Below are positions 1 to 64,000 of a stretch of 64,000 nt of DNA, one piece after another (position 1 is the first letter of the stretch; each line of letters opens with the position of its first letter). The notes beneath the pieces were generated by a model. It worked only from the letters and a program-made list of their open reading frames with translations. It made no database searches and had not been told where the DNA came from. The stretch lies in NCBI RefSeq assembly GCF_000373925.1, contig NZ_KB892742.1:57175-121174 (forward strand), given 5' to 3'. The stretch comes from Actinopolymorpha alba DSM 45243 (lineage in GTDB: Bacteria; Actinomycetota; Actinomycetes; Propionibacteriales; Actinopolymorphaceae). The position numbers and the translations under genes were made by a program.

Positions 1-1
1 G

Positions 2-169
2 CTAGATCGTGATGCCCTCGAGGCCGGTCTCCTCGGTGCCGGCGACACGACCGGTCATGCCCCGCCCCACGGCCGATCCAGTCGTGTCCGTGGCGCCGAC
101 GCGCAGCACGACCTGGGTGCCCGTCGGTAGCTGAGGGGCACGCGCGTCCGGCCTGATCATGCGAACCAT
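2..169 (-). CDS. small hypothetical protein, 55 aa
   Basis: Open frame downstream of the RND permease on the same strand (48 bases after its stop), starting MVRMIRPDAR and ending ...GLEGITI with TAG. A GAGGAG ribosome site sits about 10 bases before the first ATG, and a second ATG lies 3 codons in. The middle reads like a small beta-barrel (PTGTQVVLRVGATD, GRVAGTEE), but no family is recognised. It could be translated as the tail of the efflux operon. Its shortness is the main reason for doubt. Confidence 0.4.
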   Translation of the reverse strand: MVRMIRPDARAPQLPTGTQVVLRVGATDTTGSAVGRGMTGRVAGTEETGLEGITI

Positions 170-216
170 CGTGCCGGATCTCCTCGCGTGCCCCGTCGCT
201 GGCGGCCATCCGCCGG

Positions 217-3200
217 TCAGGTGGCCTTACTGTCGTCGGTGCCGGCGGTACGCACGACCACCTCGACCTGCAGGACGCCGACCCGCACCGTCGAACTCGC
301 GGGGGCGCCGTTCGCCTGCTCGGCAGGCGCGAGCGTCATCGTGGCCAGGTGGCGGGCTCCACCGTTGCCCGCGGCGGCGTGCCCTGCTGCCGCCGCCTCT
401 GGCGCGGTCACCACCGCGGGCGCCGCGACCTCCGTCGACGCGGGCGCTGCCGCCACACCTGACGTCGGTGCCGGCGCGGTGTCCGCGGTGGCTGCGCTTG
501 GCTCGACGGCGTTCGTCGGCGCGTCGGCGCCCGATCCGATCGGGCGACGGGCTTCCCTGCGCTGGCGACGGCGTTCCTTGCGACCCTCGACCATCGTGTA
601 GAGCGTGGGCACGAGGACCAGCGTCAGCAGGGTCGACGTAACCAGGCCTCCGATCACGACGATCGCCAGGGGCTGGGAGATGAACACACCTCCGCCGGTA
701 AGCCCCAGCGCCATCGGGATCAGGGCGCAGATCGTCGCGATCGCCGTCATGAGGATGGGACGCAGCCGGCGCCGGCCGCCCTCGATCACCGCGTCGCGGA
801 CGCTCATGCCCTGCTCGCGATACTGGTTGATCAGGTCGATGAGCACGATCGCGTTCGTCACCACGATGCCGACCAGCATGAGCATGCCGATCAGGCCGGG
901 CACGCCCAGAGGAGTGTCCGTGACCAGCAGGAGGCCCAGCGCTCCCGTCGCCGCGAACGGGATCGACACCAGCAGGATCAGTGGCTGCACGATGCTGCGG
1001 AACGTCGCGACCAGCACCATGAACACCACGGCGATGGCGGCCAGCATCGCGAGGAGAAGTTGACGGAACGCGTCGCCCTGCTCCTGGCTCACGCCACCGA
1101 GGGAGTACGTCGCACCGGCTGGAAGCTCAACGTCGGCGAGCCTGTCCTGAAGCGTGGTGCTCACGCCGCCGGTGTCGGAGCCGGTCGGGGTCGCGGTGAT
1201 GGAGGCGGTGCGCTCACCGTCGATCCGGGTGATCTGCGCGGCGCGCTCGACCTCGGAGACCGTCGCGACGTCGCCGATCCGGACGCTACTACCGGCGGGT
1301 GTGGGGAGTCGCAGGTCGCGGACGGCGGCAAGCGTCGCGGGTGAGCTGCCCTCGCGTAGCACGACGTCCTGTTGTCCGGACGCCAACGCCACGCTCGCCA
1401 CCTGCTGTCCTTCGAACGCCTGGCGGACGGCCTGCCCGATCTGGCCCTCCGAGAGTCCGGCCCGGGCCGCCTTCGCCCGGTCGACGTTCACCCGCATGGT
1501 CGGCATGTCCGCGGCGAGGTTGTTGCGGACGTCGGTTGTCCCGGGCGTGTCACGGACCGCCTGCTCGACCCGGCGGGCGGCCTCCCTGAGCGTGCTGGAG
1601 TCGGGGGCGTGGACGATCACCTCGAGATCGCTGGAGCCGAATCCCTCGGCCGTGCTGACGGTGAGCTCGCCGGCTCCGGTCAGTGCGTCGAGCCCGTCCC
1701 GGAGCCGCTTCTCGATCGCCGCCTGGTCGGCGTTCTCGTCGGTGGTCACCGAGAAGGTCGCCTCGTTGGAGCCGCTGACGCCCCCGCCGGGTCCGAAGTT
1801 GAAACCGCCGCCACCGACGGTCACCTGATACGAGGTCACGCCGTCGAGGTCCGCCAGCACGCGCTCGACCTTTTGGGCGGCCTCGTCGGTGCTTTCGAGC
1901 GACGTCGCGACCGGCAGCGTCTGCGTGACGGAGAAGGTGTTCTGCCCGGAGCCGCTGAGGAAGTTGGTCTGCAGCATCGGGACGAGCGCGATCGTCCCGG
2001 CGAAGACCGCGATGCCGGCGAGGATGGTGGTCACCCGATGCCGGGTGGCCCACCTGATCACGGGGACATAGGTCCGCTGGAGTGGGCTGCGCCGCTCCTT
2101 GTCAAGAGCCGCTTGACGCACTCGCTCCCGCTCGGAGGGGCTGGCGGCGCTGGGCTTGAGGAACCAGTAGGCCAGCACGGGCATGAGCGTGAGGGAGACC
2201 AGCAACGATGCGAGGAGCGCGATCGAGACCGTGACGGCGAACGGCTGGAACAGCTGCCCGACCTGCCCGCCGACGAACGCGATCGGTAGGAACACCCCCA
2301 CCGTCGTGAGAGTGGACGCGGTGACGGCGCCGGCCACCTCGCGTACGCCCTCAAGGATGGCCCGGCGCTTGTCCTCGCCGTACCCGAGATGGCGTTTGAT
2401 GTTCTCCAGCACCACGATCGAGTCATCGACGACGCGGCCGATGGCGACGGTGAGCGCGCCCAGCGTGAGGATGTTGAACGAATAGCCGCCGGCGTAGAGC
2501 CCGATGATCGCGACCAGCAGGGAGAACGGGATCGAGAGCGCGGTCACCAGCGTCGAGCGTATGGACAGCAGGAAGACGAGGATCACGACCACGGCGAAGA
2601 GCAGGCCGATCCCGCCTTCGGTGGTGAGTCCCTCGACGGAGCTTTCGATGAAGGGCGCCTGGTCGAAGATGACCGTGAGCTTCGCGTTGCCGCCGAGGGC
2701 GGTCTGCAGGTCGCTGATCTTGTCCTTGACGTCATTGGAAACCGTGACCGTGTTGCCGTCACCGGTCTTGGTCACCATGATGCCGAGCGTCGGCTTCCCG
2801 TTGGTGCGGGTGAGGGTCGTCGAAGGCGCCAACTCGCTCTTGACAGTCCCGACGTCCGAGAGCTTCACCGGCGCGGCTGATCGGGCGGCTGATCCCGCGG
2901 GCGGACGCGTGGACGAACCCGCGGACGAACTCGCGGACGGACTCGCGGACGGACCCGGGACAAGCTCGAGGTCGACGACATCCTTCACGGAGTCGAACGG
3001 CGCACCGATCTCGACCGCGAGGGTCCGGTCGCCGCGGGTGAACTGACCGCCGGGCACACTGACGCCGTTGGCCTGCAGGGCCTGACCGACCATCGCGGAC
3101 GTCAGTCCCCGGTCGGCCAGCTTGTCGGGGTCGAGATCGACCATGACTCGCTGAGTGCGGGCGCCGGTGACCTGGACGTCCTGGACGCCCGGAATCGCGC

Positions 3201-3693
3201 TGATCTCGGGCACCACGCGGGTGTCGAGTCTTTGCGCGAGGGTGCGCTCGTCGAGGTCGGAACCGGCCGCGAGCATGATCACCGGGAAGCTGTCGGTGCT
3301 GCCGGCCCGCACCTGCGGGTCCACGTCGTCGGGAAGCTGACCCGAGACCCGGTTGATCGCCTGCTGGAGGTCCTGGACCGCCTGCCTGCTGTCTGTGCCG
3401 TAGTCGAACTCCGCCTGGATCATCGCGATGCCGCTGGCCGAGGTCGACGTGCGGGCCTCCAACCCGTCGACGCCGGCGATCGCCGCCTCGATCGGCTCGG
3501 TGACCTCGCGCTCGACGATCTCCGGCGAGGCGCCGGGGTAGGCCGCGGTGATCGTGGCCTGGGGCAGCGTGAGAGACGGGAAGAGCTCCAGCTTGGTGGA
3601 CAGCATCGAGACCACACCGAACGCCACGATGGCGAACGACGCGAGCGCGATGAGGCTCCGGTTGGCGAGGCTCAGCCTGGCTAATCTGGACAT
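217..3693 (-). CDS. RND-superfamily efflux permease (AcrB/HAE1-like)
   Basis: About 1158 aa. Inner-membrane proton-driven exporter of the hydrophobe/amphiphile (AcrB-like) type. The start chosen is MSRLARLSL, with AGGAAG just upstream; the frame runs 47 codons further but without a site. TM1 (LIALASFAIVAFGVV) is followed by the family motif FPSLTLPQATITAAYPGASPE, the first porter domain, a block of TMs including GRVVDDSIVVLENI (the charged TM4 pair is V-DD), a second porter half, and a second TM block with VVTNAIVLIDLI. The C-tail is Ala/Pro-rich and cytoplasmic. A Ser/Pro/Ala-rich insert of about 30 residues (near GPSASPSASSS) lies in the first periplasmic half and is encoded by a 12-bp tandem repeat. 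Actinobacterial members often act without a MacA/TolC-like partner, and none is seen here. Substrate unknown. Confidence 0.93.
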   Translation of the reverse strand: MSRLARLSLANRSLIALASFAIVAFGVVSMLSTKLELFPSLTLPQATITAAYPGASPEIVEREVTEPIEAAIAGVDGLEARTSTSASGIAMIQAEFDYGTDSRQAVQDLQQAINRVSGQLPDDVDPQVRAGSTDSFPVIMLAAGSDLDERTLAQRLDTRVVPEISAIPGVQDVQVTGARTQRVMVDLDPDKLADRGLTSAMVGQALQANGVSVPGGQFTRGDRTLAVEIGAPFDSVKDVVDLELVPGPSASPSASSSAGSSTRPPAGSAARSAAPVKLSDVGTVKSELAPSTTLTRTNGKPTLGIMVTKTGDGNTVTVSNDVKDKISDLQTALGGNAKLTVIFDQAPFIESSVEGLTTEGGIGLLFAVVVILVFLLSIRSTLVTALSIPFSLLVAIIGLYAGGYSFNILTLGALTVAIGRVVDDSIVVLENIKRHLGYGEDKRRAILEGVREVAGAVTASTLTTVGVFLPIAFVGGQVGQLFQPFAVTVSIALLASLLVSLTLMPVLAYWFLKPSAASPSERERVRQAALDKERRSPLQRTYVPVIRWATRHRVTTILAGIAVFAGTIALVPMLQTNFLSGSGQNTFSVTQTLPVATSLESTDEAAQKVERVLADLDGVTSYQVTVGGGGFNFGPGGGVSGSNEATFSVTTDENADQAAIEKRLRDGLDALTGAGELTVSTAEGFGSSDLEVIVHAPDSSTLREAARRVEQAVRDTPGTTDVRNNLAADMPTMRVNVDRAKAARAGLSEGQIGQAVRQAFEGQQVASVALASGQQDVVLREGSSPATLAAVRDLRLPTPAGSSVRIGDVATVSEVERAAQITRIDGERTASITATPTGSDTGGVSTTLQDRLADVELPAGATYSLGGVSQEQGDAFRQLLLAMLAAIAVVFMVLVATFRSIVQPLILLVSIPFAATGALGLLLVTDTPLGVPGLIGMLMLVGIVVTNAIVLIDLINQYREQGMSVRDAVIEGGRRRLRPILMTAIATICALIPMALGLTGGGVFISQPLAIVVIGGLVTSTLLTLVLVPTLYTMVEGRKERRRQRREARRPIGSGADAPTNAVEPSAATADTAPAPTSGVAAAPASTEVAAPAVVTAPEAAAAGHAAAGNGGARHLATMTLAPAEQANGAPASSTVRVGVLQVEVVVRTAGTDDSKAT
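2907..2954. repeat. 12-bp tandem repeat inside the RND permease gene
   Basis: Four adjoining 12-base units of the form TCGCGGACGGAC (with one or two changes in the first two units). They encode Ser/Ala/Pro-rich residues in an extracytoplasmic linker of the permease. The 12-base unit keeps the reading frame, so copy number can change without destroying the protein. Confidence 0.7.
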
Positions 3694-3877
3694 TCCGCTC
3701 TTCCTGTCGGCCGTTCCACTGGTTATCACGGAGGGTATTGAGGAACGCCGGGCCGCCACGTCCGCGTGAGGGATCAACCTGAAGGCGGTCCGATTACACC
3801 CGCAGGAGTACACCGGCCGGCGGCGGATACTCACCGGCGAGGATGTCCGCCGCGAGAACCCGCCTTACCCTGTCGGG

Positions 3878-5086
3878 GTGCTCGCTCGATGCCGGCGGAT
3901 CCTAGGCGTACGCGGGCCGGCGCGAGACGTTCTGGTGGCGCTGGTCATCGCGCTGCTGGTCGCGGTCCCCTACCTCGCCAAGGATGCGAACGGGCCGTTC
4001 TCGAGGGCTAATCCTGACCGCGTCCTCAACGCCGGCTGGACTGCCCTCCTGGCCTGGTCGGCCGCGCTCGCGTTGGTGATGCGCAGGCGTTGGCCGGTCC
4101 CCACCCTGATCTTGGCGGTGACCATGGGCGTCAGCACGATCGCCGTCGCGGGAGAACCAGGCCCGACGACCCTGCCGATCATGGTGGCGCTGGGCAGCCT
4201 GGTCCTGACCACCAACCCCAAAGTGGCCAGGGTGGGAATCCTGTGTACGGCGGTCGTCCTGACCGGCGCCGTCCTCGTCGCCGACCCGGCCCGGTGGTAT
4301 CACGCGGTCAGCACCCCGGTCTGGGTCGCCCTCCCGATCGCCATCGCGGCGGCGATCCGGAACCGCCGCGACTACCTTGCCGAGGTCGAGGAACGCGCCC
4401 GCCGGGCCGAGGCCTCGAAAGAGGAGGAAGCCAGGCGCCAGGTCGCCGAGGAACGCATCCGGATCGCCCGGGAGTTGCACGACGTTCTCGCCCACAACAT
4501 CGCGGTGATCAACATCCAGTCAGGGGTGGCAGCCCATCTGATCGACCAGGACCCCGGCCAGGCCAAGCAGGCCCTCTGGCATATCAACGACGCGAGCCAC
4601 GCGGTCCTCTCAGAGCTCCGCGTGACTCTCGACATCCTCCGCCAGGACGGCGAGCAGGTTGCCCCCACCACCGCGATCCCGGGCCTTGACCAGGTGGACG
4701 AGCTCACCGAGGCGGTCCGCGCGGCGGGTCTTGAGCTACGCACCTCGATCACCGGCGATGTCAGCGTGGTCCCGCCCGAGGCCGGCCTGGTCACCTATCG
4801 AGTTCTCCAGGAGGCACTGACCAACGTGCTCAAACATGCCAGGGCCCGCACCGTCGACGTGTGTCTGTACGTCGGTGAGGGCGAGTTGAAGGTGGAGGTG
4901 CACGACGACGGCGTCGGCTCAGCGGGCGGCCCGCCCCACCTCGGCCACGGGCGGATCGGGATGCGCGAACGCGTGCACGCGCTCGGCGGCGTGATCCAGG
5001 ACGGTCCCGCGGAGTCCGGCTACCGCGTCCTCGCCACGGTGCCGATCGGCCGGCGCTCCGACTCCTGGGCGGAGGAGGCCCGATGA
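3878..5086 (+). CDS. sensor histidine kinase, DesK/LiaS (HisKA_3) type
   Basis: 402 aa, GTG start. The N-terminal third holds about four to five membrane segments (for example VALVIALLVAVPYLA and TLPIMVALGSLVLTT). A coiled linker rich in Glu/Arg (AEVEERARRAEASKEEEARR) follows. The HisKA_3 phospho-acceptor motif is ARELHDVLAHN. The HATPase domain has the N-box QEALTNVLKHA, the G1 box VEVHDDGVG and the G2 box GRIGMRERVHALGG. All catalytic signatures are intact. The stop overlaps the start of the response regulator by 4 bases (ATGA), so the two are co-translated. Because that partner is frameshifted, the kinase may now lack a DNA-binding output. The signal sensed is not visible; the position beside an RND pump suggests envelope or drug stress (inference). 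Confidence 0.93.
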   Translation: MLARCRRILGVRGPARDVLVALVIALLVAVPYLAKDANGPFSRANPDRVLNAGWTALLAWSAALALVMRRRWPVPTLILAVTMGVSTIAVAGEPGPTTLPIMVALGSLVLTTNPKVARVGILCTAVVLTGAVLVADPARWYHAVSTPVWVALPIAIAAAIRNRRDYLAEVEERARRAEASKEEEARRQVAEERIRIARELHDVLAHNIAVINIQSGVAAHLIDQDPGQAKQALWHINDASHAVLSELRVTLDILRQDGEQVAPTTAIPGLDQVDELTEAVRAAGLELRTSITGDVSVVPPEAGLVTYRVLQEALTNVLKHARARTVDVCLYVGEGELKVEVHDDGVGSAGGPPHLGHGRIGMRERVHALGGVIQDGPAESGYRVLATVPIGRRSDSWAEEAR

Positions 5087-5843
5087 CCAGTGGAGCCGGT
5101 CAGACGACCATTCGGGTGCTGATCGTCGACGACCAGGTACTCGTCCGGGCAGGCTTCCGGATCCTCGTCGACTCCGCCGATGACCTTGAGGTGGTGGGGG
5201 AGGCGAGCAACGGCGCCGAAGCCCTCGGGCTGGCACGTGCGCTGCGGGCCGACGTCGTCCTGATGGACATCAGGATGCCCGTCATGAACGGCCTCGAGGC
5301 GACCCAACTGATCGCCGCCGACGAGACCCTCGCCGGTGTCCGGGTCCTGATCCTCACGACGTTCGAGATCGACGAGTACGTCGTGTCCGCGCTGCGGGCG
5401 GGCGCCAGCGGCTTTCTGGTCAAGGACGCCAAACCGCACGTGTTGCTGGACGCTATCCGCACCGTCGCGGCCGGCGAAGCCCTCCTCTCACCCGGCGCGA
5501 CCAGGGCGGTGATCAGCCGTTTCCTGAGCCAGCCCGAGACCGACGAGGCCGCGGCGACCCACCTCAGCGTGCTCACTGATCGGGAACGTGAGGTGCTCAC
5601 CCAGGTAGGGCTCGGAAAGTCGAACGACGAGATCGCCGAGGGCTCGTGCTGAGCCCTCTCACCGTCAAGACCCACCTCAGCCGCATTCTCACCAAGACCG
5701 ACGCCCGCGACCGCGCCCAACTCGTGGTGCTGGCCTACGAGACCGGGCTCGTCCGCCCTGGCGGGCAGGGAACGCCACCAGGTGGCCGGAGGCCGCCGCC
5801 CGGCACCGGCCTCCCGCCGCCGGTTACCCGTGCGCCTCGATAA
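5083..5843 (+). pseudogene. NarL/LuxR-type response regulator, frameshifted in the HTH
   Basis: The receiver domain is complete (IVDDQVLVRAG, phospho-acceptor VVLMDIRMPVMNG, conserved Thr in LILTTFE, Lys in FLVKDAKP). The LuxR-type HTH begins LTDREREVLTQVGLGKSNDEIAE, then the frame runs GSC-stop at 5652. The rest of the HTH (LSPLTVKTHLSRILTKTDARDRAQLVVLAYETGLVRPG) continues in another frame to 5843. Family members read EIAEELVLSPLTVKTH here; the DNA reads GCCGAGGGCTCGTGCTG where GCCGAGGAGCTCGTGCTG is expected, so one A is missing near 5640. Either the gene lost its DNA-binding half or this is a sequencing error. No slippery heptamer is seen, so programmed frameshifting is unlikely. Confidence 0.88.
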
Positions 5844-6576
5844 ACGCCAGGACCCGCCGCCACGCGTCCGCGCACTGGTCGGTGTAGTCGTCGTAGCTCC
5901 GGTCGAAGAAACTGTGCGGCGCCCCCGGATAGACGTGCAGGGTGTGCTCGACCCCAGCGGTGGACAGCCCCGCACCAAACGCCTCGATCTGCTCGGCCGG
6001 GATGCCCGTGTCAGCCCCACCGAACAACCCGAGCACCGGCACCGCGGACCTCGGCGCCTCGCTGATCGGCGTCGGACCACCCTCCACCCGCGGGCGCATC
6101 CCGCCGTAGAAGCCGACGACGCCGGCAAGGTCGGTGTTGGACGCCTGCAGGAAGGCGTTCGAGCCCCCGAAACAGAAGCCGACCACAAAGATCTTCTCCA
6201 CCCGCCTGCGCTCGCGCAGGTGCGCCACCGCGGCGGCGGTGTCGGCCGCCACCCCCGCGGGCGTCGTCTGGCTGACGTGTGGCCTGAAGTCGAAGTCGTC
6301 CCCGCGTGGGCTCACCCCGGCGGTGCGGCCGAAGTAGTCGATCGCGACCGCGTCGATCCCCACGCTGGCGAAGCGTTCGGCCAGACGCTCGTAGAACGCG
6401 AACAACCCACGTATGTCCGGCAGGATCACGACACCAGCCCCAGAAGGCGGAGCGGCCTCGGCACGGAACGCCGCGAACTCCGTGCCGTCGGCGGAGGTCA
6501 ACGTGAGTGGCGTGCCCGGGACCACATCTGCGGCTCCGGGCGGCTCGGGTGGTTGGGCGTCGTACGCGAAGCACAT
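5824..6576 (-). CDS. dienelactone hydrolase family protein
   Basis: 250 aa alpha/beta hydrolase. The nucleophile elbow is GFCFGG (Cys nucleophile as in dienelactone hydrolases), the acid is in FGGADTGIP, and the His is in PGAPHSFFD, so the Cys-Asp-His triad is complete. The start has GGGAG upstream. These enzymes hydrolyse lactones or esters such as carboxymethylenebutenolide; the substrate here is unknown. Its 3' end overlaps the tail of the convergent broken response regulator by 20 bases. Probably cytoplasmic, as no signal peptide is present. Confidence 0.92.
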   Translation of the reverse strand: MCFAYDAQPPEPPGAADVVPGTPLTLTSADGTEFAAFRAEAAPPSGAGVVILPDIRGLFAFYERLAERFASVGIDAVAIDYFGRTAGVSPRGDDFDFRPHVSQTTPAGVAADTAAAVAHLRERRRVEKIFVVGFCFGGSNAFLQASNTDLAGVVGFYGGMRPRVEGGPTPISEAPRSAVPVLGLFGGADTGIPAEQIEAFGAGLSTAGVEHTLHVYPGAPHSFFDRSYDDYTDQCADAWRRVLAFIEAHG

Positions 6577-6678
6577 GGCAGCTCCCTGCGGGACGTCACC
6601 GAGAATGTGTGAAGCTCGTGGTGTGAGCTTGATCCGAACCTATCCCGCGCCCCCCGCAGTGCCGTAGGGTGGCCGCCC

Positions 6679-7803
6679 GTGAGGATCGCGGTCCTCAGGG
6701 AGCGACGCCCAGGCGAGCGCCGGGTTGCCTTGCTGCCTGAGCAACTACCCCGACTATTGCAGGCCGGCCTTGACGTCTCTGTCGAGCCCGAAGCCGGCGC
6801 CGAGGTCGGCGTGCCCGATGAGGCTTACCGGGCCGCCGGCGCCTACGTCGGCGACGACGTGCTCGAGGGCGCCGACATCGTGCTCTCGGTGCAACCGATC
6901 AACCTGGCCACGGCCCGCGCGCTCGGCGAGGACACCGTCACCATCTCCTTCCTGCCGACCGTGCAGGAGATGCCGCTTGTCCGGCGGTTCCGTGACCGCC
7001 GGATCACGGCGTTCTCGATGGATCTGGTGCCACGGACGTCCCGCGCCCAGACGATGGACGCGCTGTCGTCCATGGCGATGATCTCCGGCTACCGCGCGGC
7101 GATCGTCGCGGCCGAACGCCTGCCCCGCTTCTTCCCGCTCTTCATGACCGCGGCGGGCACGGTCCGGCCGGCGACGGTTCTGGTGTTGGGCGCCGGGGTC
7201 GCCGGTCTGCAGGCGATCGCCACCGCGCGCCGGCTCGGTGCCGTGGTGGAGGCCTACGACGTCCGCAAGAGCTCCGCTGAGGAGGTCGCGAGCCTGGGCG
7301 CGAAGTTCGTGGAGATCGACCTTCCGCCGCTGGAGGGCGAGGGTGGGTACGCGCGGGAGATGACGGAGGAGCGGTCCGTCAGGCAGCGGGAGCTCCTCAT
7401 GCCGTACGTCGCGAACGCTGACGTCCTGATCACGACGGCGGCGGTCCCCGGACGGCCGGCTCCGCTGCTCGTAACCCCCGAGATGATCGGGCGGATGCGG
7501 CCGGGTTCGGTGGTCGTCGACCTGGTGGCCGACGTGGGCGGCAACGTCGCCGGCAGCGTGCCCGGGCAGGAGTTGTCGGTGAACGGCGTCCTCATCTGGG
7601 GCGGGCTGAACGTGCCGAGCCAGATGCCGGTGCCGGCGAGCCAACTCTACGGCCAGAACGTCGCCAACCTGCTCCTGCTCATGGTGCGCAACGGCCAGCT
7701 CCACCTCGACTTCGACGACGAGGTCCTGGCCGGCTGCTGCGTGACGCACGCGGGTGACGTCAAGCATCGATTGACACAGGATCTGCTCGGGGAGGTGGGC
7801 TGA
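6679..7803 (+). CDS. pntAA: NAD(P) transhydrogenase subunit alpha part 1 (PntAA)
   Basis: 374 aa, GTG start, the soluble NAD(H)-binding domain I of proton-translocating transhydrogenase. The family N-terminus MRIAVLRERRPGERRVALLPE is clear, as are the alanine-dehydrogenase-like region and the Rossmann motif VLGAGVAGLQAIATARRLGA. The mobile-loop region (MPVPASQLYGQNVANLL) is at the C-terminus. It lacks the membrane helices found at the C-terminus of one-piece PntA, which are supplied by the next gene, the usual three-subunit arrangement in actinobacteria. Stop and the next GTG are separated by one base. The complex couples hydride transfer from NADH to NADP+ with proton entry and supplies NADPH. 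Confidence 0.95.
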   Translation: MRIAVLRERRPGERRVALLPEQLPRLLQAGLDVSVEPEAGAEVGVPDEAYRAAGAYVGDDVLEGADIVLSVQPINLATARALGEDTVTISFLPTVQEMPLVRRFRDRRITAFSMDLVPRTSRAQTMDALSSMAMISGYRAAIVAAERLPRFFPLFMTAAGTVRPATVLVLGAGVAGLQAIATARRLGAVVEAYDVRKSSAEEVASLGAKFVEIDLPPLEGEGGYAREMTEERSVRQRELLMPYVANADVLITTAAVPGRPAPLLVTPEMIGRMRPGSVVVDLVADVGGNVAGSVPGQELSVNGVLIWGGLNVPSQMPVPASQLYGQNVANLLLLMVRNGQLHLDFDDEVLAGCCVTHAGDVKHRLTQDLLGEVG

Positions 7804-7804
7804 C

Positions 7805-8119
7805 GTGATTCAGGGCATCGCCCTGCTGACAATCTTCGTCCTCAGTGCCTTCACGGGGTACGAAGTCATCTCCAAGGTGTCGACGATCCTCCATACGCCG
7901 TTGATGTCCGGCGCCAACGCGATCCACGGCGTCATCCTGGTGGGAGCCGTGCTGGTCGCCGGCCAGGCCCGCACCTCACTCGAACTCTGGGTGGGCCTGA
8001 TCGCCGTTTTCCTCGCGACCCTCAACATGGTGGGCGGTTTTGTGGTGACCGATCGGATGCTCGAGATGTTCCGCAGCCGGACGCCCGAGCGTCCTGAGAA
8101 GGCGGACCGTCATGGGTGA
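7805..8119 (+). CDS. pntAB: NAD(P) transhydrogenase subunit alpha part 2 (PntAB)
   Basis: 104 aa, GTG start. Three hydrophobic segments (GIALLTIFVLSAFTGYEVI, ANAIHGVILVGAVLVAG, LWVGLIAVFLATLNMVGGFVVTDRML) match the small membrane-spanning alpha part of split transhydrogenases, including the signature GGFVVTDRMLEMF. It anchors PntAA to the membrane and forms part of the proton channel with PntB. It overlaps pntB by 8 bases, so the three genes form one translational unit. Confidence 0.95.
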   Translation: MIQGIALLTIFVLSAFTGYEVISKVSTILHTPLMSGANAIHGVILVGAVLVAGQARTSLELWVGLIAVFLATLNMVGGFVVTDRMLEMFRSRTPERPEKADRHG

Positions 8120-9500
8120 GGCCGCGGCGACGACGCCGGCCTGGATCCAGCTGGGATACCTCGTCGCGGCGGTCTGTTTCATCCTTGCGCTCAAGGCGTT
8201 GTCGTCTCCCCGGACAGCGCGGGTGGGCAACCTGATCGGCGCGGCCGGCGCGACGCTCGCGGTCCTGTTGACCTTCGTCGCCGCGCGTCCGCAGCATCTC
8301 TGGGCGATCCTCGGCGCGATCGCGCTGGGTGCCGTTGCCGGCGTGGTCGCCGCCCGGCGGGTGGTCATGACCGCGATGCCGCAGCTGGTCGCGATCTTCA
8401 ACGGCGTCGGCGGTGCCGCCGCGGCCCTGGTCGCGCTGATCGAGGTGGGCGAACTCGGTAGCACGGGTACGGCGGCGCGGATCGCGACGGCGTTCACCGT
8501 GCTTGTCGGTGCGGTGAGCTTCTCTGGATCGGCCGTGACGTTCGGCAAGCTGCAGGCGCTCCTACCCGGCCGGCCGATCGTCGTACCCCAGGTTCGCTAC
8601 GTCTACGGCGGCGCTCTGGTCGTCACGCTGGCGGCCGCGGTCGTGTTGATCCTCACCGGCTCGACGATCGTCGGGGTCATCCTCGCCGTCCTCGCGCTCG
8701 GGGTCGGCGTCCTGCTCGTGCTGCCGGTCGGCGGCGCCGACGTCCCCATCGTCATCTCGCTTCTGAACGCCTTCACCGGACTGTCGGTGGCGGCCAGCGG
8801 TTACCTCCTCGGCAACACGCTCCTGCTGGTGGCGGGCACCCTGGTCGGTGCGGCCGGCTCGCTCCTGACCCGGCTGATGGCGCAGGCGATGGGGCGCCGG
8901 GTCACCACGATCCTGTTCGGCGCGCTGCTCGGCACGTCCACGCAGGGCCGGACCGTCGAGAGCACCCGTCCGGTGAAGTCGGCGGGACCTGACGACATCG
9001 CGGTCCTGCTGGGGTACGCCCGCCGGGTGGTCGTCGTACCCGGATACGGCCTGGCCGTCGCGCAGGCTCAGCACGCGCTGAAGGAGTTGGCGGACGCGCT
9101 CGCCGCGCGCGGCATCGAGGTCGTGTACGCCATCCATCCGGTCGCCGGGCGGATGCCGGGCCACATGAACGTCCTGCTCGCCGAGGCCAACGTGCCTTAT
9201 GAGCAGCTGGCGGAAATGGACGCGGTCAATCCGGAGTTCCCGGCTACCGACGTCGCCCTGGTCGTGGGTGCCAACGACGTGGTCAACCCGGCGGCCCGCA
9301 AGCCGTTCGGATCACCGATCGCGGGCATGCCGATCCTCGACGTCGATCAGGCCAAGGCGGTCGTGTTCCTGAAGCGGTCGATGCGGCCGGGCTTCGCGGG
9401 CATCGAGAACGACCTTCTCTACAACCCCAAGACGACGCTGCTCTTCGGTGATGCCAAGGAGTCCTTGACGAAGCTGGTGGCCGCGCTCAAAGCCGTCTGA
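8112..9500 (+). CDS. pntB: NAD(P) transhydrogenase subunit beta (PntB)
   Basis: 462 aa. The N-terminal half has eight to nine membrane helices. The C-terminal domain III binds NADP(H): the motif VPGYGLAVAQAQHALKELAD and later VIGANDVVNPAA-like VVGANDVVNPAA and GMPILDVDQAK are intact. The gene ends ...AALKAV-stop. The last 20 bases have been tandemly duplicated into the following intergenic space. It is the NADPH-forming and proton-conducting partner of PntAA/PntAB. Confidence 0.95.
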   Translation: MGEAAATTPAWIQLGYLVAAVCFILALKALSSPRTARVGNLIGAAGATLAVLLTFVAARPQHLWAILGAIALGAVAGVVAARRVVMTAMPQLVAIFNGVGGAAAALVALIEVGELGSTGTAARIATAFTVLVGAVSFSGSAVTFGKLQALLPGRPIVVPQVRYVYGGALVVTLAAAVVLILTGSTIVGVILAVLALGVGVLLVLPVGGADVPIVISLLNAFTGLSVAASGYLLGNTLLLVAGTLVGAAGSLLTRLMAQAMGRRVTTILFGALLGTSTQGRTVESTRPVKSAGPDDIAVLLGYARRVVVVPGYGLAVAQAQHALKELADALAARGIEVVYAIHPVAGRMPGHMNVLLAEANVPYEQLAEMDAVNPEFPATDVALVVGANDVVNPAARKPFGSPIAGMPILDVDQAKAVVFLKRSMRPGFAGIENDLLYNPKTTLLFGDAKESLTKLVAALKAV

Positions 9501-9566
9501 CCCCGCGCTCAAAGCCGTCTGACCCCGCGCTCAAAGCCGTCTGACCCCGCGCTCAAAGCCGTCTGG
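9481..9566. repeat. 22-bp tandem repeat, four copies, at the pntB 3' end
   Basis: The unit CCCCGCGCTCAAAGCCGTCT plus GA is present as the 3' end of pntB (9481-9500), then at 9501-9522, 9523-9544 and 9545-9566 (the last ending GG). The copies are identical apart from the outer ends, which indicates a recent expansion. The final copy contains the stop codon of the convergent glycosyltransferase, so the array bridges two convergent gene ends and each copy repeats the pntB stop. Confidence 0.95.
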
Positions 9567-11112
9567 CCTCGGTGGGTGCGGATCTTTTGACCCGGATGCT
9601 GAGGTTGCCGGCGTTCGTCCAGTACGGCTCCACCAGGAGCTCGCCGGCTGTCCCGAGGGTGCGGCTGGCACACGGCGCCGCCGTTTCGTACAGGCTCGGG
9701 CGCCCGAGCCGGCGTTGCACGCCCCAGCCGCAGCTCTCGAGCCGCACGAAGCAGTCCCACGTACCAGCTTCGAGCGGCCGGCCGAGCTTGGCGGTCCGGG
9801 CGTCCAGCCTGGCGGTGGACTGCAGGACGATGCGTTCGGTGTCGCCCACCGTCTCCGGCACCAGGTGCGAGTTGGTCGGGAGGCGGTAGTCGCCCGCGTC
9901 GTCGCGGTTCTGGACGTAGAGATCCAGCCGGCTGTCGGCGATCAGCTCCGTCGCGTCGAGCGTTTCGCGCGGCAGCTTCGTCCGCAGCTGGACGGGGGGC
10001 TCCCAACGCAGGCGCGCCCCTACCCGCCGGAAGGCCACCGGCCGACCGTCGGCATAGCAGAGCCGGGCGCTCACCCGGACGACGAGCGCGTCCTCGTCCC
10101 AGTCGACGCGTTCCAGCGTGGGGACCACGGTGATTCGCTGTTCGGCGCGGGCCAGCCGGGTGATGTCGGCGTACGCACCAGACCGTAGGAGCTGCGCGCG
10201 GACCCGCATCGACAGCGGGAGCCAACGGTCGACGGCCGGCGCGAACCGTTCCCGGGCCAGCCGGCGTACCTCGCGGTACATCTGGTACCTGCTGCGGCGC
10301 ACGGGCACGCCAAGGAACGACCGGCCACCGAGCAGGCGGATCATCTTGCCGTGGTACCAGTGGGCGTAGATCTGGTCCCGCTCCTCGCCGGGTTCGGTGT
10401 GCGCGTCGACGATGTCGAGGACGGCCCGCAGGGATCGGTAGTAGTCGCGGGCGTCGAACTTCCGGGCCGAATAGTGCGCGCGGCTCTCCCGCTTCACCCA
10501 GTGGCAGCACACCTCGTCCGCCAGCACACAGATGACCTTGGCGCGGAAGTACGCCTCGACCACGAGCCTGTGGTCCTCCAGCCAGACCGGCCCTTCGGCG
10601 AACCTCAGCTGGTGTCGCAGGAGAAACGCGGTACGAAACAGCTTGTGCGGCGTCAGGAAACTGAACAGGTTGTCCTTCAGGAGGTCCGCCGGCTCGCGGG
10701 ACTCCCGGAAGAGACTCTTGGGTACGCCCCGGCCGCCGTGGCCCACAAGCTTGCCGATCACGATGTCGGCGCTGTTGCGGATCGCCATCGCGTACATGCG
10801 TTCCAGGGCCAACGGCGCGAGCCAGTCGTCGGGGTCGAGGAAGTAGACGTACTCGCCGTTGGAGACCTCGACGCCGATGTTGCGGGGCCGTCCCGGCCCG
10901 CCCGTGCGGGCCGCGTGGATCACCCGAATGTGGGAGTGCTGCTCGGCGAGGCGGTCGAGCCGCACGGGCGTCCCGTCGTCTGACCCGTCGTCGACGAAGA
11001 GCACTTCGTACTCGCCCGGCGACATCGACTGCCCGAGCAGCGATTCCAGGCAACTGTCCAGGCATGGTCCGGGGTTGTACACCGGAATGATGACGCTGAC
11101 TTTCACACCCAC
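9553..11112 (-). CDS. family 2 glycosyltransferase with C-terminal accessory domain (TarS-like architecture)
   Basis: 519 aa. The GT-A domain (residues 1 to about 220) shows VSVIIPVYNPG, the nucleotide-binding FVDDGSDDGT, RNIGVEVSNGEYVYFLDPDDWL (the DxD equivalent is DPDD) and a WLEDHRL motif typical of the catalytic base region. The remaining 300 residues form a helical linker and a beta-rich domain, the arrangement of wall-teichoic-acid or capsule glycosyltransferases of the TarS/TarP kind. It has no signal or TM, so it is cytoplasmic or peripheral. The donor and acceptor cannot be read from sequence. It stands alone, convergent with pntB, and its stop lies in the 22-bp repeat array. Confidence 0.88.
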   Translation of the reverse strand: MGVKVSVIIPVYNPGPCLDSCLESLLGQSMSPGEYEVLFVDDGSDDGTPVRLDRLAEQHSHIRVIHAARTGGPGRPRNIGVEVSNGEYVYFLDPDDWLAPLALERMYAMAIRNSADIVIGKLVGHGGRGVPKSLFRESREPADLLKDNLFSFLTPHKLFRTAFLLRHQLRFAEGPVWLEDHRLVVEAYFRAKVICVLADEVCCHWVKRESRAHYSARKFDARDYYRSLRAVLDIVDAHTEPGEERDQIYAHWYHGKMIRLLGGRSFLGVPVRRSRYQMYREVRRLARERFAPAVDRWLPLSMRVRAQLLRSGAYADITRLARAEQRITVVPTLERVDWDEDALVVRVSARLCYADGRPVAFRRVGARLRWEPPVQLRTKLPRETLDATELIADSRLDLYVQNRDDAGDYRLPTNSHLVPETVGDTERIVLQSTARLDARTAKLGRPLEAGTWDCFVRLESCGWGVQRRLGRPSLYETAAPCASRTLGTAGELLVEPYWTNAGNLSIRVKRSAPTEARRL

Positions 11113-11237
11113 AGGCGTGCCCCCATGGCTCCAGCATCGGCAGGTTGTCGCCTCGACAAACCTCTGATGACGAGGTTGCTGGAGTTTCGTGGTGGGGACG
11201 CCGAGGGGTCAACCCCTCCGAGGGGGTGTACGACCGG

Positions 11238-11879
11238 TCAGTCGACGACGCCGTACAGGCGGTCTCCCGCGTCGCCGAGCCCCGGAACGATGAACCCCTG
11301 GTCGTTCAGGTGCTCGTCCAGGCCGGCGGTGACGATGGTGACGGGTATGTCGATGGCGTTGAGGTGGGTCTCCAGGTGGGCGAGCCCTTCGGGCGCCGCG
11401 AGGAGGCAGACGGCGGTGATGTGGTCGGCGCCGCGCTCCACGAGGAAGTGGATGGCGTCGGCCAGGGTGCCGCCGGTGGCGAGCATGGGGTCGAGGACGA
11501 AGCACTGCCGCCCGGACAGGTCCTCGGGGATCCGTTGGGCGTACGTCGACGCCTTCAGCGTGTGCTCGTCGCGGATCATGCCGAGGAATCCGACCTCCGC
11601 GGTCGGCAGCAGCCGCACCATGCCCTCGAGCATGCCGAGGCCGGCACGCAGGATCGGGACGACCAGCGGCTTGGGCGTGGCCAGCTTCACGCCCTGCGTG
11701 GTGGCGACAGGGGTGCGCACCGTGACGGTCTCGACGCGCACGTCCCGGGTCGCTTCGTAGGCAAGCAGGGTGACGAGTTCGTCGGTCAGCCGGCGGAACG
11801 TCGGGGAGTCGGTGTCGGCGTTGCGCAGTGCCGTGAGCTTGTGTGCCACCAGTGGATGGTCGGCCACGTGAATCCGCAT
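11238..11879 (-). CDS. upp: uracil phosphoribosyltransferase
   Basis: 213 aa. It makes UMP from uracil and PRPP in pyrimidine salvage. The start chosen is [15 protein letters not shown], the conserved N-terminus, although the open frame extends 28 codons further. Motifs include [14 protein letters not shown], the PRPP loop [15 protein letters not shown] and the C-terminal [14 protein letters not shown] that binds uracil. Length matches the family (about 210 aa). Cytoplasmic, monocistronic by context, pointing away from the 12-kb genes. Confidence 0.95.
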
Positions 11880-12091
11880 GGGCGAGACCTTAGTGAGTGA
11901 GCGGGACGGGAGCTGCGGGTCTGGCACCGCGCCGGCATCTTCCCACCCGCGTGTGACGTTCAAGTGTCACAGAGCGACCGAAAGTGGTCCGCCGTGGGGT
12001 TGATCATGAAGTGCGAGGAGCGCCACCTTAGGAGGTATACGGGGGATTGGTCTGGAAACTACCAGGATTCGTCCCGGCAGGAGTCGAGCTC

Positions 12092-12376
12092 ATGGCGAAG
12101 CGGCGGCACCACAGTAAGCGGACCCAACCCTCACCGGCGCCGTCGTCGGGCGCGCCGTCGTCACGTGTGACCGACGCGTCTGCGCTGTCGTCGCGGGCCG
12201 CTGACCCGCCGGTGCCCGAGCCGGTCGAGTCCCAGGCCGAACGCCTCCGGCGGCGGCGGGACTTCCTCCGCGATCTCGCCGAGGCGAAGGAACTGCGGGC
12301 CCGCGTGCAGCCCCGGCGCACCCGCCTCGCCCGCATCCGCGACGCCGTCCGCCGGTCCACCTACCGAGCGTGCTAG
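12092..12376 (+). CDS. small basic hypothetical protein, 94 aa
   Basis: Starts MAKRRHHSKR after AGGAGT with an 8-base spacing; the frame extends 15 codons upstream without a site. The first half is Ser/Pro/Ala-rich and probably disordered. The second half is a strongly charged helix (QAERLRRRRDFLRDLAEAKELRARV) ending in Arg-rich sequence. No family recognised; a nucleic-acid-binding role is possible but unsupported. A composite palindromic repeat begins 10 bases after its stop. Confidence 0.55.
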   Translation: MAKRRHHSKRTQPSPAPSSGAPSSRVTDASALSSRAADPPVPEPVESQAERLRRRRDFLRDLAEAKELRARVQPRRTRLARIRDAVRRSTYRAC

Positions 12377-12386
12377 CGCCCGCCCG

Positions 12387-12473
12387 GAATGACCACGTAT
12401 ACGTGGCGAGTACCCGCCTCACGTGGCATCGGCACCGTGCAAGGCATGCAATGACCACGTATACGTGATCATT
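12387..12473. repeat. composite palindromic repeat element (pair 1)
   Basis: Two copies of an intergenic palindrome. The left copy has the perfect 14-bp core CCACGTATACGTGG at 12393-12406. The right copy, at 12450-12473, is a 24-bp palindrome with 11 of 12 pairs matched. Their centres are 62 bp apart. The 43-bp spacer (TACCCGCCTCACGTGGCATC...) is conserved with the element at 18007-18093, differing at 7 positions. The element lies between a small gene and the tadA-associated gene. Confidence 0.95.
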
Positions 12474-12556
12474 CCAAGCCGGAACGGCCAGGTCAGGCCG
12501 AGGAAAGGCGGTCAAAAATGCGGTGCTGAGCGGGTCTTGTCTGTCACCATTCCTCC

Positions 12557-13048
12557 ATGGCCGAGGAGAGCAGCGCGGTCGACTTCGCCGTCGTCGCCTA
12601 CCTCGAAGAGGGTTGCTGGCGAGTCGAGTCGCTCGCGAGCACTGCCGCGCGCGATCTCGACACGTTGATCCAGACCCTGCGCAGACAGCCCGGCGACCGG
12701 GGAGCCATCGGGTTCGTCTCCGTGGACGACGACTTCTTCGTACTCGTCCGCGTCGAAGGCATCGACGTCCGGTACCTTCTGTCCGACGTGACGGCCGCGA
12801 CCGAATGGCCGCTCGCTCGCGAGGTCCTCGATGAGCTCGCTCTTCCTGTGCCCGACGAAGAGGATGAGGACCGTGCGCAGCCGGCTGGTGACCTGACGAT
12901 CGTCGCCGACCTCGGAATGGCCGCGATGGACATGGGTGCCCTCTGCGATGACCTCGAGCTGTACCCCGACGAGATGCTCACCAAGATCGCTCAGCGGCTC
13001 GGTTGTGGCGCCGCGTTCCAGCATGCGGTCGAGGCGGCGTTCAACTGA
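12557..13048 (+). CDS. tRNA adenosine deaminase-associated protein (first copy)
   Basis: 163 aa, acidic. It resembles the actinobacterial family called tRNA adenosine deaminase-associated proteins, found beside tadA: an N-terminal alpha/beta part (DFAVVAYLEEGCWRVE, GAIGFVSVDDDFFVLVRVEG, YLLSDVTAATEWPLA), an acidic linker, and a C-terminal helical part (MGALCDDLELYPDEMLTKIAQRLGCG). The role is unknown; the link to TadA rests on gene position. A second, divergent member follows at 13174. No RBS is obvious. Confidence 0.85.
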   Translation: MAEESSAVDFAVVAYLEEGCWRVESLASTAARDLDTLIQTLRRQPGDRGAIGFVSVDDDFFVLVRVEGIDVRYLLSDVTAATEWPLAREVLDELALPVPDEEDEDRAQPAGDLTIVADLGMAAMDMGALCDDLELYPDEMLTKIAQRLGCGAAFQHAVEAAFN

Positions 13049-13173
13049 CTCCGATCGGGTACACCGCTGCGATCGTGGGCACAGGGCTGGGGTGACCCGA
13101 CGAGCAAGACGAGGTCCCGCGGCGTCCCCGCGCGTGACCTCCCAACCCACTGATGTCGAAGGAATGGTGTGCG

Positions 13174-13662
13174 GTGTCCTACTTCGCGGCGGCGTTCGCC
13201 CGCAGTGGTGGCGACTGGCTGGGAAGCGAGATCGATCTCGATGACGTCGAGACCGTCGAGGAGGTGGCCGGCGCGGCCTCCCAGGTCGAGTCCGATGGCG
13301 GGCTCGTGATCGTTCTGGTGGAGGAGGAGGACTGGTTCGGCGTAATCCGTGTCGAGCCGGACGACGAGCCCAGGGTGTACGTCTCGGACGCCGCTGAGAC
13401 GGTGCGGTCGGTGATCGGTACGGCGCTGCTCAGCGAGCTCGCCGAGGAGTACGCCCAGGTGGGCGAAGAGGACGAGGACGAGGCGGCACCGCCGGTCCTG
13501 CCCGCGGAGCCACTCGGCGAGCCGGGTGTTCTCGACGACCTCGGTGTGTCGGCGGACGAGCTCAACCGGCTGGCGGCGGCGATCGGTACGTCCCCGGCCG
13601 ACGCCGTGACCGCGATCGCCGAGCGGCTCGGGTGCGTCGACGCCCTCGAGGCGGTCCGCTGA
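13174..13662 (+). CDS. tRNA adenosine deaminase-associated protein (second copy)
   Basis: 162 aa, GTG start chosen because AAGGA lies about 10 bases upstream and because the family typically begins with SYFAAAFAR; an ATG 7 codons earlier lacks a site. The pattern is the same as in the previous gene: beta-rich N-terminus (VIVLVEEEDWFGVIRVEPDDEPRVYVSDAAE), acidic middle, C-terminal VLDDLGVSADELNRLAAAIG and AIAERLGCVDALEAVR. It stands immediately before tadA. Function unknown; probably a TadA partner or regulator by conserved context. Confidence 0.87.
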   Translation: MSYFAAAFARSGGDWLGSEIDLDDVETVEEVAGAASQVESDGGLVIVLVEEEDWFGVIRVEPDDEPRVYVSDAAETVRSVIGTALLSELAEEYAQVGEEDEDEAAPPVLPAEPLGEPGVLDDLGVSADELNRLAAAIGTSPADAVTAIAERLGCVDALEAVR

Positions 13663-13718
13663 ACGCCGCCGGCGGGGCCCCGGGCGGGTCGGAGTCCGCC
13701 GGCCGGTGGGAAGGGCCG

Positions 13719-14159
13719 ATGCGGGACGCCCTCGACGAGGCCACCCTCGCCACCCGCACCAGCGACGTACCCGTCGGCTGCGTCCTCCTCGACGCCGACG
13801 GCGAGGTCCTCAGCCGGGGCCGCAACGCCCGGGAGGCCACCGCGGACCCGACCGCCCACGCGGAGGTCCTCGCGATCCGTGCGGCGGCCGCGGCTCGCGG
13901 GACGTGGCGGCTGGACGGCTGCACGCTGGTCGTGACGCTCGAACCCTGCACCATGTGCGCGGGCGCGCTCGTCCTCGCCCGGGTCGCGCGGGTGGTCTTC
14001 GGTGCGTACGACGACAAGGCTGGCGCCGTCGGCTCGCTCTGGGACGTCGTACGCGACCGGCGGCTCAACCACCGTCCTGAGGTGGTGGGCGGTGTGCTCG
14101 CGGAGGAGTGCGGGGCGTTGCTGCGCGAGTTCTTCGCCGCGCAGCGCCGATCCGGCTGA
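13719..14159 (+). CDS. tadA: tRNA-specific adenosine deaminase
   Basis: 146 aa from ATG MRDALDEATL, with GGAAGG close upstream; a GTG at 13632 would add 29 residues and overlap the previous gene. The zinc site is complete: AHAEVLAI (His and the proton-shuttle Glu) and EPCTMCAGA (two Cys). The enzyme converts A34 of tRNA-Arg(ACG) to inosine so that CGU/CGC/CGA can be read. Length from the ATG matches the family. Preceded by its two associated genes, followed by a tRNA-Ser gene. Confidence 0.93.
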   Translation: MRDALDEATLATRTSDVPVGCVLLDADGEVLSRGRNAREATADPTAHAEVLAIRAAAAARGTWRLDGCTLVVTLEPCTMCAGALVLARVARVVFGAYDDKAGAVGSLWDVVRDRRLNHRPEVVGGVLAEECGALLREFFAAQRRSG

Positions 14160-14260
14160 CCTTCGGGCGACCGCTGACCGGGGCGCTGGCGCGGGCGTAC
14201 GCCGGATCTTTGGGCATAGCGGGTGTGGGCCGCCGGCACGGCTCCGGTAACCTACCCGGC

Positions 14261-14345
14261 GGTGGCGTGTCCGAGCGGCCTAAGGAGCACGCCTCGAAAG
14301 CGTGTGAGGGGCAACCCTCCGAGGGTTCAAATCCCTCCGCCACCG
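14261..14345 (+). tRNA. tRNA-Ser(CGA)
   Basis: 85 bases. The acceptor stem is GGTGGCG pairing with CGCCACC, followed by discriminator G. The anticodon stem CACGC/GCGTG closes the loop CTCGAAA with anticodon CGA. A long variable arm (GTGAGGGGCAACCCTCC region) and the T-arm GAGGG-TTCAAAT-CCCTC identify a class II serine tRNA reading UCG. CCA is not encoded. Confidence 0.96.
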
Positions 14346-14355
14346 CGTCACACGT

Positions 14356-14398
14356 AGGGCCCGGGCACGACTACCTGTCGTGCCCGGGCCCTGCTTTT
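14356..14398 (+). terminator. intrinsic terminator after tRNA-Ser(CGA)
   Basis: A perfect 16-bp stem (AGGGCCCGGGCACGAC at 14356-14371 with its complement at 14377-14392), a 5-base loop and then GCTTTT. It lies 10 bases past the tRNA and ends transcription before the antiporter gene. Confidence 0.92.
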
Positions 14399-14429
14399 GA
14401 TGATCGCCCGGCGTGGTAGGGATCTAAGC

Positions 14430-15923
14430 GTGACGATCGCGCAGCTCGATCAGTTCCTGCTTTTCGGAGCGATAGTGCTGCTGCTCGCCGTCCTCGCGGT
14501 CCGCGCGTCCGTCCGCTTCGGCCTGCCCAGCCTGTTGATCTACCTCGCGATGGGCATCGCCCTCGGTGAGAACGGCCTCGGCGTTCGCTTCGAGAACGCC
14601 GAACTCGCCCACGGGTTGGGGTTCGCCGCGCTGGTCATCATCCTCGCCGAAGGCGGTCTCACCACCCGATGGTCGGAGGTACGCGGGTCGGTGCTGCCCG
14701 GCCTGGTCCTCGCGACCGTAGGCGTCCTGGTGAGCATCACCGTCGTCGCGGTGATCGTGCACGCGGTGCTGGGCTTTGACTGGCGGCTGGCGTTCCTGCT
14801 CGGTGCCGTCACCTCACCCACCGACGCGGCCGCGGTGTTCTCCGTCCTGCGCAAGGTACCCCTGCCGCGCCGCCTGTCCGGTCTGCTCGAGGCGGAGTCC
14901 GGTCTGAACGACGCACCCACGGTGCTGCTGGTCACCGTGCTCAGCTCGTCGGCGTTCGGTAAGGAGAGCGCCGCGGTGATCGCCGGAATGATCGTGTTCC
15001 AGCTCGTACTGGGCACCGTCCTGGGCTTCGTGATCGGCTGGGGAGGCGCGTGGCTGCTCCGCCGGGTCGCGCTGCCGGCGTCCGGCCTCTACCCGCTCGC
15101 GATCGTGGCGTTCGCGGTGCTGGCGTACGCCGCCTCGGCCACCGCGCACGCGAGTGGGTTCGCCGCCGTCTACGTCGCGTCGCTCCTGCTCGGCAACGCC
15201 GAACTCCCGCACCGACCGACAGTCCGGTCGTTCATCGAAGGGCTGGCCTGGCTCGCACAGATCGGGCTGTTCGTGATGCTCGGGTTGCTGGCCTGGCCGG
15301 CCCCGCTCGGGCCGTACGACATCCTGGCCGGCCTCGTGGCGGGGGTCGCGCTGACCTTCTTCGCCCGGCCGGTCTCGGTGTTCGTGTCGATGCTGCCGTT
15401 CCGGATGCCGGTGCTGGAGCAACTGTTCCTTGCCTGGGCGGGGCTGCGTGGTGCGGTGCCGATCGTGCTCGCCACCGTCCCGCTGGCGGCCGGCCTGCGC
15501 GGTGCCGGCCAGCTCTTCAACATCGTCTTCGTCCTCGTGTCCGTTTTCACCCTGGTCCAGGGGCCAACGCTGCCGTGGGTGGCGAAGCTACTCAGGGTGG
15601 GAGGCGGCGATGAGGTCCGCGACCTGGAGATCGAGACGGCACCGCTGGGGCGGCTCGAGGCGGACCTGCTCGAGATCAGGATCCTGCCGACCTCAAGGCT
15701 CGCGGGGGTTGAGGTGGGGGAGCTGAGGTTGCCGCCGGGAGCCTCGGTCGCGCTGGTGGTCAGGGACGGCCGCAGCCTCGTGCCGGGAAGCACCACCGTC
15801 CTTCGGGTCGACGACGACCTGCTGGTGGTCGCGCCGCGCCGGATCCGGGACGCCACCGAACGCCGGTTGCGGGCGGTCAGCAGGTTCGGGCGGCTGGCCA
15901 GCTGGCTCGAACGGCGGTCGTGA
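14430..15923 (+). CDS. potassium/proton antiporter, CPA1 NhaP2/CvrA type
   Basis: 497 aa from GTG, with TAGGGA upstream; the frame is open 11 codons earlier but overlaps the terminator tail. About twelve to thirteen membrane helices (residues 1-390) with CPA1 features such as GAVTSPTDAAAVFSVLRKV and ESGLNDAPTVLL. A soluble C-terminal domain (LLEIRILPTSRLAGVEVGELRLPPGASVALVVRDG) is a TrkA-C-like ligand-binding module. This layout matches K+/H+ exporters of the NhaP2 kind, which protect against K+ and alkaline load. Flanked by strong terminators on both sides, so a single-gene unit. Confidence 0.9.
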   Translation: MTIAQLDQFLLFGAIVLLLAVLAVRASVRFGLPSLLIYLAMGIALGENGLGVRFENAELAHGLGFAALVIILAEGGLTTRWSEVRGSVLPGLVLATVGVLVSITVVAVIVHAVLGFDWRLAFLLGAVTSPTDAAAVFSVLRKVPLPRRLSGLLEAESGLNDAPTVLLVTVLSSSAFGKESAAVIAGMIVFQLVLGTVLGFVIGWGGAWLLRRVALPASGLYPLAIVAFAVLAYAASATAHASGFAAVYVASLLLGNAELPHRPTVRSFIEGLAWLAQIGLFVMLGLLAWPAPLGPYDILAGLVAGVALTFFARPVSVFVSMLPFRMPVLEQLFLAWAGLRGAVPIVLATVPLAAGLRGAGQLFNIVFVLVSVFTLVQGPTLPWVAKLLRVGGGDEVRDLEIETAPLGRLEADLLEIRILPTSRLAGVEVGELRLPPGASVALVVRDGRSLVPGSTTVLRVDDDLLVVAPRRIRDATERRLRAVSRFGRLASWLERRS

Positions 15924-15925
15924 GG

Positions 15926-15965
15926 CGGGCCTGTCCGCGGCGGCGCGCCGCCGCGGACAGGCCCG
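15926..15965. terminator. bidirectional GC-rich hairpin
   Basis: A perfect 40-base palindrome beginning CGGGCCTGTCCGCGGCGGCG, lying 3 bases after the antiporter stop and 6 bases from the stop of the convergent LytR_C gene. It has no U-tract on either strand and would serve both genes. Confidence 0.85.
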
Positions 15966-15970
15966 ACCGC

Positions 15971-16537
15971 TCAGCCGCGGACCGGCGTCGGTGTGGCGGT
16001 CACGCAGATGGGAACCGGCGTGTCGACGTCCATCGCCGAGGGTGCCTTGTCGACCAGGCCGTGGAAGTCGGCGCCGATGATCAGGTCCACGCTCACGTCG
16101 CTGCGGCCGTCGGCCTCGATCTTCTCGCCGCTGAACTGCCGGGCGAGCAGGATGACCTCGGGAGCGTTCTTGGCCCGGCCGCGGATCTCGACGACGGCGA
16201 CCTTGGCGCCCTTGGGTGCGTTGCCGACCTTGCGGACGGTGAACCCGCGCTGGCGCAGCTCGGCCGCGGTGCGGTCGGCGAGGCCGGCGACCCGGCCGGC
16301 GTTGTAGACGTTGATGGCGACTGTCTGGGCGGTGATTCGCTGCTTGGCGTTCGGGCCCGGCGTCGAGCAGACCTGGGTCGGCCCAGGTGCGGGCGCGACG
16401 TTGAGCACGGAGTCCCAGCCGTACCACGCCGCGCCCGAGACGATGCCGACCAGGACGAGGAGGGTGAGCGGACCGCGGATGCGTCGTCGCCGCCGGCGGA
16501 GGTACCGCTCCCCAGTGTCCTCATCCCATGTCGCCAT
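15971..16537 (-). CDS. LytR_C-domain envelope protein
   Basis: 188 aa. The start is MATWDEDTGERYL, with GAAGGGG upstream. A short cytoplasmic stretch rich in Arg is followed by one TM (GPLTLLVLVGIVSGAAWYGW) and an extracytoplasmic LytR_C domain (TVAINVYNAGRVAGLADRTAAELRQRGFTVRKVGNA). LytR_C domains occur in LytR-CpsA-Psr wall-polymer ligases and in small single-pass proteins like this one; the exact role is unknown. It is probably co-transcribed with the upstream VapB-like gene, 28 bases away. Confidence 0.87.
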   Translation of the reverse strand: MATWDEDTGERYLRRRRRRIRGPLTLLVLVGIVSGAAWYGWDSVLNVAPAPGPTQVCSTPGPNAKQRITAQTVAINVYNAGRVAGLADRTAAELRQRGFTVRKVGNAPKGAKVAVVEIRGRAKNAPEVILLARQFSGEKIEADGRSDVSVDLIIGADFHGLVDKAPSAMDVDTPVPICVTATPTPVRG

Positions 16538-16565
16538 GGGTACCCCTTCCCCGCGCGTCCTTCTG

Positions 16566-16862
16566 TCAGCCCTTGAGACGGAGCACCCGTGCGTGCAGCA
16601 CCATGCGCTGGTGCAGGGCCGCACGGAGCGCTCGATGCAGGCCGTCCTCGAGATACAACTCGTCTTGATATTCGACCACGTGGGCAAACAAATCGCCGTA
16701 ATACGTGGAGTCCTCAGCAAGCAACGTGTCGAGGTCGAGGTTGCGTTTGGTGGTGACCAATTGGTCGAGCCGGATGGGGCGCGGGGGCAGCTTGGCCCAC
16801 TCACGCTGGGTCGTTCCGTGGTCGGGATACGGGCGTCCGTCACCGACTCGCTTGAAGATCAC
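16566..16862 (-). CDS. conserved actinobacterial protein annotated elsewhere as VapB-family antitoxin
   Basis: 98 aa, MIFKRVGDGRPYPDHG..., with conserved blocks WAKLPPRPIRLDQLVTTKRNLDLDTLLAEDST and EYQDELYLEDGLHRALRAAL. Close relatives next to LytR_C genes are common in actinobacteria and are often labelled VapB antitoxin, yet no VapC partner is adjacent here. The DGLHRALRAAL block resembles the ParB/sulfiredoxin-like fold motif (D-G-x-HR-x-x-A). The antitoxin label is therefore doubtful. Confidence 0.8.
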   Translation of the reverse strand: MIFKRVGDGRPYPDHGTTQREWAKLPPRPIRLDQLVTTKRNLDLDTLLAEDSTYYGDLFAHVVEYQDELYLEDGLHRALRAALHQRMVLHARVLRLKG

Positions 16863-16975
16863 GCTTCGGCAGTGTAGTCGGGACTGCGTACTGTGGTCGG
16901 CCGTAAGCGGAGAGCAGGCCTGAATCGGATGGCCTGATCTTGTGCCGGGGTAAAGGGCCGGTGGAGGGTGGGGAC

Positions 16976-17977
<1,002 letters not shown>

Positions 17978-18006
17978 GCCATCCCTTCGGCTACGGCGGC
18001 CACCCA

Positions 18007-18093
18007 AATGATCACGTATACGTGGTCACTACCTGCCTCGCGTGGCATGGACACCATGTGAGGCATGCAATGACCACGTATACGTGGTCATTG
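18007..18093. repeat. composite palindromic repeat element (pair 2), between dhaK and dhaL
   Basis: Left palindrome at 18007-18030 (AATGATCACGTATACGTGGT...), right palindrome at 18068-18093, which is perfect over 26 bp. Centres are 62 bp apart, exactly as in the 12387-12473 element, and the spacer differs from that element at only 7 of 43 positions. The spacer can fold on itself: GCCTCGCGTGG pairs with CCATGTGAGGC if G-U pairs are allowed, so the RNA could form three successive hairpins. Confidence 0.95.
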
Positions 18094-18230
18094 CCGCCGG
18101 CTCTACCGAACGTGGTCCGTGGGACGTCGCTCTCGCCGGACCGTAACAACGCCCAGCGGTCGCAGCCACAGCAACGCGAACAACGCCAGCCACCTGGGCG
18201 CATCCAGCCGCGCGGGGGCAGGATGGGCGC

Positions 18231-18884
18231 ATGCCGGTGACGACACAGGACCTGGTCGCGATGGTGGAGAGGTACGCCGAGGTGGTGGCCGCCAACCGCA
18301 CCTACCTCATCGACCTCGACGCGGCGATCGGTGACGCCGACCATGGCGAGAACCTCAACCGCGGGATGAAGGCCGCGACCGCGAACCTCGCCGACGGTGC
18401 GGCCCGCACACCGTCGGAGGTTCTGCGTACCGTCGCCACCGCGCTGATCTCCAAGGTGGGCGGCGCGGCTGGCCCGTTGTACGGCACGGCGTTCCTGCGC
18501 GCCAGCACCGCGGTCAAGGACAAGCCGGAGCTGGCGGTCGCCGACGTCGCGGCGGCGATCCGGGCCGGGCTGGAAGGCGTGGTTGCCCGCGGCAAGGCCG
18601 AGCCCGGCGACAAGACGATGGTCGACGCCTGGGGTCCGGCGGCCGATGCGGCCGAAGCCGCGCTCGCCAACGGTGGCGGGGTGACCCAGAGCCTCGTCGC
18701 GGCCGCGGAGGCGGCGGAGAACGGCATGCGCGCCACCATCCCCCTCGTCGCACGCAAGGGCCGGGCCAGCTACCTCGGTGAACGCAGCGCGGGGCACCAG
18801 GACCCCGGCGCGACGTCGACCGCGCTGCTGTTCCGGGCGATGGCCGACCTCGCGACCGGCAAGGCGGCGCCTGACCAGCCATGA
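18231..18884 (+). CDS. dhaL: dihydroxyacetone kinase subunit DhaL
   Basis: 217 aa. The nucleotide-binding subunit, which holds ADP with Mg ions as a cofactor that is re-phosphorylated by DhaM. The Mg-binding Asp cluster is in DLDAAIGDADHGENLNRG. Other DhaL blocks are LISKVGGAAGPLYGTAFLRA, GDKTMVDAWGPA and RSAGHQDPGATSTALLF. The stop overlaps dhaM by 4 bases (ATGA). Confidence 0.95.
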   Translation: MPVTTQDLVAMVERYAEVVAANRTYLIDLDAAIGDADHGENLNRGMKAATANLADGAARTPSEVLRTVATALISKVGGAAGPLYGTAFLRASTAVKDKPELAVADVAAAIRAGLEGVVARGKAEPGDKTMVDAWGPAADAAEAALANGGGVTQSLVAAAEAAENGMRATIPLVARKGRASYLGERSAGHQDPGATSTALLFRAMADLATGKAAPDQP

Positions 18885-21244
18885 CCGTCGGACTTGTCCT
18901 CGTCTCGCACGTCGCGGAACTCGCGGACGGTGTACGCGCCCTCGCGGCCCAGATGGCGCCGGACGTCGCGATCGTCGCCGCCGGAGGCGCCGACGACGGC
19001 GAGATCGGGACCAGCTTCGAGAAGGTGCTGGCGGGGGTCCTGGCCATCGACGACGGTGCCGGCGTCGCGGTGTTGTACGACCTCGGCAGCGCCCAGATGA
19101 CGGCCGAGCTCGTGCTGGAGACGCTCGATCCCGAGCAGGCGCAGCGGATCAGGATCGCCGACGCCCCGTTGGTCGAGGGGGCACTGGCCGCCGCGACCAC
19201 CGCTGCCGGCGGTGCCGATCTGACCGCCGTCGTCGCCGCCGCGGAAGGTGCCCTCGCGTCGGTGCCGGCACCTGTACCCGCTGAGCCATCTGGCGGGGGC
19301 CGGGTCACGGTGACCGCCGTCCTGCTTAACCCGGCTGGCCTGCACGCCCGCCCCGCCGCGCGGCTCGCGCAGCTGGTCAACGGCTTCGACGCGCGGGTCA
19401 TGGTCGGCCGGCCCGGCCACCCGGGCGTCAGCGCGGAGAGCGTCCTGGGGGTCGTCGCGCAGGGGATCCGGGTCCACGGCGAGGTCGAGATCACGGCGAC
19501 CGGCCCGGAGGCTCGGCCAGCGATCGACGCCGTACTCGAGCTCGTCCAGAAGGGCTTCGACGAACTCGATCAGCCGCCGGAAGAAGCGTGGGTTCCGCCC
19601 GCGGAGCTGGCCAGCACGACCTCTGAACCCGGCGTACTCCGTGGGTTCGCGGCAGCCCCAGGCATCGCCGTCGGGAGGGTACGCCGGCTGCGGCGGACCG
19701 AGCCAGCGCTCCCGGACCGCTCGGGTGTCGAACCAGCGGTCGAGCGGAGGCGTCTGGACACCGCGCTCGGTCAGGTCAGCAGGGAACTCGGGGCACAGGC
19801 CGCGGTCGGAGGGCCGGGTGCTGCGATCGCCGGTGCGCATCAAGCGATGCTGGACGACCCGGACCTGCGGCGGAGGGCGGAGGCGCGGATCGATGCCGGC
19901 TCCGCGGCGGAGGCCGCCTGGTGGCAGAGCGTCCAGGAGGCGCGGGAGCTGCTGGCCGGTGGGGAGGGTTACGTCGCAGAACGCGGCATCGACGTCGAGG
20001 ATGTCGGCCGGGCGGTCCTCGGAGCTCTCGGCGTGGACGTCCGGGCCGCGGTGCGACCAGAGGACCTACCGGACGCGGTGGTCGTCGCGGAAGAGCTGTT
20101 GCCGTCCGACGTGACGGCGTTGTTCGAAGCGGGCGTACGCGGGGTCGCGCTCGCCCGTGGTGGCCGGACCGCGCACGCGGCCATCATCGCTCGTGGGCTG
20201 GAACTCCCGCTGGTGGTGCGCCTTGGCCGGTCCGTTCTCGACGTCGACGAGGGGACCCACGTGATCCTGGACGCGGATGCGGGCGTACTCCAGATCGATC
20301 CGCCCGGCTCGGTGCGGTTCGCGGCGAAGCGGCATGCCCAGCAGCTCGCCGCCGAACGCGAGCGCGCCCGGGCGGCCGCCGCGGACACCGTGATCATCAC
20401 CGACAGTCGGCAGGTGCTGATCGCCGCGAACGTCGGAAGCCTGGCGGAGGCCCGCCGCGCCGTGTCGGTAGGCGCCGACGGCGTGGGTTTGCTGCGGACC
20501 GAGTTGCTGTACGTCGACCGGCCGAAGCTGCCGGGCGAGGAGGAGCAGGTCGCCGAGTTGAGCGCGATCCTGGACGTTCTCGGAGAGCGGCCGGTGACGA
20601 TCAGGACACTGGACGTGGGTGGCGACAAGCTCCTGCCTGGGTTACGGCTCGATCCGTGGCGGAACGGTCCGCTCGGTGAACGCGGGCTGCGGTACGCGTT
20701 GGCTCACCCGGAGGTGTTGCGTACCCAACTCCGGGCGATCCTGCGCGCGGCGCACGGGCGGCCCGGCGAAGTCTGGGTGATGGCGCCGATGGTGACGGTG
20801 GCCGCCGAGGCGCGGGAGTTCCGGACGGCGGTGGAGGCCGCCGCGGCTGAGCTGGAGCGGGAGAGCGTGCCGTACGCCCGGCCGGACCGGATCGGGGTCA
20901 TGGTCGAGGTACCCGCGGCCGCGCTGGCTGCCGACGAGATCTGTGCCGCCGTCGACTTCGTGAGCGTTGGGAGCAACGACCTGGCGCAGTACGTCATGGC
21001 CGCCGAACGCACCAACGACAGCGTGGCGCATCTCTACCAGCCCGACCATCCGGCTCTGTGGCGGGTGTTCGAGCTGCTCATGCGGGCAGCCAGGGAGGCG
21101 GGATGCGAGGTCGCGGTGTGCGGCGAGATCGCGGGCGACCCGTCAGCCGCCGTACGCCTGGTGGAGCTGGGCGCCGCCGAGCTGTCGATGACCCCCGCCT
21201 CCATCCCGGCTGTCAAGGCAGCCTTGCGTCAGGCGTCCCGCTAG
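18881..21244 (+). CDS. dhaM: DhaM fused to HPr and complete enzyme I
   Basis: 787 aa, three phosphorelay modules. Residues 1-125: EIIA-Man-type DhaM with phospho-His10 (LVSHVAELADG). Residues 140-230: HPr with phospho-His155 (AGLHARPAARLAQL). Residues about 252-787: enzyme I with His432 in RGGRTAHAAIIARG, GVGLLRTELLYVDR, DVGGDKLLPGLRLDP, EVPAAALAADEICAAVDFVSVGSNDLAQY and the catalytic Cys in AVCGEIAGDP. The C-terminal PEP-binding barrel is present, unlike the shortened EI piece of E. coli DhaM. The protein could therefore carry phosphate from PEP to DhaL unaided. It is co-translated with dhaL. Confidence 0.95.
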   Translation: MTVGLVLVSHVAELADGVRALAAQMAPDVAIVAAGGADDGEIGTSFEKVLAGVLAIDDGAGVAVLYDLGSAQMTAELVLETLDPEQAQRIRIADAPLVEGALAAATTAAGGADLTAVVAAAEGALASVPAPVPAEPSGGGRVTVTAVLLNPAGLHARPAARLAQLVNGFDARVMVGRPGHPGVSAESVLGVVAQGIRVHGEVEITATGPEARPAIDAVLELVQKGFDELDQPPEEAWVPPAELASTTSEPGVLRGFAAAPGIAVGRVRRLRRTEPALPDRSGVEPAVERRRLDTALGQVSRELGAQAAVGGPGAAIAGAHQAMLDDPDLRRRAEARIDAGSAAEAAWWQSVQEARELLAGGEGYVAERGIDVEDVGRAVLGALGVDVRAAVRPEDLPDAVVVAEELLPSDVTALFEAGVRGVALARGGRTAHAAIIARGLELPLVVRLGRSVLDVDEGTHVILDADAGVLQIDPPGSVRFAAKRHAQQLAAERERARAAAADTVIITDSRQVLIAANVGSLAEARRAVSVGADGVGLLRTELLYVDRPKLPGEEEQVAELSAILDVLGERPVTIRTLDVGGDKLLPGLRLDPWRNGPLGERGLRYALAHPEVLRTQLRAILRAAHGRPGEVWVMAPMVTVAAEAREFRTAVEAAAAELERESVPYARPDRIGVMVEVPAAALAADEICAAVDFVSVGSNDLAQYVMAAERTNDSVAHLYQPDHPALWRVFELLMRAAREAGCEVAVCGEIAGDPSAAVRLVELGAAELSMTPASIPAVKAALRQASR

Positions 21245-21247
21245 CCG

Positions 21248-22594
21248 CTAGCCGTTGTAGGGCGGGGGAGGTCCGGCCGCCGAGCCCGCCGTCTGGAGTG
21301 CCTGCGGGTGCCGCATCGTCTGCGCCCGGGTGAACCGCACGGTGTCCACCAGTTCGGTGTGCCACTGGCCGGTGTCCGGTGAAGATGCGCCACGGGCCAG
21401 CCGGTCGTTGAGGAACGCGAGTTCGGTGACCGCGGCGTGGTAGGCCGAGAGTGCCTTCGCGGCGTCCGGTCCCCACTGCCGTTTGACCGCGCTCCGCCAG
21501 CCGCGCCGGCCGGGCAGGCTCGCCAGCAGGCGTACCTCCTCGGGCGCGATGAGGCCGTACGCGACGAACGACGGCAGCTGCGTGGCCACGATCCGCTGCT
21601 CGCGCCGCCGCTGCCAGACGACGACCAGCGCCATGGCGACGAAGAGCGGCACCATCACCAGCAGGTAGACGATGAAGAAGCCGGTGCCGCCGAGCAGGGC
21701 GGCCGAGCCGTTCCAGAGCCCGTGCAGGAAAACCGCCCCCAGGTAGCCGGCCACGGGAAGGAGGAACCTCGCCGGGCTCTTGCTGCGGACCATCGCGCCG
21801 ACCGCCAGCCCGGTCATCGAGGTGAAGAGCGGATGGGCGAACGGCGAGAGCACGCAGCGCAGGCCGAAGAGCACGATGCCGCCGTGCAGGCCACCCTCGG
21901 AGATCGCGGTGCCCAGATAAAGGATGTTCTCGGTGAAGGCGAAGCCGATGCCGACGATTCCCGCGTAGACGATGCCGTCGACGATCCCGTCAAGCTCCCG
22001 TCGCCGGATCGCGAGCAGCACCAGAAGGAACGCTCCCTTGAACGCCTCCTCGACGAAGGGCGCTGTCACCACCGTGCCGAGCAGGTCGCCGACGTGGGTG
22101 CCGACCACCGCGGTCCAGGCATGGTTGAGCACCAGACTGCCGACCGCTGCGGCCAGTGTCGCGACCCCGGCGCCCCACAGGAACGCCATGAGCAGAAGCC
22201 GGCCGGGCTCGGGTTCCCAACGATCGATCCACAGGAAGACCGCGACGACCGGCACAACCGGGACGAACGCGAAGAACGTCGCGAGCACGGCGGGGGCCGG
22301 CCCGGCGCCGAGCACGGTGAGCCCGAACAGCGGGAGGATCAGGGCGGCCATGAGTACGAGGACGCCGACGGGGACGAGTACGCGGCGGCGGTGGCGGGCG
22401 GCCCACGGCTGGTGCGGCGCTGGCGGGACGGCGCCTGGGGGGTACGCCGCCGGCTGTCCCGCTGGGCCGGGCTGTCCCGCTGGGCCGGGTTGTCCCGCCC
22501 AGCCCGGCTGGCCAGTCCAGCTCGGCTGGCCCGGCTGACCGTGCGGTGGCCCGGATGGGCCGCCGGGGGCGGGCGGCGGCGGAAACGCACTCAT
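21248..22594 (-). CDS. PrsW-family intramembrane metalloprotease
   Basis: 448 aa from MSAFPPPPAPGG; the frame extends 58 codons upstream without a plausible N-terminus. Residues 1-80 are Pro/Gly/Gln-rich and cytoplasmic, with repeated GQPG and AGQPGPAGQP units. Eight or so TMs follow, carrying the PrsW motifs: FVEEAFKGAF (Glu-Glu), AHPLFTSMTGLAVG (His) and FLHGLWNGSA (His). A cytoplasmic C-domain of about 120 residues ends the protein. PrsW proteases cleave membrane proteins such as anti-sigma factors. The target here is unknown. It is convergent with dhaM with only 3 bases between stops. Confidence 0.9.
   Translation of the reverse strand: MSAFPPPPAPGGPSGPPHGQPGQPSWTGQPGWAGQPGPAGQPGPAGQPAAYPPGAVPPAPHQPWAARHRRRVLVPVGVLVLMAALILPLFGLTVLGAGPAPAVLATFFAFVPVVPVVAVFLWIDRWEPEPGRLLLMAFLWGAGVATLAAAVGSLVLNHAWTAVVGTHVGDLLGTVVTAPFVEEAFKGAFLLVLLAIRRRELDGIVDGIVYAGIVGIGFAFTENILYLGTAISEGGLHGGIVLFGLRCVLSPFAHPLFTSMTGLAVGAMVRSKSPARFLLPVAGYLGAVFLHGLWNGSAALLGGTGFFIVYLLVMVPLFVAMALVVVWQRRREQRIVATQLPSFVAYGLIAPEEVRLLASLPGRRGWRSAVKRQWGPDAAKALSAYHAAVTELAFLNDRLARGASSPDTGQWHTELVDTVRFTRAQTMRHPQALQTAGSAAGPPPPYNG
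22453..22506. repeat. 18-bp tandem repeat in the PrsW gene
   Basis: GCTGTCCCGCTGGGCCGG occurs twice in tandem (22453-22470, 22471-22488) and is followed by a diverged third unit. On the coding strand it produces the repeated six-residue GQPGPA-type motif in the disordered N-terminus. Confidence 0.8.
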
Positions 22595-22691
22595 GCGGAG
22601 ACAGCCTAGGAGGTCCCGCTGACAGGGCCGATCCGGACCTGGAGCCGTCGCGAAGATCCGCGAAGCACGACGCCCGGCATAGCTGCTGGCT

Positions 22692-23114
22692 TCACTTGCC
22701 GACCTCTGGTCCGTACCACTGTAGAGACTGTCCAGTGACGGCCGCGATGCACTCGAAGTCACGGTCACGGTGCAGCAGTGTCAGGCCCTGGAGTTCGGCC
22801 GTCGCCGCAACTACCAAGTCCACGACGCCAGCGCTCCGATGCTGCCCGCGCTTGGTGAGGACTTCCTGCACATGCCAGGCGCGGGTGTAGGCCCTGTCAT
22901 CAACAGGTATCCATCCGAACAGCAGTTGCAGGTCCTCGATACCTTGCGCACGATCCGCTGCGGAGCGGGCGCTGTAGAAGAACTCAAGCTCTGTGATCGG
23001 ACATGTCGCGATCAGCCCGGCCGCTGCGGCCTGGTCCCAGCCGAACTGCTCAGCATCACGACGCATGAATCGCGCGAGCGCACTTGTGTCGATCAGGAAC
23101 TGGGCCGCATTCAC
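22692..23114 (-). CDS. vapC: VapC-type PIN-domain ribonuclease toxin
   Basis: 140 aa. The acidic PIN site is complete: Asp9 (FLIDTSALARF), Glu42 (PITELEFFYSA), Asp99 (GVVDLVVAATAEL) and Asp117/Asp119 (HRDRDFECIA). VapC toxins cut structured RNA such as tRNA when not bound by the antitoxin. The start ATG overlaps the antitoxin stop by 4 bases, so the pair is co-translated. Confidence 0.93.
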   Translation of the reverse strand: MNAAQFLIDTSALARFMRRDAEQFGWDQAAAAGLIATCPITELEFFYSARSAADRAQGIEDLQLLFGWIPVDDRAYTRAWHVQEVLTKRGQHRSAGVVDLVVAATAELQGLTLLHRDRDFECIAAVTGQSLQWYGPEVGK

Positions 23115-23326
23115 CGACGGTAGTTTCTCTTGTCTTCGAAGATTTCCAGGTCGAAGGCGCCTTCAGCGGCCGCTGTTCGCAGCCGAGTGAGCGCCAAAGC
23201 GCGCCGCCGACCCGCTAGGACTTCGCGGAGAGCGGTGTTGACCGTCTCCTTCTTTGTGGTGGTCCCCAGTGCTTTGGCGACATCGGCGACGAGGTCGTCG
23301 TCCAGGTCGATTACCGTTCGAGTCAC
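23111..23326 (-). CDS. vapB: VapB-type antitoxin
   Basis: 71 aa. The N-terminus TRTVIDLDDDLVADVAKALGTTTKKETVNTAL is the ribbon-helix-helix pattern of VapB; the C-terminal part (EGAFDLEIFEDKRNYRR) is the toxin-neutralising tail. GGAGG precedes the start. It binds VapC and usually represses its own promoter; a candidate operator is at 23365-23378. Confidence 0.92.
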   Translation of the reverse strand: MTRTVIDLDDDLVADVAKALGTTTKKETVNTALREVLAGRRRALALTRLRTAAAEGAFDLEIFEDKRNYRR

Positions 23327-23364
23327 CGTATGCCTCCTGCGATATCAAGCGACGTGACGAATAT

Positions 23365-23378
23365 ACATCGCAAGATGT
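23365..23378. promoter_or_regulatory. candidate VapB operator
   Basis: Inverted repeat ACATC-GCAA-GATGT located 39 bases upstream of the vapB start in an AT-rich patch (TATACATCGC). Position and shape suit autoregulation by the VapBC complex; no other evidence. Confidence 0.4.
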
Positions 23379-23440
23379 CTTCGAGGATGGGGAGCGCAAG
23401 GCCGCGTGCAACGAACCAATATCTGGCGGTTTGGCGATGA

Positions 23441-24124
23441 TCAGATGATCGAGTGGATGTCGAGTGCGAGGAGCTCCCGGAACGCTCGGTCTCCGCTCGG
23501 CGTGATCCGGAGTGCCCGCCCAGAGCCGATGCGCTCCACCCACTGCCGTTCGAAGGCGGTCCGGCACAGCGCCGCTCCGGCGGCCCCGCCCAGGTGCGTA
23601 CGGCGTTCCGTCCAGTCCAGGCAGCTGCGGACCACCGGTCGCGACCTCCTCCGGGCGGGCAGGGAGACACCCAGGTCGGCGAACCATTCCAGGCCGCGTT
23701 CGCTGACCGAGAGTCCGTTGCGGTCGACGACGAGCCCGAGGTTCAGCAGAGCGTCGCTGACGACCACACCCAGGTGGCCCGCGAGGTGGTCGTAGCAGGT
23801 TCGGGCCCGCGCCTCGGCGCTCATCCTGGTCGACTCGCGCAGGGTCTGAGGGCTCGGTGTGGACGGAGAGAACGACGCCAGATCCTCGAGCAGGTCAGCC
23901 ACGGCCGGCCCGGCCAGCCGGACATAGCGGTGCCGGCCCTGGCGTACCTCTGTCAGGAGGCCACCGGCGGTCAGGCGGGACAGATGCTCACTCGCGGTGG
24001 ACTGCGAGACGCCCGCATGCCGGGCGAGTTCGCCCGCGGTCCAGGCGCGACCGTCGAGCAGGGCCAGGCAGAACGCGGCCCTGGTCTGGTCGGCGAGCAG
24101 CCCGGCGATCTGGACCAGCGACAT
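23441..24124 (-). CDS. ArsR-family winged-helix regulator with C-terminal extension
   Basis: 227 aa. Residues 1-75 form an ArsR-type winged helix (LLADQTRAAFCLALLDG, GELARHAGVSQSTASEHLSRLTAGGLLTEVRQGRHRYVRLA). The longer C-terminal part has a single CLD/CR-type pair (VRSCLDWTERRTHLGGAAGAALC), a pattern seen in the DUF of ArsR-like regulators that lack a classical metal site. It is divergent from the DinB/PEP-mutase pair with a palindrome between them, so it probably regulates them and itself. Confidence 0.88.
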   Translation of the reverse strand: MSLVQIAGLLADQTRAAFCLALLDGRAWTAGELARHAGVSQSTASEHLSRLTAGGLLTEVRQGRHRYVRLAGPAVADLLEDLASFSPSTPSPQTLRESTRMSAEARARTCYDHLAGHLGVVVSDALLNLGLVVDRNGLSVSERGLEWFADLGVSLPARRRSRPVVRSCLDWTERRTHLGGAAGAALCRTAFERQWVERIGSGRALRITPSGDRAFRELLALDIHSII

Positions 24125-24148
24125 GCCGCCATCATGCCGCCCACATAG

Positions 24149-24164
24149 TTCGGCGAGGGCCGAA
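24149..24164. promoter_or_regulatory. candidate ArsR operator
   Basis: Inverted repeat TTCGGC-GAGG-GCCGAA in the 64-base space between the divergent ArsR and DinB-like genes. A symmetric 6-4-6 site is right for a winged-helix dimer. Assignment is inferred from position. Confidence 0.4.
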
Positions 24165-24188
24165 GTGTTTCGTTCCTAGGGTGCCGGC

Positions 24189-24710
24189 ATGACGAACCCG
24201 CAGCCGAACGACGTCCAGACTGCCCGCGATGCCCCGACGACAGACGACCGTGACCCCGCCACGCTCGTCCCGACCATGGTCGACCACGTGCTGGCCCTCG
24301 CGGCGACCTGGACGAACTGGAACGGCGTACCAGCCCCGATCGAGGACCGGATCTACACCCCGCACAAGGCGATCCGCCGCGTCGCCGACCATCTTGTCGA
24401 TCACCTCGCCGAGCTCGAGGCGCGTCTCGTCGGGGAGCTTCCGCAGCCAGACCACTGGCACGCGTCGGCGATCACCACTGAGGCGGACCTCGCGCCGTTC
24501 ACGCAGGTTGATCTTGACGAGGCGCGCAGCCGGCTCACCCGACTCGCCCGGACCTGGACGAACCGCCTCAACGCCCTGACGCCCCAACAACTCGACCAGT
24601 CGCCCGGGCCGGGGTGGACGTTCCGCCAGCTCGCCTTCCACCTGTCGGGGTCGGTCTACTACGCGGACGCGATCGGCACCCTCGACGCCAGCGGGACGCG
24701 GACGCCATGA
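24189..24710 (+). CDS. DinB-superfamily-like protein
   Basis: 173 aa. Helical protein with the DinB/mycothiol-transferase-like layout: TMVDHVLALAATWTNWNG near the start, HKAIRRVADHLVDHLAELEARL in the middle and PGWTFRQLAFHLSGSVYYADAIG at the end. His residues at these three places could form the metal site of the superfamily. The stop overlaps the next gene by 4 bases. Substrate unknown; many relatives are thiol-dependent transferases. Confidence 0.72.
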   Translation: MTNPQPNDVQTARDAPTTDDRDPATLVPTMVDHVLALAATWTNWNGVPAPIEDRIYTPHKAIRRVADHLVDHLAELEARLVGELPQPDHWHASAITTEADLAPFTQVDLDEARSRLTRLARTWTNRLNALTPQQLDQSPGPGWTFRQLAFHLSGSVYYADAIGTLDASGTRTP

Positions 24711-25477
24711 CGAGGTTCTCTGCCCTGCACCGTGCGGGTGCTCCGCTGTTGCTCCCGAACGCCTGGGACCACGCGTCGGCAGCCGCCCTGGCCGCGCGGG
24801 GGTTCGAAGCGATCGGAACGACGAGCCTGGGAGTGGCCGCGGCGGTCGGCCTGCCCGACGGGGCAGCCGCGACGAGAGCCGAGACGCTCCTTCTCGCGCG
24901 CCGGCTCGGAAGGGGGCCGTTCCTTCTGTCCGTGGACGCCGAGGGCGGCTTCAGCGACGACCCGTCAGAGGTGGCGACCCTCGCCCGGAAACTCGCCGCC
25001 GCCGGCGCGGTGGGGATCAACCTGGAGGACGGCCGGCCCGACGGCAGGCTCGCTCCCGTGGACCTGCACACGGCGAAGATCGCAGCGGTGAAGGCAGCCG
25101 TTCCCGATCTCTTTGTCAACGCTCGTACCGACACGTACTGGCTGGGAGTCGGGACCGACGAGACCTGGCGGCGGCTCGACGCCTACCAGCGGGCTGGCGC
25201 CGATGGGGTGTTCGTCCCAGGTCTGTCCGACCCGGCAGGGATCGCGGCGCTGGTGAAGCGTCTCGACGTACCGCTGAACATCCTGTACACCCCCTCCGGC
25301 CCGAGCGTCGCCCACCTTGGTGAGCTGGGCGTCGCACGGGTCAGCCTGGGGTCGCTGCTGTTCCGCACTGCTCTCGGGGCGGTGGTGGAGGTTGCGGTGG
25401 GGATCCGCGCGGGCCGGCCGGTGGGCGAAGGAGCGCCGACGTACGCCGATGTGCAGAGCCTGGTGTCGCGTCCATGA
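24707..25477 (+). CDS. isocitrate lyase/phosphoenolpyruvate mutase family protein
   Basis: 256 aa, MTRFSALHRAGAPLLLPNAWDHASA, starting inside the previous stop (ATGA). The TIM-barrel family signatures are present: PNAWDHASAAALAARGFEAIGTTS, LSVDAEGGFSDDP, GINLEDGRPDG and VNARTDTYWLG. These correspond to the Mg/oxoacid site of PEP mutase and 2-methylisocitrate lyase-like enzymes. The catalytic Cys loop of true isocitrate lyases is not visible, so the reaction is unassigned. It probably belongs to the ArsR-controlled unit. Confidence 0.88.
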   Translation: MTRFSALHRAGAPLLLPNAWDHASAAALAARGFEAIGTTSLGVAAAVGLPDGAAATRAETLLLARRLGRGPFLLSVDAEGGFSDDPSEVATLARKLAAAGAVGINLEDGRPDGRLAPVDLHTAKIAAVKAAVPDLFVNARTDTYWLGVGTDETWRRLDAYQRAGADGVFVPGLSDPAGIAALVKRLDVPLNILYTPSGPSVAHLGELGVARVSLGSLLFRTALGAVVEVAVGIRAGRPVGEGAPTYADVQSLVSRP

Positions 25478-25641
25478 GGTGTTGAAGCGGTGCGGCTTTT
25501 CGAAGCACCTCCGTTACTTGGCCGCGAGCGGCGGACACGTGTCGGACATGACGGGTTTCTGTAGCGTGCGATCTCCAAGCCGCCACGGGGGTGTGTTCGG
25601 AGCTAACCCCGGGGCCGGTTCAAGCGAGCGGGAGGATCAAG

Positions 25642-25701
25642 GTGCGCGGGTTCGCTGTGTTCATACCGCCTGGGGCGGTGTCCTGGCCGTGCCTGGACTG
25701 A
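25642..25701 (+). promoter_or_regulatory. possible 19-codon leader peptide before the MFS gene
   Basis: A GTG preceded by GGAGGATCAAG opens a frame MRGFAVFIPPGAVSWPCLD ending in TGA at 25699-25701. The best start of the MFS gene (25689) lies inside this frame and has no ribosome site of its own. The layout would allow translational coupling or ribosome-stalling control of an efflux gene. No pairing alternatives were worked out, so this is tentative. Confidence 0.3.
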
Positions 25702-26978
25702 GCCCTGCCGCGCCGCGAGGCATCTGGTCAAACCGAGGCTTTCGGAGGTATTGGGCGGCCCAGGCGGTCTCGATGGCCGGCGACCACATCACGGCAATTG
25801 CTATCCCGGTCCTCGCCGTGACCGTGCTGCACGCGGGTGCGGAAGAAATGGGAGTTCTCACCGCGGCGGGCCAGTTACCGCTTCTGCTATTCGGACTGCT
25901 GGCCGGAGCCTGGGTGGATCGAGTACGTCGACGCCGACTCCTCATTGGCTGCGACCTGGCGCGGGCGGCCCTTATCGTGCTGATCCCCGTTATCTACATC
26001 GCCGACGCGTTGACGATGCCGCTGCTCATCAGCGTCGCGTTCGCCGCGGCAGCCCTGGGCGTCGCGTTCAACATGGCAGCCGTGGCGTTCCTACCCAGCC
26101 TTGTCGCACGTGACAATCTGATCGAGGCAAACACCCGGATCACTCAAACCCGCGCGGTCGGGCAGATCGCTGGCCCTGGTCTCGCGGGCGTTGTCGTTCA
26201 GACTCTCACGGCACCCATCGCGATCCTGCTCGACGCCGGCTCGTACGTTCTCTCCGCCGTCCTGCTACGCCGGACCGGACTCAACGACCCCAAGACAACG
26301 GAGCAGCACCATCCAAAGCTCGCAACCGCTGTCATCGAGGGTTTGAAGTACGTCTGGGCCAACGGCCTGTTACGCCCAAGCGCCGCCTGCGCGGCGACGT
26401 ACAACCTGTTCAACGCAGCGTTCGTCGCCCTACAGATTCTTTATCTGTCTCGACATCTTCAACTCAATGCGACAGAGATCGGCTTGGTCCTGGCAGCGAT
26501 CGGTCCGGGCGCACTCGTTGGTTCCGCACTCGCCATTACAGCGAGTCGGCGGCTCGGCATCGGCTTCACGATGATCGCCGGCCTTCTGATTACCAGCCTG
26601 GCCAATGTCGCTGTGCCACTTGCTGCTGGGCCGCACGTCCTCATGCTGGCCATGCTCATGGCCGCGATGTTCCTCAACGGATTTGGCCAACCGCTCTACA
26701 ACATCAACCAAGGCAGCCTTCGCCAAGCCATCGTGCCGCTGCCGATGCAAGGACGAGTCCAGGCCACTCTCGCAGTCCTCGCCAGCGGGGCGGCCCCACT
26801 CGGCGCCCTCGCCGGAGGTTTCCTCGGAGCCAGACTCGGCGAGCAGTCGGCGCTCCTCATCGCCGCCGCCGGAACCACCCTCGCCTGCGGATGGCTGATC
26901 TGCTCTCCCATTCGGACACAGAAAGAACTACCAAGCACCGAAACAACCACCGCCCCTGACCAGCCCACGGCAGCGTGA
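25689..26978 (+). CDS. MFS transporter, DHA3/macrolide-efflux-like
   Basis: 429 aa from GTG; an ATG at 25773 (MAGDHITAIAIPVLAV) is the fallback start. Twelve predicted TMs. The TM2-TM3 loop motif A variant is GLLAGAWVDRVRRRRLLIGCDLARA, and ANTRITQTRAVGQIAGPGLAGVVVQ is typical of DHA3 drug exporters. The C-tail is Thr/Glu-rich. Base and codon use are less GC-rich than the neighbours (for example CTTATCGTGCTGATCCCCGT), hinting at acquisition. The stop overlaps the GNAT gene by 4 bases, so export and acetylation may act together. Confidence 0.88.
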   Translation: MPGLSPAAPRGIWSNRGFRRYWAAQAVSMAGDHITAIAIPVLAVTVLHAGAEEMGVLTAAGQLPLLLFGLLAGAWVDRVRRRRLLIGCDLARAALIVLIPVIYIADALTMPLLISVAFAAAALGVAFNMAAVAFLPSLVARDNLIEANTRITQTRAVGQIAGPGLAGVVVQTLTAPIAILLDAGSYVLSAVLLRRTGLNDPKTTEQHHPKLATAVIEGLKYVWANGLLRPSAACAATYNLFNAAFVALQILYLSRHLQLNATEIGLVLAAIGPGALVGSALAITASRRLGIGFTMIAGLLITSLANVAVPLAAGPHVLMLAMLMAAMFLNGFGQPLYNINQGSLRQAIVPLPMQGRVQATLAVLASGAAPLGALAGGFLGARLGEQSALLIAAAGTTLACGWLICSPIRTQKELPSTETTTAPDQPTAA

Positions 26979-27427
26979 GGGCTACCCCGACCAGGTACGC
27001 TCGCGTGGTGTCGCTCGGTGGCGTTGAGTTCCGTGTGGCGGATAGTCAGGTTGCGCCCGAGATCGCCCTAGTGGCCTGCTGCTTCGGGTCTCCACTTCGT
27101 TTGGCGGATGGCCGGATGTCGAATACCGAGGCACATCTGAGCCTGGTTGCGGTCGCGCCCTCGTATTGGGGACTGGGATACGGCGCCGCGGTGCTGAGAT
27201 ATGCCGAGCAGTCACTCGCGGCCATCGGGTACAAGAGAGCGCGGCTACACGTGCTTCGGGACAACAGCAGAGCGCGAAAGCTGTATGAGCGTTGTGGCTG
27301 GACATTCCTCGGTGACGGTGAACCTCACGACGAAGGCCCGCAGGTGGTCTACGAAAAGCGATTGTGGTTGGGCCGGCCACGTGAAGTCGGGGACGATCAG
27401 CGACGTCGAAGGCATTCCTCTCGATGA
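26975..27427 (+). CDS. GNAT-family N-acetyltransferase
   Basis: 150 aa, GTG start overlapping the MFS stop. Motif A is VAVAPSYWGLGYGAAVLRYAEQ, where acetyl-CoA pyrophosphate binds, and motif B is LHVLRDNSRARKLYERCGWTFLG. Lower GC than the surroundings, like the MFS gene. Acceptor unknown. The last 20 residues (RPREVGDDQRRRRHSSR) look like readthrough into non-conserved sequence. Confidence 0.83.
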   Translation: MRATPTRYARVVSLGGVEFRVADSQVAPEIALVACCFGSPLRLADGRMSNTEAHLSLVAVAPSYWGLGYGAAVLRYAEQSLAAIGYKRARLHVLRDNSRARKLYERCGWTFLGDGEPHDEGPQVVYEKRLWLGRPREVGDDQRRRRHSSR

Positions 27428-27448
27428 GTTCTCGATGAGTGGGTTACG

Positions 27449-27811
27449 TCAGACGGCGAACAGCAGGGCGGCGCTGATGAGGACGACGACGGCCGTGGCG
27501 AAGTGGATGCCGAAGGCGACCGCCTTGGGTCCGCCGTTGCGCAGCACGATCAGGGTGTCGCCCAGCGGGTTCAGCGCCACGACGAGCATGAACCAAGCTG
27601 CCGCCTGGGTTCCGACGAAGGCGATCAGGGCCAGGCCGAGGATGCCGTAGCTGAAGTCGCGCAGGCCCTTGATGGTCAGGTAGGCGCTGGGCTTGGCCGG
27701 GACGCCGTAGCCGGTGGCCGCGGCCTCTGGCCGCAGCAGGAACCCCGCCCCGATGAAGAGGACGAACAGATCGAGAACGATGGCCAGGCCGTACGCGGTG
27801 GTGGTGAGCAT
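27449..27811 (-). CDS. DUF4267 membrane protein
   Basis: 120 aa with four TMs (AIVLDLFVLFIGAGFLL, YGILGLALIAFVG, AAWFMLVVALNPLGDTLIVL, VVVLISAALLFAV). The sequence GYGVPAKPSAYLTIKGLRDFSYGIL is the DUF4267 signature. Function unknown. Divergent from a TetR gene with two matching palindromes between them, so it is the likely target of that repressor. Confidence 0.88.
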   Translation of the reverse strand: MLTTTAYGLAIVLDLFVLFIGAGFLLRPEAAATGYGVPAKPSAYLTIKGLRDFSYGILGLALIAFVGTQAAAWFMLVVALNPLGDTLIVLRNGGPKAVAFGIHFATAVVVLISAALLFAV

Positions 27812-27829
27812 GGGTCTTGGTCTCCAGTA

Positions 27830-27892
27830 TCTAGCGCCGCTAGAGATTGAGTCGACGCTAGCATACGGGCGACAGGAGATGTAGCGGCGCTA
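27830..27892. promoter_or_regulatory. two TetR-type operators between DUF4267 and tetR genes
   Basis: Site 1 at 27830-27844 is TCTAGCGCCGCTAGA, a palindrome around a central C. Site 2 at 27882-27892 is TAGCGGCGCTA, the same sequence with a central G. The shared consensus is TAGCGSCGCTA, with centres 50 bp apart. A half site, GACGCTAGC, lies between. Both genes' start regions flank the pair, as expected for an autoregulated divergent unit. Confidence 0.8.
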
Positions 27893-27903
27893 GGATCGCT
27901 GTC

Positions 27904-28485
27904 ATGTCGATACAGGCGCGCCGAGAGCGCGAGCGGGTCGGCCGGGAGCGGTTGATCATCCGGGCGGCCAGGGAACTCGCCGAGGCCGAGGGTTGGGAGG
28001 CGGTGACGACCCGGCGGCTGGCCGAACGCGTCGAGTACAGCCAGCCGGTGCTCTACAGCCACTTCAAGGGCAAGGACGCGATCATGGCGGCGGTTGCGGT
28101 GGAGGGGTTCGCCGATCTCGCCGCCGAGATGCGGGCCGCCCGTACGTCGGCGAGCGATCCGGAGCAGGCCCTCGCCGACGTCGCCGCCGCGTACGCCATG
28201 TTCGCCGAGCGGCGGCCGGCGCTCTACGACGCGATGTTCAACCAGGCGGTCAGCCTGCCGTTCGCCACACCCGAGGCGCCGGCCGCCCTGCACGCCGGCT
28301 TCGACGAGCTGCGCCAAGTGCTGCGACCCATCGCCGGAAACGACAACGAGGATGTCCTCGCCGAGGTGCTGTGGAGCGGGCTGCACGGGCTCGTGACGCT
28401 CATGCGCGGCGGGCGGCTCCCGCGCGAACAGCATGAGCAGCGGCTGGCGCTGCTCCTTCGACGCTTCGCGGGGCCAACGGGCTAG
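27904..28485 (+). CDS. TetR-family transcriptional regulator
   Basis: 193 aa. The HTH is at residues 20-65: RLIIRAARELAEAEGWEAVTTRRLAERVEYSQPVLYSHFKGKDAIM, a TetR_N pattern. The ligand domain ends ...VLWSGLHGLVTLMRGGRLP, as in the WHG-domain group. It starts 11 bases after operator site 2, so it very likely represses itself and the DUF4267 gene. Confidence 0.94.
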   Translation: MSIQARRERERVGRERLIIRAARELAEAEGWEAVTTRRLAERVEYSQPVLYSHFKGKDAIMAAVAVEGFADLAAEMRAARTSASDPEQALADVAAAYAMFAERRPALYDAMFNQAVSLPFATPEAPAALHAGFDELRQVLRPIAGNDNEDVLAEVLWSGLHGLVTLMRGGRLPREQHEQRLALLLRRFAGPTG

Positions 28486-28498
28486 GACCGGGCGGCGC

Positions 28499-29137
28499 TC
28501 AGCGTTCGGGCAGGGTCGGGTGAGGATCTGTGGGGGCGATGTCGATCATGGAGCTGGTGATCGCCCAGCGTTCGTGGTCTCGCCAGGCACCGTCGATGAA
28601 CAGAAGCTCCGGCGAGTAGCCCTCGTGGCGGAAGCCGACTCGCCGGATCAGCCTGAGGGACGCCTGGTTGTCAGGCTGGATCTGGGCTTCCAACCGGTGG
28701 AGGCGCAACCGCTCGAAGGCATGGCGTACCACCAGTTCGAGTCCTTCGGTCATGTAGCCCTGGCCCGCGGTGGGGGCGAAGGCAGCGTAGCCGACAGAGC
28801 CACATTGGAAGCGTCCGCGGATGATGTTGTTGATGTTGACCATGCCGGCGATGGCTCCTGTGCTCCGCACGCAGATCAGCAACGCCTCTTCGTTGGGCTG
28901 CTCATACCGCGTGAGATAGGCCTGGAACGCCTCTGGAGTGGAGGGCAAGGACATCCACGGGTGGTGCAGGTCGATGCTGGCGTCCACCAGCTCCAGAAAC
29001 TCGCTCTGATCACGGCTGGTGAGCGGGCGCAGGGTCACCCTGCTCGAACCATCCTGTCGGTCGGCCAGGAAAGCCTCGATGGTCGAGTCAGCCTGCCCCG
29101 CGACCTGGGCTTCGTCGTTCTCAGTCACGGATCGCAC
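28499..29137 (-). CDS. GNAT-family N-acetyltransferase, RimJ/RimL-like
   Basis: 212 aa, GTG start (a second GTG lies 3 codons in). VTLRPLTSRDQSEFLELVDAS, AIAGMVNINNIIRGRFQCGSVGYAAFAPTAGQGYMTEGLELVVRHAFERLRLHRLEAQIQPDNQASLRLIRRVGFRHEG follow the RimJ/RimL pattern (split here: GQGYMTEGL is the acetyl-CoA loop, and NQASLRLIRRVGF is motif B). It may acetylate a ribosomal protein N-terminus or a small amine; not resolved. Tail-to-tail with tetR. Confidence 0.9.
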   Translation of the reverse strand: MRSVTENDEAQVAGQADSTIEAFLADRQDGSSRVTLRPLTSRDQSEFLELVDASIDLHHPWMSLPSTPEAFQAYLTRYEQPNEEALLICVRSTGAIAGMVNINNIIRGRFQCGSVGYAAFAPTAGQGYMTEGLELVVRHAFERLRLHRLEAQIQPDNQASLRLIRRVGFRHEGYSPELLFIDGAWRDHERWAITSSMIDIAPTDPHPTLPER

Positions 29138-29189
29138 GGTAGCGGCGCCTGGGACGGGACCTTCGACCGCGGCCGTGATCGTGGCGCGT

Positions 29190-29630
29190 TCAGGTGGAAC
29201 GGGTGTCGTACTCCTCGCGATTGCCGAGCACCTCGTCCATGTGCGCCTCGGCCCACTCCTTGATGGCGCGCATCAGGTGGTGGAGTGAGAGGCCGAGGTC
29301 GGTCAGCTCGTAGGTGACGGTGACCGGCACGGTCGGCGTCACGGTGCGGGTGACCAGGCCGTCGCGTTCGAGAGAGCGCAGGGTCTGGGTGAGCATCTTC
29401 TGGCTGACCCCGGCCAGCCGGCGGGACAGCTCGGAGTAGCGCATCGACTGCGGCTCGCCGGTGCAGTCGCCTGCGGGGTGGGGTCCGTCGCTACCGAGTG
29501 CGGCCAGGATCAGCGCGACCCACTTGTCGGAGATCCGGTCGAGCAGCTGGCGGCTGGGGCAACCCGCCAGGAACGCGTCGTAGTCCGCCTTCACCTGTGA
29601 CCTCTTCTGGGCCGCCGTCATTGTTGGCAT
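29190..29630 (-). CDS. HxlR-family transcriptional regulator
   Basis: 146 aa from MPTMTAAQKRSQ with GGAGGAG upstream. The family signature Cys (LAGCPSRQLLDRISDKWVALIL) is present, a possible redox or electrophile sensor. The winged helix follows: MRYSELSRRLAGVSQKMLTQTLRSLERDGLVTRTV, then VTYELTDLGLSLHHLMRAIKEWAEAHM. Divergent from a quinone-oxidoreductase-like gene. A perfect palindrome lies between, so control of that gene is likely. Confidence 0.93.
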   Translation of the reverse strand: MPTMTAAQKRSQVKADYDAFLAGCPSRQLLDRISDKWVALILAALGSDGPHPAGDCTGEPQSMRYSELSRRLAGVSQKMLTQTLRSLERDGLVTRTVTPTVPVTVTYELTDLGLSLHHLMRAIKEWAEAHMDEVLGNREEYDTRST

Positions 29631-29662
29631 CGACCGCTCCTCCCTACCGGCGGGTGACCTAC

Positions 29663-29676
29663 GCACTTCGAAGTGC
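29663..29676. promoter_or_regulatory. candidate HxlR operator
   Basis: Perfect 14-bp palindrome GCACTTCGAAGTGC, 33 bases upstream of the HxlR start and 77 bases before the oxidoreductase start. HxlR-type sites elsewhere are short symmetric sequences of ACTT...AAGT form, which fits. Confidence 0.6.
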
Positions 29677-29752
29677 CTACTTCCCGTTGGAGAGTAACCC
29701 AACCATCGTGATGTAGCACAACCATCGAACACAGGCCATGAGGAGCGAAACC

Positions 29753-30670
29753 ATGAGCACCTCCACCTTCCGCACCGCCGTCGTCCGTGCACCGGGCGAA
29801 CCCGACTCGATCGAGATCATCGACGTTCCCGTCGTGGAGCCCGGGCCCGGCGAGGTCCGGGTCGAGATCGCCGCCGCGCCGGTCAATCCTGTCGATCTCG
29901 GGGTCGCGGGCGGCTTCTTCCACGCCCTGGGCCTGATCAACCAGCCCGAACACACCGGCTTGGGCTGGGACTTCGCCGGCACCGTCGTCGCCACTGGCCC
30001 CGGCGTGGACTTGCCCGTCGGCACCCGGGTCGCCGGCCTGGTGGTCGGCTTCGACCGCGACTTCGGCACCTACGCCGAGCAACTCGTCGCGTCGGCCTCC
30101 GACCTCGCTGTCGTGCCCGACGGGCTGGACCTGATAGCGGCGTCGACGGTACCGCTCAACGGGCTGGCCGCTGCCCAGATCGTCGACCTGCTCGGCGACC
30201 CGCGGGCCGACGGCAACCGGCTGCTGGTGACCGGAGCGGCCGGCGCGGTTGGTGGGTACGTCGTCTCGCTCGGGCAGGAGCGCGGCTGGGAGGTGACCGG
30301 CCTGGCCCGAGCCGCGGACGAGGAGTTCGTCCGCGGCCTCGGTGCCGACTTCACCACGCACGCAGAGCCGGGATGGGACGCGGTCGCCGACGGCGCGGCG
30401 TTGCAGGAACGGGGTCTCGCCCTGGTCCGCGACGGTGGGGCCTTCGTCGGCGTCCGGCCGAACGCCGCGCCGGCCGCGGAGCGGAGGATCACCGTAGCCA
30501 CCGTGGTAGCGCACCCCGACGGCCCTCGACTCGGCGACCTGCTCGACCGCACCGCGTCCGGCGAGCTGCCAGCCCGGGTGCACGCGGTCGTGTCGCTGGA
30601 CCAGGTTGCCGACGCCCACCGAACCGTGGCCAAGGGTGGAGTACGCGGTCGCTACGTGCTCACGCCCTGA
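29753..30670 (+). CDS. NADP-dependent oxidoreductase, quinone oxidoreductase (MDR) type
   Basis: 305 aa, MSTSTFRTAVVRAPG, with AGGAGC upstream. Medium-chain dehydrogenase/reductase fold: N-terminal GroES-like part (PGPGEVRVEIAAAPVNPVDLGVAGG, GWDFAGTVVATGPGVDLPVG) and the Rossmann motif LLVTGAAGAVGGYVVSLGQE. Zinc ligands are absent, as in quinone reductases. Such enzymes reduce quinones or enones with NADPH and are often controlled by HxlR-type electrophile sensors, matching the divergent neighbour. Confidence 0.91.
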   Translation: MSTSTFRTAVVRAPGEPDSIEIIDVPVVEPGPGEVRVEIAAAPVNPVDLGVAGGFFHALGLINQPEHTGLGWDFAGTVVATGPGVDLPVGTRVAGLVVGFDRDFGTYAEQLVASASDLAVVPDGLDLIAASTVPLNGLAAAQIVDLLGDPRADGNRLLVTGAAGAVGGYVVSLGQERGWEVTGLARAADEEFVRGLGADFTTHAEPGWDAVADGAALQERGLALVRDGGAFVGVRPNAAPAAERRITVATVVAHPDGPRLGDLLDRTASGELPARVHAVVSLDQVADAHRTVAKGGVRGRYVLTP

Positions 30671-30843
30671 CCAACTCGGTTCCCCAGGTGCTCGCGCGCC
30701 CTCACCGGCCCAAGGGCCTGGCCCAGGTCAAGCGCCTCCCCGGGGTAAGAACTCGCCAACACAACAATCGCGAACCAGTCGGTGCTGCCTGAATGGACCT
30801 CGGCAGTTCGTCCCACATGAGACGGCGATTGGGGCCAGACCGC

Positions 30844-30880
30844 ACGCGGGACCGGTGGCTGGTAGCTACCGGTCCCGCGT
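30844..30880. terminator. hairpin downstream of tRNA-Ser(GGA)
   Basis: Perfect 13-bp stem ACGCGGGACCGGT (30844-30856) with ACCGGTCCCGCGT (30868-30880) and an 11-base loop. It lies 20 bases past the 3' end of the minus-strand tRNA gene. No strong U-tract in that direction. Confidence 0.65.
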
Positions 30881-30899
30881 TTCGCCTGGTCAGGCGCTG

Positions 30900-30985
30900 C
30901 GGAGGATAGGGGATTCGAACCCCTGAGAGGTTTCCCTCAACACGCTTTCCAAGCGTGCGCCCTAGGCCAACTAGGCGAATCCTCC
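30900..30985 (-). tRNA. tRNA-Ser(GGA)
   Basis: 86 bases. Acceptor GGAGGAT/ATCCTCC with discriminator G. The anticodon stem CACGC/GCGTG closes loop TTGGAAA, anticodon GGA. Long variable arm (TTGAGGGAAACCTCT) and T-arm AGGGG-TTCGAAT-CCCCT. Reads UCC/UCU. Confidence 0.96.
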
Positions 30986-31116
30986 GCGCGAGAGAGTACC
31001 CGTTCGCCGCCGCGTACGACGAACCGCCCCTGGTACGTGGCCGAGGTAGAAGCGCGGACACGGACTCACCGGCTGCCGGGCCCACACCACGCGGCGGCCT
31101 CGCGTAGACTGCTCCG

Positions 31117-31206
31117 CGGCTCCCCGCGCGGCGGCATCTTGCCCAACCCCCCCAGGGCCGGAAGGCAGCAAGGGTAAGCAAGCTCTACCGGGTGCGCGGG
31201 GAGTCC
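31117..31206 (+). ncRNA. ffs: signal recognition particle RNA (4.5S type)
   Basis: The conserved apical domain GGGCCGGAAGGCAGCAAGGGTA contains the GGAA tetraloop and asymmetric loop that bind Ffh (written in part: CCGGAAGG and AGCAAGGG). The ends pair over GGCTCCCCGCGC with GCGCGGGGAGTCC. About 90 bases, the small bacterial form. It lies just upstream of dnaX, a placement common in actinobacteria. Ends are set by the outer pairing. Confidence 0.93.
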
Positions 31207-31301
31207 TTTCGTCTCCTCGCCATTGTCGCTTTCGCGCGATCTGGGCAGGACCCGCCCGCGGGCTGCCCGTTCGTCGGTGGGGCGGGCTAGGGTTCCCTAT
31301 C

Positions 31302-33806
31302 GTGGAAGCGCCGCTCGCTCTTTACCGTCGATACCGGCCGGAGACCTACGCCGAGGTGATCGGTCAGTCTCATGTCACCGAGCCGTTGCAGCAGGCGCTG
31401 CGTAACAACCGCGTGCACCACGCGTACCTCTTCTCCGGTCCGCGCGGTTGCGGCAAAACGACGAGCGCCCGGATCCTCGCCCGCTGTCTCAATTGCGAGA
31501 AGGGCCCGACGCCAGAGCCGTGCGGCACCTGCCAGAGCTGCCTTGACCTGGCCCGCGGTGGACCCGGCAGCATCGACGTGATCGAGATCGATGCGGCCAG
31601 CCACGGTGGCGTCGACGACGCGCGCGACCTGCGCGAGCGGGCGTTCTTCGCTCCGGTCTACGCGCGCTACAAGATCTACATCGTCGACGAGGCGCACATG
31701 GTGACCACGCAGGGATTCAACGCCCTGCTCAAGCTCGTCGAGGAGCCACCCGAGCACCTGAAGTTCATCTTCGCGACAACCGAGCCTGACAAGGTCATCG
31801 GCACGATTCGTTCGCGCACCCACCACTACCCGTTCCGGCTGGTGCCGCCGAAGATCCTGCAGGACTACCTCGCGCAGCTCTGCGAGCGGGAAGGCGTCCC
31901 GGTCGATCCGGCGGCGCTGCCGCTCGTCGTCCGTGCGGGTGGCGGGTCGGTCCGTGACACCCTCTCGGTCCTCGACCAGCTGATGGGTGGTTCCGGTGAC
32001 GACGGGGTGACCTATGCACGTGCGGTGGACCTGCTCGGGTACACCCACGACGCCCTGCTCGACGAGGTCATCGACGCGTTCGCGGCCGGCGACGGTGGAA
32101 GTGTGTTCGCGGTCGTCGACAAGGTGATCGAGTCGGGGCAGGATCCGCGTCGCTTCGCCGAAGACCTGCTACGCCGGCTCCGGGACCTCGTGATCATGTC
32201 GGCCGTGCCAGACGCCGCGTCGCGCGGATTGCTCGAAGGTCCACCCGATCAGGCGGAGCGGCTTTCGGGGCAGGCCGCGCGGTTCGGGACGGCCGAGCTC
32301 ACCCGCGCCGCTGACATCGTGAACGCCGGACTCACCGAGATGCGGGGCGCGACCGCGCCGCGGCTGCACCTGGAACTCATCTGTGCCCGGGTCATGCTTC
32401 CCGGCGTCGACGAGTCCGAGCACGGCCTGCACGCCCGGCTGGACCGGCTCGAGCGCCGGCTCTCCATCGCCGGCAGCGGCGGCGTGGCAGCCGCCGGAGA
32501 GCCTGCACCCGCCAGCACCCCGGTCGCACCGCGGTCACCAGGCCAGGCTTCGGCCCCGCCGCCCCCGATGCCGGAGCGGCCGACACCTCCAGCGGCGCCC
32601 AGTGCGCCAGCTCCTTTACCTACGCCATCGCCGGCCCCTTCACCTGCGCCATCGTCGGCCCCGTCGCCGGGCTCGGGGGAGGACGCCGACGCGCCGGCTG
32701 GCACACCGTCGGCCGTCGAGCGTTCGCGGAGTTCATGGGACACCTCTGCGCCCGGCCACACACCCGCGCCGCGCGACACCACCCCGGCCGCGGCGCCGCC
32801 ACCCCGGCCGCATCCCGCCGCCGAGCCCTCCGGCCCCTCGCCCGCACAGGCAACGCCGGCGTCCTCGACCGAGCCGGGCGGCATGGGTCTTGCGGACGTA
32901 CGCCGGCTGTGGCCGGACGTGCTCGACGCGGTCAAACGGCGGCGCCGGTTCACCTGGGTGATGCTCAGTCAGAACGCCCAGGTCAGCGACCTCCACGCCG
33001 GGATCCTCACCGTGGCGCTCGTCAACGCCGGGGCCCGCGACTCCTTCGCCCGCAGCGGAAGCGACGAGATCCTGCGCGAAGCCCTTCGCGACGTGCTGGG
33101 AGTCGACTGGCGGGTCGAGCCCATCATCGATCCGTCCGCCGGTGGCGGAGGTCAGAGCGGCGGAGGCGCCGGAGGTGGGGGCGGCGGTTCGTCCCACGGC
33201 GGTGGTTCGTCCCACAGCGGTGGTGCCGGTGGCCGGGGCGGTGCGAGCGGCCCGGCCGGGGCCAGCCCGGCCAGCGGTGGAGGCAGCGGCGGCAGCGCTA
33301 TCACTGGTCGACCAGATCAGCGCCCGCCTGGTCCGGATCCGGGGCCAGCCCCAGCCGGGTCGGCGGCTCCGGCGAGCAGCGGCTGGGATGACGTCCGCAC
33401 GGTACGCCCGCCCAACTCATCCCCGCCTGATGCGGGTGCTCCGCCATCATCGACGTCAAACGCGACCAACTCGGCCGCACCCGCACCGGCATCACCTGGG
33501 GCCGCGTCCACGACGACCTCCGCGCCGCGGGTCAGCCGACCCAGCGCGCCTTCCCCGCAGGACACCGCAACGGTGCGGTCCGCACCGCCGCCGGCCCAGA
33601 GCGCCGCGCCGGCATCGAACGCACGTGCCCGCGCGGCCGCCGCGGCCGCGGCGTACCAACCCAGTACGCCGGCCCACGACCCCGACGAAGACGTCGACCC
33701 CGACACCGACGACGCCCTCGCCGAGTCGCCGACCTCGCACACCGACCTGATCATGCGGGAGTTCGGTGCCGAGATCATCGAGGAACTCCCGGCCGACGCG
33801 CCCTAG
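31302..33806 (+). CDS. dnaX: DNA polymerase III subunits gamma/tau
   Basis: 834 aa, GTG start. Clamp-loader ATPase: ALYRRYRPETYAEVIGQ, Walker A GPRGCGKTTSA, the zinc module CLNC...PCGTCQSC, Walker B YIVDEAHMV, sensor 1 FATTEPDK and the Arg finger GTIRSRTHHYPFR. Residues about 400-600 and 640-830 are Pro/Ala/Gly/Ser-rich linkers around a conserved tau-like domain (LADVRRLWPDVLDAVKRRRRFTWVMLSQNAQV). No slippery A-run is seen, so separate gamma by frameshift is not expected. It loads the sliding clamp and couples polymerases to DnaB. Confidence 0.96.
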   Translation: MEAPLALYRRYRPETYAEVIGQSHVTEPLQQALRNNRVHHAYLFSGPRGCGKTTSARILARCLNCEKGPTPEPCGTCQSCLDLARGGPGSIDVIEIDAASHGGVDDARDLRERAFFAPVYARYKIYIVDEAHMVTTQGFNALLKLVEEPPEHLKFIFATTEPDKVIGTIRSRTHHYPFRLVPPKILQDYLAQLCEREGVPVDPAALPLVVRAGGGSVRDTLSVLDQLMGGSGDDGVTYARAVDLLGYTHDALLDEVIDAFAAGDGGSVFAVVDKVIESGQDPRRFAEDLLRRLRDLVIMSAVPDAASRGLLEGPPDQAERLSGQAARFGTAELTRAADIVNAGLTEMRGATAPRLHLELICARVMLPGVDESEHGLHARLDRLERRLSIAGSGGVAAAGEPAPASTPVAPRSPGQASAPPPPMPERPTPPAAPSAPAPLPTPSPAPSPAPSSAPSPGSGEDADAPAGTPSAVERSRSSWDTSAPGHTPAPRDTTPAAAPPPRPHPAAEPSGPSPAQATPASSTEPGGMGLADVRRLWPDVLDAVKRRRRFTWVMLSQNAQVSDLHAGILTVALVNAGARDSFARSGSDEILREALRDVLGVDWRVEPIIDPSAGGGGQSGGGAGGGGGGSSHGGGSSHSGGAGGRGGASGPAGASPASGGGSGGSAITGRPDQRPPGPDPGPAPAGSAAPASSGWDDVRTVRPPNSSPPDAGAPPSSTSNATNSAAPAPASPGAASTTTSAPRVSRPSAPSPQDTATVRSAPPPAQSAAPASNARARAAAAAAAYQPSTPAHDPDEDVDPDTDDALAESPTSHTDLIMREFGAEIIEELPADAP

Positions 33807-33859
33807 AAGCAGGTCCAGGAAACCTGCGCCAGGAGCGCGCCGGCGGGTGACTCAATCAC

Positions 33860-35869
33860 TCAGGTGATCACCAGGAGGGCGTGCCCGTCGAGCACTGTTA
33901 CCCGGGTGTGGACGTACCCGTCCCGGTAGGCATGGTCGAGGGGCGTGCCGTCCGGCTGCAGGGTCACGGACGTCGGCGCGGCGTCACGGCGAACCGCGAC
34001 CGGCACGTCCACCAGGGGGAACGGGTCGGTGACAAGGTCGAGCGTTCCCTGCCGCGACGGCAGGTAGCTCAGCAGGTGAACCACGGTCGTGCCATCTCGA
34101 CCTTCCTGCACGGAGGTCTCCAGGTGAGTAGGCCCGCCGGCCCGCAGGAGCGGGTCGGGAAGCAGCCGGGCCAGGACCGCGCCGAAGATCTCGCGGTAGG
34201 GGACGTTGGCGTGCCGCCCGAACGCCTCGAACCACGGCAACGCGATCGTGACGACCGAGCCGTTCTGGGTGATCGCCGCATAGTCGGAGACCCGGTCTGG
34301 CGGGGTGTAGCTGTGACCGCTGAAGTGCTCCCAGGTGCGTTCGAAGTAGGGCTCCACGACGTGGGCGAGGACGTCGGCACCGGCTGGCTTGATGCGGAGG
34401 CCGCGCTCGTAGACCACGGTGTCGAAGTCGGGTGTGCACCCGCGTAGCTTGTCGCCCAGCCGCACGCACGTGTGGGTGTACGGCGAGTCACCCTCCACCG
34501 TGATGGCCTGCTCCGGCAGCAGCGGCTCCCCGTCGGCGCCGACGGCGGAGGACCCCACCAGCACCAGACCTCCGCCACCGTCGACGTAGGTAGCCAGTCG
34601 TCCCCGCAGCTCCTCGTCGACGACGGTGGACTCCGGCACGATCACGACCCGGTAGGCCGTCAGGTCCATCTGAGGGCTCACCACGTCGAACTGCTGCCGG
34701 CATTGCTGCAGCGTCCGGATAGCTCCGACCGCGCTGTCGTCGATCTCGCGGTGCGGAGTGTGGCCAGGTCGGCGGTCGGGGTTGACGAGGAGCGCGACCT
34801 CGCTGACGACGCGGGTGCCGTCCGTGAAGGGCTCGCAGGCGGCGAGGTGGCGGTAGACGTCACCGATCAGTTGGTAGGTGGTCTGGTTGGTCGCACCGCG
34901 CGGATGCAGGAGGTCACCCGTGCTGACACCCATGCCGAGGCTCAGCAACTGGCAGCATTCGTACTTCAGGGCGGCCGCCGGCTTGAGGGCGGCGTTGTCG
35001 CCCCAGGACTTGTGGAACCTGCCGGTCATGCCGAAGACGGGTTGTCCGTGGGCGCGGACGAAGCGCGCGATGTACGGCGTGTAGGAGTAGCCCCAGCCAC
35101 CGGTGGGCAGCGCCTCGACCTCCTGGTGGGTGACCAGATGGCCTTCGTCGCCGACGAGGATCCGCGGCCGGGAGTTGAAGAAGATGCTCGCCGGCTGGCT
35201 CCGACCCTGCGCGGCGCGGATCATGTCGCGGTAACGGGTCATGTACTCCCGGGCGACGAGCCGGGCATAGCGAGCCCGGTCCAGCTCGTCCTGGGGATCG
35301 AAGCCGCGGGTCCGCATCCCTCGCAGGGCCCACTGACTGGCGCTGGGCTGGTCCCAGCACATGTCGAGGAAGATCCCGTCGACCGGCGCGTAGCGGCGAA
35401 GCACCTGGTCGAGTTGGTCAGCCAGGTAGTCCTGATAGGGGCTGGACATGTCGAGGATCTGCCAACCCGGCTCGAGGGCCGAGTCTGACCTCTTGACCTG
35501 GCGGAGGTCGGGATGGAGCGCGATCCACTCCGGATGGGTGTCCGCGGCGTACTCGTCGCACTGGACGCTCAGGTAGATCGGCGCCTTGATGCCGACAGCG
35601 CGCAACGCGTTGATCTGCTCACCCAACAGGTCGAGGTCGGGGGAGAGACCAGGGTGGCGCGCCGGGTGATCCGTGTCGAAATAGAGGTGGCCGTGGTGGC
35701 ACTTCCCGAACACGGTCACGCTGTCGACGCCCGCCTCCTGGAACGTCTTGGCGAAGGTGACCGGATCGAAGTCGCGCCCGACGTCCGGGACGTGTGGTCC
35801 GGTGTGGAAGTCGAGGTGGACGTGCCGCTTGGGGATGTACGGGGTCTCCGTGGCGGCCGGCAGGGTCAT
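33860..35869 (-). CDS. GHL6-type glycoside hydrolase-like protein with glutamine-amidotransferase-like domain
   Basis: 669 aa from MTLPAATETPYIPKRHVHLDFH with GGAGGA upstream. The N-terminal TIM barrel (residues 15-370) matches the hypothetical glycosyl hydrolase 6 pattern: HVHLDFHTGPHVPDVG, VTVFGKCHHGHLYFDT, DGIFLDMCWDQP and LVTHQEVEALPTGGW. The next part (YRVVIVPESTVVDEELRGRLATYVDGGGGLVLVG) resembles the beta-galactosidase trimerisation (class I glutamine amidotransferase-like) domain. A C-terminal beta domain follows. No signal peptide, so intracellular. Candidate acids are Asp in LDMCWD and Glu in HQEVE. Divergent from an MFS gene with a shared palindrome; substrate unknown. Confidence 0.85.
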   Translation of the reverse strand: MTLPAATETPYIPKRHVHLDFHTGPHVPDVGRDFDPVTFAKTFQEAGVDSVTVFGKCHHGHLYFDTDHPARHPGLSPDLDLLGEQINALRAVGIKAPIYLSVQCDEYAADTHPEWIALHPDLRQVKRSDSALEPGWQILDMSSPYQDYLADQLDQVLRRYAPVDGIFLDMCWDQPSASQWALRGMRTRGFDPQDELDRARYARLVAREYMTRYRDMIRAAQGRSQPASIFFNSRPRILVGDEGHLVTHQEVEALPTGGWGYSYTPYIARFVRAHGQPVFGMTGRFHKSWGDNAALKPAAALKYECCQLLSLGMGVSTGDLLHPRGATNQTTYQLIGDVYRHLAACEPFTDGTRVVSEVALLVNPDRRPGHTPHREIDDSAVGAIRTLQQCRQQFDVVSPQMDLTAYRVVIVPESTVVDEELRGRLATYVDGGGGLVLVGSSAVGADGEPLLPEQAITVEGDSPYTHTCVRLGDKLRGCTPDFDTVVYERGLRIKPAGADVLAHVVEPYFERTWEHFSGHSYTPPDRVSDYAAITQNGSVVTIALPWFEAFGRHANVPYREIFGAVLARLLPDPLLRAGGPTHLETSVQEGRDGTTVVHLLSYLPSRQGTLDLVTDPFPLVDVPVAVRRDAAPTSVTLQPDGTPLDHAYRDGYVHTRVTVLDGHALLVIT

Positions 35870-35999
35870 GCGGTCCTCCAGAGCCGGTGGGCGGGCGGAT
35901 CGTATGGCGGTCACCGTCGTTGGCGGCCATGAACATGATCGATGGAACGGGCGGGCATCTGACCCTCCTGGCCGGTCATGGACGCCCCACTCAGGTGGT

Positions 36000-36013
36000 C
36001 CATACCGGTATGG
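36000..36013. promoter_or_regulatory. palindromic operator overlapping the MFS start codon
   Basis: Perfect palindrome CCATACCGGTATGG. The ATG of the MFS gene at 36010-36012 is inside it. A weaker copy (GCCGGTATGCC) lies at 36051-36061 inside the coding region. It sits between the divergent GHL6 and MFS genes. A bound repressor would block both. It also suggests the MFS transcript is leaderless or starts very close to the ATG. Confidence 0.55.
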
Positions 36014-37329
36014 GACTATGGACACTCGTGCGGAGACCCTCAAATCCATTTGCCGGTATGCCACGCGAGGTCTTCGTCCTCGCCACCATCGCTTTCTCAG
36101 TCGCCATTGGGTTCGGGGTCGTCGCTCCCGCCATTCCCGTGTTCGCTCGCGACTTCGGTGTCGGCCACACCGCGGCCGCGGCGGTGATCTCCGCGTTCGC
36201 GTTCATGAGGTTCGTGTCCGCGCTCGGCGGCGGCCGGCTGGTCGACCGGCTGGGCGAACGCACCGTGCTGTCGGCGGGCACCTTCTTCGTCGCCATCTCG
36301 ACGAGTCTCGCGGGAGCGGCACAGAGCTACCTCCAACTTCTCCTGCTGCGTGCGGTGGGCGGGATCGGCAGCGCGATGTTCACGGTGGCGGCGGTGTCGC
36401 TGCTGCTTCGGGTCGTCGACGCCGAACACCGCGGCCGGGCCAACGGGCTCTTCCAGGGCGGATTCCTCGCCGGCGGTCTGATGGGACCGGTGGTCGGCGG
36501 GGTCCTCACCGAGGTGTCGCCCCGGGTGCCCTTCTTCGTGTACGGCGCGTCCCTGGCGGTGGCCAGCGTGATCGGCACGGTCTTCCTGGCCAAGGTGAAC
36601 CTGCATGACCGGGCCGCGGGCAAGGAAGAGGCCGAGGAGCGGACCACGCTCCGCGAGGCGTTCGGCAACCGCGCCTACCGGGCCGCACTCGTCACCAACC
36701 TCGGCACTGGTTGGGCGCTCTTCGGGGTGCGCTCCAGCCTGGTGCCGTTGTTCGTCGTCGAAGGGATGAAGGTCGGGGCGATCTGGACCGGCATCGGATT
36801 CCTCGTGAGTTCGTTGGTGCAGGCGGTCCTGCTCATGCCCGTCGGGCGCTTCGTCGACACCGTCGGGCGCCGACCCGCGATGATCCTCGGCGGCCTCATG
36901 TCGATGGCCGCGATGCTCCTCGTGACGTTCTCGTCGGCGTTGCCGGCGTACCTGCTCGCGATGGGATTGTTCGGCGTCGGCTCGGCGTACCTCGGCGTCG
37001 CACCGGGGGCGGTCGTCGGCGACGTCGTACGAGGCCGGGGTGGCCAGGTCGTGGCGGTCTTCCAGATGTCGGCTGACCTCGGCTCGATCGTGGGCCCGCT
37101 GGTGGCTGGGATGCTGGCGGACAACCTGTCCTTCGGCGCGGCGTTCGGCGCCACCGCGGGCATCCTCGTCTTCGGGCCGTTGCTCGCGGTGCGGATGCCC
37201 GAGACGAGGTATGCCCCGCGGCCGGTGGCCACCGCGGCCATGCAGCCGCCGGCTTCACTGCCGGCGGCCGGAGGCGACGACGGGCCATGCCGATCAGACG
37301 CGACCGCCAAGGACTCCGCCTCGCGCTGA
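36010..37329 (+). CDS. MFS transporter
   Basis: 439 aa from ATG MGLWTLVRRPSNPFAGMPREV, the usual N-terminus of this actinobacterial MFS group; the frame is open further upstream. Twelve TMs. Motif A variant RLVDRLGERTVLSAGTFF, RAVGGIGSAMFTVAAVSLLL, and a second-half repeat GRFVDTVGRRPAMILGG. Residues 400-439 are a polar tail. Members are annotated as multidrug or sugar exporters. The shared operator with the GHL6 glycosidase suggests a sugar-related role (inference). Confidence 0.9.
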   Translation: MGLWTLVRRPSNPFAGMPREVFVLATIAFSVAIGFGVVAPAIPVFARDFGVGHTAAAAVISAFAFMRFVSALGGGRLVDRLGERTVLSAGTFFVAISTSLAGAAQSYLQLLLLRAVGGIGSAMFTVAAVSLLLRVVDAEHRGRANGLFQGGFLAGGLMGPVVGGVLTEVSPRVPFFVYGASLAVASVIGTVFLAKVNLHDRAAGKEEAEERTTLREAFGNRAYRAALVTNLGTGWALFGVRSSLVPLFVVEGMKVGAIWTGIGFLVSSLVQAVLLMPVGRFVDTVGRRPAMILGGLMSMAAMLLVTFSSALPAYLLAMGLFGVGSAYLGVAPGAVVGDVVRGRGGQVVAVFQMSADLGSIVGPLVAGMLADNLSFGAAFGATAGILVFGPLLAVRMPETRYAPRPVATAAMQPPASLPAAGGDDGPCRSDATAKDSASR

Positions 37330-37375
37330 CGCCTGGGGCTAGAGGTCGCGCGACCTCTGGGTCAGGAAGAGCGGC

Positions 37376-37951
37376 CTAGCTTCGCACGGCCCGGAGGCCC
37401 TTCGCGGTGCGTACGAGGTCGCGCTCGGCGTAGCGCTCGCCGTTGATGGTCACCGACACCGCGACGCCGGGCGCCTCCCACCAGAAGGCCTCGTCGGCGG
37501 TGCGGTAGCCCGGTCGGCCGTTGTTGTCGAACGCCTTCAGCTTCCACTCGGCGGGGTCGCGCTCGTGGTAGTCGGCGAGGTAGTCGCGAAGTGCCTCGAG
37601 GCTGGTGAGTGAGGCTCCCCGCATCACCTTGACCGTGAGGTCGACGCGGTAGGCGCCGTCCTTGTCAGGTCCGGTCTCCCAGACCCTGCTCCGATGGGTG
37701 ACGCCTTCCCATTCGTACTCGAAATCCGTCACGAGCGAACCAAGCCCTCGTGGCAGGACGCAGATCGCGAAGCCGTCGAGGACGGGTGCGACCGCGCACG
37801 GGTCGCTGTGGCCGGTCACAGCAGGAGGATAGGGGGCCGGTGCGGCGAGTGCTGGTGTGCTGGTCGCACTGGCTCCAACGCATGCGGCGCCGACCATGAG
37901 GCCGACCGTGAGCGCGATTCGTGCCGCCCTGCGAGGTGTCGCCATTGACAT
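37376..37951 (-). CDS. secreted protein of unknown function
   Basis: 191 aa. The start is MSMATPRRAARIAL with GGAGG 5 bases upstream. Signal peptide with Arg-rich n-region and h-region IALTVGLMVGAACVGASA, probable cleavage after ALAAP. Two Cys (DPCAVAPVLDGFAICVLPRG) could form a disulfide. The rest is beta-rich with charged residues (LVTDFEYEWEGVTHRSRVWE, WWEAPGVAVSVTINGERYAERDLV). No family recognised. Confidence 0.75.
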   Translation of the reverse strand: MSMATPRRAARIALTVGLMVGAACVGASATSTPALAAPAPYPPAVTGHSDPCAVAPVLDGFAICVLPRGLGSLVTDFEYEWEGVTHRSRVWETGPDKDGAYRVDLTVKVMRGASLTSLEALRDYLADYHERDPAEWKLKAFDNNGRPGYRTADEAFWWEAPGVAVSVTINGERYAERDLVRTAKGLRAVRS

Positions 37952-38097
37952 CGATTCCTCCAAAGGTTGCTGACGAAGGTGGGTGAAGTGGACGGGTCAT
38001 GAGGGGGATGAAGGTGGTGAGGGTGCCGGCGTGCTCGCGGCCGGCGCCGTCCATGCTCGTGGCCGCGGGGGGCCCGGCGAGGCGGTCGCGTCGCGGC

Positions 38098-38208
38098 TGT
38101 GGACAACGCAGCCGATCGGGAAGCTGTGGACAAAACGTGCACACGCTGGCCCACACGCCACGCCGGAGCACTGGAGGACCTGGTCCCATCAGCGGGCCAT
38201 GTGAACAA
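38098..38208. promoter_or_regulatory. DnaA-box cluster upstream of ybaB
   Basis: Two exact copies of TGTGGACAA (reverse of the DnaA box TTGTCCACA) at 38098-38106 and 38125-38133, 27 bp apart and in the same orientation, plus TGTGAACAA at 38200-38208 with one mismatch. They occupy the 391-base gap between the secreted-protein gene and ybaB-recR. The rest of that gap shows no gene. They could make the ybaB-recR promoter DnaA-responsive. Confidence 0.6.
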
Positions 38209-38342
38209 CTCGTCAGGATTCCCGTCGCGGCAGGGGTCCGGCCGCGCGCTGGGGGTGGGGCATCGTAGGCTCGACGTACGCCGGTCACCCCGCCCGTGAC
38301 GCGGTCGAGCAGCCGCTTGCGGCCGAGACGAGGGAGATCATC

Positions 38343-38687
38343 GTGTTCCCTGGCGGAACGCCCGATATGCAGCAGCTACTTCAGCAGGCGCAGCAGATGC
38401 AGCAGAACCTCCTGTCCGCGCAGGAGGAGCTCGCCCAGGCCGAGGTCAAGGGCACCTCTGGCGGTGGTCTCGTGACCGCGGTCGTCAACGGCGTCGGCGA
38501 GCTGCAGCGCCTGGAGATCAAGCCCGAAGCCTGCGACCCCGACGACACCGAGACCCTTGGTGACCTGGTGGTCGCCGCGGTCCGCGACGCGGCGGGCAAC
38601 GCGCAGGCACTCGCGGCACAGAAGCTTGGCCCGCTCGCCCAAGGCCTCGGCGGCCTTCCTGGTGGGTTGGGTCTCCCGGGCAGCTAG
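38343..38687 (+). CDS. ybaB: YbaB/EbfC-family nucleoid-associated protein
   Basis: 114 aa, GTG start. [35 protein letters not shown] is the Gln-rich helix, followed by [46 protein letters not shown]. The protein dimerises and binds DNA as a tweezer. It is coded just before recR, the usual arrangement; dnaX is 4.5 kb away because other genes intervene. Confidence 0.95.
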
Positions 38688-38724
38688 CCCGGGCATCGGC
38701 GGGTGAAGAGAGCAGAGGCGCACT

Positions 38725-39324
38725 GTGTACGAGGGCGTCGTTCAGGACCTCATTGACGAGCTCGGCCGCCTGCCCGGCATCGGGCCGAAGGGTGCCCAGC
38801 GGATAGCGTTCCATCTCCTCGCCGCTGACCCCGTCGACGTACGCCGCCTGGCCGAGGTGCTGTTGCAGGTCAAGGAAAAGATGCGGTTCTGCGAGGTATG
38901 CGGCAACGTCGCGGAGGAGGAGCGCTGCCGCATCTGCCGCGACACCCGCCGGGACCCGTCCGTGCTCTGCGTCGTCGAGGAGCCGAAGGACGTCGTGGCG
39001 ATCGAGCGCACCCGGGAGTTCCGCGGCCGTTATCACGTACTCGGCGGTGCGATCAGCCCCATCGAAGGGATCGGCCCCGATGACCTTCGGGTGCGTGAGC
39101 TCATGGAACGGCTCGCCGACGGAGCCGTGCAGGAGGTCATCCTGGCGACCGATCCCAACCTCGAAGGCGAGGCAACGGCCACCTACCTGGCCCGCATGCT
39201 GAGCCCGCTGGGCTTGCGCGTCACGAGGCTCGCGAGTGGACTGCCGGTAGGCGGCGATCTGGAGTACGCCGATGAGGTCACGCTGGGCCGTGCGTTCGAA
39301 GGAAGGAGGCTGCTCGATGCCTGA
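38725..39324 (+). CDS. recR: recombination protein RecR
   Basis: 199 aa, GTG start. Helix-hairpin-helix [17 protein letters not shown], zinc finger [18 protein letters not shown], Toprim motifs [16 protein letters not shown] and [15 protein letters not shown], and the C-terminal Walker-B-like part. It works with RecO/RecF to load RecA at gaps. The 3' end overlaps the DUF5063 gene by 8 bases. Confidence 0.96.
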
Positions 39325-40054
39325 AAGCAGCGACCACCCCGCCCAGGCGCGGCTTGGTGCCGATGTCCCAGCCGCATCCGGGGATGGGTCGGCGGACCGG
39401 CCGGTGAGCGGTGTCGCCGACGGAGCGGATGAAGCTCTTCACGAAGACACGGGGGTCGAACACGTGCCAGCTAGTGATGTCGAGGATTTCGCTCAGGAGA
39501 TCGCTGACCAGGTCGAGAGCTTTCTCATCGCGCTGCGCGAGATCGCGCGGGCGGAGAATCACGCGACCGCCGTTCCGATGCTCCTGCTCGAGGTGAGCCA
39601 GTTGATGCTGGCCGGTGGCCGGCTCGGCGCGATCACCGACGTCGTGCCCGTGGAGCGCTTCGAGCCTGACACCGGACCAGACCCCGACCTCGACGAGTTG
39701 CGCGAGCGGCTGGGTTACCTACTCGCCGATGTCGACGTCTACACCGAGGTCTTCGATCCCTACAGCCAGCAGCAACCCGAACTCCTCCACGGCCGGCTCT
39801 CCGACGACCTCGCCGGGATCGCGGCCGCGCTCGTGCACGGGCTCAAGCACCACCGTGCCGGGCGGATCGACGAAGCGTTGTGGTGGTGGCAGTTCTCCTA
39901 CCTCTCGAGCTGGGGTTCGGAGGCCGGTGCCGTCCTGCGGGCTCTGCACTCGGTGGTGGCGCACGCCCGACTCGACTCCGGCGCGGACGACCGGGTGCGT
40001 GCCGAGGACGCCGCGGCGGCGGAGGTCCTTGGCGACGTCGTTCGTCATCCCTGA
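39317..40054 (+). CDS. DUF5063 domain protein
   Basis: 245 aa from [10 protein letters not shown] with AGGAGG 7 bases upstream. An N-terminal variable segment of about 55 residues, then a helical DUF5063 domain ([69 protein letters not shown]). It follows recR directly, as in many actinobacteria, where lysC normally comes next. Here lysC is 5 kb away. Function unknown. Confidence 0.9.
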
Positions 40055-40184
40055 GCGGCGTTGAGCGTCCTGTGCCAGAACGCTAGCGGCCGCCGGCGTT
40101 GTCGGGGACCTGCCGCCGACCGGCGCCGAACGCACCACCCACCGCTCCTTCGGGGATCAGGTTCGCCCCCACCGACTGGCCGCG

Positions 40185-40943
40185 TCAGCGCGGGAGCCGC
40201 CGCCAGATCGCGCGGGGAAGCAGCCGGAGCACCGCGAACACCGGCCTGAGCTGGGCCGGAGCCCAGACCGTCTCACGGCCGAGGGCGAGGCCGGCGGTCA
40301 CCGCCCGCGCTACTTCGTCAGGTCCGGTGGCGAACGGCCCGTCGGGCATCCCGGCAGTCATCTGCGTACGCACGAACCCGGGCCGCACCACCATGACCTT
40401 CGCGCCCGACCCGGCGAGCGCGTCACCGAGCCCCTGGGCGAAGCCGTCGAGTCCGGCCTTGGCTGCGCCGTACACGTAGTTGGCCTTGCGGACCCGCACC
40501 CCCGCCACGGACGACAGTACGATGAGGGTGCCGTGTCCCTGCTGGCGAAGGATCTCGGCGACCGCGAGCCCGATCGAGACGTGGCCGGCGAAGTTGGTAA
40601 CGGCCGACTCGGCCGCTGTCACCGGCGACCGCTCGTACTCGGGCGTCGAGCCGAGCACCCCGACCGCGTCGATCACCACGTCGAGGTCGCCCACCTGCTC
40701 GACCACGCCGGCGAGGAACGCCTCGTGCGTGGCCGGCGCGCTGATGTCGAAGTCGGTTGTGTGGACGGTAGCCCCGGCCTGCTCGAGTCCGCGTACGGTC
40801 TCGTCGTCGGCCTTGCCACCCCGGACGGCGAGCACCACCGACCGGGCACCGCCGTCGACGAGCCGGCGCAGGATCGCGAGGCCGATCTCGCTGCGCCCGC
40901 CCAGCAGGAGGACGGACGACACGGCGCCGACGGCGTTCTTCAC
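40185..40943 (-). CDS. dprE2: decaprenylphosphoryl-2-keto-ribose reductase (DprE2)
   Basis: 252 aa from GTG with AAGGAGC upstream. Short-chain dehydrogenase: VLLLGGRSEIGLAILRRL binds NADH, and the catalytic Ser-Tyr-Lys is SSVAGVRVRKANYVYGAAKAG. With DprE1 it epimerises decaprenylphosphoryl ribose to arabinose, the only donor for cell-wall arabinans. It lies 38 bases after dprE1 and ends the cassette. C-terminal PVFAVLRLLPRAIWRRLPR is a membrane-associating helix. Confidence 0.92.
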   Translation of the reverse strand: MKNAVGAVSSVLLLGGRSEIGLAILRRLVDGGARSVVLAVRGGKADDETVRGLEQAGATVHTTDFDISAPATHEAFLAGVVEQVGDLDVVIDAVGVLGSTPEYERSPVTAAESAVTNFAGHVSIGLAVAEILRQQGHGTLIVLSSVAGVRVRKANYVYGAAKAGLDGFAQGLGDALAGSGAKVMVVRPGFVRTQMTAGMPDGPFATGPDEVARAVTAGLALGRETVWAPAQLRPVFAVLRLLPRAIWRRLPR

Positions 40944-40981
40944 AGCGGCTCCTTCTCGCGGGGTACGTCGGAGGATCGGGG

Positions 40982-42367
40982 TCAAAGGTCGAGCCGGCGG
41001 GCCAGGTCTGACCGGAGTACGCCGTCGGGATCGACCCGGGACCGCACTGCCCGCCAGTCGGCGAGCCGGGGGTACATCTGGGGGAGCAGGTCCGGTCGCA
41101 GTGTCGCATCCTTCGCGAGATAGACCCGCCCACCCGCCGCCGCGACTCGCTCGTCGAAGTCGCGCAGCATCCCCGCAAGCCGCCGGTCACCGACGGGAAT
41201 GTCGAGCGCGAGGGTCCATCCGGGCGCGGGAAACGACAGCGGGGCCGGGTTGCCCGCACCGAACCTCTTCAGCACCGCGAGGAACGACGCGACTCCCGCG
41301 CTCGAGAGGTCCCGCACCACCGAGCGCAGCGCGTCCTCGGCGCCGAACGGCACGACGAACTGGTACTGCACGAACCCGCGCCCGCCGTACAGGCGGTTCC
41401 ATCCAGTAACCCCGTCGAGGGGGTGGAAGAACGCCGCCAGCGACTGGATCTCGCCCCGGCGTTCGCGCGGCGCCTTGCGGTACCAGAGTTCGTTGAACGC
41501 CCGGACCGTCAGCGGGTTGAGTAGCCCCGGCGGCGCCCAGGGCGGGGCGGACAGCCGCGGCCTCGGGTCGAACGCCAACGGGTCCCGCCGCCCGCGGGCC
41601 GGAAGCTCGTGGATCCGCGCGTGGTGGCCCCGGGTGAGCACGCTCCGCCCCATCGCCGGGCCACGAGCGAGCAGGTCGATCCAGGCGACGGTGTACTGGT
41701 AGCGGTCGTCGGTCGACGCCATGATCGCCAGCGCCTCGTCGAGGTTGGCGGCGCGTTCGGTGTCGACCCGGATCCGTGACGTCTCGACGGGAACGCACCG
41801 GAATGTCGCCTCGGTCACGACCCCGGTGAGCCCCATGCCTCCGACGGTGGCCCAGAAGAGCTCCGGGTCGGTCTCGGGCGAGACGTCCCTGACGTCGCCG
41901 CCGGGCAGCGCGAGCGTGAACGAGTGGAGCGCCGCCCCGAAGGAGCCGTCGACGTGGTGGTTCTTGCCGTGGACGTCGGCGGCGATCGCGCCCCCGACCG
42001 TCACCTGGCGGGTTCCGGGCGTGACCGGGACGAACCACCCGAGCGGCAGCAGGTCGCGCATCAGCCGGTCGAGGCTGACGCCGGCGGACGCGGTGACGGT
42101 GCCGAGCTGGGGATCGACGCGGAGGTTCGGGGCCAGGGCGGTGCAGTCGAGGACGAGCCCGCCGGCGTCCTGTGCGGCGTCGCCGTACGACCGGCCGAGT
42201 CCACGTGCGATGACACCGCGCGGCGGCGGGTCGGCGAGCAGGGCCGCGACGTCCTCGGTCGACCGGGGTTTGGCAACCCGCGCCGCGGTCGGGGCGGTGC
42301 GGCCCCACCCGGACAGCATGACGGTGGCAGCGTCGGGAGTGTCGCCGTCCCGGCGTTCAGACGACAT
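40982..42367 (-). CDS. dprE1: decaprenylphosphoryl-ribose 2-oxidase (DprE1)
   Basis: 461 aa. VAO-type FAD oxidase: FAD-binding [36 protein letters not shown] and [16 protein letters not shown]-terminal substrate domain with [11 protein letters not shown] and [28 protein letters not shown]. In M. tuberculosis the Cys387 attacked by benzothiazinones lies in the equivalent GWNVCVD stretch; here the residue is Ala387. The stop of the transferase gene overlaps its start by 11 bases. It oxidises the ribose C2 of the lipid substrate. Confidence 0.93.
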
Positions 42368-43268
42368 ACACGCCCACCGTGAGGCAGCAGGCGAGCAGCA
42401 GCCCTGACATCAGCAGCATCCGGTCCTTGACGACGATCTCCTCCGGCGCCTCGCCGGCGCCCGCGTCGATGAGCATGGCATAGCGGAGGATGCCCACCGC
42501 GAACGGCACGATGGACAGGCCGAACGCCAGCCGCGACAGCCCCTCGTGCAGCTCGAACGCCCACAGGCAGTACGACACGAGGAGCGCGCCCGAGGTGGTC
42601 GCCCGGACGTAGGACAGGAACTCCCGGGTGTAGAGCCGCAGGGTGGCCCGGGAGTCACCCCGCTCGCCATTGCGAAGCTCCGCCTCCCGCTTGCCGGCGA
42701 CCACGAACAACGACCCCAGCGTCGCCACGATGAGGAACCAGCTCGACACAGACACGCCAACCGCGGCGGCGCCGGCGACGGCCCGCAGGACGAAGCCGCC
42801 GGCCACGCTCACCAGGTCGAGGATCGCGACGTGTTTAAGCCACAGAGAGTAGGCGGTCGTGAGGAGGACGTACGCCGCGATCACGACGGCGAGGTATCCG
42901 CTGCCGGTGAGGAACGACAGGGCGACGCTGGCGAGCAGACCGGCCACGCCCCACGCGTAGGCGAGCGGCACGGGCACGACCCCGGCCGCCACCGGGCGGT
43001 GCTTCTTGCGCGGATGCGCCCGGTCGGCCGCGGCGTCGCGGGCGTCATTGATGAGGTAGGTGCCGCTGGCAGCCAGGCAGAACGCCACAAATGCCAACGT
43101 GACGTCGAGGACCGCGGCACCCTGCGTGAGCACTCCGGCCGAGGCGGGCGCGGCGAGGACGAGGACGTTCTTGATCCACTGCCGGGGACGGCAGGTCCGC
43201 ACGAGTCCGACCGCCCGCGCCATGGCTGGCCGGTGCGCCGTCGCTGGCCTCGTTGCGGTGGTCGTCAC
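42357..43268 (-). CDS. ubiA: decaprenyl-phosphate phosphoribosyltransferase (UbiA family)
   Basis: 303 aa, about nine TMs. The prenyl-binding Asp motifs are [20 protein letters not shown] and [15 protein letters not shown] (first NDxxDxxxDRxHP, second YS-x-x-LK-variant). [12 protein letters not shown] near the N-terminus is typical of the Rv3806c group. It joins PRPP ribose-5-phosphate to decaprenyl phosphate, the first step of DPA synthesis. It leads the three-gene cassette. Confidence 0.92.
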
Positions 43269-43356
43269 GTCGCGAACTCCTCCCGGTCGCCGCGGCCTCA
43301 GCGTCGTCGCATCCTAAGGGTCTGTGCCGGAGTGGCTTGGTCATTCCTGCGTTCGA

Positions 43357-43370
43357 CCACCAGATGGTGG
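43357..43370 (-). other. hairpin 3' of tnpB, candidate right-end/omega-RNA stem
   Basis: CCACCA-GA-TGGTGG, 39 bases beyond the tnpB stop on the minus strand, followed by TCGAACGCAGGAATGACC. IS200/IS605-type right ends carry a hairpin just before the cut site, and TnpB omega-RNA overlaps it. The exact end and guide start cannot be fixed without comparison. Confidence 0.35.
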
Positions 43371-43408
43371 CCTCGGAGCCGACCCGGCCCCGGTCGTGCT
43401 GTATCGGT

Positions 43409-44866
43409 TCAAGCGGGCGCCAGCCGGGGTCGCGCTGTTTCGGTTCGCCTTCGTCGCCGTAGACGTGGGCTAGGTCGTGGTAGCGGTGGTGAGCCAGCTT
43501 GGTGCCAGGCGGTTTCGCAGGCTCGGCCTCGGTCGGCGATGTTGGCTGCGGCGTTGAGGTCCGCATGCGCGGTATGCCCGCAGCGCTGGCACACGAACAC
43601 GTCACGGGCAGGCCGGTTGTTCGGGTCGATGTGGCCGCAGCGGGCGCATCGCTGGGAGGTGTGCGCGAGGTCGACCAGCCAGGCGCGGCGTCCAGCTTCT
43701 TCCGCTTTGACGCACACCCATGTCGCCAGCCGTCCCAGCGCCACATCCTGCAACGCGCGGTTCAACCCGGACTTCGCGGCCACGTTGCGGCCCGGGTTGT
43801 CGATCGTTCCCTTCGCCGAACGAGTCATCGACGCCAGGTCAAGGTTCTCCAACGCCACAACCTCAGCCTGTGCGACCAGCTGCCGGGCGGTCTCGCGGGC
43901 CCAGTTGTCGGTGCGCTGGGCGACCTTGCGGTACTCCCGAGCGATCCTTCTCGCCAGCGCACGCCAGGACCGCGAAAACTTCACCTTCCGGGCCTGGCGT
44001 CGCTGCAACGCGGCGATAGTCTCCCTGGCCTGGCCCATCCAACCCGGCATCACATGCAGCTGCCCCTCAGAGGTCGCCAACGCCACCGCCACACCACGAT
44101 CGGCCCCCACCACCCGCCCAGCACCCGATTCCCGCCCGTTACCCAGATCCGAAGGGGAAGCGGCGCGGAGCGGTGTGACGTCTTTGAATCCGACGCTGGC
44201 CCGCCACACCCACTTCGGATGCTCGCTGGTGCCGCCGGCACGGCGGCGGGTCACGCTCAATGTCACCGGAACCCCACCACGGTCGGCGAGGCGAGCGAGT
44301 TGCCGCCCGGCGGATTTGGGTAGTCGGATCGTGCCGACACCCTGAATGCGTAGCAGGCGGCGATCGATGTTGACCTTCCAGGATGTGGGTTCGTCCCAGC
44401 TGGCGGTGTGGAACCTCCGGCGGGACCTGAACCGCGGATAGCCTGGCGCGCGACCGGCTTTGACACGGCGGTAGAAGCCGGCGAACGCCTGCATCCAACC
44501 GCCGCAACGCCCCACGGATCGCTGGATCCCCCACGCGAGCACGTCATCGCGCAGCCCACGCAACCCTTTGATCTGGGTGAACTGATCGAACAGCGACACG
44601 CTCTTGTTGGCGCGTCGCCAGGCCTCACGGCGTTCCTGCAACCCAGCGTTGTACACCTCACAACACGCGGCCAGCAGCGCCAACAACCCCCGCTCCTGCC
44701 CAGGCGAAGGGTCGAAAGCGAACCTCGCCTTCCGACACACAGCTGCGTCCAGGCCGTCGACCACCAGACGGCCAAGGCCATACCGCGGCGCACGCTCCCT
44801 CGACAAGATCACGATGCCCAGCATTTCACCGGGCACCGACAACATTGGATGACGCAGCCTAGCCAT
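43409..44866 (-). CDS. tnpB: TnpB RNA-guided endonuclease (IS200/IS605 family)
   Basis: Up to 485 aa; a GTG at 44740 (VCRKARFAFDPSPGQ) is the more usual N-terminus. N-terminal HTH part with EVYNAGLQERREAWRR. RuvC residues are Asp256 (VGADRGVA), Glu340 (ALENLDL) and Asp436 (HADLNAAANIA). Zinc ribbon Cys407/410/426/429 (CARCGH, CQRCGH). All catalytic residues are intact. No TnpA Y1 transposase is near, so it is a solitary tnpB. Family proteins cut DNA next to a target-adjacent motif using omega-RNA. It lies between the DPA cassette and lysC. Confidence 0.93.
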   Translation of the reverse strand: MARLRHPMLSVPGEMLGIVILSRERAPRYGLGRLVVDGLDAAVCRKARFAFDPSPGQERGLLALLAACCEVYNAGLQERREAWRRANKSVSLFDQFTQIKGLRGLRDDVLAWGIQRSVGRCGGWMQAFAGFYRRVKAGRAPGYPRFRSRRRFHTASWDEPTSWKVNIDRRLLRIQGVGTIRLPKSAGRQLARLADRGGVPVTLSVTRRRAGGTSEHPKWVWRASVGFKDVTPLRAASPSDLGNGRESGAGRVVGADRGVAVALATSEGQLHVMPGWMGQARETIAALQRRQARKVKFSRSWRALARRIAREYRKVAQRTDNWARETARQLVAQAEVVALENLDLASMTRSAKGTIDNPGRNVAAKSGLNRALQDVALGRLATWVCVKAEEAGRRAWLVDLAHTSQRCARCGHIDPNNRPARDVFVCQRCGHTAHADLNAAANIADRGRACETAWHQAGSPPLPRPSPRLRRRRRTETARPRLAPA

Positions 44867-45058
44867 CCGAAGGCAGCGAGATCTTGAACTACTACCTAAT
44901 TTCCGAACACCCCTAACTTGTCACGGATGGCCCGGGTTCCGCGTTCCTCCGGCCAGTTCACGCTCTCGTCATATGGACGGCCGGGCTGCGCCGGGTCGCG
45001 CTCGGTAGACTGTGGCGCGGCAACGGTGCCGACCAGATGCCGGTGCGCCGCCGGCCTC

Positions 45059-45106
45059 TCGATACTTCCTTAACCGACACCTCTTTCAATCGAGACTTCC
45101 TAACCG
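45059..45106 (+). promoter_or_regulatory. direct repeat in the lysC leader
   Basis: TCGATACTTCCTTAACCG (45059-45076) and TCGAGACTTCCTAACCG (45090-45106), 31 bp start to start, in an unusually AT-rich patch ending 18 bases before the lysC GTG. Three helical turns of spacing fits tandem binding of one protein on one face. No regulator is identified. The rest of the 258-base gap upstream shows no gene. Confidence 0.5.
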
Positions 45107-45124
45107 CCGAGCAGGAGCGTTTCC

Positions 45125-46444
45125 GTGGGCCTTGTCGTGCAGAAGTACGGCGGCTCGTCGGTGGCCGATGCCCTGGGCATCACGCGTGTCGCGCAGCGGA
45201 TCGTCGCGACCAAGAAGGCCGGCCACGACGTCGTCGTGGTCGTCTCGGCCATGGGCGACACCACCGACGAACTCACCGATCTCGCGCAGCAGGTGACCCC
45301 GCTGCCGCCGCCGCGGGAGCTCGACATGCTGCTCACGGCCGGTGAGCGGATCTCGATGGCCCTGCTGGCGATGGCGATCCAGAACCTCGGCCAGGTCGCG
45401 AAGTCCTACACCGGTAGCCAGGCCGGCGTACTCACGACGTCCCACCACGGCCGCGCCAAGATCATCGACGTGACTCCGGGCCGGATCCGGCAGGCCCTGG
45501 AGGAGGGCGCGGTCGCGATCGTCGCGGGATTCCAGGGCGTCTCCCAGGACACCAAGGAGATCACCACGCTCGGCCGGGGCGGGTCTGACACGACCGCGGT
45601 CGCGCTGGCCGCGGCTCTGGGTGCCGACGTGTGCGAGATCTACACCGACGTCGATGGGGTCTTCACCGCCGACCCGCGGATCGTGCCGAGCGCCCGCCGG
45701 ATCCCGCGGATCAGCTACTCCGAGATGCTCGAGATGGCGGCGTGTGGCAGCAAGATCCTGCATCTGCGCTGTGTGGAATACGCCCGGCGCTACCAGATTC
45801 CGATCCACGTGCGGTCGTCGTTCAGCGCCAAGATCGGCACCTGGGTCGCCGATCTGAAGGTCCTACAGGCGGCGCGGCAGGCCCGCGTCGTCGACACTCC
45901 CAGTGCGTCAGAGGAGGGTGAGATGGAGCAGCCGATCATTTCCGGGGTTTCACATGACCGGAGCGAGGCCAAGATCACGGTCGTGGCGGTGCCCGACAAG
46001 GTTGGCGAGGCTGCCCGCATCTTCAAGACGCTCGCCGACGCCGAGATCAACATCGACATGATCGTGCAGAACGTCTCCGGCATCGCCACCGGTCGCACCG
46101 ACATCTCGTTCAGCCTTCCCCGCGCCGACGGTCAAGTGGCGATGACGGCCCTGTCCCGGATCAAGGACGAGGTCGGTTACGAACAGTTGCTGTACGACGA
46201 CCGGATCGGCAAGGTCTCCCTGATCGGTGCCGGGATGCGCACCAACCCGGGCGTCGCCGCGCGGTTCTTCGCCGCGGTCGCTGAGGCCGGGGTCAACATC
46301 GAGATGATCTCCACTTCCGAGATTCGGGTCTCCGTCGTGGTCGACGAAGATGACGTCGACAATGCGGTCGCCGCCGCGCACCGCGCCTTCGACCTCGACT
46401 CTGACGAGGTTGAGGCCGTGGTCTACGGCGGGACCGGCCGGTGA
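45125..46444 (+). CDS. lysC: aspartate kinase
   Basis: 439 aa, GTG start after CAGGAGCG. Kinase domain: [67 protein letters not shown] (split motif GRGGSDTTA is the substrate loop). Two ACT domains (residues 270-430), including [27 protein letters not shown] and [32 protein letters not shown], bind Lys/Thr feedback ligands. First step from aspartate to lysine, threonine, methionine and diaminopimelate. The GTG of asd overlaps its stop. Confidence 0.96.
45923..46444 (+). CDS. internal start: aspartate kinase beta subunit
   Basis: In-frame ATG ([15 protein letters not shown]) preceded by GAGGAGGGTGAG. It would give a 173-aa protein made of the two ACT domains. In Corynebacterium glutamicum the same internal initiation gives the 172-aa beta subunit of an alpha2beta2 kinase. 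The site and length match that precedent; expression is inferred. Confidence 0.7.
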
Positions 46445-47508
46445 GGGCAGCCGGGCGGCCGACGCTCGCCGTCGTGGGAGCGACCGGCGCCGTCGGCACC
46501 GTCATGCTGCAGTTGCTCTCCACCCGGCACGACGTCTGGGGAGAGATCCGGCTCATCGCATCCCCGCGCTCGGCCGGCCGCCGGCTCACCGTCCGGGGCG
46601 AGGAGGTCGAGGTCGTCCCGCTGTCCGCCGAGTGCTTCGATGGCGTGGACGTCGCGCTGTTCGACGTGCCTGACGACGTCTCCGCGGTATGGGCGCCGCT
46701 CGCCGCGTCCAAGGGTGCGGTCGTGGTCGACAACTCCGGCGCCTTCCGGATGGACCCCGACGTTCCGCTCGTCGTTCCCGAGGTCAATCCCGAACTCGCC
46801 CGCAAGCGCCCGAAGGGCATCATTTCCAACCCCAACTGCACGACCCTGTCGATGATCGTCGCGGTCGGGGCTCTGCATCGTTCGTACGTCCTGGAGTCGC
46901 TGGTCGTGGCGTCCTACCAGGCCGCCTCGGGCGCCGGGCAGGCCGGCATCGACACGTTGTACGACCAGGTGGCGAAGGTCGCGGGCCACCGCGAGATCGG
47001 CACCCGGGCCGGCGACGTCCGCCGGATTGTGGGGGACGACCTCGGACCCTTCCCGGCGCCGCTGGCCTACAACGTCGTCCCGTGGGCGGGATCGCTGCGT
47101 GACAATGGCTGGACCAGCGAGGAGCTGAAGGTCCGCAACGAGTCCCGCAAGATCCTCGGGCTCCCCAACCTGGCGGTGTCGGCGACCTGCGTCCGCGTGC
47201 CGGTCGTGACGACCCACTCCCTCGCGGTCCACGCGAGGTTCGCCCGGCCGTTCCAGCTCGATGCCGTTCGCGAGTTGCTGCGCGACTCGCCCGGACTTCT
47301 GCTCTTCGACGAGCCGGAGGAGCTGGAGTTCCCGACACCGGCCGACGTCGTGGGCACCGACCCGACCTGGGTGGGCCGGCTGCGGCAGTCGCTGGACGAC
47401 CCGCAGGCGCTGGACCTGTTCGTGTGCGGCGACAACCTCCGTAAGGGCGCGGCCCTCAACACCGCGCAGATCGCCGAACTCGTCGCCGAAGAGCTGACTC
47501 ACGCCTGA
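46441..47508 (+). CDS. asd: aspartate-semialdehyde dehydrogenase
   Basis: 355 aa, GTG start inside the lysC stop (GTGA). NADP-binding [17 protein letters not shown], catalytic Cys in [13 protein letters not shown], the [12 protein letters not shown] loop and the substrate His in [12 protein letters not shown]. It reduces aspartyl phosphate to the semialdehyde. Length is typical. A single palindromic repeat follows 46 bases after the stop. Confidence 0.96.
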
Positions 47509-47554
47509 GGGGCCCGCGGACGCGGGGATGCCGAGCGAGCCCTCGGATGGCGGC

Positions 47555-47584
47555 CTGAATGACCACGTATACGTGGTCATTCAG
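47555..47584. repeat. palindromic repeat, single copy, after asd
   Basis: A perfect 30-bp palindrome around the CCACGTATACGTGG core (outer arms CTGAATGA...TCATTCAG). Same family as the composites at 12.4 and 18.0 kb, but without the spacer and second copy. The rest of the 284-base gap to the next gene holds only a GGGAGG site before the binding-protein gene. Confidence 0.95.
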
Positions 47585-47792
47585 CGAGCACCCCGTGTCT
47601 GCCGGGTGCCGCCGTGACTGGCGACGGGCCAGGCGCAGCGGGTCTTAACGAGCAGTCAACCCGGGTGTCACGGATCCTCACCAAGATCGATGAGGCAGTG
47701 CGTTTCCGGCCAATCATGCCTAATCTGGATGGACGGAGCCGATACGTCACTTCACCGCGAAACCGCCCTGACGCTACGCATGGGAGGTCCGT

Positions 47793-48275
47793 ATGACGCT
47801 CGACCGTCGTCGTTTCCTTCACTTCGGCGCCCTTGCTCTGGGCGCACCGGCCCTGGGCGCTCTCGCAGGGTGCGGCAGACCTGGCGCCCGCGGCGGCGGC
47901 GGTGGAGGCTCAGGCACCGTGCGTTTCCAGGGCTGGGACTTCGAGTCCGCGCTGGTGCAGCAGAACATCGACCGGTTCATGAAGCTCAACTCCGGCATCA
48001 AGGTCGATTACACGCCGATCACCAGTGCGCAGTACGTCCAGAAGATCGTCGCCGAATACACCGGCGGAACGGACCCGGACGCGTTGTACGTCTATGACGA
48101 CTCACTGGCGGCCTGGATCGGCGCGGGATACCTCCAACCGCTCGAGGGGATGCCGGACCTCGACAAGGTCTACGACACCATCTATCCCGGCAACGCCGAG
48201 ACGATGACGTACGACGGAAAGCGCTACGGCCTGCCCTATTACACCGACTGTGACGCTGGCGCTGATGCTCAATGA
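47793..48275 (+). pseudogene. sugar ABC transporter substrate-binding protein, 3' part deleted
   Basis: 160 codons. Twin-Arg-like start MTLDRRRFLHFGALALG, lipobox LGALAGCG, then the family 1 solute-binding domain TVRFQGWDFESALVQQNIDRFMKLNSGIKVDY and DPDALYVYDDSLAAWIGAGYLQPLEG. Homology stops after GLPYYTDC, about residue 153; such proteins are normally 420-450 aa. From there the DNA reads as the inside of a permease in another frame. A deletion has joined the two genes. Confidence 0.88.
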
Positions 48276-48876
48276 GGTCTTCGTCGGGCGCGGAGTGCTG
48301 CGGAGCCTGATGCTGTTGCCGTGGGCGATGCCGGGCGTGGTGAACGGCCTCATGTGGCGGTCGATCTTCGACGCCAAGACGGGCGCGCTCAACGGCGTTC
48401 TCACCAGTCTCGGTCTGATCGACAGTTACCAAGCCTGGTTGACGTCTCCGGTGACGGCGTTCTTCGTGGCGGTACTCGCCGAGGTGTGGAATCTCCTTCC
48501 CCTGGCAGTGATCATCCTGCTGGCCGGGCTGCAAACCATCCCGACGGAGTTGTACGACGCCGCCAGGGTCGACCGGGCGGGAATCCTGCAGCGATTCCGG
48601 CACGTGACGCTTCCCTGGATCACGCATCCCCTGTTGATCGTGCTCATCCTCGAGACGATGAACGCGTTCCGGGCGTTCGACGTGATCTATGTGCTCACCG
48701 GTGGTGGACCCGGTGACGCCACGAACGTCATCGCTCTGCTCACGGTCAGGACGGCGTTCACGTACACCAACTTCGGCCTCGGGAACGCCTATGCGTACGT
48801 CATCACCGGGATCACGTTGGTGACCTCGTTGATCTACCTGTCGGTGCTCTACCGGAAAGGAAAGGTCGAGGTATGA
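48250..48876 (+). pseudogene. sugar ABC transporter permease (first), 5' part deleted
   Basis: 208 codons from a GTG at the junction. It starts in the middle of a MalF-like permease: LALMLNEVFVGRGVLRSLMLLPWAMPGVVNGLMWRSIF, then the EAA-loop region ELYDAARVDRAGILQRFRHVTLPWI. About 90 N-terminal residues including the first two TMs are missing relative to the usual 300. The 3' end is intact and overlaps the next permease by 4 bases. Confidence 0.88.
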
Positions 48877-49796
48877 GCGCGACCGTGGCGCCTCCCCGGT
48901 CCGTGACGGCGACGCCGGTGCGGCGACCGATCCTGCGTCGGATCCGGTGGCGACGGATCACGCTCTATGCCCTGGCGGTCTTCTTCGCGCTCTACATCAT
49001 CGTGCCGTTCTACTGGATCATCGTGACCAGCTTCATGCACGAAGGCGACGCGGTCTCGGGTTCGTTCCAGTGGATCCCACGCGATCCGACGCTCGACAAC
49101 TACCGGGCGTTCGTCGATCCGTCCGGGGCGCAGGCGCTGGTCGGCTCCCGGGCCGCCGAGGCGATCATGCCGGCGTTGTTCAACAGCGCGGTCGTCGCGG
49201 TGAGCACCGCACTACTCAATCTCGGGCTCGCCATTTCGGCGGCCTACGCGTTCGCGCGGGTGAAGTTCAGGGCAAGTCAGGTGCTTCTCGTGGTCTATCT
49301 CGCGACCCGGATGGTGCCGGGGGTCGCGATCATCATTCCGTTCTATCTGGTGATGCGCGAGCTCGACCTGCTCGACACCTATGGTGCGCTGGTGCTGTCG
49401 TACACCACATTCTCGCTGCCGTTCACCATCTGGATCCTCAAGGACTACTTCCGCACAATTCCGTCCGACATCGAGGACGCCGCCAAGGTCGACGGGTGCG
49501 GATGGTTCCGGATGATGTGGTCGGTCTTCCTGCCGATCGCCACGCCGGGGTTGGTGGCGGCGGCGATCTTTTCGTTCATGACAGCGTGGAACGAATTCCT
49601 GTTCGCGTTGTTCCTGACGAGCACCACCTACTCACAGACGATTCCGGTGATCGCCGCGAACTTCGCCACCGACCTCAACATTTCCTATACCTCGATGGCG
49701 GCAGCGGGTGTGGTCGCGGTGATCCCGCCGTTGATCCTCGTCCTGGTCTTCCAGCGCCTGATCGTGAACGGCCTGGCCTCCGGCGCCGTTCGCTAG
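48873..49796 (+). CDS. carbohydrate ABC transporter permease (second, MalG type)
   Basis: 307 aa, six TMs. The EAA loop EDAAKVDGCGWFRMMWSVFLPIATPG, where the ATPase docks, is intact. The N-terminal Arg-rich stretch (RRPILRRIRWRRITLYALAVFFALYIIVPFYW) leads into TM1. Complete length, but its two partners are damaged, so the system is probably non-functional. No ATPase is coded here; actinobacteria often use a shared MsiK-type ATPase. Confidence 0.9.
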   Translation: MSATVAPPRSVTATPVRRPILRRIRWRRITLYALAVFFALYIIVPFYWIIVTSFMHEGDAVSGSFQWIPRDPTLDNYRAFVDPSGAQALVGSRAAEAIMPALFNSAVVAVSTALLNLGLAISAAYAFARVKFRASQVLLVVYLATRMVPGVAIIIPFYLVMRELDLLDTYGALVLSYTTFSLPFTIWILKDYFRTIPSDIEDAAKVDGCGWFRMMWSVFLPIATPGLVAAAIFSFMTAWNEFLFALFLTSTTYSQTIPVIAANFATDLNISYTSMAAAGVVAVIPPLILVLVFQRLIVNGLASGAVR

Positions 49797-49945
49797 ACCG
49801 CACCTATTGCTGGACCTCGCGCGGCAATTGCCCACCTCACGTGGCGTATTTGCCGTGCGGCGTGGGAACTTGGCGCGTGAGGTCTCGCCCGTCTCAAATG
49901 GCGTACACCCAACTGTTTCGGATGCTGAGAAACCAGAGGTCGCCC

Positions 49946-49999
49946 CCGAGTTGTCATAGGTTTCTCGGCTAAGAGACCGAGAAACCTATGACAACTCGG
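49946..49999. repeat. perfect 23-bp inverted repeat
   Basis: Left arm 49946-49968 (CCGAGTTGTCATAGGTTTCT plus CGG) and right arm 49977-49999 are exact complements around an 8-base loop CTAAGAGA. Lower GC than most terminators here and no U-tract. It lies 150 bases past the permease and is followed by a second hairpin. The rest of the 302-base gap shows no gene. Confidence 0.93.
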
Positions 50000-50032
50000 C
50001 AGTTCGGCGAGTATGAGCGAGGTTCGCGAGGA

Positions 50033-50078
50033 GGAGTGGAGGCTTTTCCGTGTCAGAGCACGGGAAAGCCTCCACTCC
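50033..50078. terminator. bidirectional hairpin before the DUF418 gene end
   Basis: Arms GGAGTGGAGGCTTTTCCGTG (50033-50052) and 50059-50078 pair over 20 positions with one G-T, loop TCAGAG. It is 21 bases from the stop of the convergent DUF418 gene and serves as its probable terminator. Confidence 0.8.
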
Positions 50079-50098
50079 CCGCAACGGCGCTTGCGGGG

Positions 50099-51313
50099 TC
50101 ACGCCCGCGCGACCCCGCGATAGGTCAGCCGGCGCAGGAGCACCTCGGCGGGTCCGCGACGACCCCAGCGGCGCAGGAGGTCGGCGCCAGCGACCGTCAC
50201 GGCCCAGGTGGCCACCGCGAACACCGCGACCTCCGCACCGCCGAGTTCGGCGCCGAGCCCACCCGCGTACGGCGCCAACGCGGCGACGAAGACCACCGAC
50301 TGCGCGAGGTAGCACGACAGCGAGCGTTCGCCGCAGGCGGCGAGTGCGGTGACGACCGGTCCGTACGGCGCGCGGAGCCGCACCGCGACGAGGCCGATCA
50401 GCGCGGCGTACCCGAGTCCGCCGGCCGTTCCACTGATCGTGTGCAGCGCGCCGATCAGCAGATCGACCGGCAGGGCGCCCGGCCGCCAGAGTTGCGCGGC
50501 GGCGAGGGCGAGGGGGAGTCCGCCGGCCGCGGCGACTCCGATGCCGACCAGGGCCGCCCGTCGAAGGAACCCGCGGTGCTGCTCGGGAGCGTCCAGCAGG
50601 CGGCGCCGAGCCGCCCAGACACCGAGCAGCATCGGGGTGAGGACCAGAACGACCTGGATGAGCGCGTTGATCGCCCACTCGCTGAGCCGCATCGTGGTGG
50701 CGAGGGTGGGGTTCGGCTCGGCGAGCGAGGGAATGATCAGGCGTTCGCGCGGGTCCTCCGGCGGAAGCCCCATCCCCGATCCGAGCAGGAACGCCGGGAC
50801 CGCGAGGCCCACCGCGACCCGCAGCAGCTTGGCGTCGCTGCACCGCAGCAGCGACAGGACGAGCAGACCACTGACGGCGTACGTCGCGAGGATGTCGCCC
50901 GGGAAGAGTACGAGTGCGTGCACGAAGCCGAACGCCAGCAGCCACCAACTGCGCCGGCGCAGCAGGAGCCGGGCGTCGTCCCAGGTCGCTCCGGCGGCGA
51001 GTTGGCGGGCGAGGATGGTGGCTATGCCGTACCCGAACAACGCCGCGAACATCGGATAAGCCCGCCCGTCGACGAATGTCATCTGCACGAGCGTCCAGGC
51101 GTGGTCGAGGGCCGAGCCTTCGGCGAGACGCTGACGCGGGCCGTACTCCCGGCCGTACAGATAGATCGCGGAGTTCGCGAGCGCGATGAAGAGCAGCATC
51201 AGGCCGCGGGCGAGGTCGGGTGCGAGGGAGCGTTCCTTGGCGCTGATCGGGCCTCGCGGTAATGAGGAGGGGACACCGGTTGACTCGAGCACGAGTACCC
51301 CCGTCCGCGTCAC
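50099..51313 (-). CDS. DUF418 membrane protein
   Basis: 404 aa, ten or so TMs. The N-terminal APDLARGLMLLFIALANSAIYL matches the D-x-x-RG start of DUF418/acyltransferase-like families, and PMFAALFGYGIATILARQ (FALLFG-like) and the C-terminal DUF418 block GERSLSCYLAQSVVFVAALAPYAGGLG and RWGRRGPAEVLLRRLTY (GPxExLxR-x-LTY) are clear. Function unknown; related proteins are integral membrane acyltransferase-like. Confidence 0.9.
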   Translation of the reverse strand: MTRTGVLVLESTGVPSSLPRGPISAKERSLAPDLARGLMLLFIALANSAIYLYGREYGPRQRLAEGSALDHAWTLVQMTFVDGRAYPMFAALFGYGIATILARQLAAGATWDDARLLLRRRSWWLLAFGFVHALVLFPGDILATYAVSGLLVLSLLRCSDAKLLRVAVGLAVPAFLLGSGMGLPPEDPRERLIIPSLAEPNPTLATTMRLSEWAINALIQVVLVLTPMLLGVWAARRRLLDAPEQHRGFLRRAALVGIGVAAAGGLPLALAAAQLWRPGALPVDLLIGALHTISGTAGGLGYAALIGLVAVRLRAPYGPVVTALAACGERSLSCYLAQSVVFVAALAPYAGGLGAELGGAEVAVFAVATWAVTVAGADLLRRWGRRGPAEVLLRRLTYRGVARA

Positions 51314-51497
51314 TGAGAGCTTGTCGCTGAACCCCGGGCGATTACCGACCGCATTTCATGGTGAAATCCGCAAACCGTACGCCGCAATAGTACGTGGCGG
51401 GGTGGGCAGCGGGCGGAGCCCGCGAGGGGCCGGGTAGGCATGGCGCCTGCGCCCCGCCCCGGCAGTTGTCGCGGGGCGCTCCTCTAGGGTGGTCGCC

Positions 51498-54400
51498 GTG
51501 GCAACTGTGGTGACGATGCAGGACGCGCTGCTCGCGTTGACGAAGTACTGGACCGAGCGGGGCTGCATGATCGTGCAGCCGTTCAACACGGAGGTCGGCG
51601 CGGGTACGTATAACCCCGCGACCATCCTGCGGGTGCTTGGTCCCGAGCCGTGGCGGGTGGCGTACGTCGAGCCCAGTGTTCGCCCCGACGACGCGCGCTA
51701 CGGCGAGAATCCCAACCGCCTGCAGACCCACACGCAGTTCCAGGTGATCCTCAAACCCGACCCGGGTGACCCGCAGGAGATCTACCTCGGCAGCCTGGAG
51801 GCGCTCGGCATCGACGTCCACGCCCACGACATCAGGTTCGTGGAGGACAACTGGGCCTCGCCCGCGCTCGGCGCGTGGGGCCTTGGTTGGGAGGTCTGGC
51901 TCGACGGGCTGGAGATCACGCAGTTCACCTACTTCCAGCAGGCCGGTGGCCGCAACCTCGACCCCGTGAGCGTCGAGATCACCTACGGCATTGAGCGCAT
52001 CCTGATGGCGCTGCAGAAGGTCGACCATTTCAAGAACATCGCCTACGCGCCGGGTATCTCCTACGGCGAGGCGTTCGGTCAGGCCGAGTACGAAATGAGC
52101 CGCTACTACCTCGACGACGCCGATGTCGCGACCAACTGGCGGCTCTTCGAGGACTACGAATCCGAGGCGCGGCGCTGTATCGACGAGCGGCTGCCGGTGC
52201 CCGCACACACGTACGTGCTGAAGTGTTCGCACGTCTTCAACGTGCTCGACTCTCGCGGCGCGATCAGTACGACTGAGCGGGCGAACGCGTTCGGGCGGAT
52301 GCGGGCACTGGCCCGCCAGGTCTCCACCCTGTGGTCCGAACGCCGGGAGGAACTCGACTATCCCCTCGGCCGGGTCGAGCCGTTGCCGGCTGTGCCCGCG
52401 CCCGCGGAGTTCCCCGAGATCGGCGCACCGGCGACGCTGCTGTTCGAGATCGGTACGGAGGAGCTGCCGCACTCGGAGGTCAGTCGTACCTCCGAGGCGG
52501 TCCGCGAGGCGCTCCTGGCCAAGCTCGCCGAGACCCGCCTCGAGCACGGGGAAGTCCGGACGTACGCCACGCCGCGCCGGGTGATCGCCCTCGTCGAGGC
52601 GGTCGCGCCGCGCGAGCCCGACGCCGAGCGCACGGTGCGCGGCCCGCGGGTGAGCGCGGCCTATGACGCCGACCGGCAGCCGACCAAGGCGGCGCAGGGG
52701 TTCGCGCGGGGGCAGGGCGTTGATCCCGCCGAGCTGACCCGCGTGGAGCAGGGTGGCACGGAGTACGTCGCGGCCGTCCGCACTGACGTCGGTCGGTCCG
52801 CCGCCGAGGTGCTGAGCGGCGTTCTGGCTTCGATCGTCAGTGAGCTGCGGGCCGACAAGAACATGCGGTGGAACGACCCGCGCCTGTCGTTCACCCGGCC
52901 GATCCGTTGGCTGGTCGCCCTGCTAGGCGAGGTCGAGGTGCCGGTCGCCGTGTCGACGTTGCGCTCGGGCCGCACGACCCGCGTCCACCGGCTCGCCGCG
53001 CAACCCGTGGTTGACATCCCGTCGGCCGAGGGATACCTGGACTTCCTGCGCGGCCACGACATCGTCGCCGATCCGGCCGAGCGGCGCGCCGCGATCATCG
53101 CGGGGGCCACCGAGCTCGCGGCGAGTGTAGGCGGCCAGATCGACTTCGACGGCGAGGCAGCCCTGCTCGACGAGATCACCAACCTCGTAGAGAAGCCGGC
53201 GGCGATCCTCGGCTCGTTCGCCCCGCGCTACCTCGACCTGCCGAGCGAGATCCTCACCACCGTCATGCGCAAGCACCAGCGCTACCTCCCGGTCCGCGCG
53301 GTCGACGGCGAGGCTGAGGCCGGAGCGAATGGCACCCTGCTGCCGCACTTCGTCGCGGTCGCGAACGGCGCCTGCGACCACGACGTCGCCCGCGCGGGAT
53401 ACGAGGCCGTGCTGCGCGCCCGTTACGAGGACGCCGCCTTCTTCTGGCGGGCAGACCTCGAGGTCCATCCCGAGGAGCACAAGGCTGGGCTGGGCAAGCT
53501 GGCGTTCGAGAACCGTCTCGGATCGATGGCCGAGCGCGCCCAACGGATCGCCCGGGTCGCTGCGGCGATCGCCTCCCGCGTGCCCCTGTCGGACGACCAG
53601 CGGGTGACGCTGCGCCGGGCCGGTGAGCTGGCGAAGTTCGACCTGGCCGCGCAGATGGTGGTCGAGCTGACCTCGCTGGCCGGGACGATGGGACGCGAGT
53701 ACGCCCGCCGGGCCGGCGAGACCGAGGCCGTGGCGCAGGCGTTGTACGACATGGAGCTGCCCCGCACCGCCGGTGGCCCGCTGCCGGCCACGACGCCGGG
53801 CGCGCTGCTCGCCCTCGCCGACCGGCTCGACCTGCTGGCCGGGTTGTTCGCCGTCGGTGCCACCCCGACCGGGAGTTCCGACCCGTTCGCCTTGCGGCGG
53901 GCGGCCCTCGGCGTGGTGAGCATCCTGCGCGCCCGTCCGGAGCTGGCGGTGGTGACGCTGGAAGCCGGGCTCGCCGCCGCGGCCGACGAGGTCAGGTCAC
54001 ACGGTGTCGAGTTGGCGGAGGGGGCGATCGCCGACGCGCGGGAGTTCGTCGTACGCCGCTACGAGCAGCAGCTCCTCGATGCGGGCAACAACTACGACCA
54101 CGTGCAGGCGGTGCTCGTCCTGGCAGGCACGCCGGGGCTGGCCGACGAGACCCTGCGCGAGCTGGGCCGCCGTACGCCTGAGCCGGCGTTCGGTGAGCTG
54201 GTGACGGCGCTCCAGCGGGTACGCCGGATCGTCCCGGCCGAGGTGACCGGCGACTACAACCCCGCCGCGCTGGAGGAGCCGGAGGAGCTCGGGCTGCACC
54301 AGGAGCTGGGCAAGGTCCGCGAGGCGCTCGGTGGCGACTACGCGCTGGCGGAGTTCGCGGACGCGGCGGCTGCTCTGGTGGGGCCGATCAACGCCTTCTT

Positions 54401-54512
54401 CGACGCGGTGCTGGTGATGGCGGAGGAGCCGGCGGTGCGGGCGGCCCGGCTTGGCCTGTTGGCCTCGATCCGGGACCTGGCCGCACCGGTCCTCAACTGG
54501 GACGCGCTGTAG
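51498..54512 (+). CDS. glyQS: glycyl-tRNA synthetase, fused alpha-beta form
   Basis: About 1004 aa from GTG with AGGG upstream (other starts at 51489 and 51516). Residues 1-300 are the alpha subunit, class II catalytic core: [92 protein letters not shown]. From 320 the beta subunit starts, [14 protein letters not shown], with the HD-like and anticodon-binding parts ([22 protein letters not shown]). Charges tRNA-Gly. Most actinobacteria use an unrelated alpha2 GlyRS, so this form is unusual. No T-box is seen upstream. Confidence 0.94.
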
Positions 54513-54564
54513 GGACGGACGAGGGGGGACACGCCCTGGATCGACTCCCAGGGGATCACCGGCC

Positions 54565-55737
54565 GTGCGTGTACTCGTTGCCTCGACCGGGGGAGCCGGT
54601 CACTTCAATCCGCTGCTGCCGTTCGTTGAGGCGTTCACCCGGCGCGGCGACCAGGTACTTCTGGTGGTCCCGCCCGAGCTCTGGTCGACGGTCGAGACGA
54701 CGGGCCATCCTTTCCGGATCGGCGCGGCGCCTCCGGAGGACGAGCTGGCGCCGATCTGGGAACGCTTCCCGACGGCTCCTCCCGAAGAGGCCGCGATTCT
54801 CGCCAATCGCGAGATCTTCGGCCGGCTCAGCACGGCCGCCATGCTGCCGGCGCTCGAGGACGCGTGCCGCGAGTGGCAGCCTGACCTCGTCCTGCGCGAG
54901 CCGTGCGAGTACGCCTCGGCGGTCGCCGCCAGCCGCGCCGGCATCCCGCATGCTCAGGTCGCCATCTCACTGGCGGACATCGAGGCGTCGTCGCTCGCCC
55001 TTGCGGCACCGGCGCTCGAGGCGTACGGCAACCAGATCGTGGAACAGCTGTCCGCGTCGCCGTACCTCACCCGGTTTCCCGCCTCGCTCGACCCGTCGCC
55101 GATCGGCGCGACTCGGCGGTTCCGCGAAGCCGCAGCCCCACGGCGTGAGCCACTGCCGGACTGGTGGGACGGGGACGCCGCACCGCTGGTCTACGTCACG
55201 TTCGGAAGCGTCACGGGTGGGCTGTCGATCGCCACGCAGGCGTACCGCGCCGCGCTCGACGCGGTGGACGGGCTCCCGGCACGCGTCCTCCTCACCGTCG
55301 GCCGGGACACTGACGCCTCCGCGCTCGGGCGCGTGCCCGCGAATGTTCACGTCGAAGCGTGGGTGCCACAGGGTGATGTCTTGGGCGAAGCGGCCCTGGT
55401 CGTCTGCCACGGCGGCTCCGGAACGACCTTCGGCACCCTGGCCGCTGGCGTTCCGCTCGTGGTCGTACCCATGTTCGCCGACCAGCCCGCCAACGCCCGC
55501 CAGATCAGCGCGGCGGGCGCTGGGGTCGTCGTCGATCCCGCGCCTGGTTCGGACGCGGCGAGCAGGATCGGGCCCGGCGACGCACCCCGCATCCGCGCGG
55601 CAATCGAGTCGGTGCTGGCCGACCACTCCTACCGGCGGGCCGCGCAGCGGATAGCGGACGAGATGCGCGCCCTGCCTGACATCGACGAGCTGATCCCCGA
55701 CCTACTCCCGGACGAGCACGCAGCGGACCGGCGGTAG
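54565..55737 (+). CDS. GT1-family glycosyltransferase (MGT/antibiotic-type)
   Basis: 390 aa from GTG (MRVLVASTGGAGHFNPLLPF) with AGGGGAT upstream. GT-B fold: N-terminal acceptor domain with GHFNP, and the donor-binding C-domain VTFGSVTGG, VPQGDVLGEAALVVCHGGSGTTFGTLAAGVPLVVVPMFADQPANARQI (signature HGGSGT...D-Q). Related enzymes glycosylate macrolides, flavonoids or sterols with UDP/TDP-sugars. It follows GlyQS by 52 bases and overlaps the convergent BNR gene by 36 bases. Confidence 0.9.
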   Translation: MRVLVASTGGAGHFNPLLPFVEAFTRRGDQVLLVVPPELWSTVETTGHPFRIGAAPPEDELAPIWERFPTAPPEEAAILANREIFGRLSTAAMLPALEDACREWQPDLVLREPCEYASAVAASRAGIPHAQVAISLADIEASSLALAAPALEAYGNQIVEQLSASPYLTRFPASLDPSPIGATRRFREAAAPRREPLPDWWDGDAAPLVYVTFGSVTGGLSIATQAYRAALDAVDGLPARVLLTVGRDTDASALGRVPANVHVEAWVPQGDVLGEAALVVCHGGSGTTFGTLAAGVPLVVVPMFADQPANARQISAAGAGVVVDPAPGSDAASRIGPGDAPRIRAAIESVLADHSYRRAAQRIADEMRALPDIDELIPDLLPDEHAADRR

Positions 55738-56604
55738 GTCGTCGGCCAGGAGCTCCCAGGTGCGGCCGGCGTCCTGTGAGGCGTAGACCGTGCCGTCGGA
55801 GGTGCCGAACGCCGCGGTGTCCCCGTCACCAGCGAGGCAGAAGGTGTCGATGTTGTCCGCGAACTGCTGCGGCAGGCCCCGCCGGCAGCGCTCCAACCGG
55901 ACGCCTTCGAGGCTGCCGCGGTAGATCCCGGCGTCCCCGCCGTCGGGGCCCTGCGAGGTGCTGATGAGGACCGTGTCCTTGCACAGGGCGAGCGCCCGGC
56001 TGTAGGTGCCGGGCAGGCCGAGGTTGCGGTAGGTCCAGCTCGCTCCGTGGTCCCAGCTGGTGGCGAGGCCGCGCGCGGTCGCCGCGAGGACCGGCCCGTT
56101 GTCGGGCGCCGCGAGCACCTGGTGGACGTCGCTGTCGATGTCGATCGTCGCGTCCCAGGTCATGCCGTTGTCAGTCGAGCGTGGGACGCCGCCGACGTGG
56201 ACGTTGACGTACGTCGTACCGTCCTCGTCCGCGCTCATCGACCGGACTGACGGCGGGTCGCCCCACGGCGTGTGCCACTTCTCGCGCCCCTCGACGAAGT
56301 CGAACCCCTCGACCGGCTCGGTCTGGCGGCCCTCGAGCCGATACAGGCGCGCGCCCTCCGTGCCGATGAGAACGCCGCTGGACGTGGGATACAGGCAGGT
56401 CGTGCGGACATTGCGAAGCCTCGCGACATGCCGCCAGATCCCCCCGGCACCCGCGGTGAAGATCTCCGACTCGCCGACGATCGCCCAGATCGCGTCACCG
56501 GCGCCCGCGAGCGCCCGGAGACGGCGTCCCGGTAGTGCCTGGCGCCTCTCCGTGCCCAGGATGTAAAGACCGTCGTCGGTTCCCACGTAGATCCCAGTGG
56601 GCAC
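55702..56604 (-). CDS. BNR/sialidase-type beta-propeller protein
   Basis: 300 aa. Repeats of the form S-x-D-x-G-x-TW: PRSTDNGMTWDATID, ATSWDHGASWTYRN, YASQDAGRTWELLAD, alternating with GTxxGLY-like strands (IYVGTDDGLYILG, VLIGTEGARLYRL). About six to seven blades, with no catalytic extras, so a photosystem-assembly/BNR-like binding protein and not a sialidase. No signal peptide. Function unknown. Confidence 0.85.
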   Translation of the reverse strand: MPTGIYVGTDDGLYILGTERRQALPGRRLRALAGAGDAIWAIVGESEIFTAGAGGIWRHVARLRNVRTTCLYPTSSGVLIGTEGARLYRLEGRQTEPVEGFDFVEGREKWHTPWGDPPSVRSMSADEDGTTYVNVHVGGVPRSTDNGMTWDATIDIDSDVHQVLAAPDNGPVLAATARGLATSWDHGASWTYRNLGLPGTYSRALALCKDTVLISTSQGPDGGDAGIYRGSLEGVRLERCRRGLPQQFADNIDTFCLAGDGDTAAFGTSDGTVYASQDAGRTWELLADDLPPVRCVLVRE

Positions 56605-56739
56605 AAGCCCTCCCTTCGCCGTCGGTGATTCTTTCGTGGATGGGTGCTCGGGCGAAAGGCCCCCGGCCCACTCGGTTGCCGCTGCCGGGCAACCGAGCGC
56701 GGCCGGGCAGGCGTCACTCCTACGAACGGGAGGTTTTTC

Positions 56740-58050
56740 ATGCGTATGAGTCCCACGGTCGCCCGCCGGGCGTTCCTTCTCGGCGGTCTGGCAATTCCGC
56801 TCCTCGCCTCGTGCGGCGGTCGGATCAGTTTCGGGGGTGACGGCGGTATGCGGCTGGTGGCCGCGGAAGGCGTCAACCGGATCGTGCCCGCGACGGACAC
56901 ACCGGTCGCGGGCACGGTCGACGGCATGACGGCGTTCGGGTACGCCCTGGCAAAGGTGGCCGCCGAGCCGACCGCCAACTTCGTCGCCTCACCGGCGAGC
57001 ATCGCCTACGCGTTCGGCATGGCCCGAGCGGGCGCCCGTGGCGACTCGGCGGCCCAGATCGACCGGGTGCTCGGGTTTCCCTCCGGCGGGCCGCACGCCG
57101 CCCTCAACTCCCTCACCCAGCAGATCGTCACGCTCGACGAGGCGCCGCCGCGCACGTCCGGTAAGACCCGGAAACCGGGGGAGAAGCCCAAGCTCCCGGT
57201 GCTCGCGATCGCCAATGGCCTCTTCGCCCAGCAGGGCTTCGCGATCAAGGACGCGTACCTCCGGATCCTCGCCGAGCAGTACGCCACGGGCGTCCAGACC
57301 CTCGACCTGCGAAGCCCGGACGCCGTGCGCGTCATCAACGACTGGGTACGCGAGCAGACCGCGGAGCGGATCGACAAGCTCTTCGAGTCGCTCACCCCGG
57401 ACACGGTGATGGTCCTGGCGAACGCCGTCTACCTGAAGGCCGACTGGGTGCACGCGTTCGAGCGGTCCGCGACCCGGGACGAGGAGTTCACCCGCGGCGA
57501 CGGCACACCCGTCACGGTGCCGATGATGACGCAGACCGGGCGCCTGCGGTTCGCGCGCGGCAGTGGCTGGCAGGCGGTCGAACTCCCGTACGCGGGCGAG
57601 GAGCTGGCGATGCTGGTCGTCGTACCTTCCGGAAAGTCCCTGGCCACGGATCTACTGGCGCCGGAGGTGCTGCGGGCAGTCGCGACGGCCCTGCGCCCTG
57701 GGCCGGTGACGTTCAGCATGCCCCGGTGGGACTTCGCCACCAAGCTCGACCTCAAACCGTCGTTGGAACGCCTCGGCCTGACCGTGCCGTTCACCGATCG
57801 GGCCGACTTCTCCGGCATTGCCGAGGATCTGTACATCGGCGAGGCGATCCACCGGGCCACCATCACCGTCGACGAGTGGGGTACGGAGGCGGCCGCGGTG
57901 ACCGGCCTGGAGATGCGGATCACCGCGGCACTGCCTCCCGACCCGGCGGCGGTGATCCGCGCGGACCGGGCGTTCGCGTTCGCGATCCTGCACCAGCCGA
58001 CCCGGACGCCGTTGTTCGTCGGCCAGGTGAGCGATCCGGTGCGCGGCTGA
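56740..58050 (+). CDS. serpin-family protease inhibitor, lipoprotein
   Basis: 436 aa from MRMSPTVARRAFLL with GGGAGG upstream. Signal peptide with Arg pair and lipobox IPLLASCGG, so it is likely anchored outside the membrane. Serpin fold: TANFVASPASIAYAFGMARAGARGDSAAQI, ANAVYLKADWVHAFE, RATITVDEWGTEAAAVTGLEMRI (hinge GTEAAAVT) and AFAFAILHQPTRTPLFVGQV. The hinge is of the inhibitory kind. By P17 counting the P1 residue would be Thr in MRITAALPP, suggesting an elastase- or subtilisin-like target (inference). Confidence 0.93.
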   Translation: MRMSPTVARRAFLLGGLAIPLLASCGGRISFGGDGGMRLVAAEGVNRIVPATDTPVAGTVDGMTAFGYALAKVAAEPTANFVASPASIAYAFGMARAGARGDSAAQIDRVLGFPSGGPHAALNSLTQQIVTLDEAPPRTSGKTRKPGEKPKLPVLAIANGLFAQQGFAIKDAYLRILAEQYATGVQTLDLRSPDAVRVINDWVREQTAERIDKLFESLTPDTVMVLANAVYLKADWVHAFERSATRDEEFTRGDGTPVTVPMMTQTGRLRFARGSGWQAVELPYAGEELAMLVVVPSGKSLATDLLAPEVLRAVATALRPGPVTFSMPRWDFATKLDLKPSLERLGLTVPFTDRADFSGIAEDLYIGEAIHRATITVDEWGTEAAAVTGLEMRITAALPPDPAAVIRADRAFAFAILHQPTRTPLFVGQVSDPVRG

Positions 58051-58077
58051 AGCCTTCTGGCTGCAACGGCGCCCGCA

Positions 58078-58117
58078 GGGACCCAAATGACCACGTTTAC
58101 GTGATCATTTGGGTCCC
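58078..58117. repeat. palindromic repeat, single copy, after the serpin gene
   Basis: Palindrome with 20-bp arms, 18 of 20 paired, around CCACGTTTACGTG, outer arms GGGACCCAAATGA. It begins 28 bases after the serpin stop. The same family as at 47555-47584 but with different outer arms, showing that the arms co-vary while the core stays. Confidence 0.93.
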
Positions 58118-58168
58118 CACACAGCGGTGCGGCGACCAGGTCGCATCAGCCGTACTTCAGTAAGACTG

Positions 58169-58206
58169 TGGAGACTCCGGAGGGCTATAGCACCCCGGAG
58201 TCTCCA
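58169..58206. terminator. hairpin between serpin and binding-protein genes
   Basis: TGGAGACTCCGG (58169-58180) pairs exactly with 58195-58206 around a 14-base loop, followed by TAATCC. It stands 30 bases from the stop of the convergent peptide-type binding-protein gene and could serve both strands. Confidence 0.7.
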
Positions 58207-58235
58207 TAATCCTCAGATGGCCCGCCGAATATGGC

Positions 58236-60353
58236 TCAGGAGTGTTCGGTGGGGTTGGACCAGAAGTACGTCTCCGGGTCGTAGACCGCGGGCGTCGGGT
58301 GCTGCCAGGGATTGACGAACCCACCGAGCGCGAGGTTCTCCTTGCGGGGAACGTTACGTAGGTCCTTGTGAGCCAGGACGAGTTGGGGAGTGTTCGCGAC
58401 CGAGCCCATGAAGAACGGCCCGTGTTCGATGTGGATCTTCACCATCTCCCACGCGAGTTGGCGCCGCTTCAACGTGTCCGCCTCGGTCTTGCTCTGGTCG
58501 TACAGCTTCCACAGCGCCGCGATGGGGCCCTTCGGGTCCGGCTCCATGCGGGGCGGCGTGCGCTTGAACGGGTCGACGTCCTTCTGCGCGTGCTCGTCGG
58601 GCGTGCCGCGGACGTTGTAGAACTGCCCTTCCAACGGCGCCCAGCGGCTGGGCTCGATCGGGAGCAGCCATGCGGGCTGGGCAAGGTGGTCAGGCCCGTT
58701 TCCGACCTCCCATGCCGACTGGGTGGCGAGCCGGCCGGCGTTCCACTGGTCCCCGAAACCTTCGGGGGCGACGGGATTCAGGGTGACCGTCAGGCCGATT
58801 GCCTCCCAGTCGCGCTTCAGGAGGTTGTTCTTCTGCTGGTGGTCGCTGGTGGCGTTGGCGGGGAAGTCGATCCGGATCTTGAGCTCGCCACCGCCTGGAA
58901 ACTCCCGCTTGCCGTCGCCGTTCTTGTCGGCGACGTCGATCTCGTCAAGCAGAGCTTTCGCCTTCTCGGGATCGTACGCCACGTAGGAATCCCGCCACTG
59001 GCGGTAGATCTCCTTGCCCTGGTCGTTGACCTGGTATTCGACCGCCTTGGGGCTCATCGTGCCGGTGGTGGGTTCGCCGGTGTTGAAGTAGATCTGTTTC
59101 CGTGCGTCGGCGCGGTTGAACGCGAGGGACAGCGCCTGGCGGAACTTCGGCTCACGGATCAGCGACCGCATCTTCGGGTCCTGATGATCGTAGTTGAAGA
59201 AGAACATCGAGCCGGTCCCGCTGCCGCTGTCCCACATGAACACGTTCAGCTTGCTGCGCTGCTCGGTCTTCTTGAGCCCGGAGACGTCCGCCAGGGTGAG
59301 GCCGGCGAACGGGCCGTGGACGTAGTCGAGCTTGCCTTCCTGGATCTGGAGTTTGCGGACCTCGACATCCTCGATCGTGCCGATCGTCAGCGTGTCGATG
59401 TTCGGAAGCTGGCGGCCCTCCCGATCCACGCACCAGTAATAGGGGTTGCGTTCCCAGATCGCCTGCCGACCCTCGCGGTAGGTCTTCAGGCGCCACCCGG
59501 TCATCGTCGGGCATTCAGGATTAGAAGCGAAGTTCCGCTTCTGATCGAACTGTCCGTCGGCGGTGGCCCAGTTCTTCGCGACGGACTTGTTGTATTTCGG
59601 ATGGTATTTCTCGAGATAGTGCTTCGGCTCCATCCAGGTGGACCCGTTGCCGCGGCTGACGTATCCCGCGAGCCGTGCGGCGGTCAACGGCGACGGAGCG
59701 TCGAACTTCATCACCAACGTGTGCTCGTCGGGTGCGGTCATGCTCATGACCGTGCCCTTGCCTGACTTGGCCTCGTCGGGCGGGACCTCGGAGTGCTCCT
59801 CGTTGAGCACCATGTCGTCCCACCAGAACATGATGTCCGCCGTTGTCCACGGCTGCCCGTCAGACCACTTCAGGCCCTTCCGGAAATGCAGCGTCCACTC
59901 GGAGTTGTCAGTGTTCGCTTCCCAGCTCGACACCAGACCCGGAGCGATGTCGAGGCCGTCATTGAGGAAACGCAGCAGGGAATGGCCGTACATGTATTCC
60001 TTGATCTGCGCATCATTCGTCGACGGCGCTGTCAAGATCAGGTTGCCGCCGTACTTTCCGGGTTCCAGCCAGCGGTGTGGAACGACGTACGGCTCGTCGG
60101 GGAGCCGCTCCTGGACCGGTTTGAGCTTGCCCGCCTTGACCTGTTGTGCCAGCGCGGGAGCTTCGCTGAAGCTGGTGGGAAGTTTGATTGGCTTGGTTTC
60201 AGATCCCTTGCCCTTCTCGGCTTTGGGGCTGGGACTGCCCGAATTGTTTCCAGTGCGATCGTCGTTACCGCTTGTGCAGGCGCTGAGCATGGCGGCGCCG
60301 GCGGTGAACGCCGAGGCGTACAAGAACGTGCGTCGGTTGAGTGCGTTTGGCAT
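58236..60353 (-). CDS. ABC transporter substrate-binding lipoprotein, family 5 (peptide/opine type)
   Basis: 705 aa from MPNALNRRTFLYASAF. Lipoprotein signal with lipobox AMLSACTSG, then a Ser/Pro/Lys-rich tether. SBP family 5 pattern: GLVSSWEANTDNSEWTLHFRKGLKWSDGQPWTTADIMFWWDDMV, and later EPKFRQALSLAFNRADARKQIYFNTGEPTTG and LLDEIDVADKNGDG. It is longer than the usual 500-600 aa because of extra loops. No permease or ATPase adjoins, so it is an orphan receptor or serves a distant transporter. Confidence 0.92.
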   Translation of the reverse strand: MPNALNRRTFLYASAFTAGAAMLSACTSGNDDRTGNNSGSPSPKAEKGKGSETKPIKLPTSFSEAPALAQQVKAGKLKPVQERLPDEPYVVPHRWLEPGKYGGNLILTAPSTNDAQIKEYMYGHSLLRFLNDGLDIAPGLVSSWEANTDNSEWTLHFRKGLKWSDGQPWTTADIMFWWDDMVLNEEHSEVPPDEAKSGKGTVMSMTAPDEHTLVMKFDAPSPLTAARLAGYVSRGNGSTWMEPKHYLEKYHPKYNKSVAKNWATADGQFDQKRNFASNPECPTMTGWRLKTYREGRQAIWERNPYYWCVDREGRQLPNIDTLTIGTIEDVEVRKLQIQEGKLDYVHGPFAGLTLADVSGLKKTEQRSKLNVFMWDSGSGTGSMFFFNYDHQDPKMRSLIREPKFRQALSLAFNRADARKQIYFNTGEPTTGTMSPKAVEYQVNDQGKEIYRQWRDSYVAYDPEKAKALLDEIDVADKNGDGKREFPGGGELKIRIDFPANATSDHQQKNNLLKRDWEAIGLTVTLNPVAPEGFGDQWNAGRLATQSAWEVGNGPDHLAQPAWLLPIEPSRWAPLEGQFYNVRGTPDEHAQKDVDPFKRTPPRMEPDPKGPIAALWKLYDQSKTEADTLKRRQLAWEMVKIHIEHGPFFMGSVANTPQLVLAHKDLRNVPRKENLALGGFVNPWQHPTPAVYDPETYFWSNPTEHS

Positions 60354-60555
60354 CCTGCCTGACCCGATCCGTGCGGATGACAGAGAACTTGCCAAGACTG
60401 TCGACTCGAGCGGCTGAGGGCGAGCATCTTGGCACAAAGAACCGGCATACGGTCCGCATCCGGCCGGATTGGTGACCGGTTTCGGCGATCACCTGCCGAT
60501 CCGGCGCAAATCAACGGGTCAAGGAAGTACACGGGTCAAGGAAGGGCGCGGGCGC

Positions 60556-61068
60556 TCAGATCTGGAAGCCGGGGTCGGGCAGGCCGTGCGGGAAGCGTTC
60601 GACGGCTTGGCCCGCGAGTTCGGCGAGCTTCTCGAGGACGGACACCTCGTCGTCGGTGCCGGAGTGCCAACGGGCCCAGTAGACCCCGATCGCACCAACA
60701 GCTTTGGGTGCCAGCATGGGCGCCATGATGAGGCTGCGAACGAACGTTGGTTGGTACGCAGCTTGCGGAATCCGTTCATCGTAACGAATATCCGGAATGA
60801 CCGCCGTCTGGTGATGGAACATCGACCAACCACTGATGCATTCAGTCGCCCGGAACCGCTGACCCTTCCACAGCGGACTCATGGAGTCCTCGTCCGCGTA
60901 GTAGCACTGGTCGCCTTCGAGTAACACGAAGGTGGCGCCGTCTGCCTGCACCAACCGGCGGGCGGTCGTTCGTACAACCGCTTCGACGTCTTCGAGTTTG
61001 CGCGCCTGCTCAAGCCGTTCGGCGGCATCATCGAGCAGCGCCACGGGATCGAGGAAGTCCGGCATCAT
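60556..61068 (-). CDS. GAF-domain protein
   Basis: About 170 aa from MMPDFLDPVALLDDAAERL with AGGAGG just upstream (the second ATG, 3 bases on, has better spacing). One GAF domain: VVRTTARRLVQADGATFVLLEGDQCYYADEDSMSPLWKGQRFRATECISGWSM, PDIRYDERIPQAAYQPTFVRSLIMAPM (motifs shown in part). It has no kinase or output domain, so a stand-alone sensor of the kind that binds small ligands or haem. Partner unknown. Confidence 0.88.
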   Translation of the reverse strand: MMPDFLDPVALLDDAAERLEQARKLEDVEAVVRTTARRLVQADGATFVLLEGDQCYYADEDSMSPLWKGQRFRATECISGWSMFHHQTAVIPDIRYDERIPQAAYQPTFVRSLIMAPMLAPKAVGAIGVYWARWHSGTDDEVSVLEKLAELAGQAVERFPHGLPDPGFQI

Positions 61069-61236
61069 GCCTCCTACACCGGGTCCTATGCCGGCAGTGT
61101 AACTCCGGGGACACATGGTGCCTATCTCCACGGCTGCCTGATCTCAGAGGAGCTGGCCGAAACCTCGCCGGGGCGATGGCTGGGGCCGCCGATATATCTC
61201 TTGCGCTCCTCGTGTGCTGTCACGAAGCTTGGGGTT

Positions 61237-61968
61237 ATGAAGGGATTCGACCCAGCTGAGAGCTTCGGACCTGACGTGGCCAGGAGGTACGACGAGGGCG
61301 CGGTGAGGGGAGACGAGCAGGACGCCTCGCGGTTCCTCGCTGAGGTGGCCGGGCCCGGTCGGGCGCTGGAGTTCGCGATCGGCACCGGACGGATCGCGCT
61401 CCCGCTCACTGAGCGGGGAGTAGAGGTGGCCGGCATCGAACTGTCTCCCGACATGGTGAACCGGCTGCGGTCGAAGCCTGGTGGCTCGGCCATCGACGTC
61501 ACGCCGGGCGACATGTCCTCGGTGGTGGTCCCCGGTACGTTCTCGTTGGTCTACCTCGTCTTCAACACGATCTTCAACCTCCTGACGCAGGACGATCAGG
61601 TCCGGTGCTTCGAGAACGCCGCTCGCCACCTGGCCGACGACGGAGCCTTCGTGGTCGAGGCGGCGGTCCCCGGTGCGTGGACGAAGGAGTACGAGTACGT
61701 CCGGCCTGAGCAGGTCGCGATGGACAGCGTGGTTTTCGACATATGTCGCTACGACCCGGTCACCCAACTGCTGGAGGAGAACCACGTACGCCTCTCAGGC
61801 GAGGGAATTCGCTTCGGGCCGATCGTGTGTCGCCTCATCTGGCCAAGCGAGATGGACCTGATGGCACGCATCGCCGGGCTGCGGCTCGCGGAGCGCTGGG
61901 GCGGTTGGAACAACGAACCCTTCACCGCCGACAGCACCATGCACGTCAGCGTCTACCGCCGGCAGTAA
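61237..61968 (+). CDS. class I SAM-dependent methyltransferase
   Basis: 243 aa from MKGFDPAESFGPDVARRYDEG. SAM-binding motif I ALEFAIGTGRIALPLTERG, motif II VAGIELSPDMVNRL, motif post-I and III FSLVYLVFNTIFNLLTQDDQ. The C-terminal part is beta-rich, as in small-molecule methyltransferases. A strong hairpin follows. Substrate unknown. Confidence 0.9.
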   Translation: MKGFDPAESFGPDVARRYDEGAVRGDEQDASRFLAEVAGPGRALEFAIGTGRIALPLTERGVEVAGIELSPDMVNRLRSKPGGSAIDVTPGDMSSVVVPGTFSLVYLVFNTIFNLLTQDDQVRCFENAARHLADDGAFVVEAAVPGAWTKEYEYVRPEQVAMDSVVFDICRYDPVTQLLEENHVRLSGEGIRFGPIVCRLIWPSEMDLMARIAGLRLAERWGGWNNEPFTADSTMHVSVYRRQ

Positions 61969-62024
61969 GGGGTCTCCGAACGCCGCCGCGCCCTGCGAGG
62001 CAACCACCGACTGCGGCCGGGAAC

Positions 62025-62084
62025 GGTTGGGTCCGACAAACGTAGACCGAGCAGCTCCCCGGTCTACGTTTTTCGGACCCAACC
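62025..62084. terminator. 25-bp near-perfect inverted repeat after the methyltransferase
   Basis: Arms 62025-62049 and 62060-62084 pair at 24 of 25 positions (GGTTGGGTCCGACAAACGTA...), loop of 10 bases. No U-tract. It ends the methyltransferase unit and opens a 427-base stretch that holds two more hairpins and no clear gene before 62396. Confidence 0.85.
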
Positions 62085-62307
62085 TGCGTATGGCGGCCCG
62101 CCGGCCCGCCGGCGGGACGTCCCTCAGCCTGGCCGGCAGCCTTGCCGCAAGCGGTGAGCTGCCCCACCTCGATCTGGCCGAGGTGGTTTCCACCAGAGGT
62201 ACGCCGTACCCATCCGGTGTGGATCTTCGTTGCTTGGGCGTACTCCTCCTCGGCGTGACCATCGCGGGGCGAACGTGCTCCGCGTTCCGACGGCCGAGGG
62301 ATAGCCG

Positions 62308-62337
62308 CCCCGACCCCGCAAAGGCGCGGGATCGGGG
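62308..62337. terminator. hairpin in the 62.0-62.4 kb gap
   Basis: CCCCGACCCCGC and GCGGGATCGGGG pair with one mismatch around a 6-base loop. A smaller hairpin (GCCCGG/CCGGGC, 62356-62373) follows and ends just before the ribosome site of the small gene at 62396. Together they could attenuate that gene. Confidence 0.6.
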
Positions 62338-62395
62338 ACTCAGCAACAACACACAGCCCGGATGCAGCCGGGCCTTTAGGGAAGGATAGGTCGCG

Positions 62396-62524
62396 ATGCG
62401 CGAGCGCACCCCCGGAAACGGCAGCTCCTCTCAGCTGGCCGATGTCGAGCTGATCGAGGCGGCTGGCCACAGCATCTCCGCAGGTCATGGCGGTATGGGC
62501 CAGCCGGCAACCAGCCGGAGCTGA
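62396..62524 (+). CDS. orphan small protein, 42 aa
   Basis: ATG preceded by GGGAAGGATAGG; product MRERTPGNGSSSQLADVELI followed by EAAGHSISAGHGGMGQPATSRS (shown in two parts). A strong hairpin follows 17 bases after the stop, so the gene has its own site, frame and terminator. No Cys or Trp; the C-terminal half is Gly/His/Ser-rich. It looks like a leader-plus-core peptide or a small regulatory protein, but no family is recognised and no modifying enzyme adjoins except the upstream methyltransferase. Confidence 0.5.
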   Translation: MRERTPGNGSSSQLADVELIEAAGHSISAGHGGMGQPATSRS

Positions 62525-62541
62525 CAGCGCACCAGACCAGA

Positions 62542-62573
62542 GCGCCCCGACCCGCGACGGGTCGGGGCGCTTT
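62542..62573. terminator. bidirectional terminator between the small gene and cupin gene
   Basis: Perfect 12-bp stem GCGCCCCGACCC / GGGTCGGGGCGC with loop GCGAC, followed by TTT. It lies 17 bases after the small gene's stop and next to the stop of the convergent cupin gene. Confidence 0.88.
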
Positions 62574-62574
62574 A

Positions 62575-62976
62575 TCAGTGGGCGTTGTATTCCTCGTCGG
62601 TGACGTGGTCGCCCCACTCGGTCTCGGGCCCGTCGCCTTCGCCGGGTGCTTCCCACATCGCGAGGTGGGCCATGAAGTGATCGGGGGCGGCGCCGTGCCA
62701 GTGCCACTCGCCTGGCGGTGTGTAGATGGTGTCGCCGGGCCGGATCTCGATGACCTTGCCGCCGCGAGACTGTACGAACCCGCGGCCGTCGGTGACGTGC
62801 AGGGTCTGCCCGGCCGCATGAGAGTGCCAGGCGGTGCGGGCGCCAGGGGCGAAACGCACGACGTTCACGCGCATGCGCGACGGCTCCTCGCCTTTGGCGA
62901 TGACGTCGAACCAGACGTCGCCGGTGAACAGGTCAGCCGGGCCCTTAGCCGACGGCTGCTTCGGCTGGATTTCCAC
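62575..62976 (-). CDS. cupin-domain protein
   Basis: 133 aa. Single cupin barrel: motif 1 GARTAWHSHAAGQTLHVTDGRG (two His) and motif 2 PGDTIYTPPGEWHWHGAAPDHFMAHL (Glu-less start, His-rich end). Metal ligands are therefore present. Related proteins (with carboxymuconolactone decarboxylases) are of unknown reaction. It is 20 bases downstream of the antiporter gene and probably in the same transcript. Confidence 0.9.
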   Translation of the reverse strand: MEIQPKQPSAKGPADLFTGDVWFDVIAKGEEPSRMRVNVVRFAPGARTAWHSHAAGQTLHVTDGRGFVQSRGGKVIEIRPGDTIYTPPGEWHWHGAAPDHFMAHLAMWEAPGEGDGPETEWGDHVTDEEYNAH

Positions 62977-62996
62977 CTTGGTCTCCTTATGGTTGG

Positions 62997-64000
62997 TCAG
63001 GAGTCGCGTGAGTCGCGCCGGGACAGGCGTACCTCCTCGATGTCAAGCCTGGCTTGCACCTGCCGCAGCACGGTGTCGTCGATGCGGCGTTCGTCGCGGA
63101 GCCTGACCACGGTGGCGCGTTTGTGGGCGAGCAGCGCCAGGCGTAGCGCGGTGTAGTGCTGGTCGTGCCGTACCGCTGGTTCGTCGTCAACGCCGGCGCC
63201 GTCGGCGCGCAGGACCAGCAGGTGCTCCTCGTACTCCCGGCGCAGCCGTTCGATGACCTCCGGGTCGGTGCCAAGCTCGGCGGCGACCCGCGGCATCGCA
63301 GCGAGCGCATCTTCGGCGGCAAGGACCTCGGCGAGGTGGCGTTCCTCCTCGGCGGAGGTGTCGCGGGGTAGCCGGGCCCAGCGCACCACGCTCGGCAGGA
63401 GGAGTCCCTGCAGCACCAAGGTGACCACGATGACCCCGAAGGTCACAAAGATGATCATGTCGCGATCGGGAAACGGCGCGCCCGAGGCGAGCGTTTCTGG
63501 TACCGCAAGGGCCGCGGCGAGCGAGACCGCGCCGCGGAAGCCGGCCATCCCGTGCACCACTCGGGTACGGGCACCGGCGCGGCGCAGGCGCTGCTGCGGG
63601 CGGCGGTCCAGCAGGCGGATGAGGTACGGCGTGGTGAACAGCCAGGCGAAGCGCACCCCGATGACCACCGCGGAGACGACACCAGCCGCGATCAGTGCGA
63701 TGGTGAGGGCGACGCTGGTCAGGCCGCGGACCGCCGACTGCAACTCCAACCCCACAAGGACAAACAGTGCGCCGTTGAGCAGGAAGGTGGCGAGTGACCA
63801 GAACGCCTCCGCCTGCCGGCGCATGCCGGCCACACCCACCAGGCGCGGTCCGGCCTGGCTCATGATGAGCCCACAGACCACGACGGCGAGTACGCCGGAA
63901 GCGTGGATCGCCTCGGCGAGCAGGAACGCCGCGAAGGGGATCAGGATCATGGTCACGTTCCCCAGCAGCGGGTCGTCCAGGCGACGGCGCACCTGCACCC
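62997..64000 (-). CDS. Na+/H+ antiporter, CPA1 type (partial, N-terminus outside the window)
   Basis: The last 333 or more codons are present; the frame runs off the right edge. TMs include VTMILIPFAAFLLAEAIHASGVLAVVVCGLIMS, GALFVLVGLELQSAV and HGMAGFRGAVSLAAALAVPET, the CPA1 TM11-like motif with the conserved Arg (GFRGAVSLA). A cytoplasmic helical tail of about 110 residues (EEERHLAEVLAAEDALAAMPRVAAELG) matches bacterial Na+/H+ exchangers of the TIGR00831 kind. Exchanges Na+ for H+ at the plasma membrane. Confidence 0.92.
   Translation of the reverse strand, partial: VQVRRRLDDPLLGNVTMILIPFAAFLLAEAIHASGVLAVVVCGLIMSQAGPRLVGVAGMRRQAEAFWSLATFLLNGALFVLVGLELQSAVRGLTSVALTIALIAAGVVSAVVIGVRFAWLFTTPYLIRLLDRRPQQRLRRAGARTRVVHGMAGFRGAVSLAAALAVPETLASGAPFPDRDMIIFVTFGVIVVTLVLQGLLLPSVVRWARLPRDTSAEEERHLAEVLAAEDALAAMPRVAAELGTDPEVIERLRREYEEHLLVLRADGAGVDDEPAVRHDQHYTALRLALLAHKRATVVRLRDERRIDDTVLRQVQARLDIEEVRLSRRDSRDS

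Follow-up and report, generated by a model that had tools for sequence, protein, structure and literature searches.

Competence boxes are known from other phyla, among them the streptococcal ComE direct repeats and cin-box and the gammaproteobacterial CRP-S sites. The actinobacterial element described here resembles these boxes as a cis-element common to com, dprA, ssbB, recA, and pilus genes, and the ComE sites further as spaced direct repeats of about 9 bp; it departs from them in its sequence, its 27-bp pitch, its CGGC core, and its association with actinobacterial Tad pilus genes. Mycobacterial PafBC and RecA-NDp promoters overlap with it in targets such as recA, but they differ in sequence, and the element lies further upstream. 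In Micrococcus luteus, tad genes are required for transformation, and tad genes with comEA/comEC are frequent in Actinobacteria (PMC4322843, in part). That combination of comEA-comEC with tad genes as an uptake machine is shared by the regulon proposed below, and the searched part of the paper holds no promoter motif. The upstream signals or regulatory cascade of M. luteus transformation were still described as remaining to be identified in 2026 (PMC12849477, in part). The words "motif" and "DnaA" are absent from the searched parts of PMC12849477, PMC4322843, and PMC6667448, as is "DnaA" from that of PMC8467076, and full-text literature searches, with most subscription journals outside their range, brought up no mention of the 37-bp element among the titles and abstracts listed. 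In Borrelia, DnaA activates dnaX-ebfC (ebfC being ybaB; PMC9879097, in part) from a promoter that resembles our site in its 9-mer half-site and its replication-linked neighbour gene. Unlike DnaA promoters, the element has two extended half-sites at a fixed pitch and a fixed distance from the −10, and it stands at uptake genes.

We analysed a window of 64,000 nucleotides (positions 57,175 to 121,174 of contig NZ_KB892742.1) from Actinopolymorpha alba DSM 45243, whose assembly comprises 7.98 Mb in 127 contigs. The original prediction had drawn attention to two exact TGTGGACAA boxes 27 bp apart and a third box with one mismatch, all within a non-coding gap of 391 bases, and had held the pair to be beyond chance. 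Each of these observations was borne out. The pair occupies 38098–38106 and 38125–38133 of the plus strand, the third box reads TGTGAACAA, and the gap runs from the ATG of a divergent gene (37951, minus strand) to the GTG of ybaB (38343). The pattern TGTGGAYAA-N{2,32}-TGTGGAYAA matched only twice in the whole A. alba genome, with 0 matches for the reversed control (46 genomes searched). The exact 9-mer alone is mildly enriched in this genome, with 36 matches against 21 for the reversed control; comparison of the match lists places 10 of the 36 in copies of the 37-bp element and none on C34, the contig holding dnaA. Genes were called with a codon-usage script, and the locus comprises the following features.

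38097–38133, minus strand: 37-bp activator-type element TTGTCCACAGCTTCCCGATCGGCTGCGTTGTCCACAG, 0 mismatches
38125–38133, minus strand: box 1, distal half-site TTGTCCACA, exact, centred about −83 from the inferred transcription start
38098–38106, minus strand: box 2, proximal half-site TTGTCCACA, exact, centred about −56 from the inferred transcription start
38111–38114, minus strand: conserved CGGC core, 4 bp before box 2, defined by column conservation
38053–38058, minus strand: inferred −10 for divergent transcription, GAGCAT (xAnnnT), whose A and T stand exactly at element positions +77 and +81
37376–37951, minus strand: likely target, a small secreted-protein gene (191 aa), with ribosome site GGAGGA at 37956–37961
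38200–38208, plus strand: third box TGTGAACAA, outside the element, chance-level and not conserved
38250–38271, plus strand: promoter-like block of ybaB-recR, TGGGGGTG-N8-TAGGCT, with TAGGCT conserved in eight of eight family genomes, G007 included
38343–38687, plus strand: ybaB, nucleoid-associated protein (TIGR00103)
38725–39324, plus strand: recR, recombination mediator (TIGR00615)

The third box was ruled out as a part of the element. Boxes with at most one mismatch are at chance level in the 64 kb (6.5 expected, 4 seen), and TTGTTCACA occurs in the 600 bp before ybaB in none of the seven other genomes of the organism's family.

The pair itself makes up one instance of a 37-bp element, TTGTCCACAG-N9-CGGC-N4-TTGTCCACAG, of which about ten copies are scattered over the A. 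alba genome. We surveyed the organism's own family (f1, probably Actinopolymorphaceae, eight genomes) and, in the same order, the Kribbella family (38 genomes). In the own family the core pattern with at most 3 mismatches gave 61 sites against 0 for the reversed control, and box pairs with at most 2 mismatches numbered 72 against 3 control matches; sites from a single genus do not count as independent observations. Among these 61 and the 35 sites of a class-wide sample, the window copy alone has no mismatch. All six exact box pairs in the family have a gap of 18, and when the first box was loosened and gaps of 5–32 were allowed, 14 of 17 matches again had a gap of 18. The core, read on the other strand as GCCG, appears in 48–51 of 55 sites per column among sites outside the relative G007 that were collected without using the core; the elements of G007 carry a similar block shifted by about a base.

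Alignment of 43 element sites in the TTGTCCACAG direction placed an xAnnnT hexamer downstream, its A falling on +77 and its T on +81; a clear −35 was not seen in these sites. In a test set made up of the 72 pairs with at most 2 mismatches and four of the seven sites found by the core pattern alone (74 of 76 readable), the hexamer lay at this distance exactly in 53 of the 74 readable sites and within 1 bp in 68. It was exact in nine of 11 A. alba sites and shifted in two, and exact in 16 of 17 G007 sites and shifted in one. In other families it was exact in 10 of the 25 tested sites (of 26), against a background of 37/1475 at other offsets. Two genes of the genome G471 have their ATG start codon at +88, which would suit leaderless messages. 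Given the constant distance from element to −10, the box centres would lie at about −83 and −56, an upstream-activator geometry; in the window, the −10 GAGCAT predicts a start near 38046.

This geometry bears on the suggestion that the boxes form a passive DnaA-titration site away from oriC. Two consensus boxes are indeed present away from oriC, and in six relatives assembled as single contigs (G002–G007, with G004 taken as circular) recR lies about 0.4–1.3 Mb from dnaA. Titration does not, however, predict a −10 at a constant distance before DNA-uptake genes, and because of this promoter geometry we reject it, leaving it a negligible probability.

The genes that follow the element point to DNA uptake and processing. 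In A. alba, sites precede the window secreted-protein gene, an SSB paralogue, a DUF4192 gene (divergent to dinB), a UvrD helicase gene, two genes for nuclease-like proteins (Pfam matches none or below cut-off), a DUF4244 pilin gene with a TadE protein, ssd with Tad motor genes, comEA-comEC, a gene for an OB-fold SSB-like protein, and yraN-comM (gap 19); for one further pair, which lacks the core (C1:305264), no clear target was seen. Family models support ComEA (HHH_3, SLBB), ComEC (Competence), YraN (UPF0102), YifB/ComM, DprA, Ssd, TadA (T2SSE), DUF4244, TadE, SSB, RecA, DinB, UvrD, DUF4192, and M23. Relatives add recA as a target (G003, G005, and G007, read directly), and G007 adds an M23 hydrolase gene beside rpsB and an SbcD-like phosphoesterase gene. 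Taken with the census and the promoter geometry, these targets make it likely that the two boxes serve as an upstream-activator site for a regulon of natural transformation and DNA processing. Against this reading, the A. alba ComEA falls below the cut-offs of the NCBIfam comEA models, recA adjoins no element site in the A. alba genome, and the targets in the family include genes outside DNA uptake (DUF4192, a SARP-type regulator, ESX-like proteins, and unknowns).

Several of the targets would also suit a DNA-damage regulon with uptake genes as side targets: the element stands at recA, at DUF4192 divergent to dinB, and at genes for the UvrD helicase, the SbcD-like phosphoesterase, and SSB paralogues. 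However, comEA-comEC, the Tad motor, the Flp-type pilin, and the M23 hydrolase are not repair genes, and recA has a separate PafBC-like block at the same −10, so that we regard a damage regulon as distinctly unlikely. In the three recA promoters read, the element and this block (for example TGTCGGTG-N8-TAACGT, which we take to be PafBC-like) share a common −10. As a separate observation, element copies adjoin small ESX/WXG-like genes, named by eye, at eight loci in several genomes of the family; a link of DNA uptake to the killing of neighbours is possible.

The element reaches beyond the family, within limits. In a class-wide sample of 394 genomes, sites occurred in 15 (3 control matches in all), with nine sites in A. 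alba and 26 in 14 other genomes. Nine of the 26 outside sites face yraN-comM (four), comEA (two), ssb (two), or a DUF4244 pilin gene (one), and another faces an M23 hydrolase gene; yraN-comM, comEA, ssb, pilin, and M23 thus recur as orthologous targets in other families. In the genome G158, the yraN-comM operon runs on into dprA (PF02481). Ten further sites face genes whose products resemble nucleases or AbiEi; a single one of these products passes a Pfam cut-off, and several gave no match or lay outside the scan. Six sites have no fitting target, two of these adjoining DUF222 genes but facing away. With matches in only 14 of the 393 other genomes, the element either has a narrow distribution beyond the family or changes in sequence there. 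Three features expected of a natural-competence element are present: a motif before uptake and processing genes far above control, a constant position relative to the promoter, and conservation at orthologous genes in other families (9 of 26 sites, 14 genomes).

The boxes had been read as a possible DnaA-controlled promoter of ybaB-recR, with their conservation in relatives as a check. Conservation is clear: in the 600 bp before ybaB covered by the survey, at least one box occurs in seven of the eight family genomes, and the full element in six. Box 2 is TTGTCCACA in all seven box-bearing genomes; box 1, 27 bp away, matches exactly in the window alone, reads TTCTCCACA in three genomes and TTGTCCACG in one, and is weaker in two. 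The secreted-protein gene has a divergent orthologue beside ybaB in seven of the eight genomes; six of these loci carry the full element, and the seventh, in G006, shows only box 2. The eighth genome, G007, has the end of an MFS gene 36 bp upstream of ybaB, and both the secreted-protein gene and the boxes are absent there; this one genome keeps ybaB-recR and its conserved −10-like TAGGCT without any box, so that the element does not track ybaB-recR across relatives. The ybaB-recR block TGGGGGTG-N8-TAGGCT itself presumably resembles PafBC-type promoters.

Element copies at comEA, yraN, the SSB paralogue, ssd, the pilin gene, and recA are all oriented toward the gene, and the same rule points the window copy at the divergent gene for the secreted protein and away from ybaB-recR. 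Together with the joint absence of boxes and secreted-protein gene in G007, this makes the secreted protein the likely target, and the window element most likely switches on that gene rather than ybaB-recR, with an additional effect on ybaB-recR being possible. Thus the regulatory-looking, conserved site of the original prediction stands, and the target suggested for it does not. The 191-aa protein, judged secreted by eye from its N-terminus, has no Pfam or NCBIfam match and no solved-structure relative (best E 0.32); a single-sequence structure model (mean pLDDT 37.7) was discarded.

Boxes before ybaB in seven of eight family genomes and in 37 of 38 Kribbella-family genomes (again in the 600 bp upstream) would suit a DnaA-controlled promoter of ybaB-recR, a reading that we hold to be very improbable, since the element points at the divergent gene, the ybaB −10 is present in G007 where no box occurs, and the Kribbella cluster, with other spacings, mixed orientation, and dnaX upstream, need not be the same site. 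Among genomes of families f2 and f4, none of the 63 with a located ybaB (64 of 101 retrieved) had a box before it, and 96 further ybaB loci from named genomes and the class sample yielded a box in one Kribbella and two metagenome-derived genomes. We treated the Kribbella cluster separately because its spacing and orientation differ and because dnaX (named by eye) precedes ybaB. In the dnaX-ybaB gap of that family, mostly minus-strand TTATCCACA and plus-strand boxes are densely clustered, often about 12 or 33 bp apart, and by analogy with Borrelia dnaX-ebfC this cluster may be a true DnaA site. Another conserved multi-box cluster of Kribbella lies beside unknown genes (five loci read); its distance from dnaA is about 500 kb in the five genomes compared, all assembled as single contigs. 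Two other candidates were set aside: one Kribbella pair, about 45 kb away from dnaA, falls within a gene for a short-chain dehydrogenase (gene calls and inspection by eye), and inverted box pairs repeated in G005, G002, G004, and G001 are probably coding, judged by eye from their repeated reading frame.

We then considered whether the element's regulator is DnaA or a dedicated protein. The half-site consensus across elements, [TC][TC]GTCCACA, is presumably the Streptomyces DnaA box, and the two exact TTGTCCACA half-sites of the window fit the 9-mer consensus; as the half-site equals an actinobacterial DnaA box, DnaA remains a candidate. Boxes at the oriC of the family (TTGTCCCCA, TCGTCCACA, TTATCCACA, and others) look like element half-sites, and G follows 26 of 32 of them, as it follows the element boxes, so we dropped this G as a mark against DnaA. 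Beyond the 9-mer the two sets part. No same-strand pair 26–28 bp apart occurs among the 32 oriC boxes of seven genomes, and CGGC precedes 0/32 oriC boxes vs 23/43 elements, GCC at the same place 1/32 vs 21/43, and G-N-C 3/32 vs 30/43. The extended motif is thus not that of the family oriC boxes: with respect to DnaA as the predicted binder, the 9-mer agrees, whereas the flanking conserved bases are rare at these boxes. Likewise, of the 30 exact A. alba boxes examined (36 in all), 20 stand singly, and 19 of those 20 lack a partner at 27 bp. By the gene calls, 14 of these 20 single boxes are intergenic, so ordinary DnaA sites may exist too. The oriC region of the family holds few consensus boxes, and TTGTCCCCA is present in all seven of the oriC regions read, often 12 bp from TGATCCACA.

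DnaA itself could be the activator on both boxes, linking replication state to DNA uptake. The half-site consensus, the likeness to oriC boxes with their shared G, and the Borrelia precedent speak for it, and it keeps a minor chance against the missing 26–28 bp same-strand pairs and CGGC at oriC, the rarity of G-N-C there, and the partnerless single boxes. It is unlikely that natural transformation in these Actinobacteria would have DnaA as its master activator, acting through paired boxes at −83/−56 and coupling uptake, recombination, and perhaps neighbour killing (M23 hydrolase, ESX-like proteins) to replication state. We favour a dedicated regulator, with DnaA kept as the main rival.

As we picture it from the sequence comparisons, a dedicated protein whose half-site resembles a DnaA box would bind both boxes, arranged as a direct repeat, and recruit RNA polymerase to promoters without a clear −35. 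Its predicted regulon would span DNA-uptake, pilus, recombination, single-strand-binding, cell-wall-hydrolase, and nuclease-like genes. With its fixed promoter geometry, the 37-bp element offers a bait for the regulator and a first handle on how transformation may be switched on in these bacteria. It also yields a testable target list that includes uncharacterised members (the window secreted protein, DUF4192, and the nuclease-like proteins), and it could predict which soil actinobacteria may be transformable.
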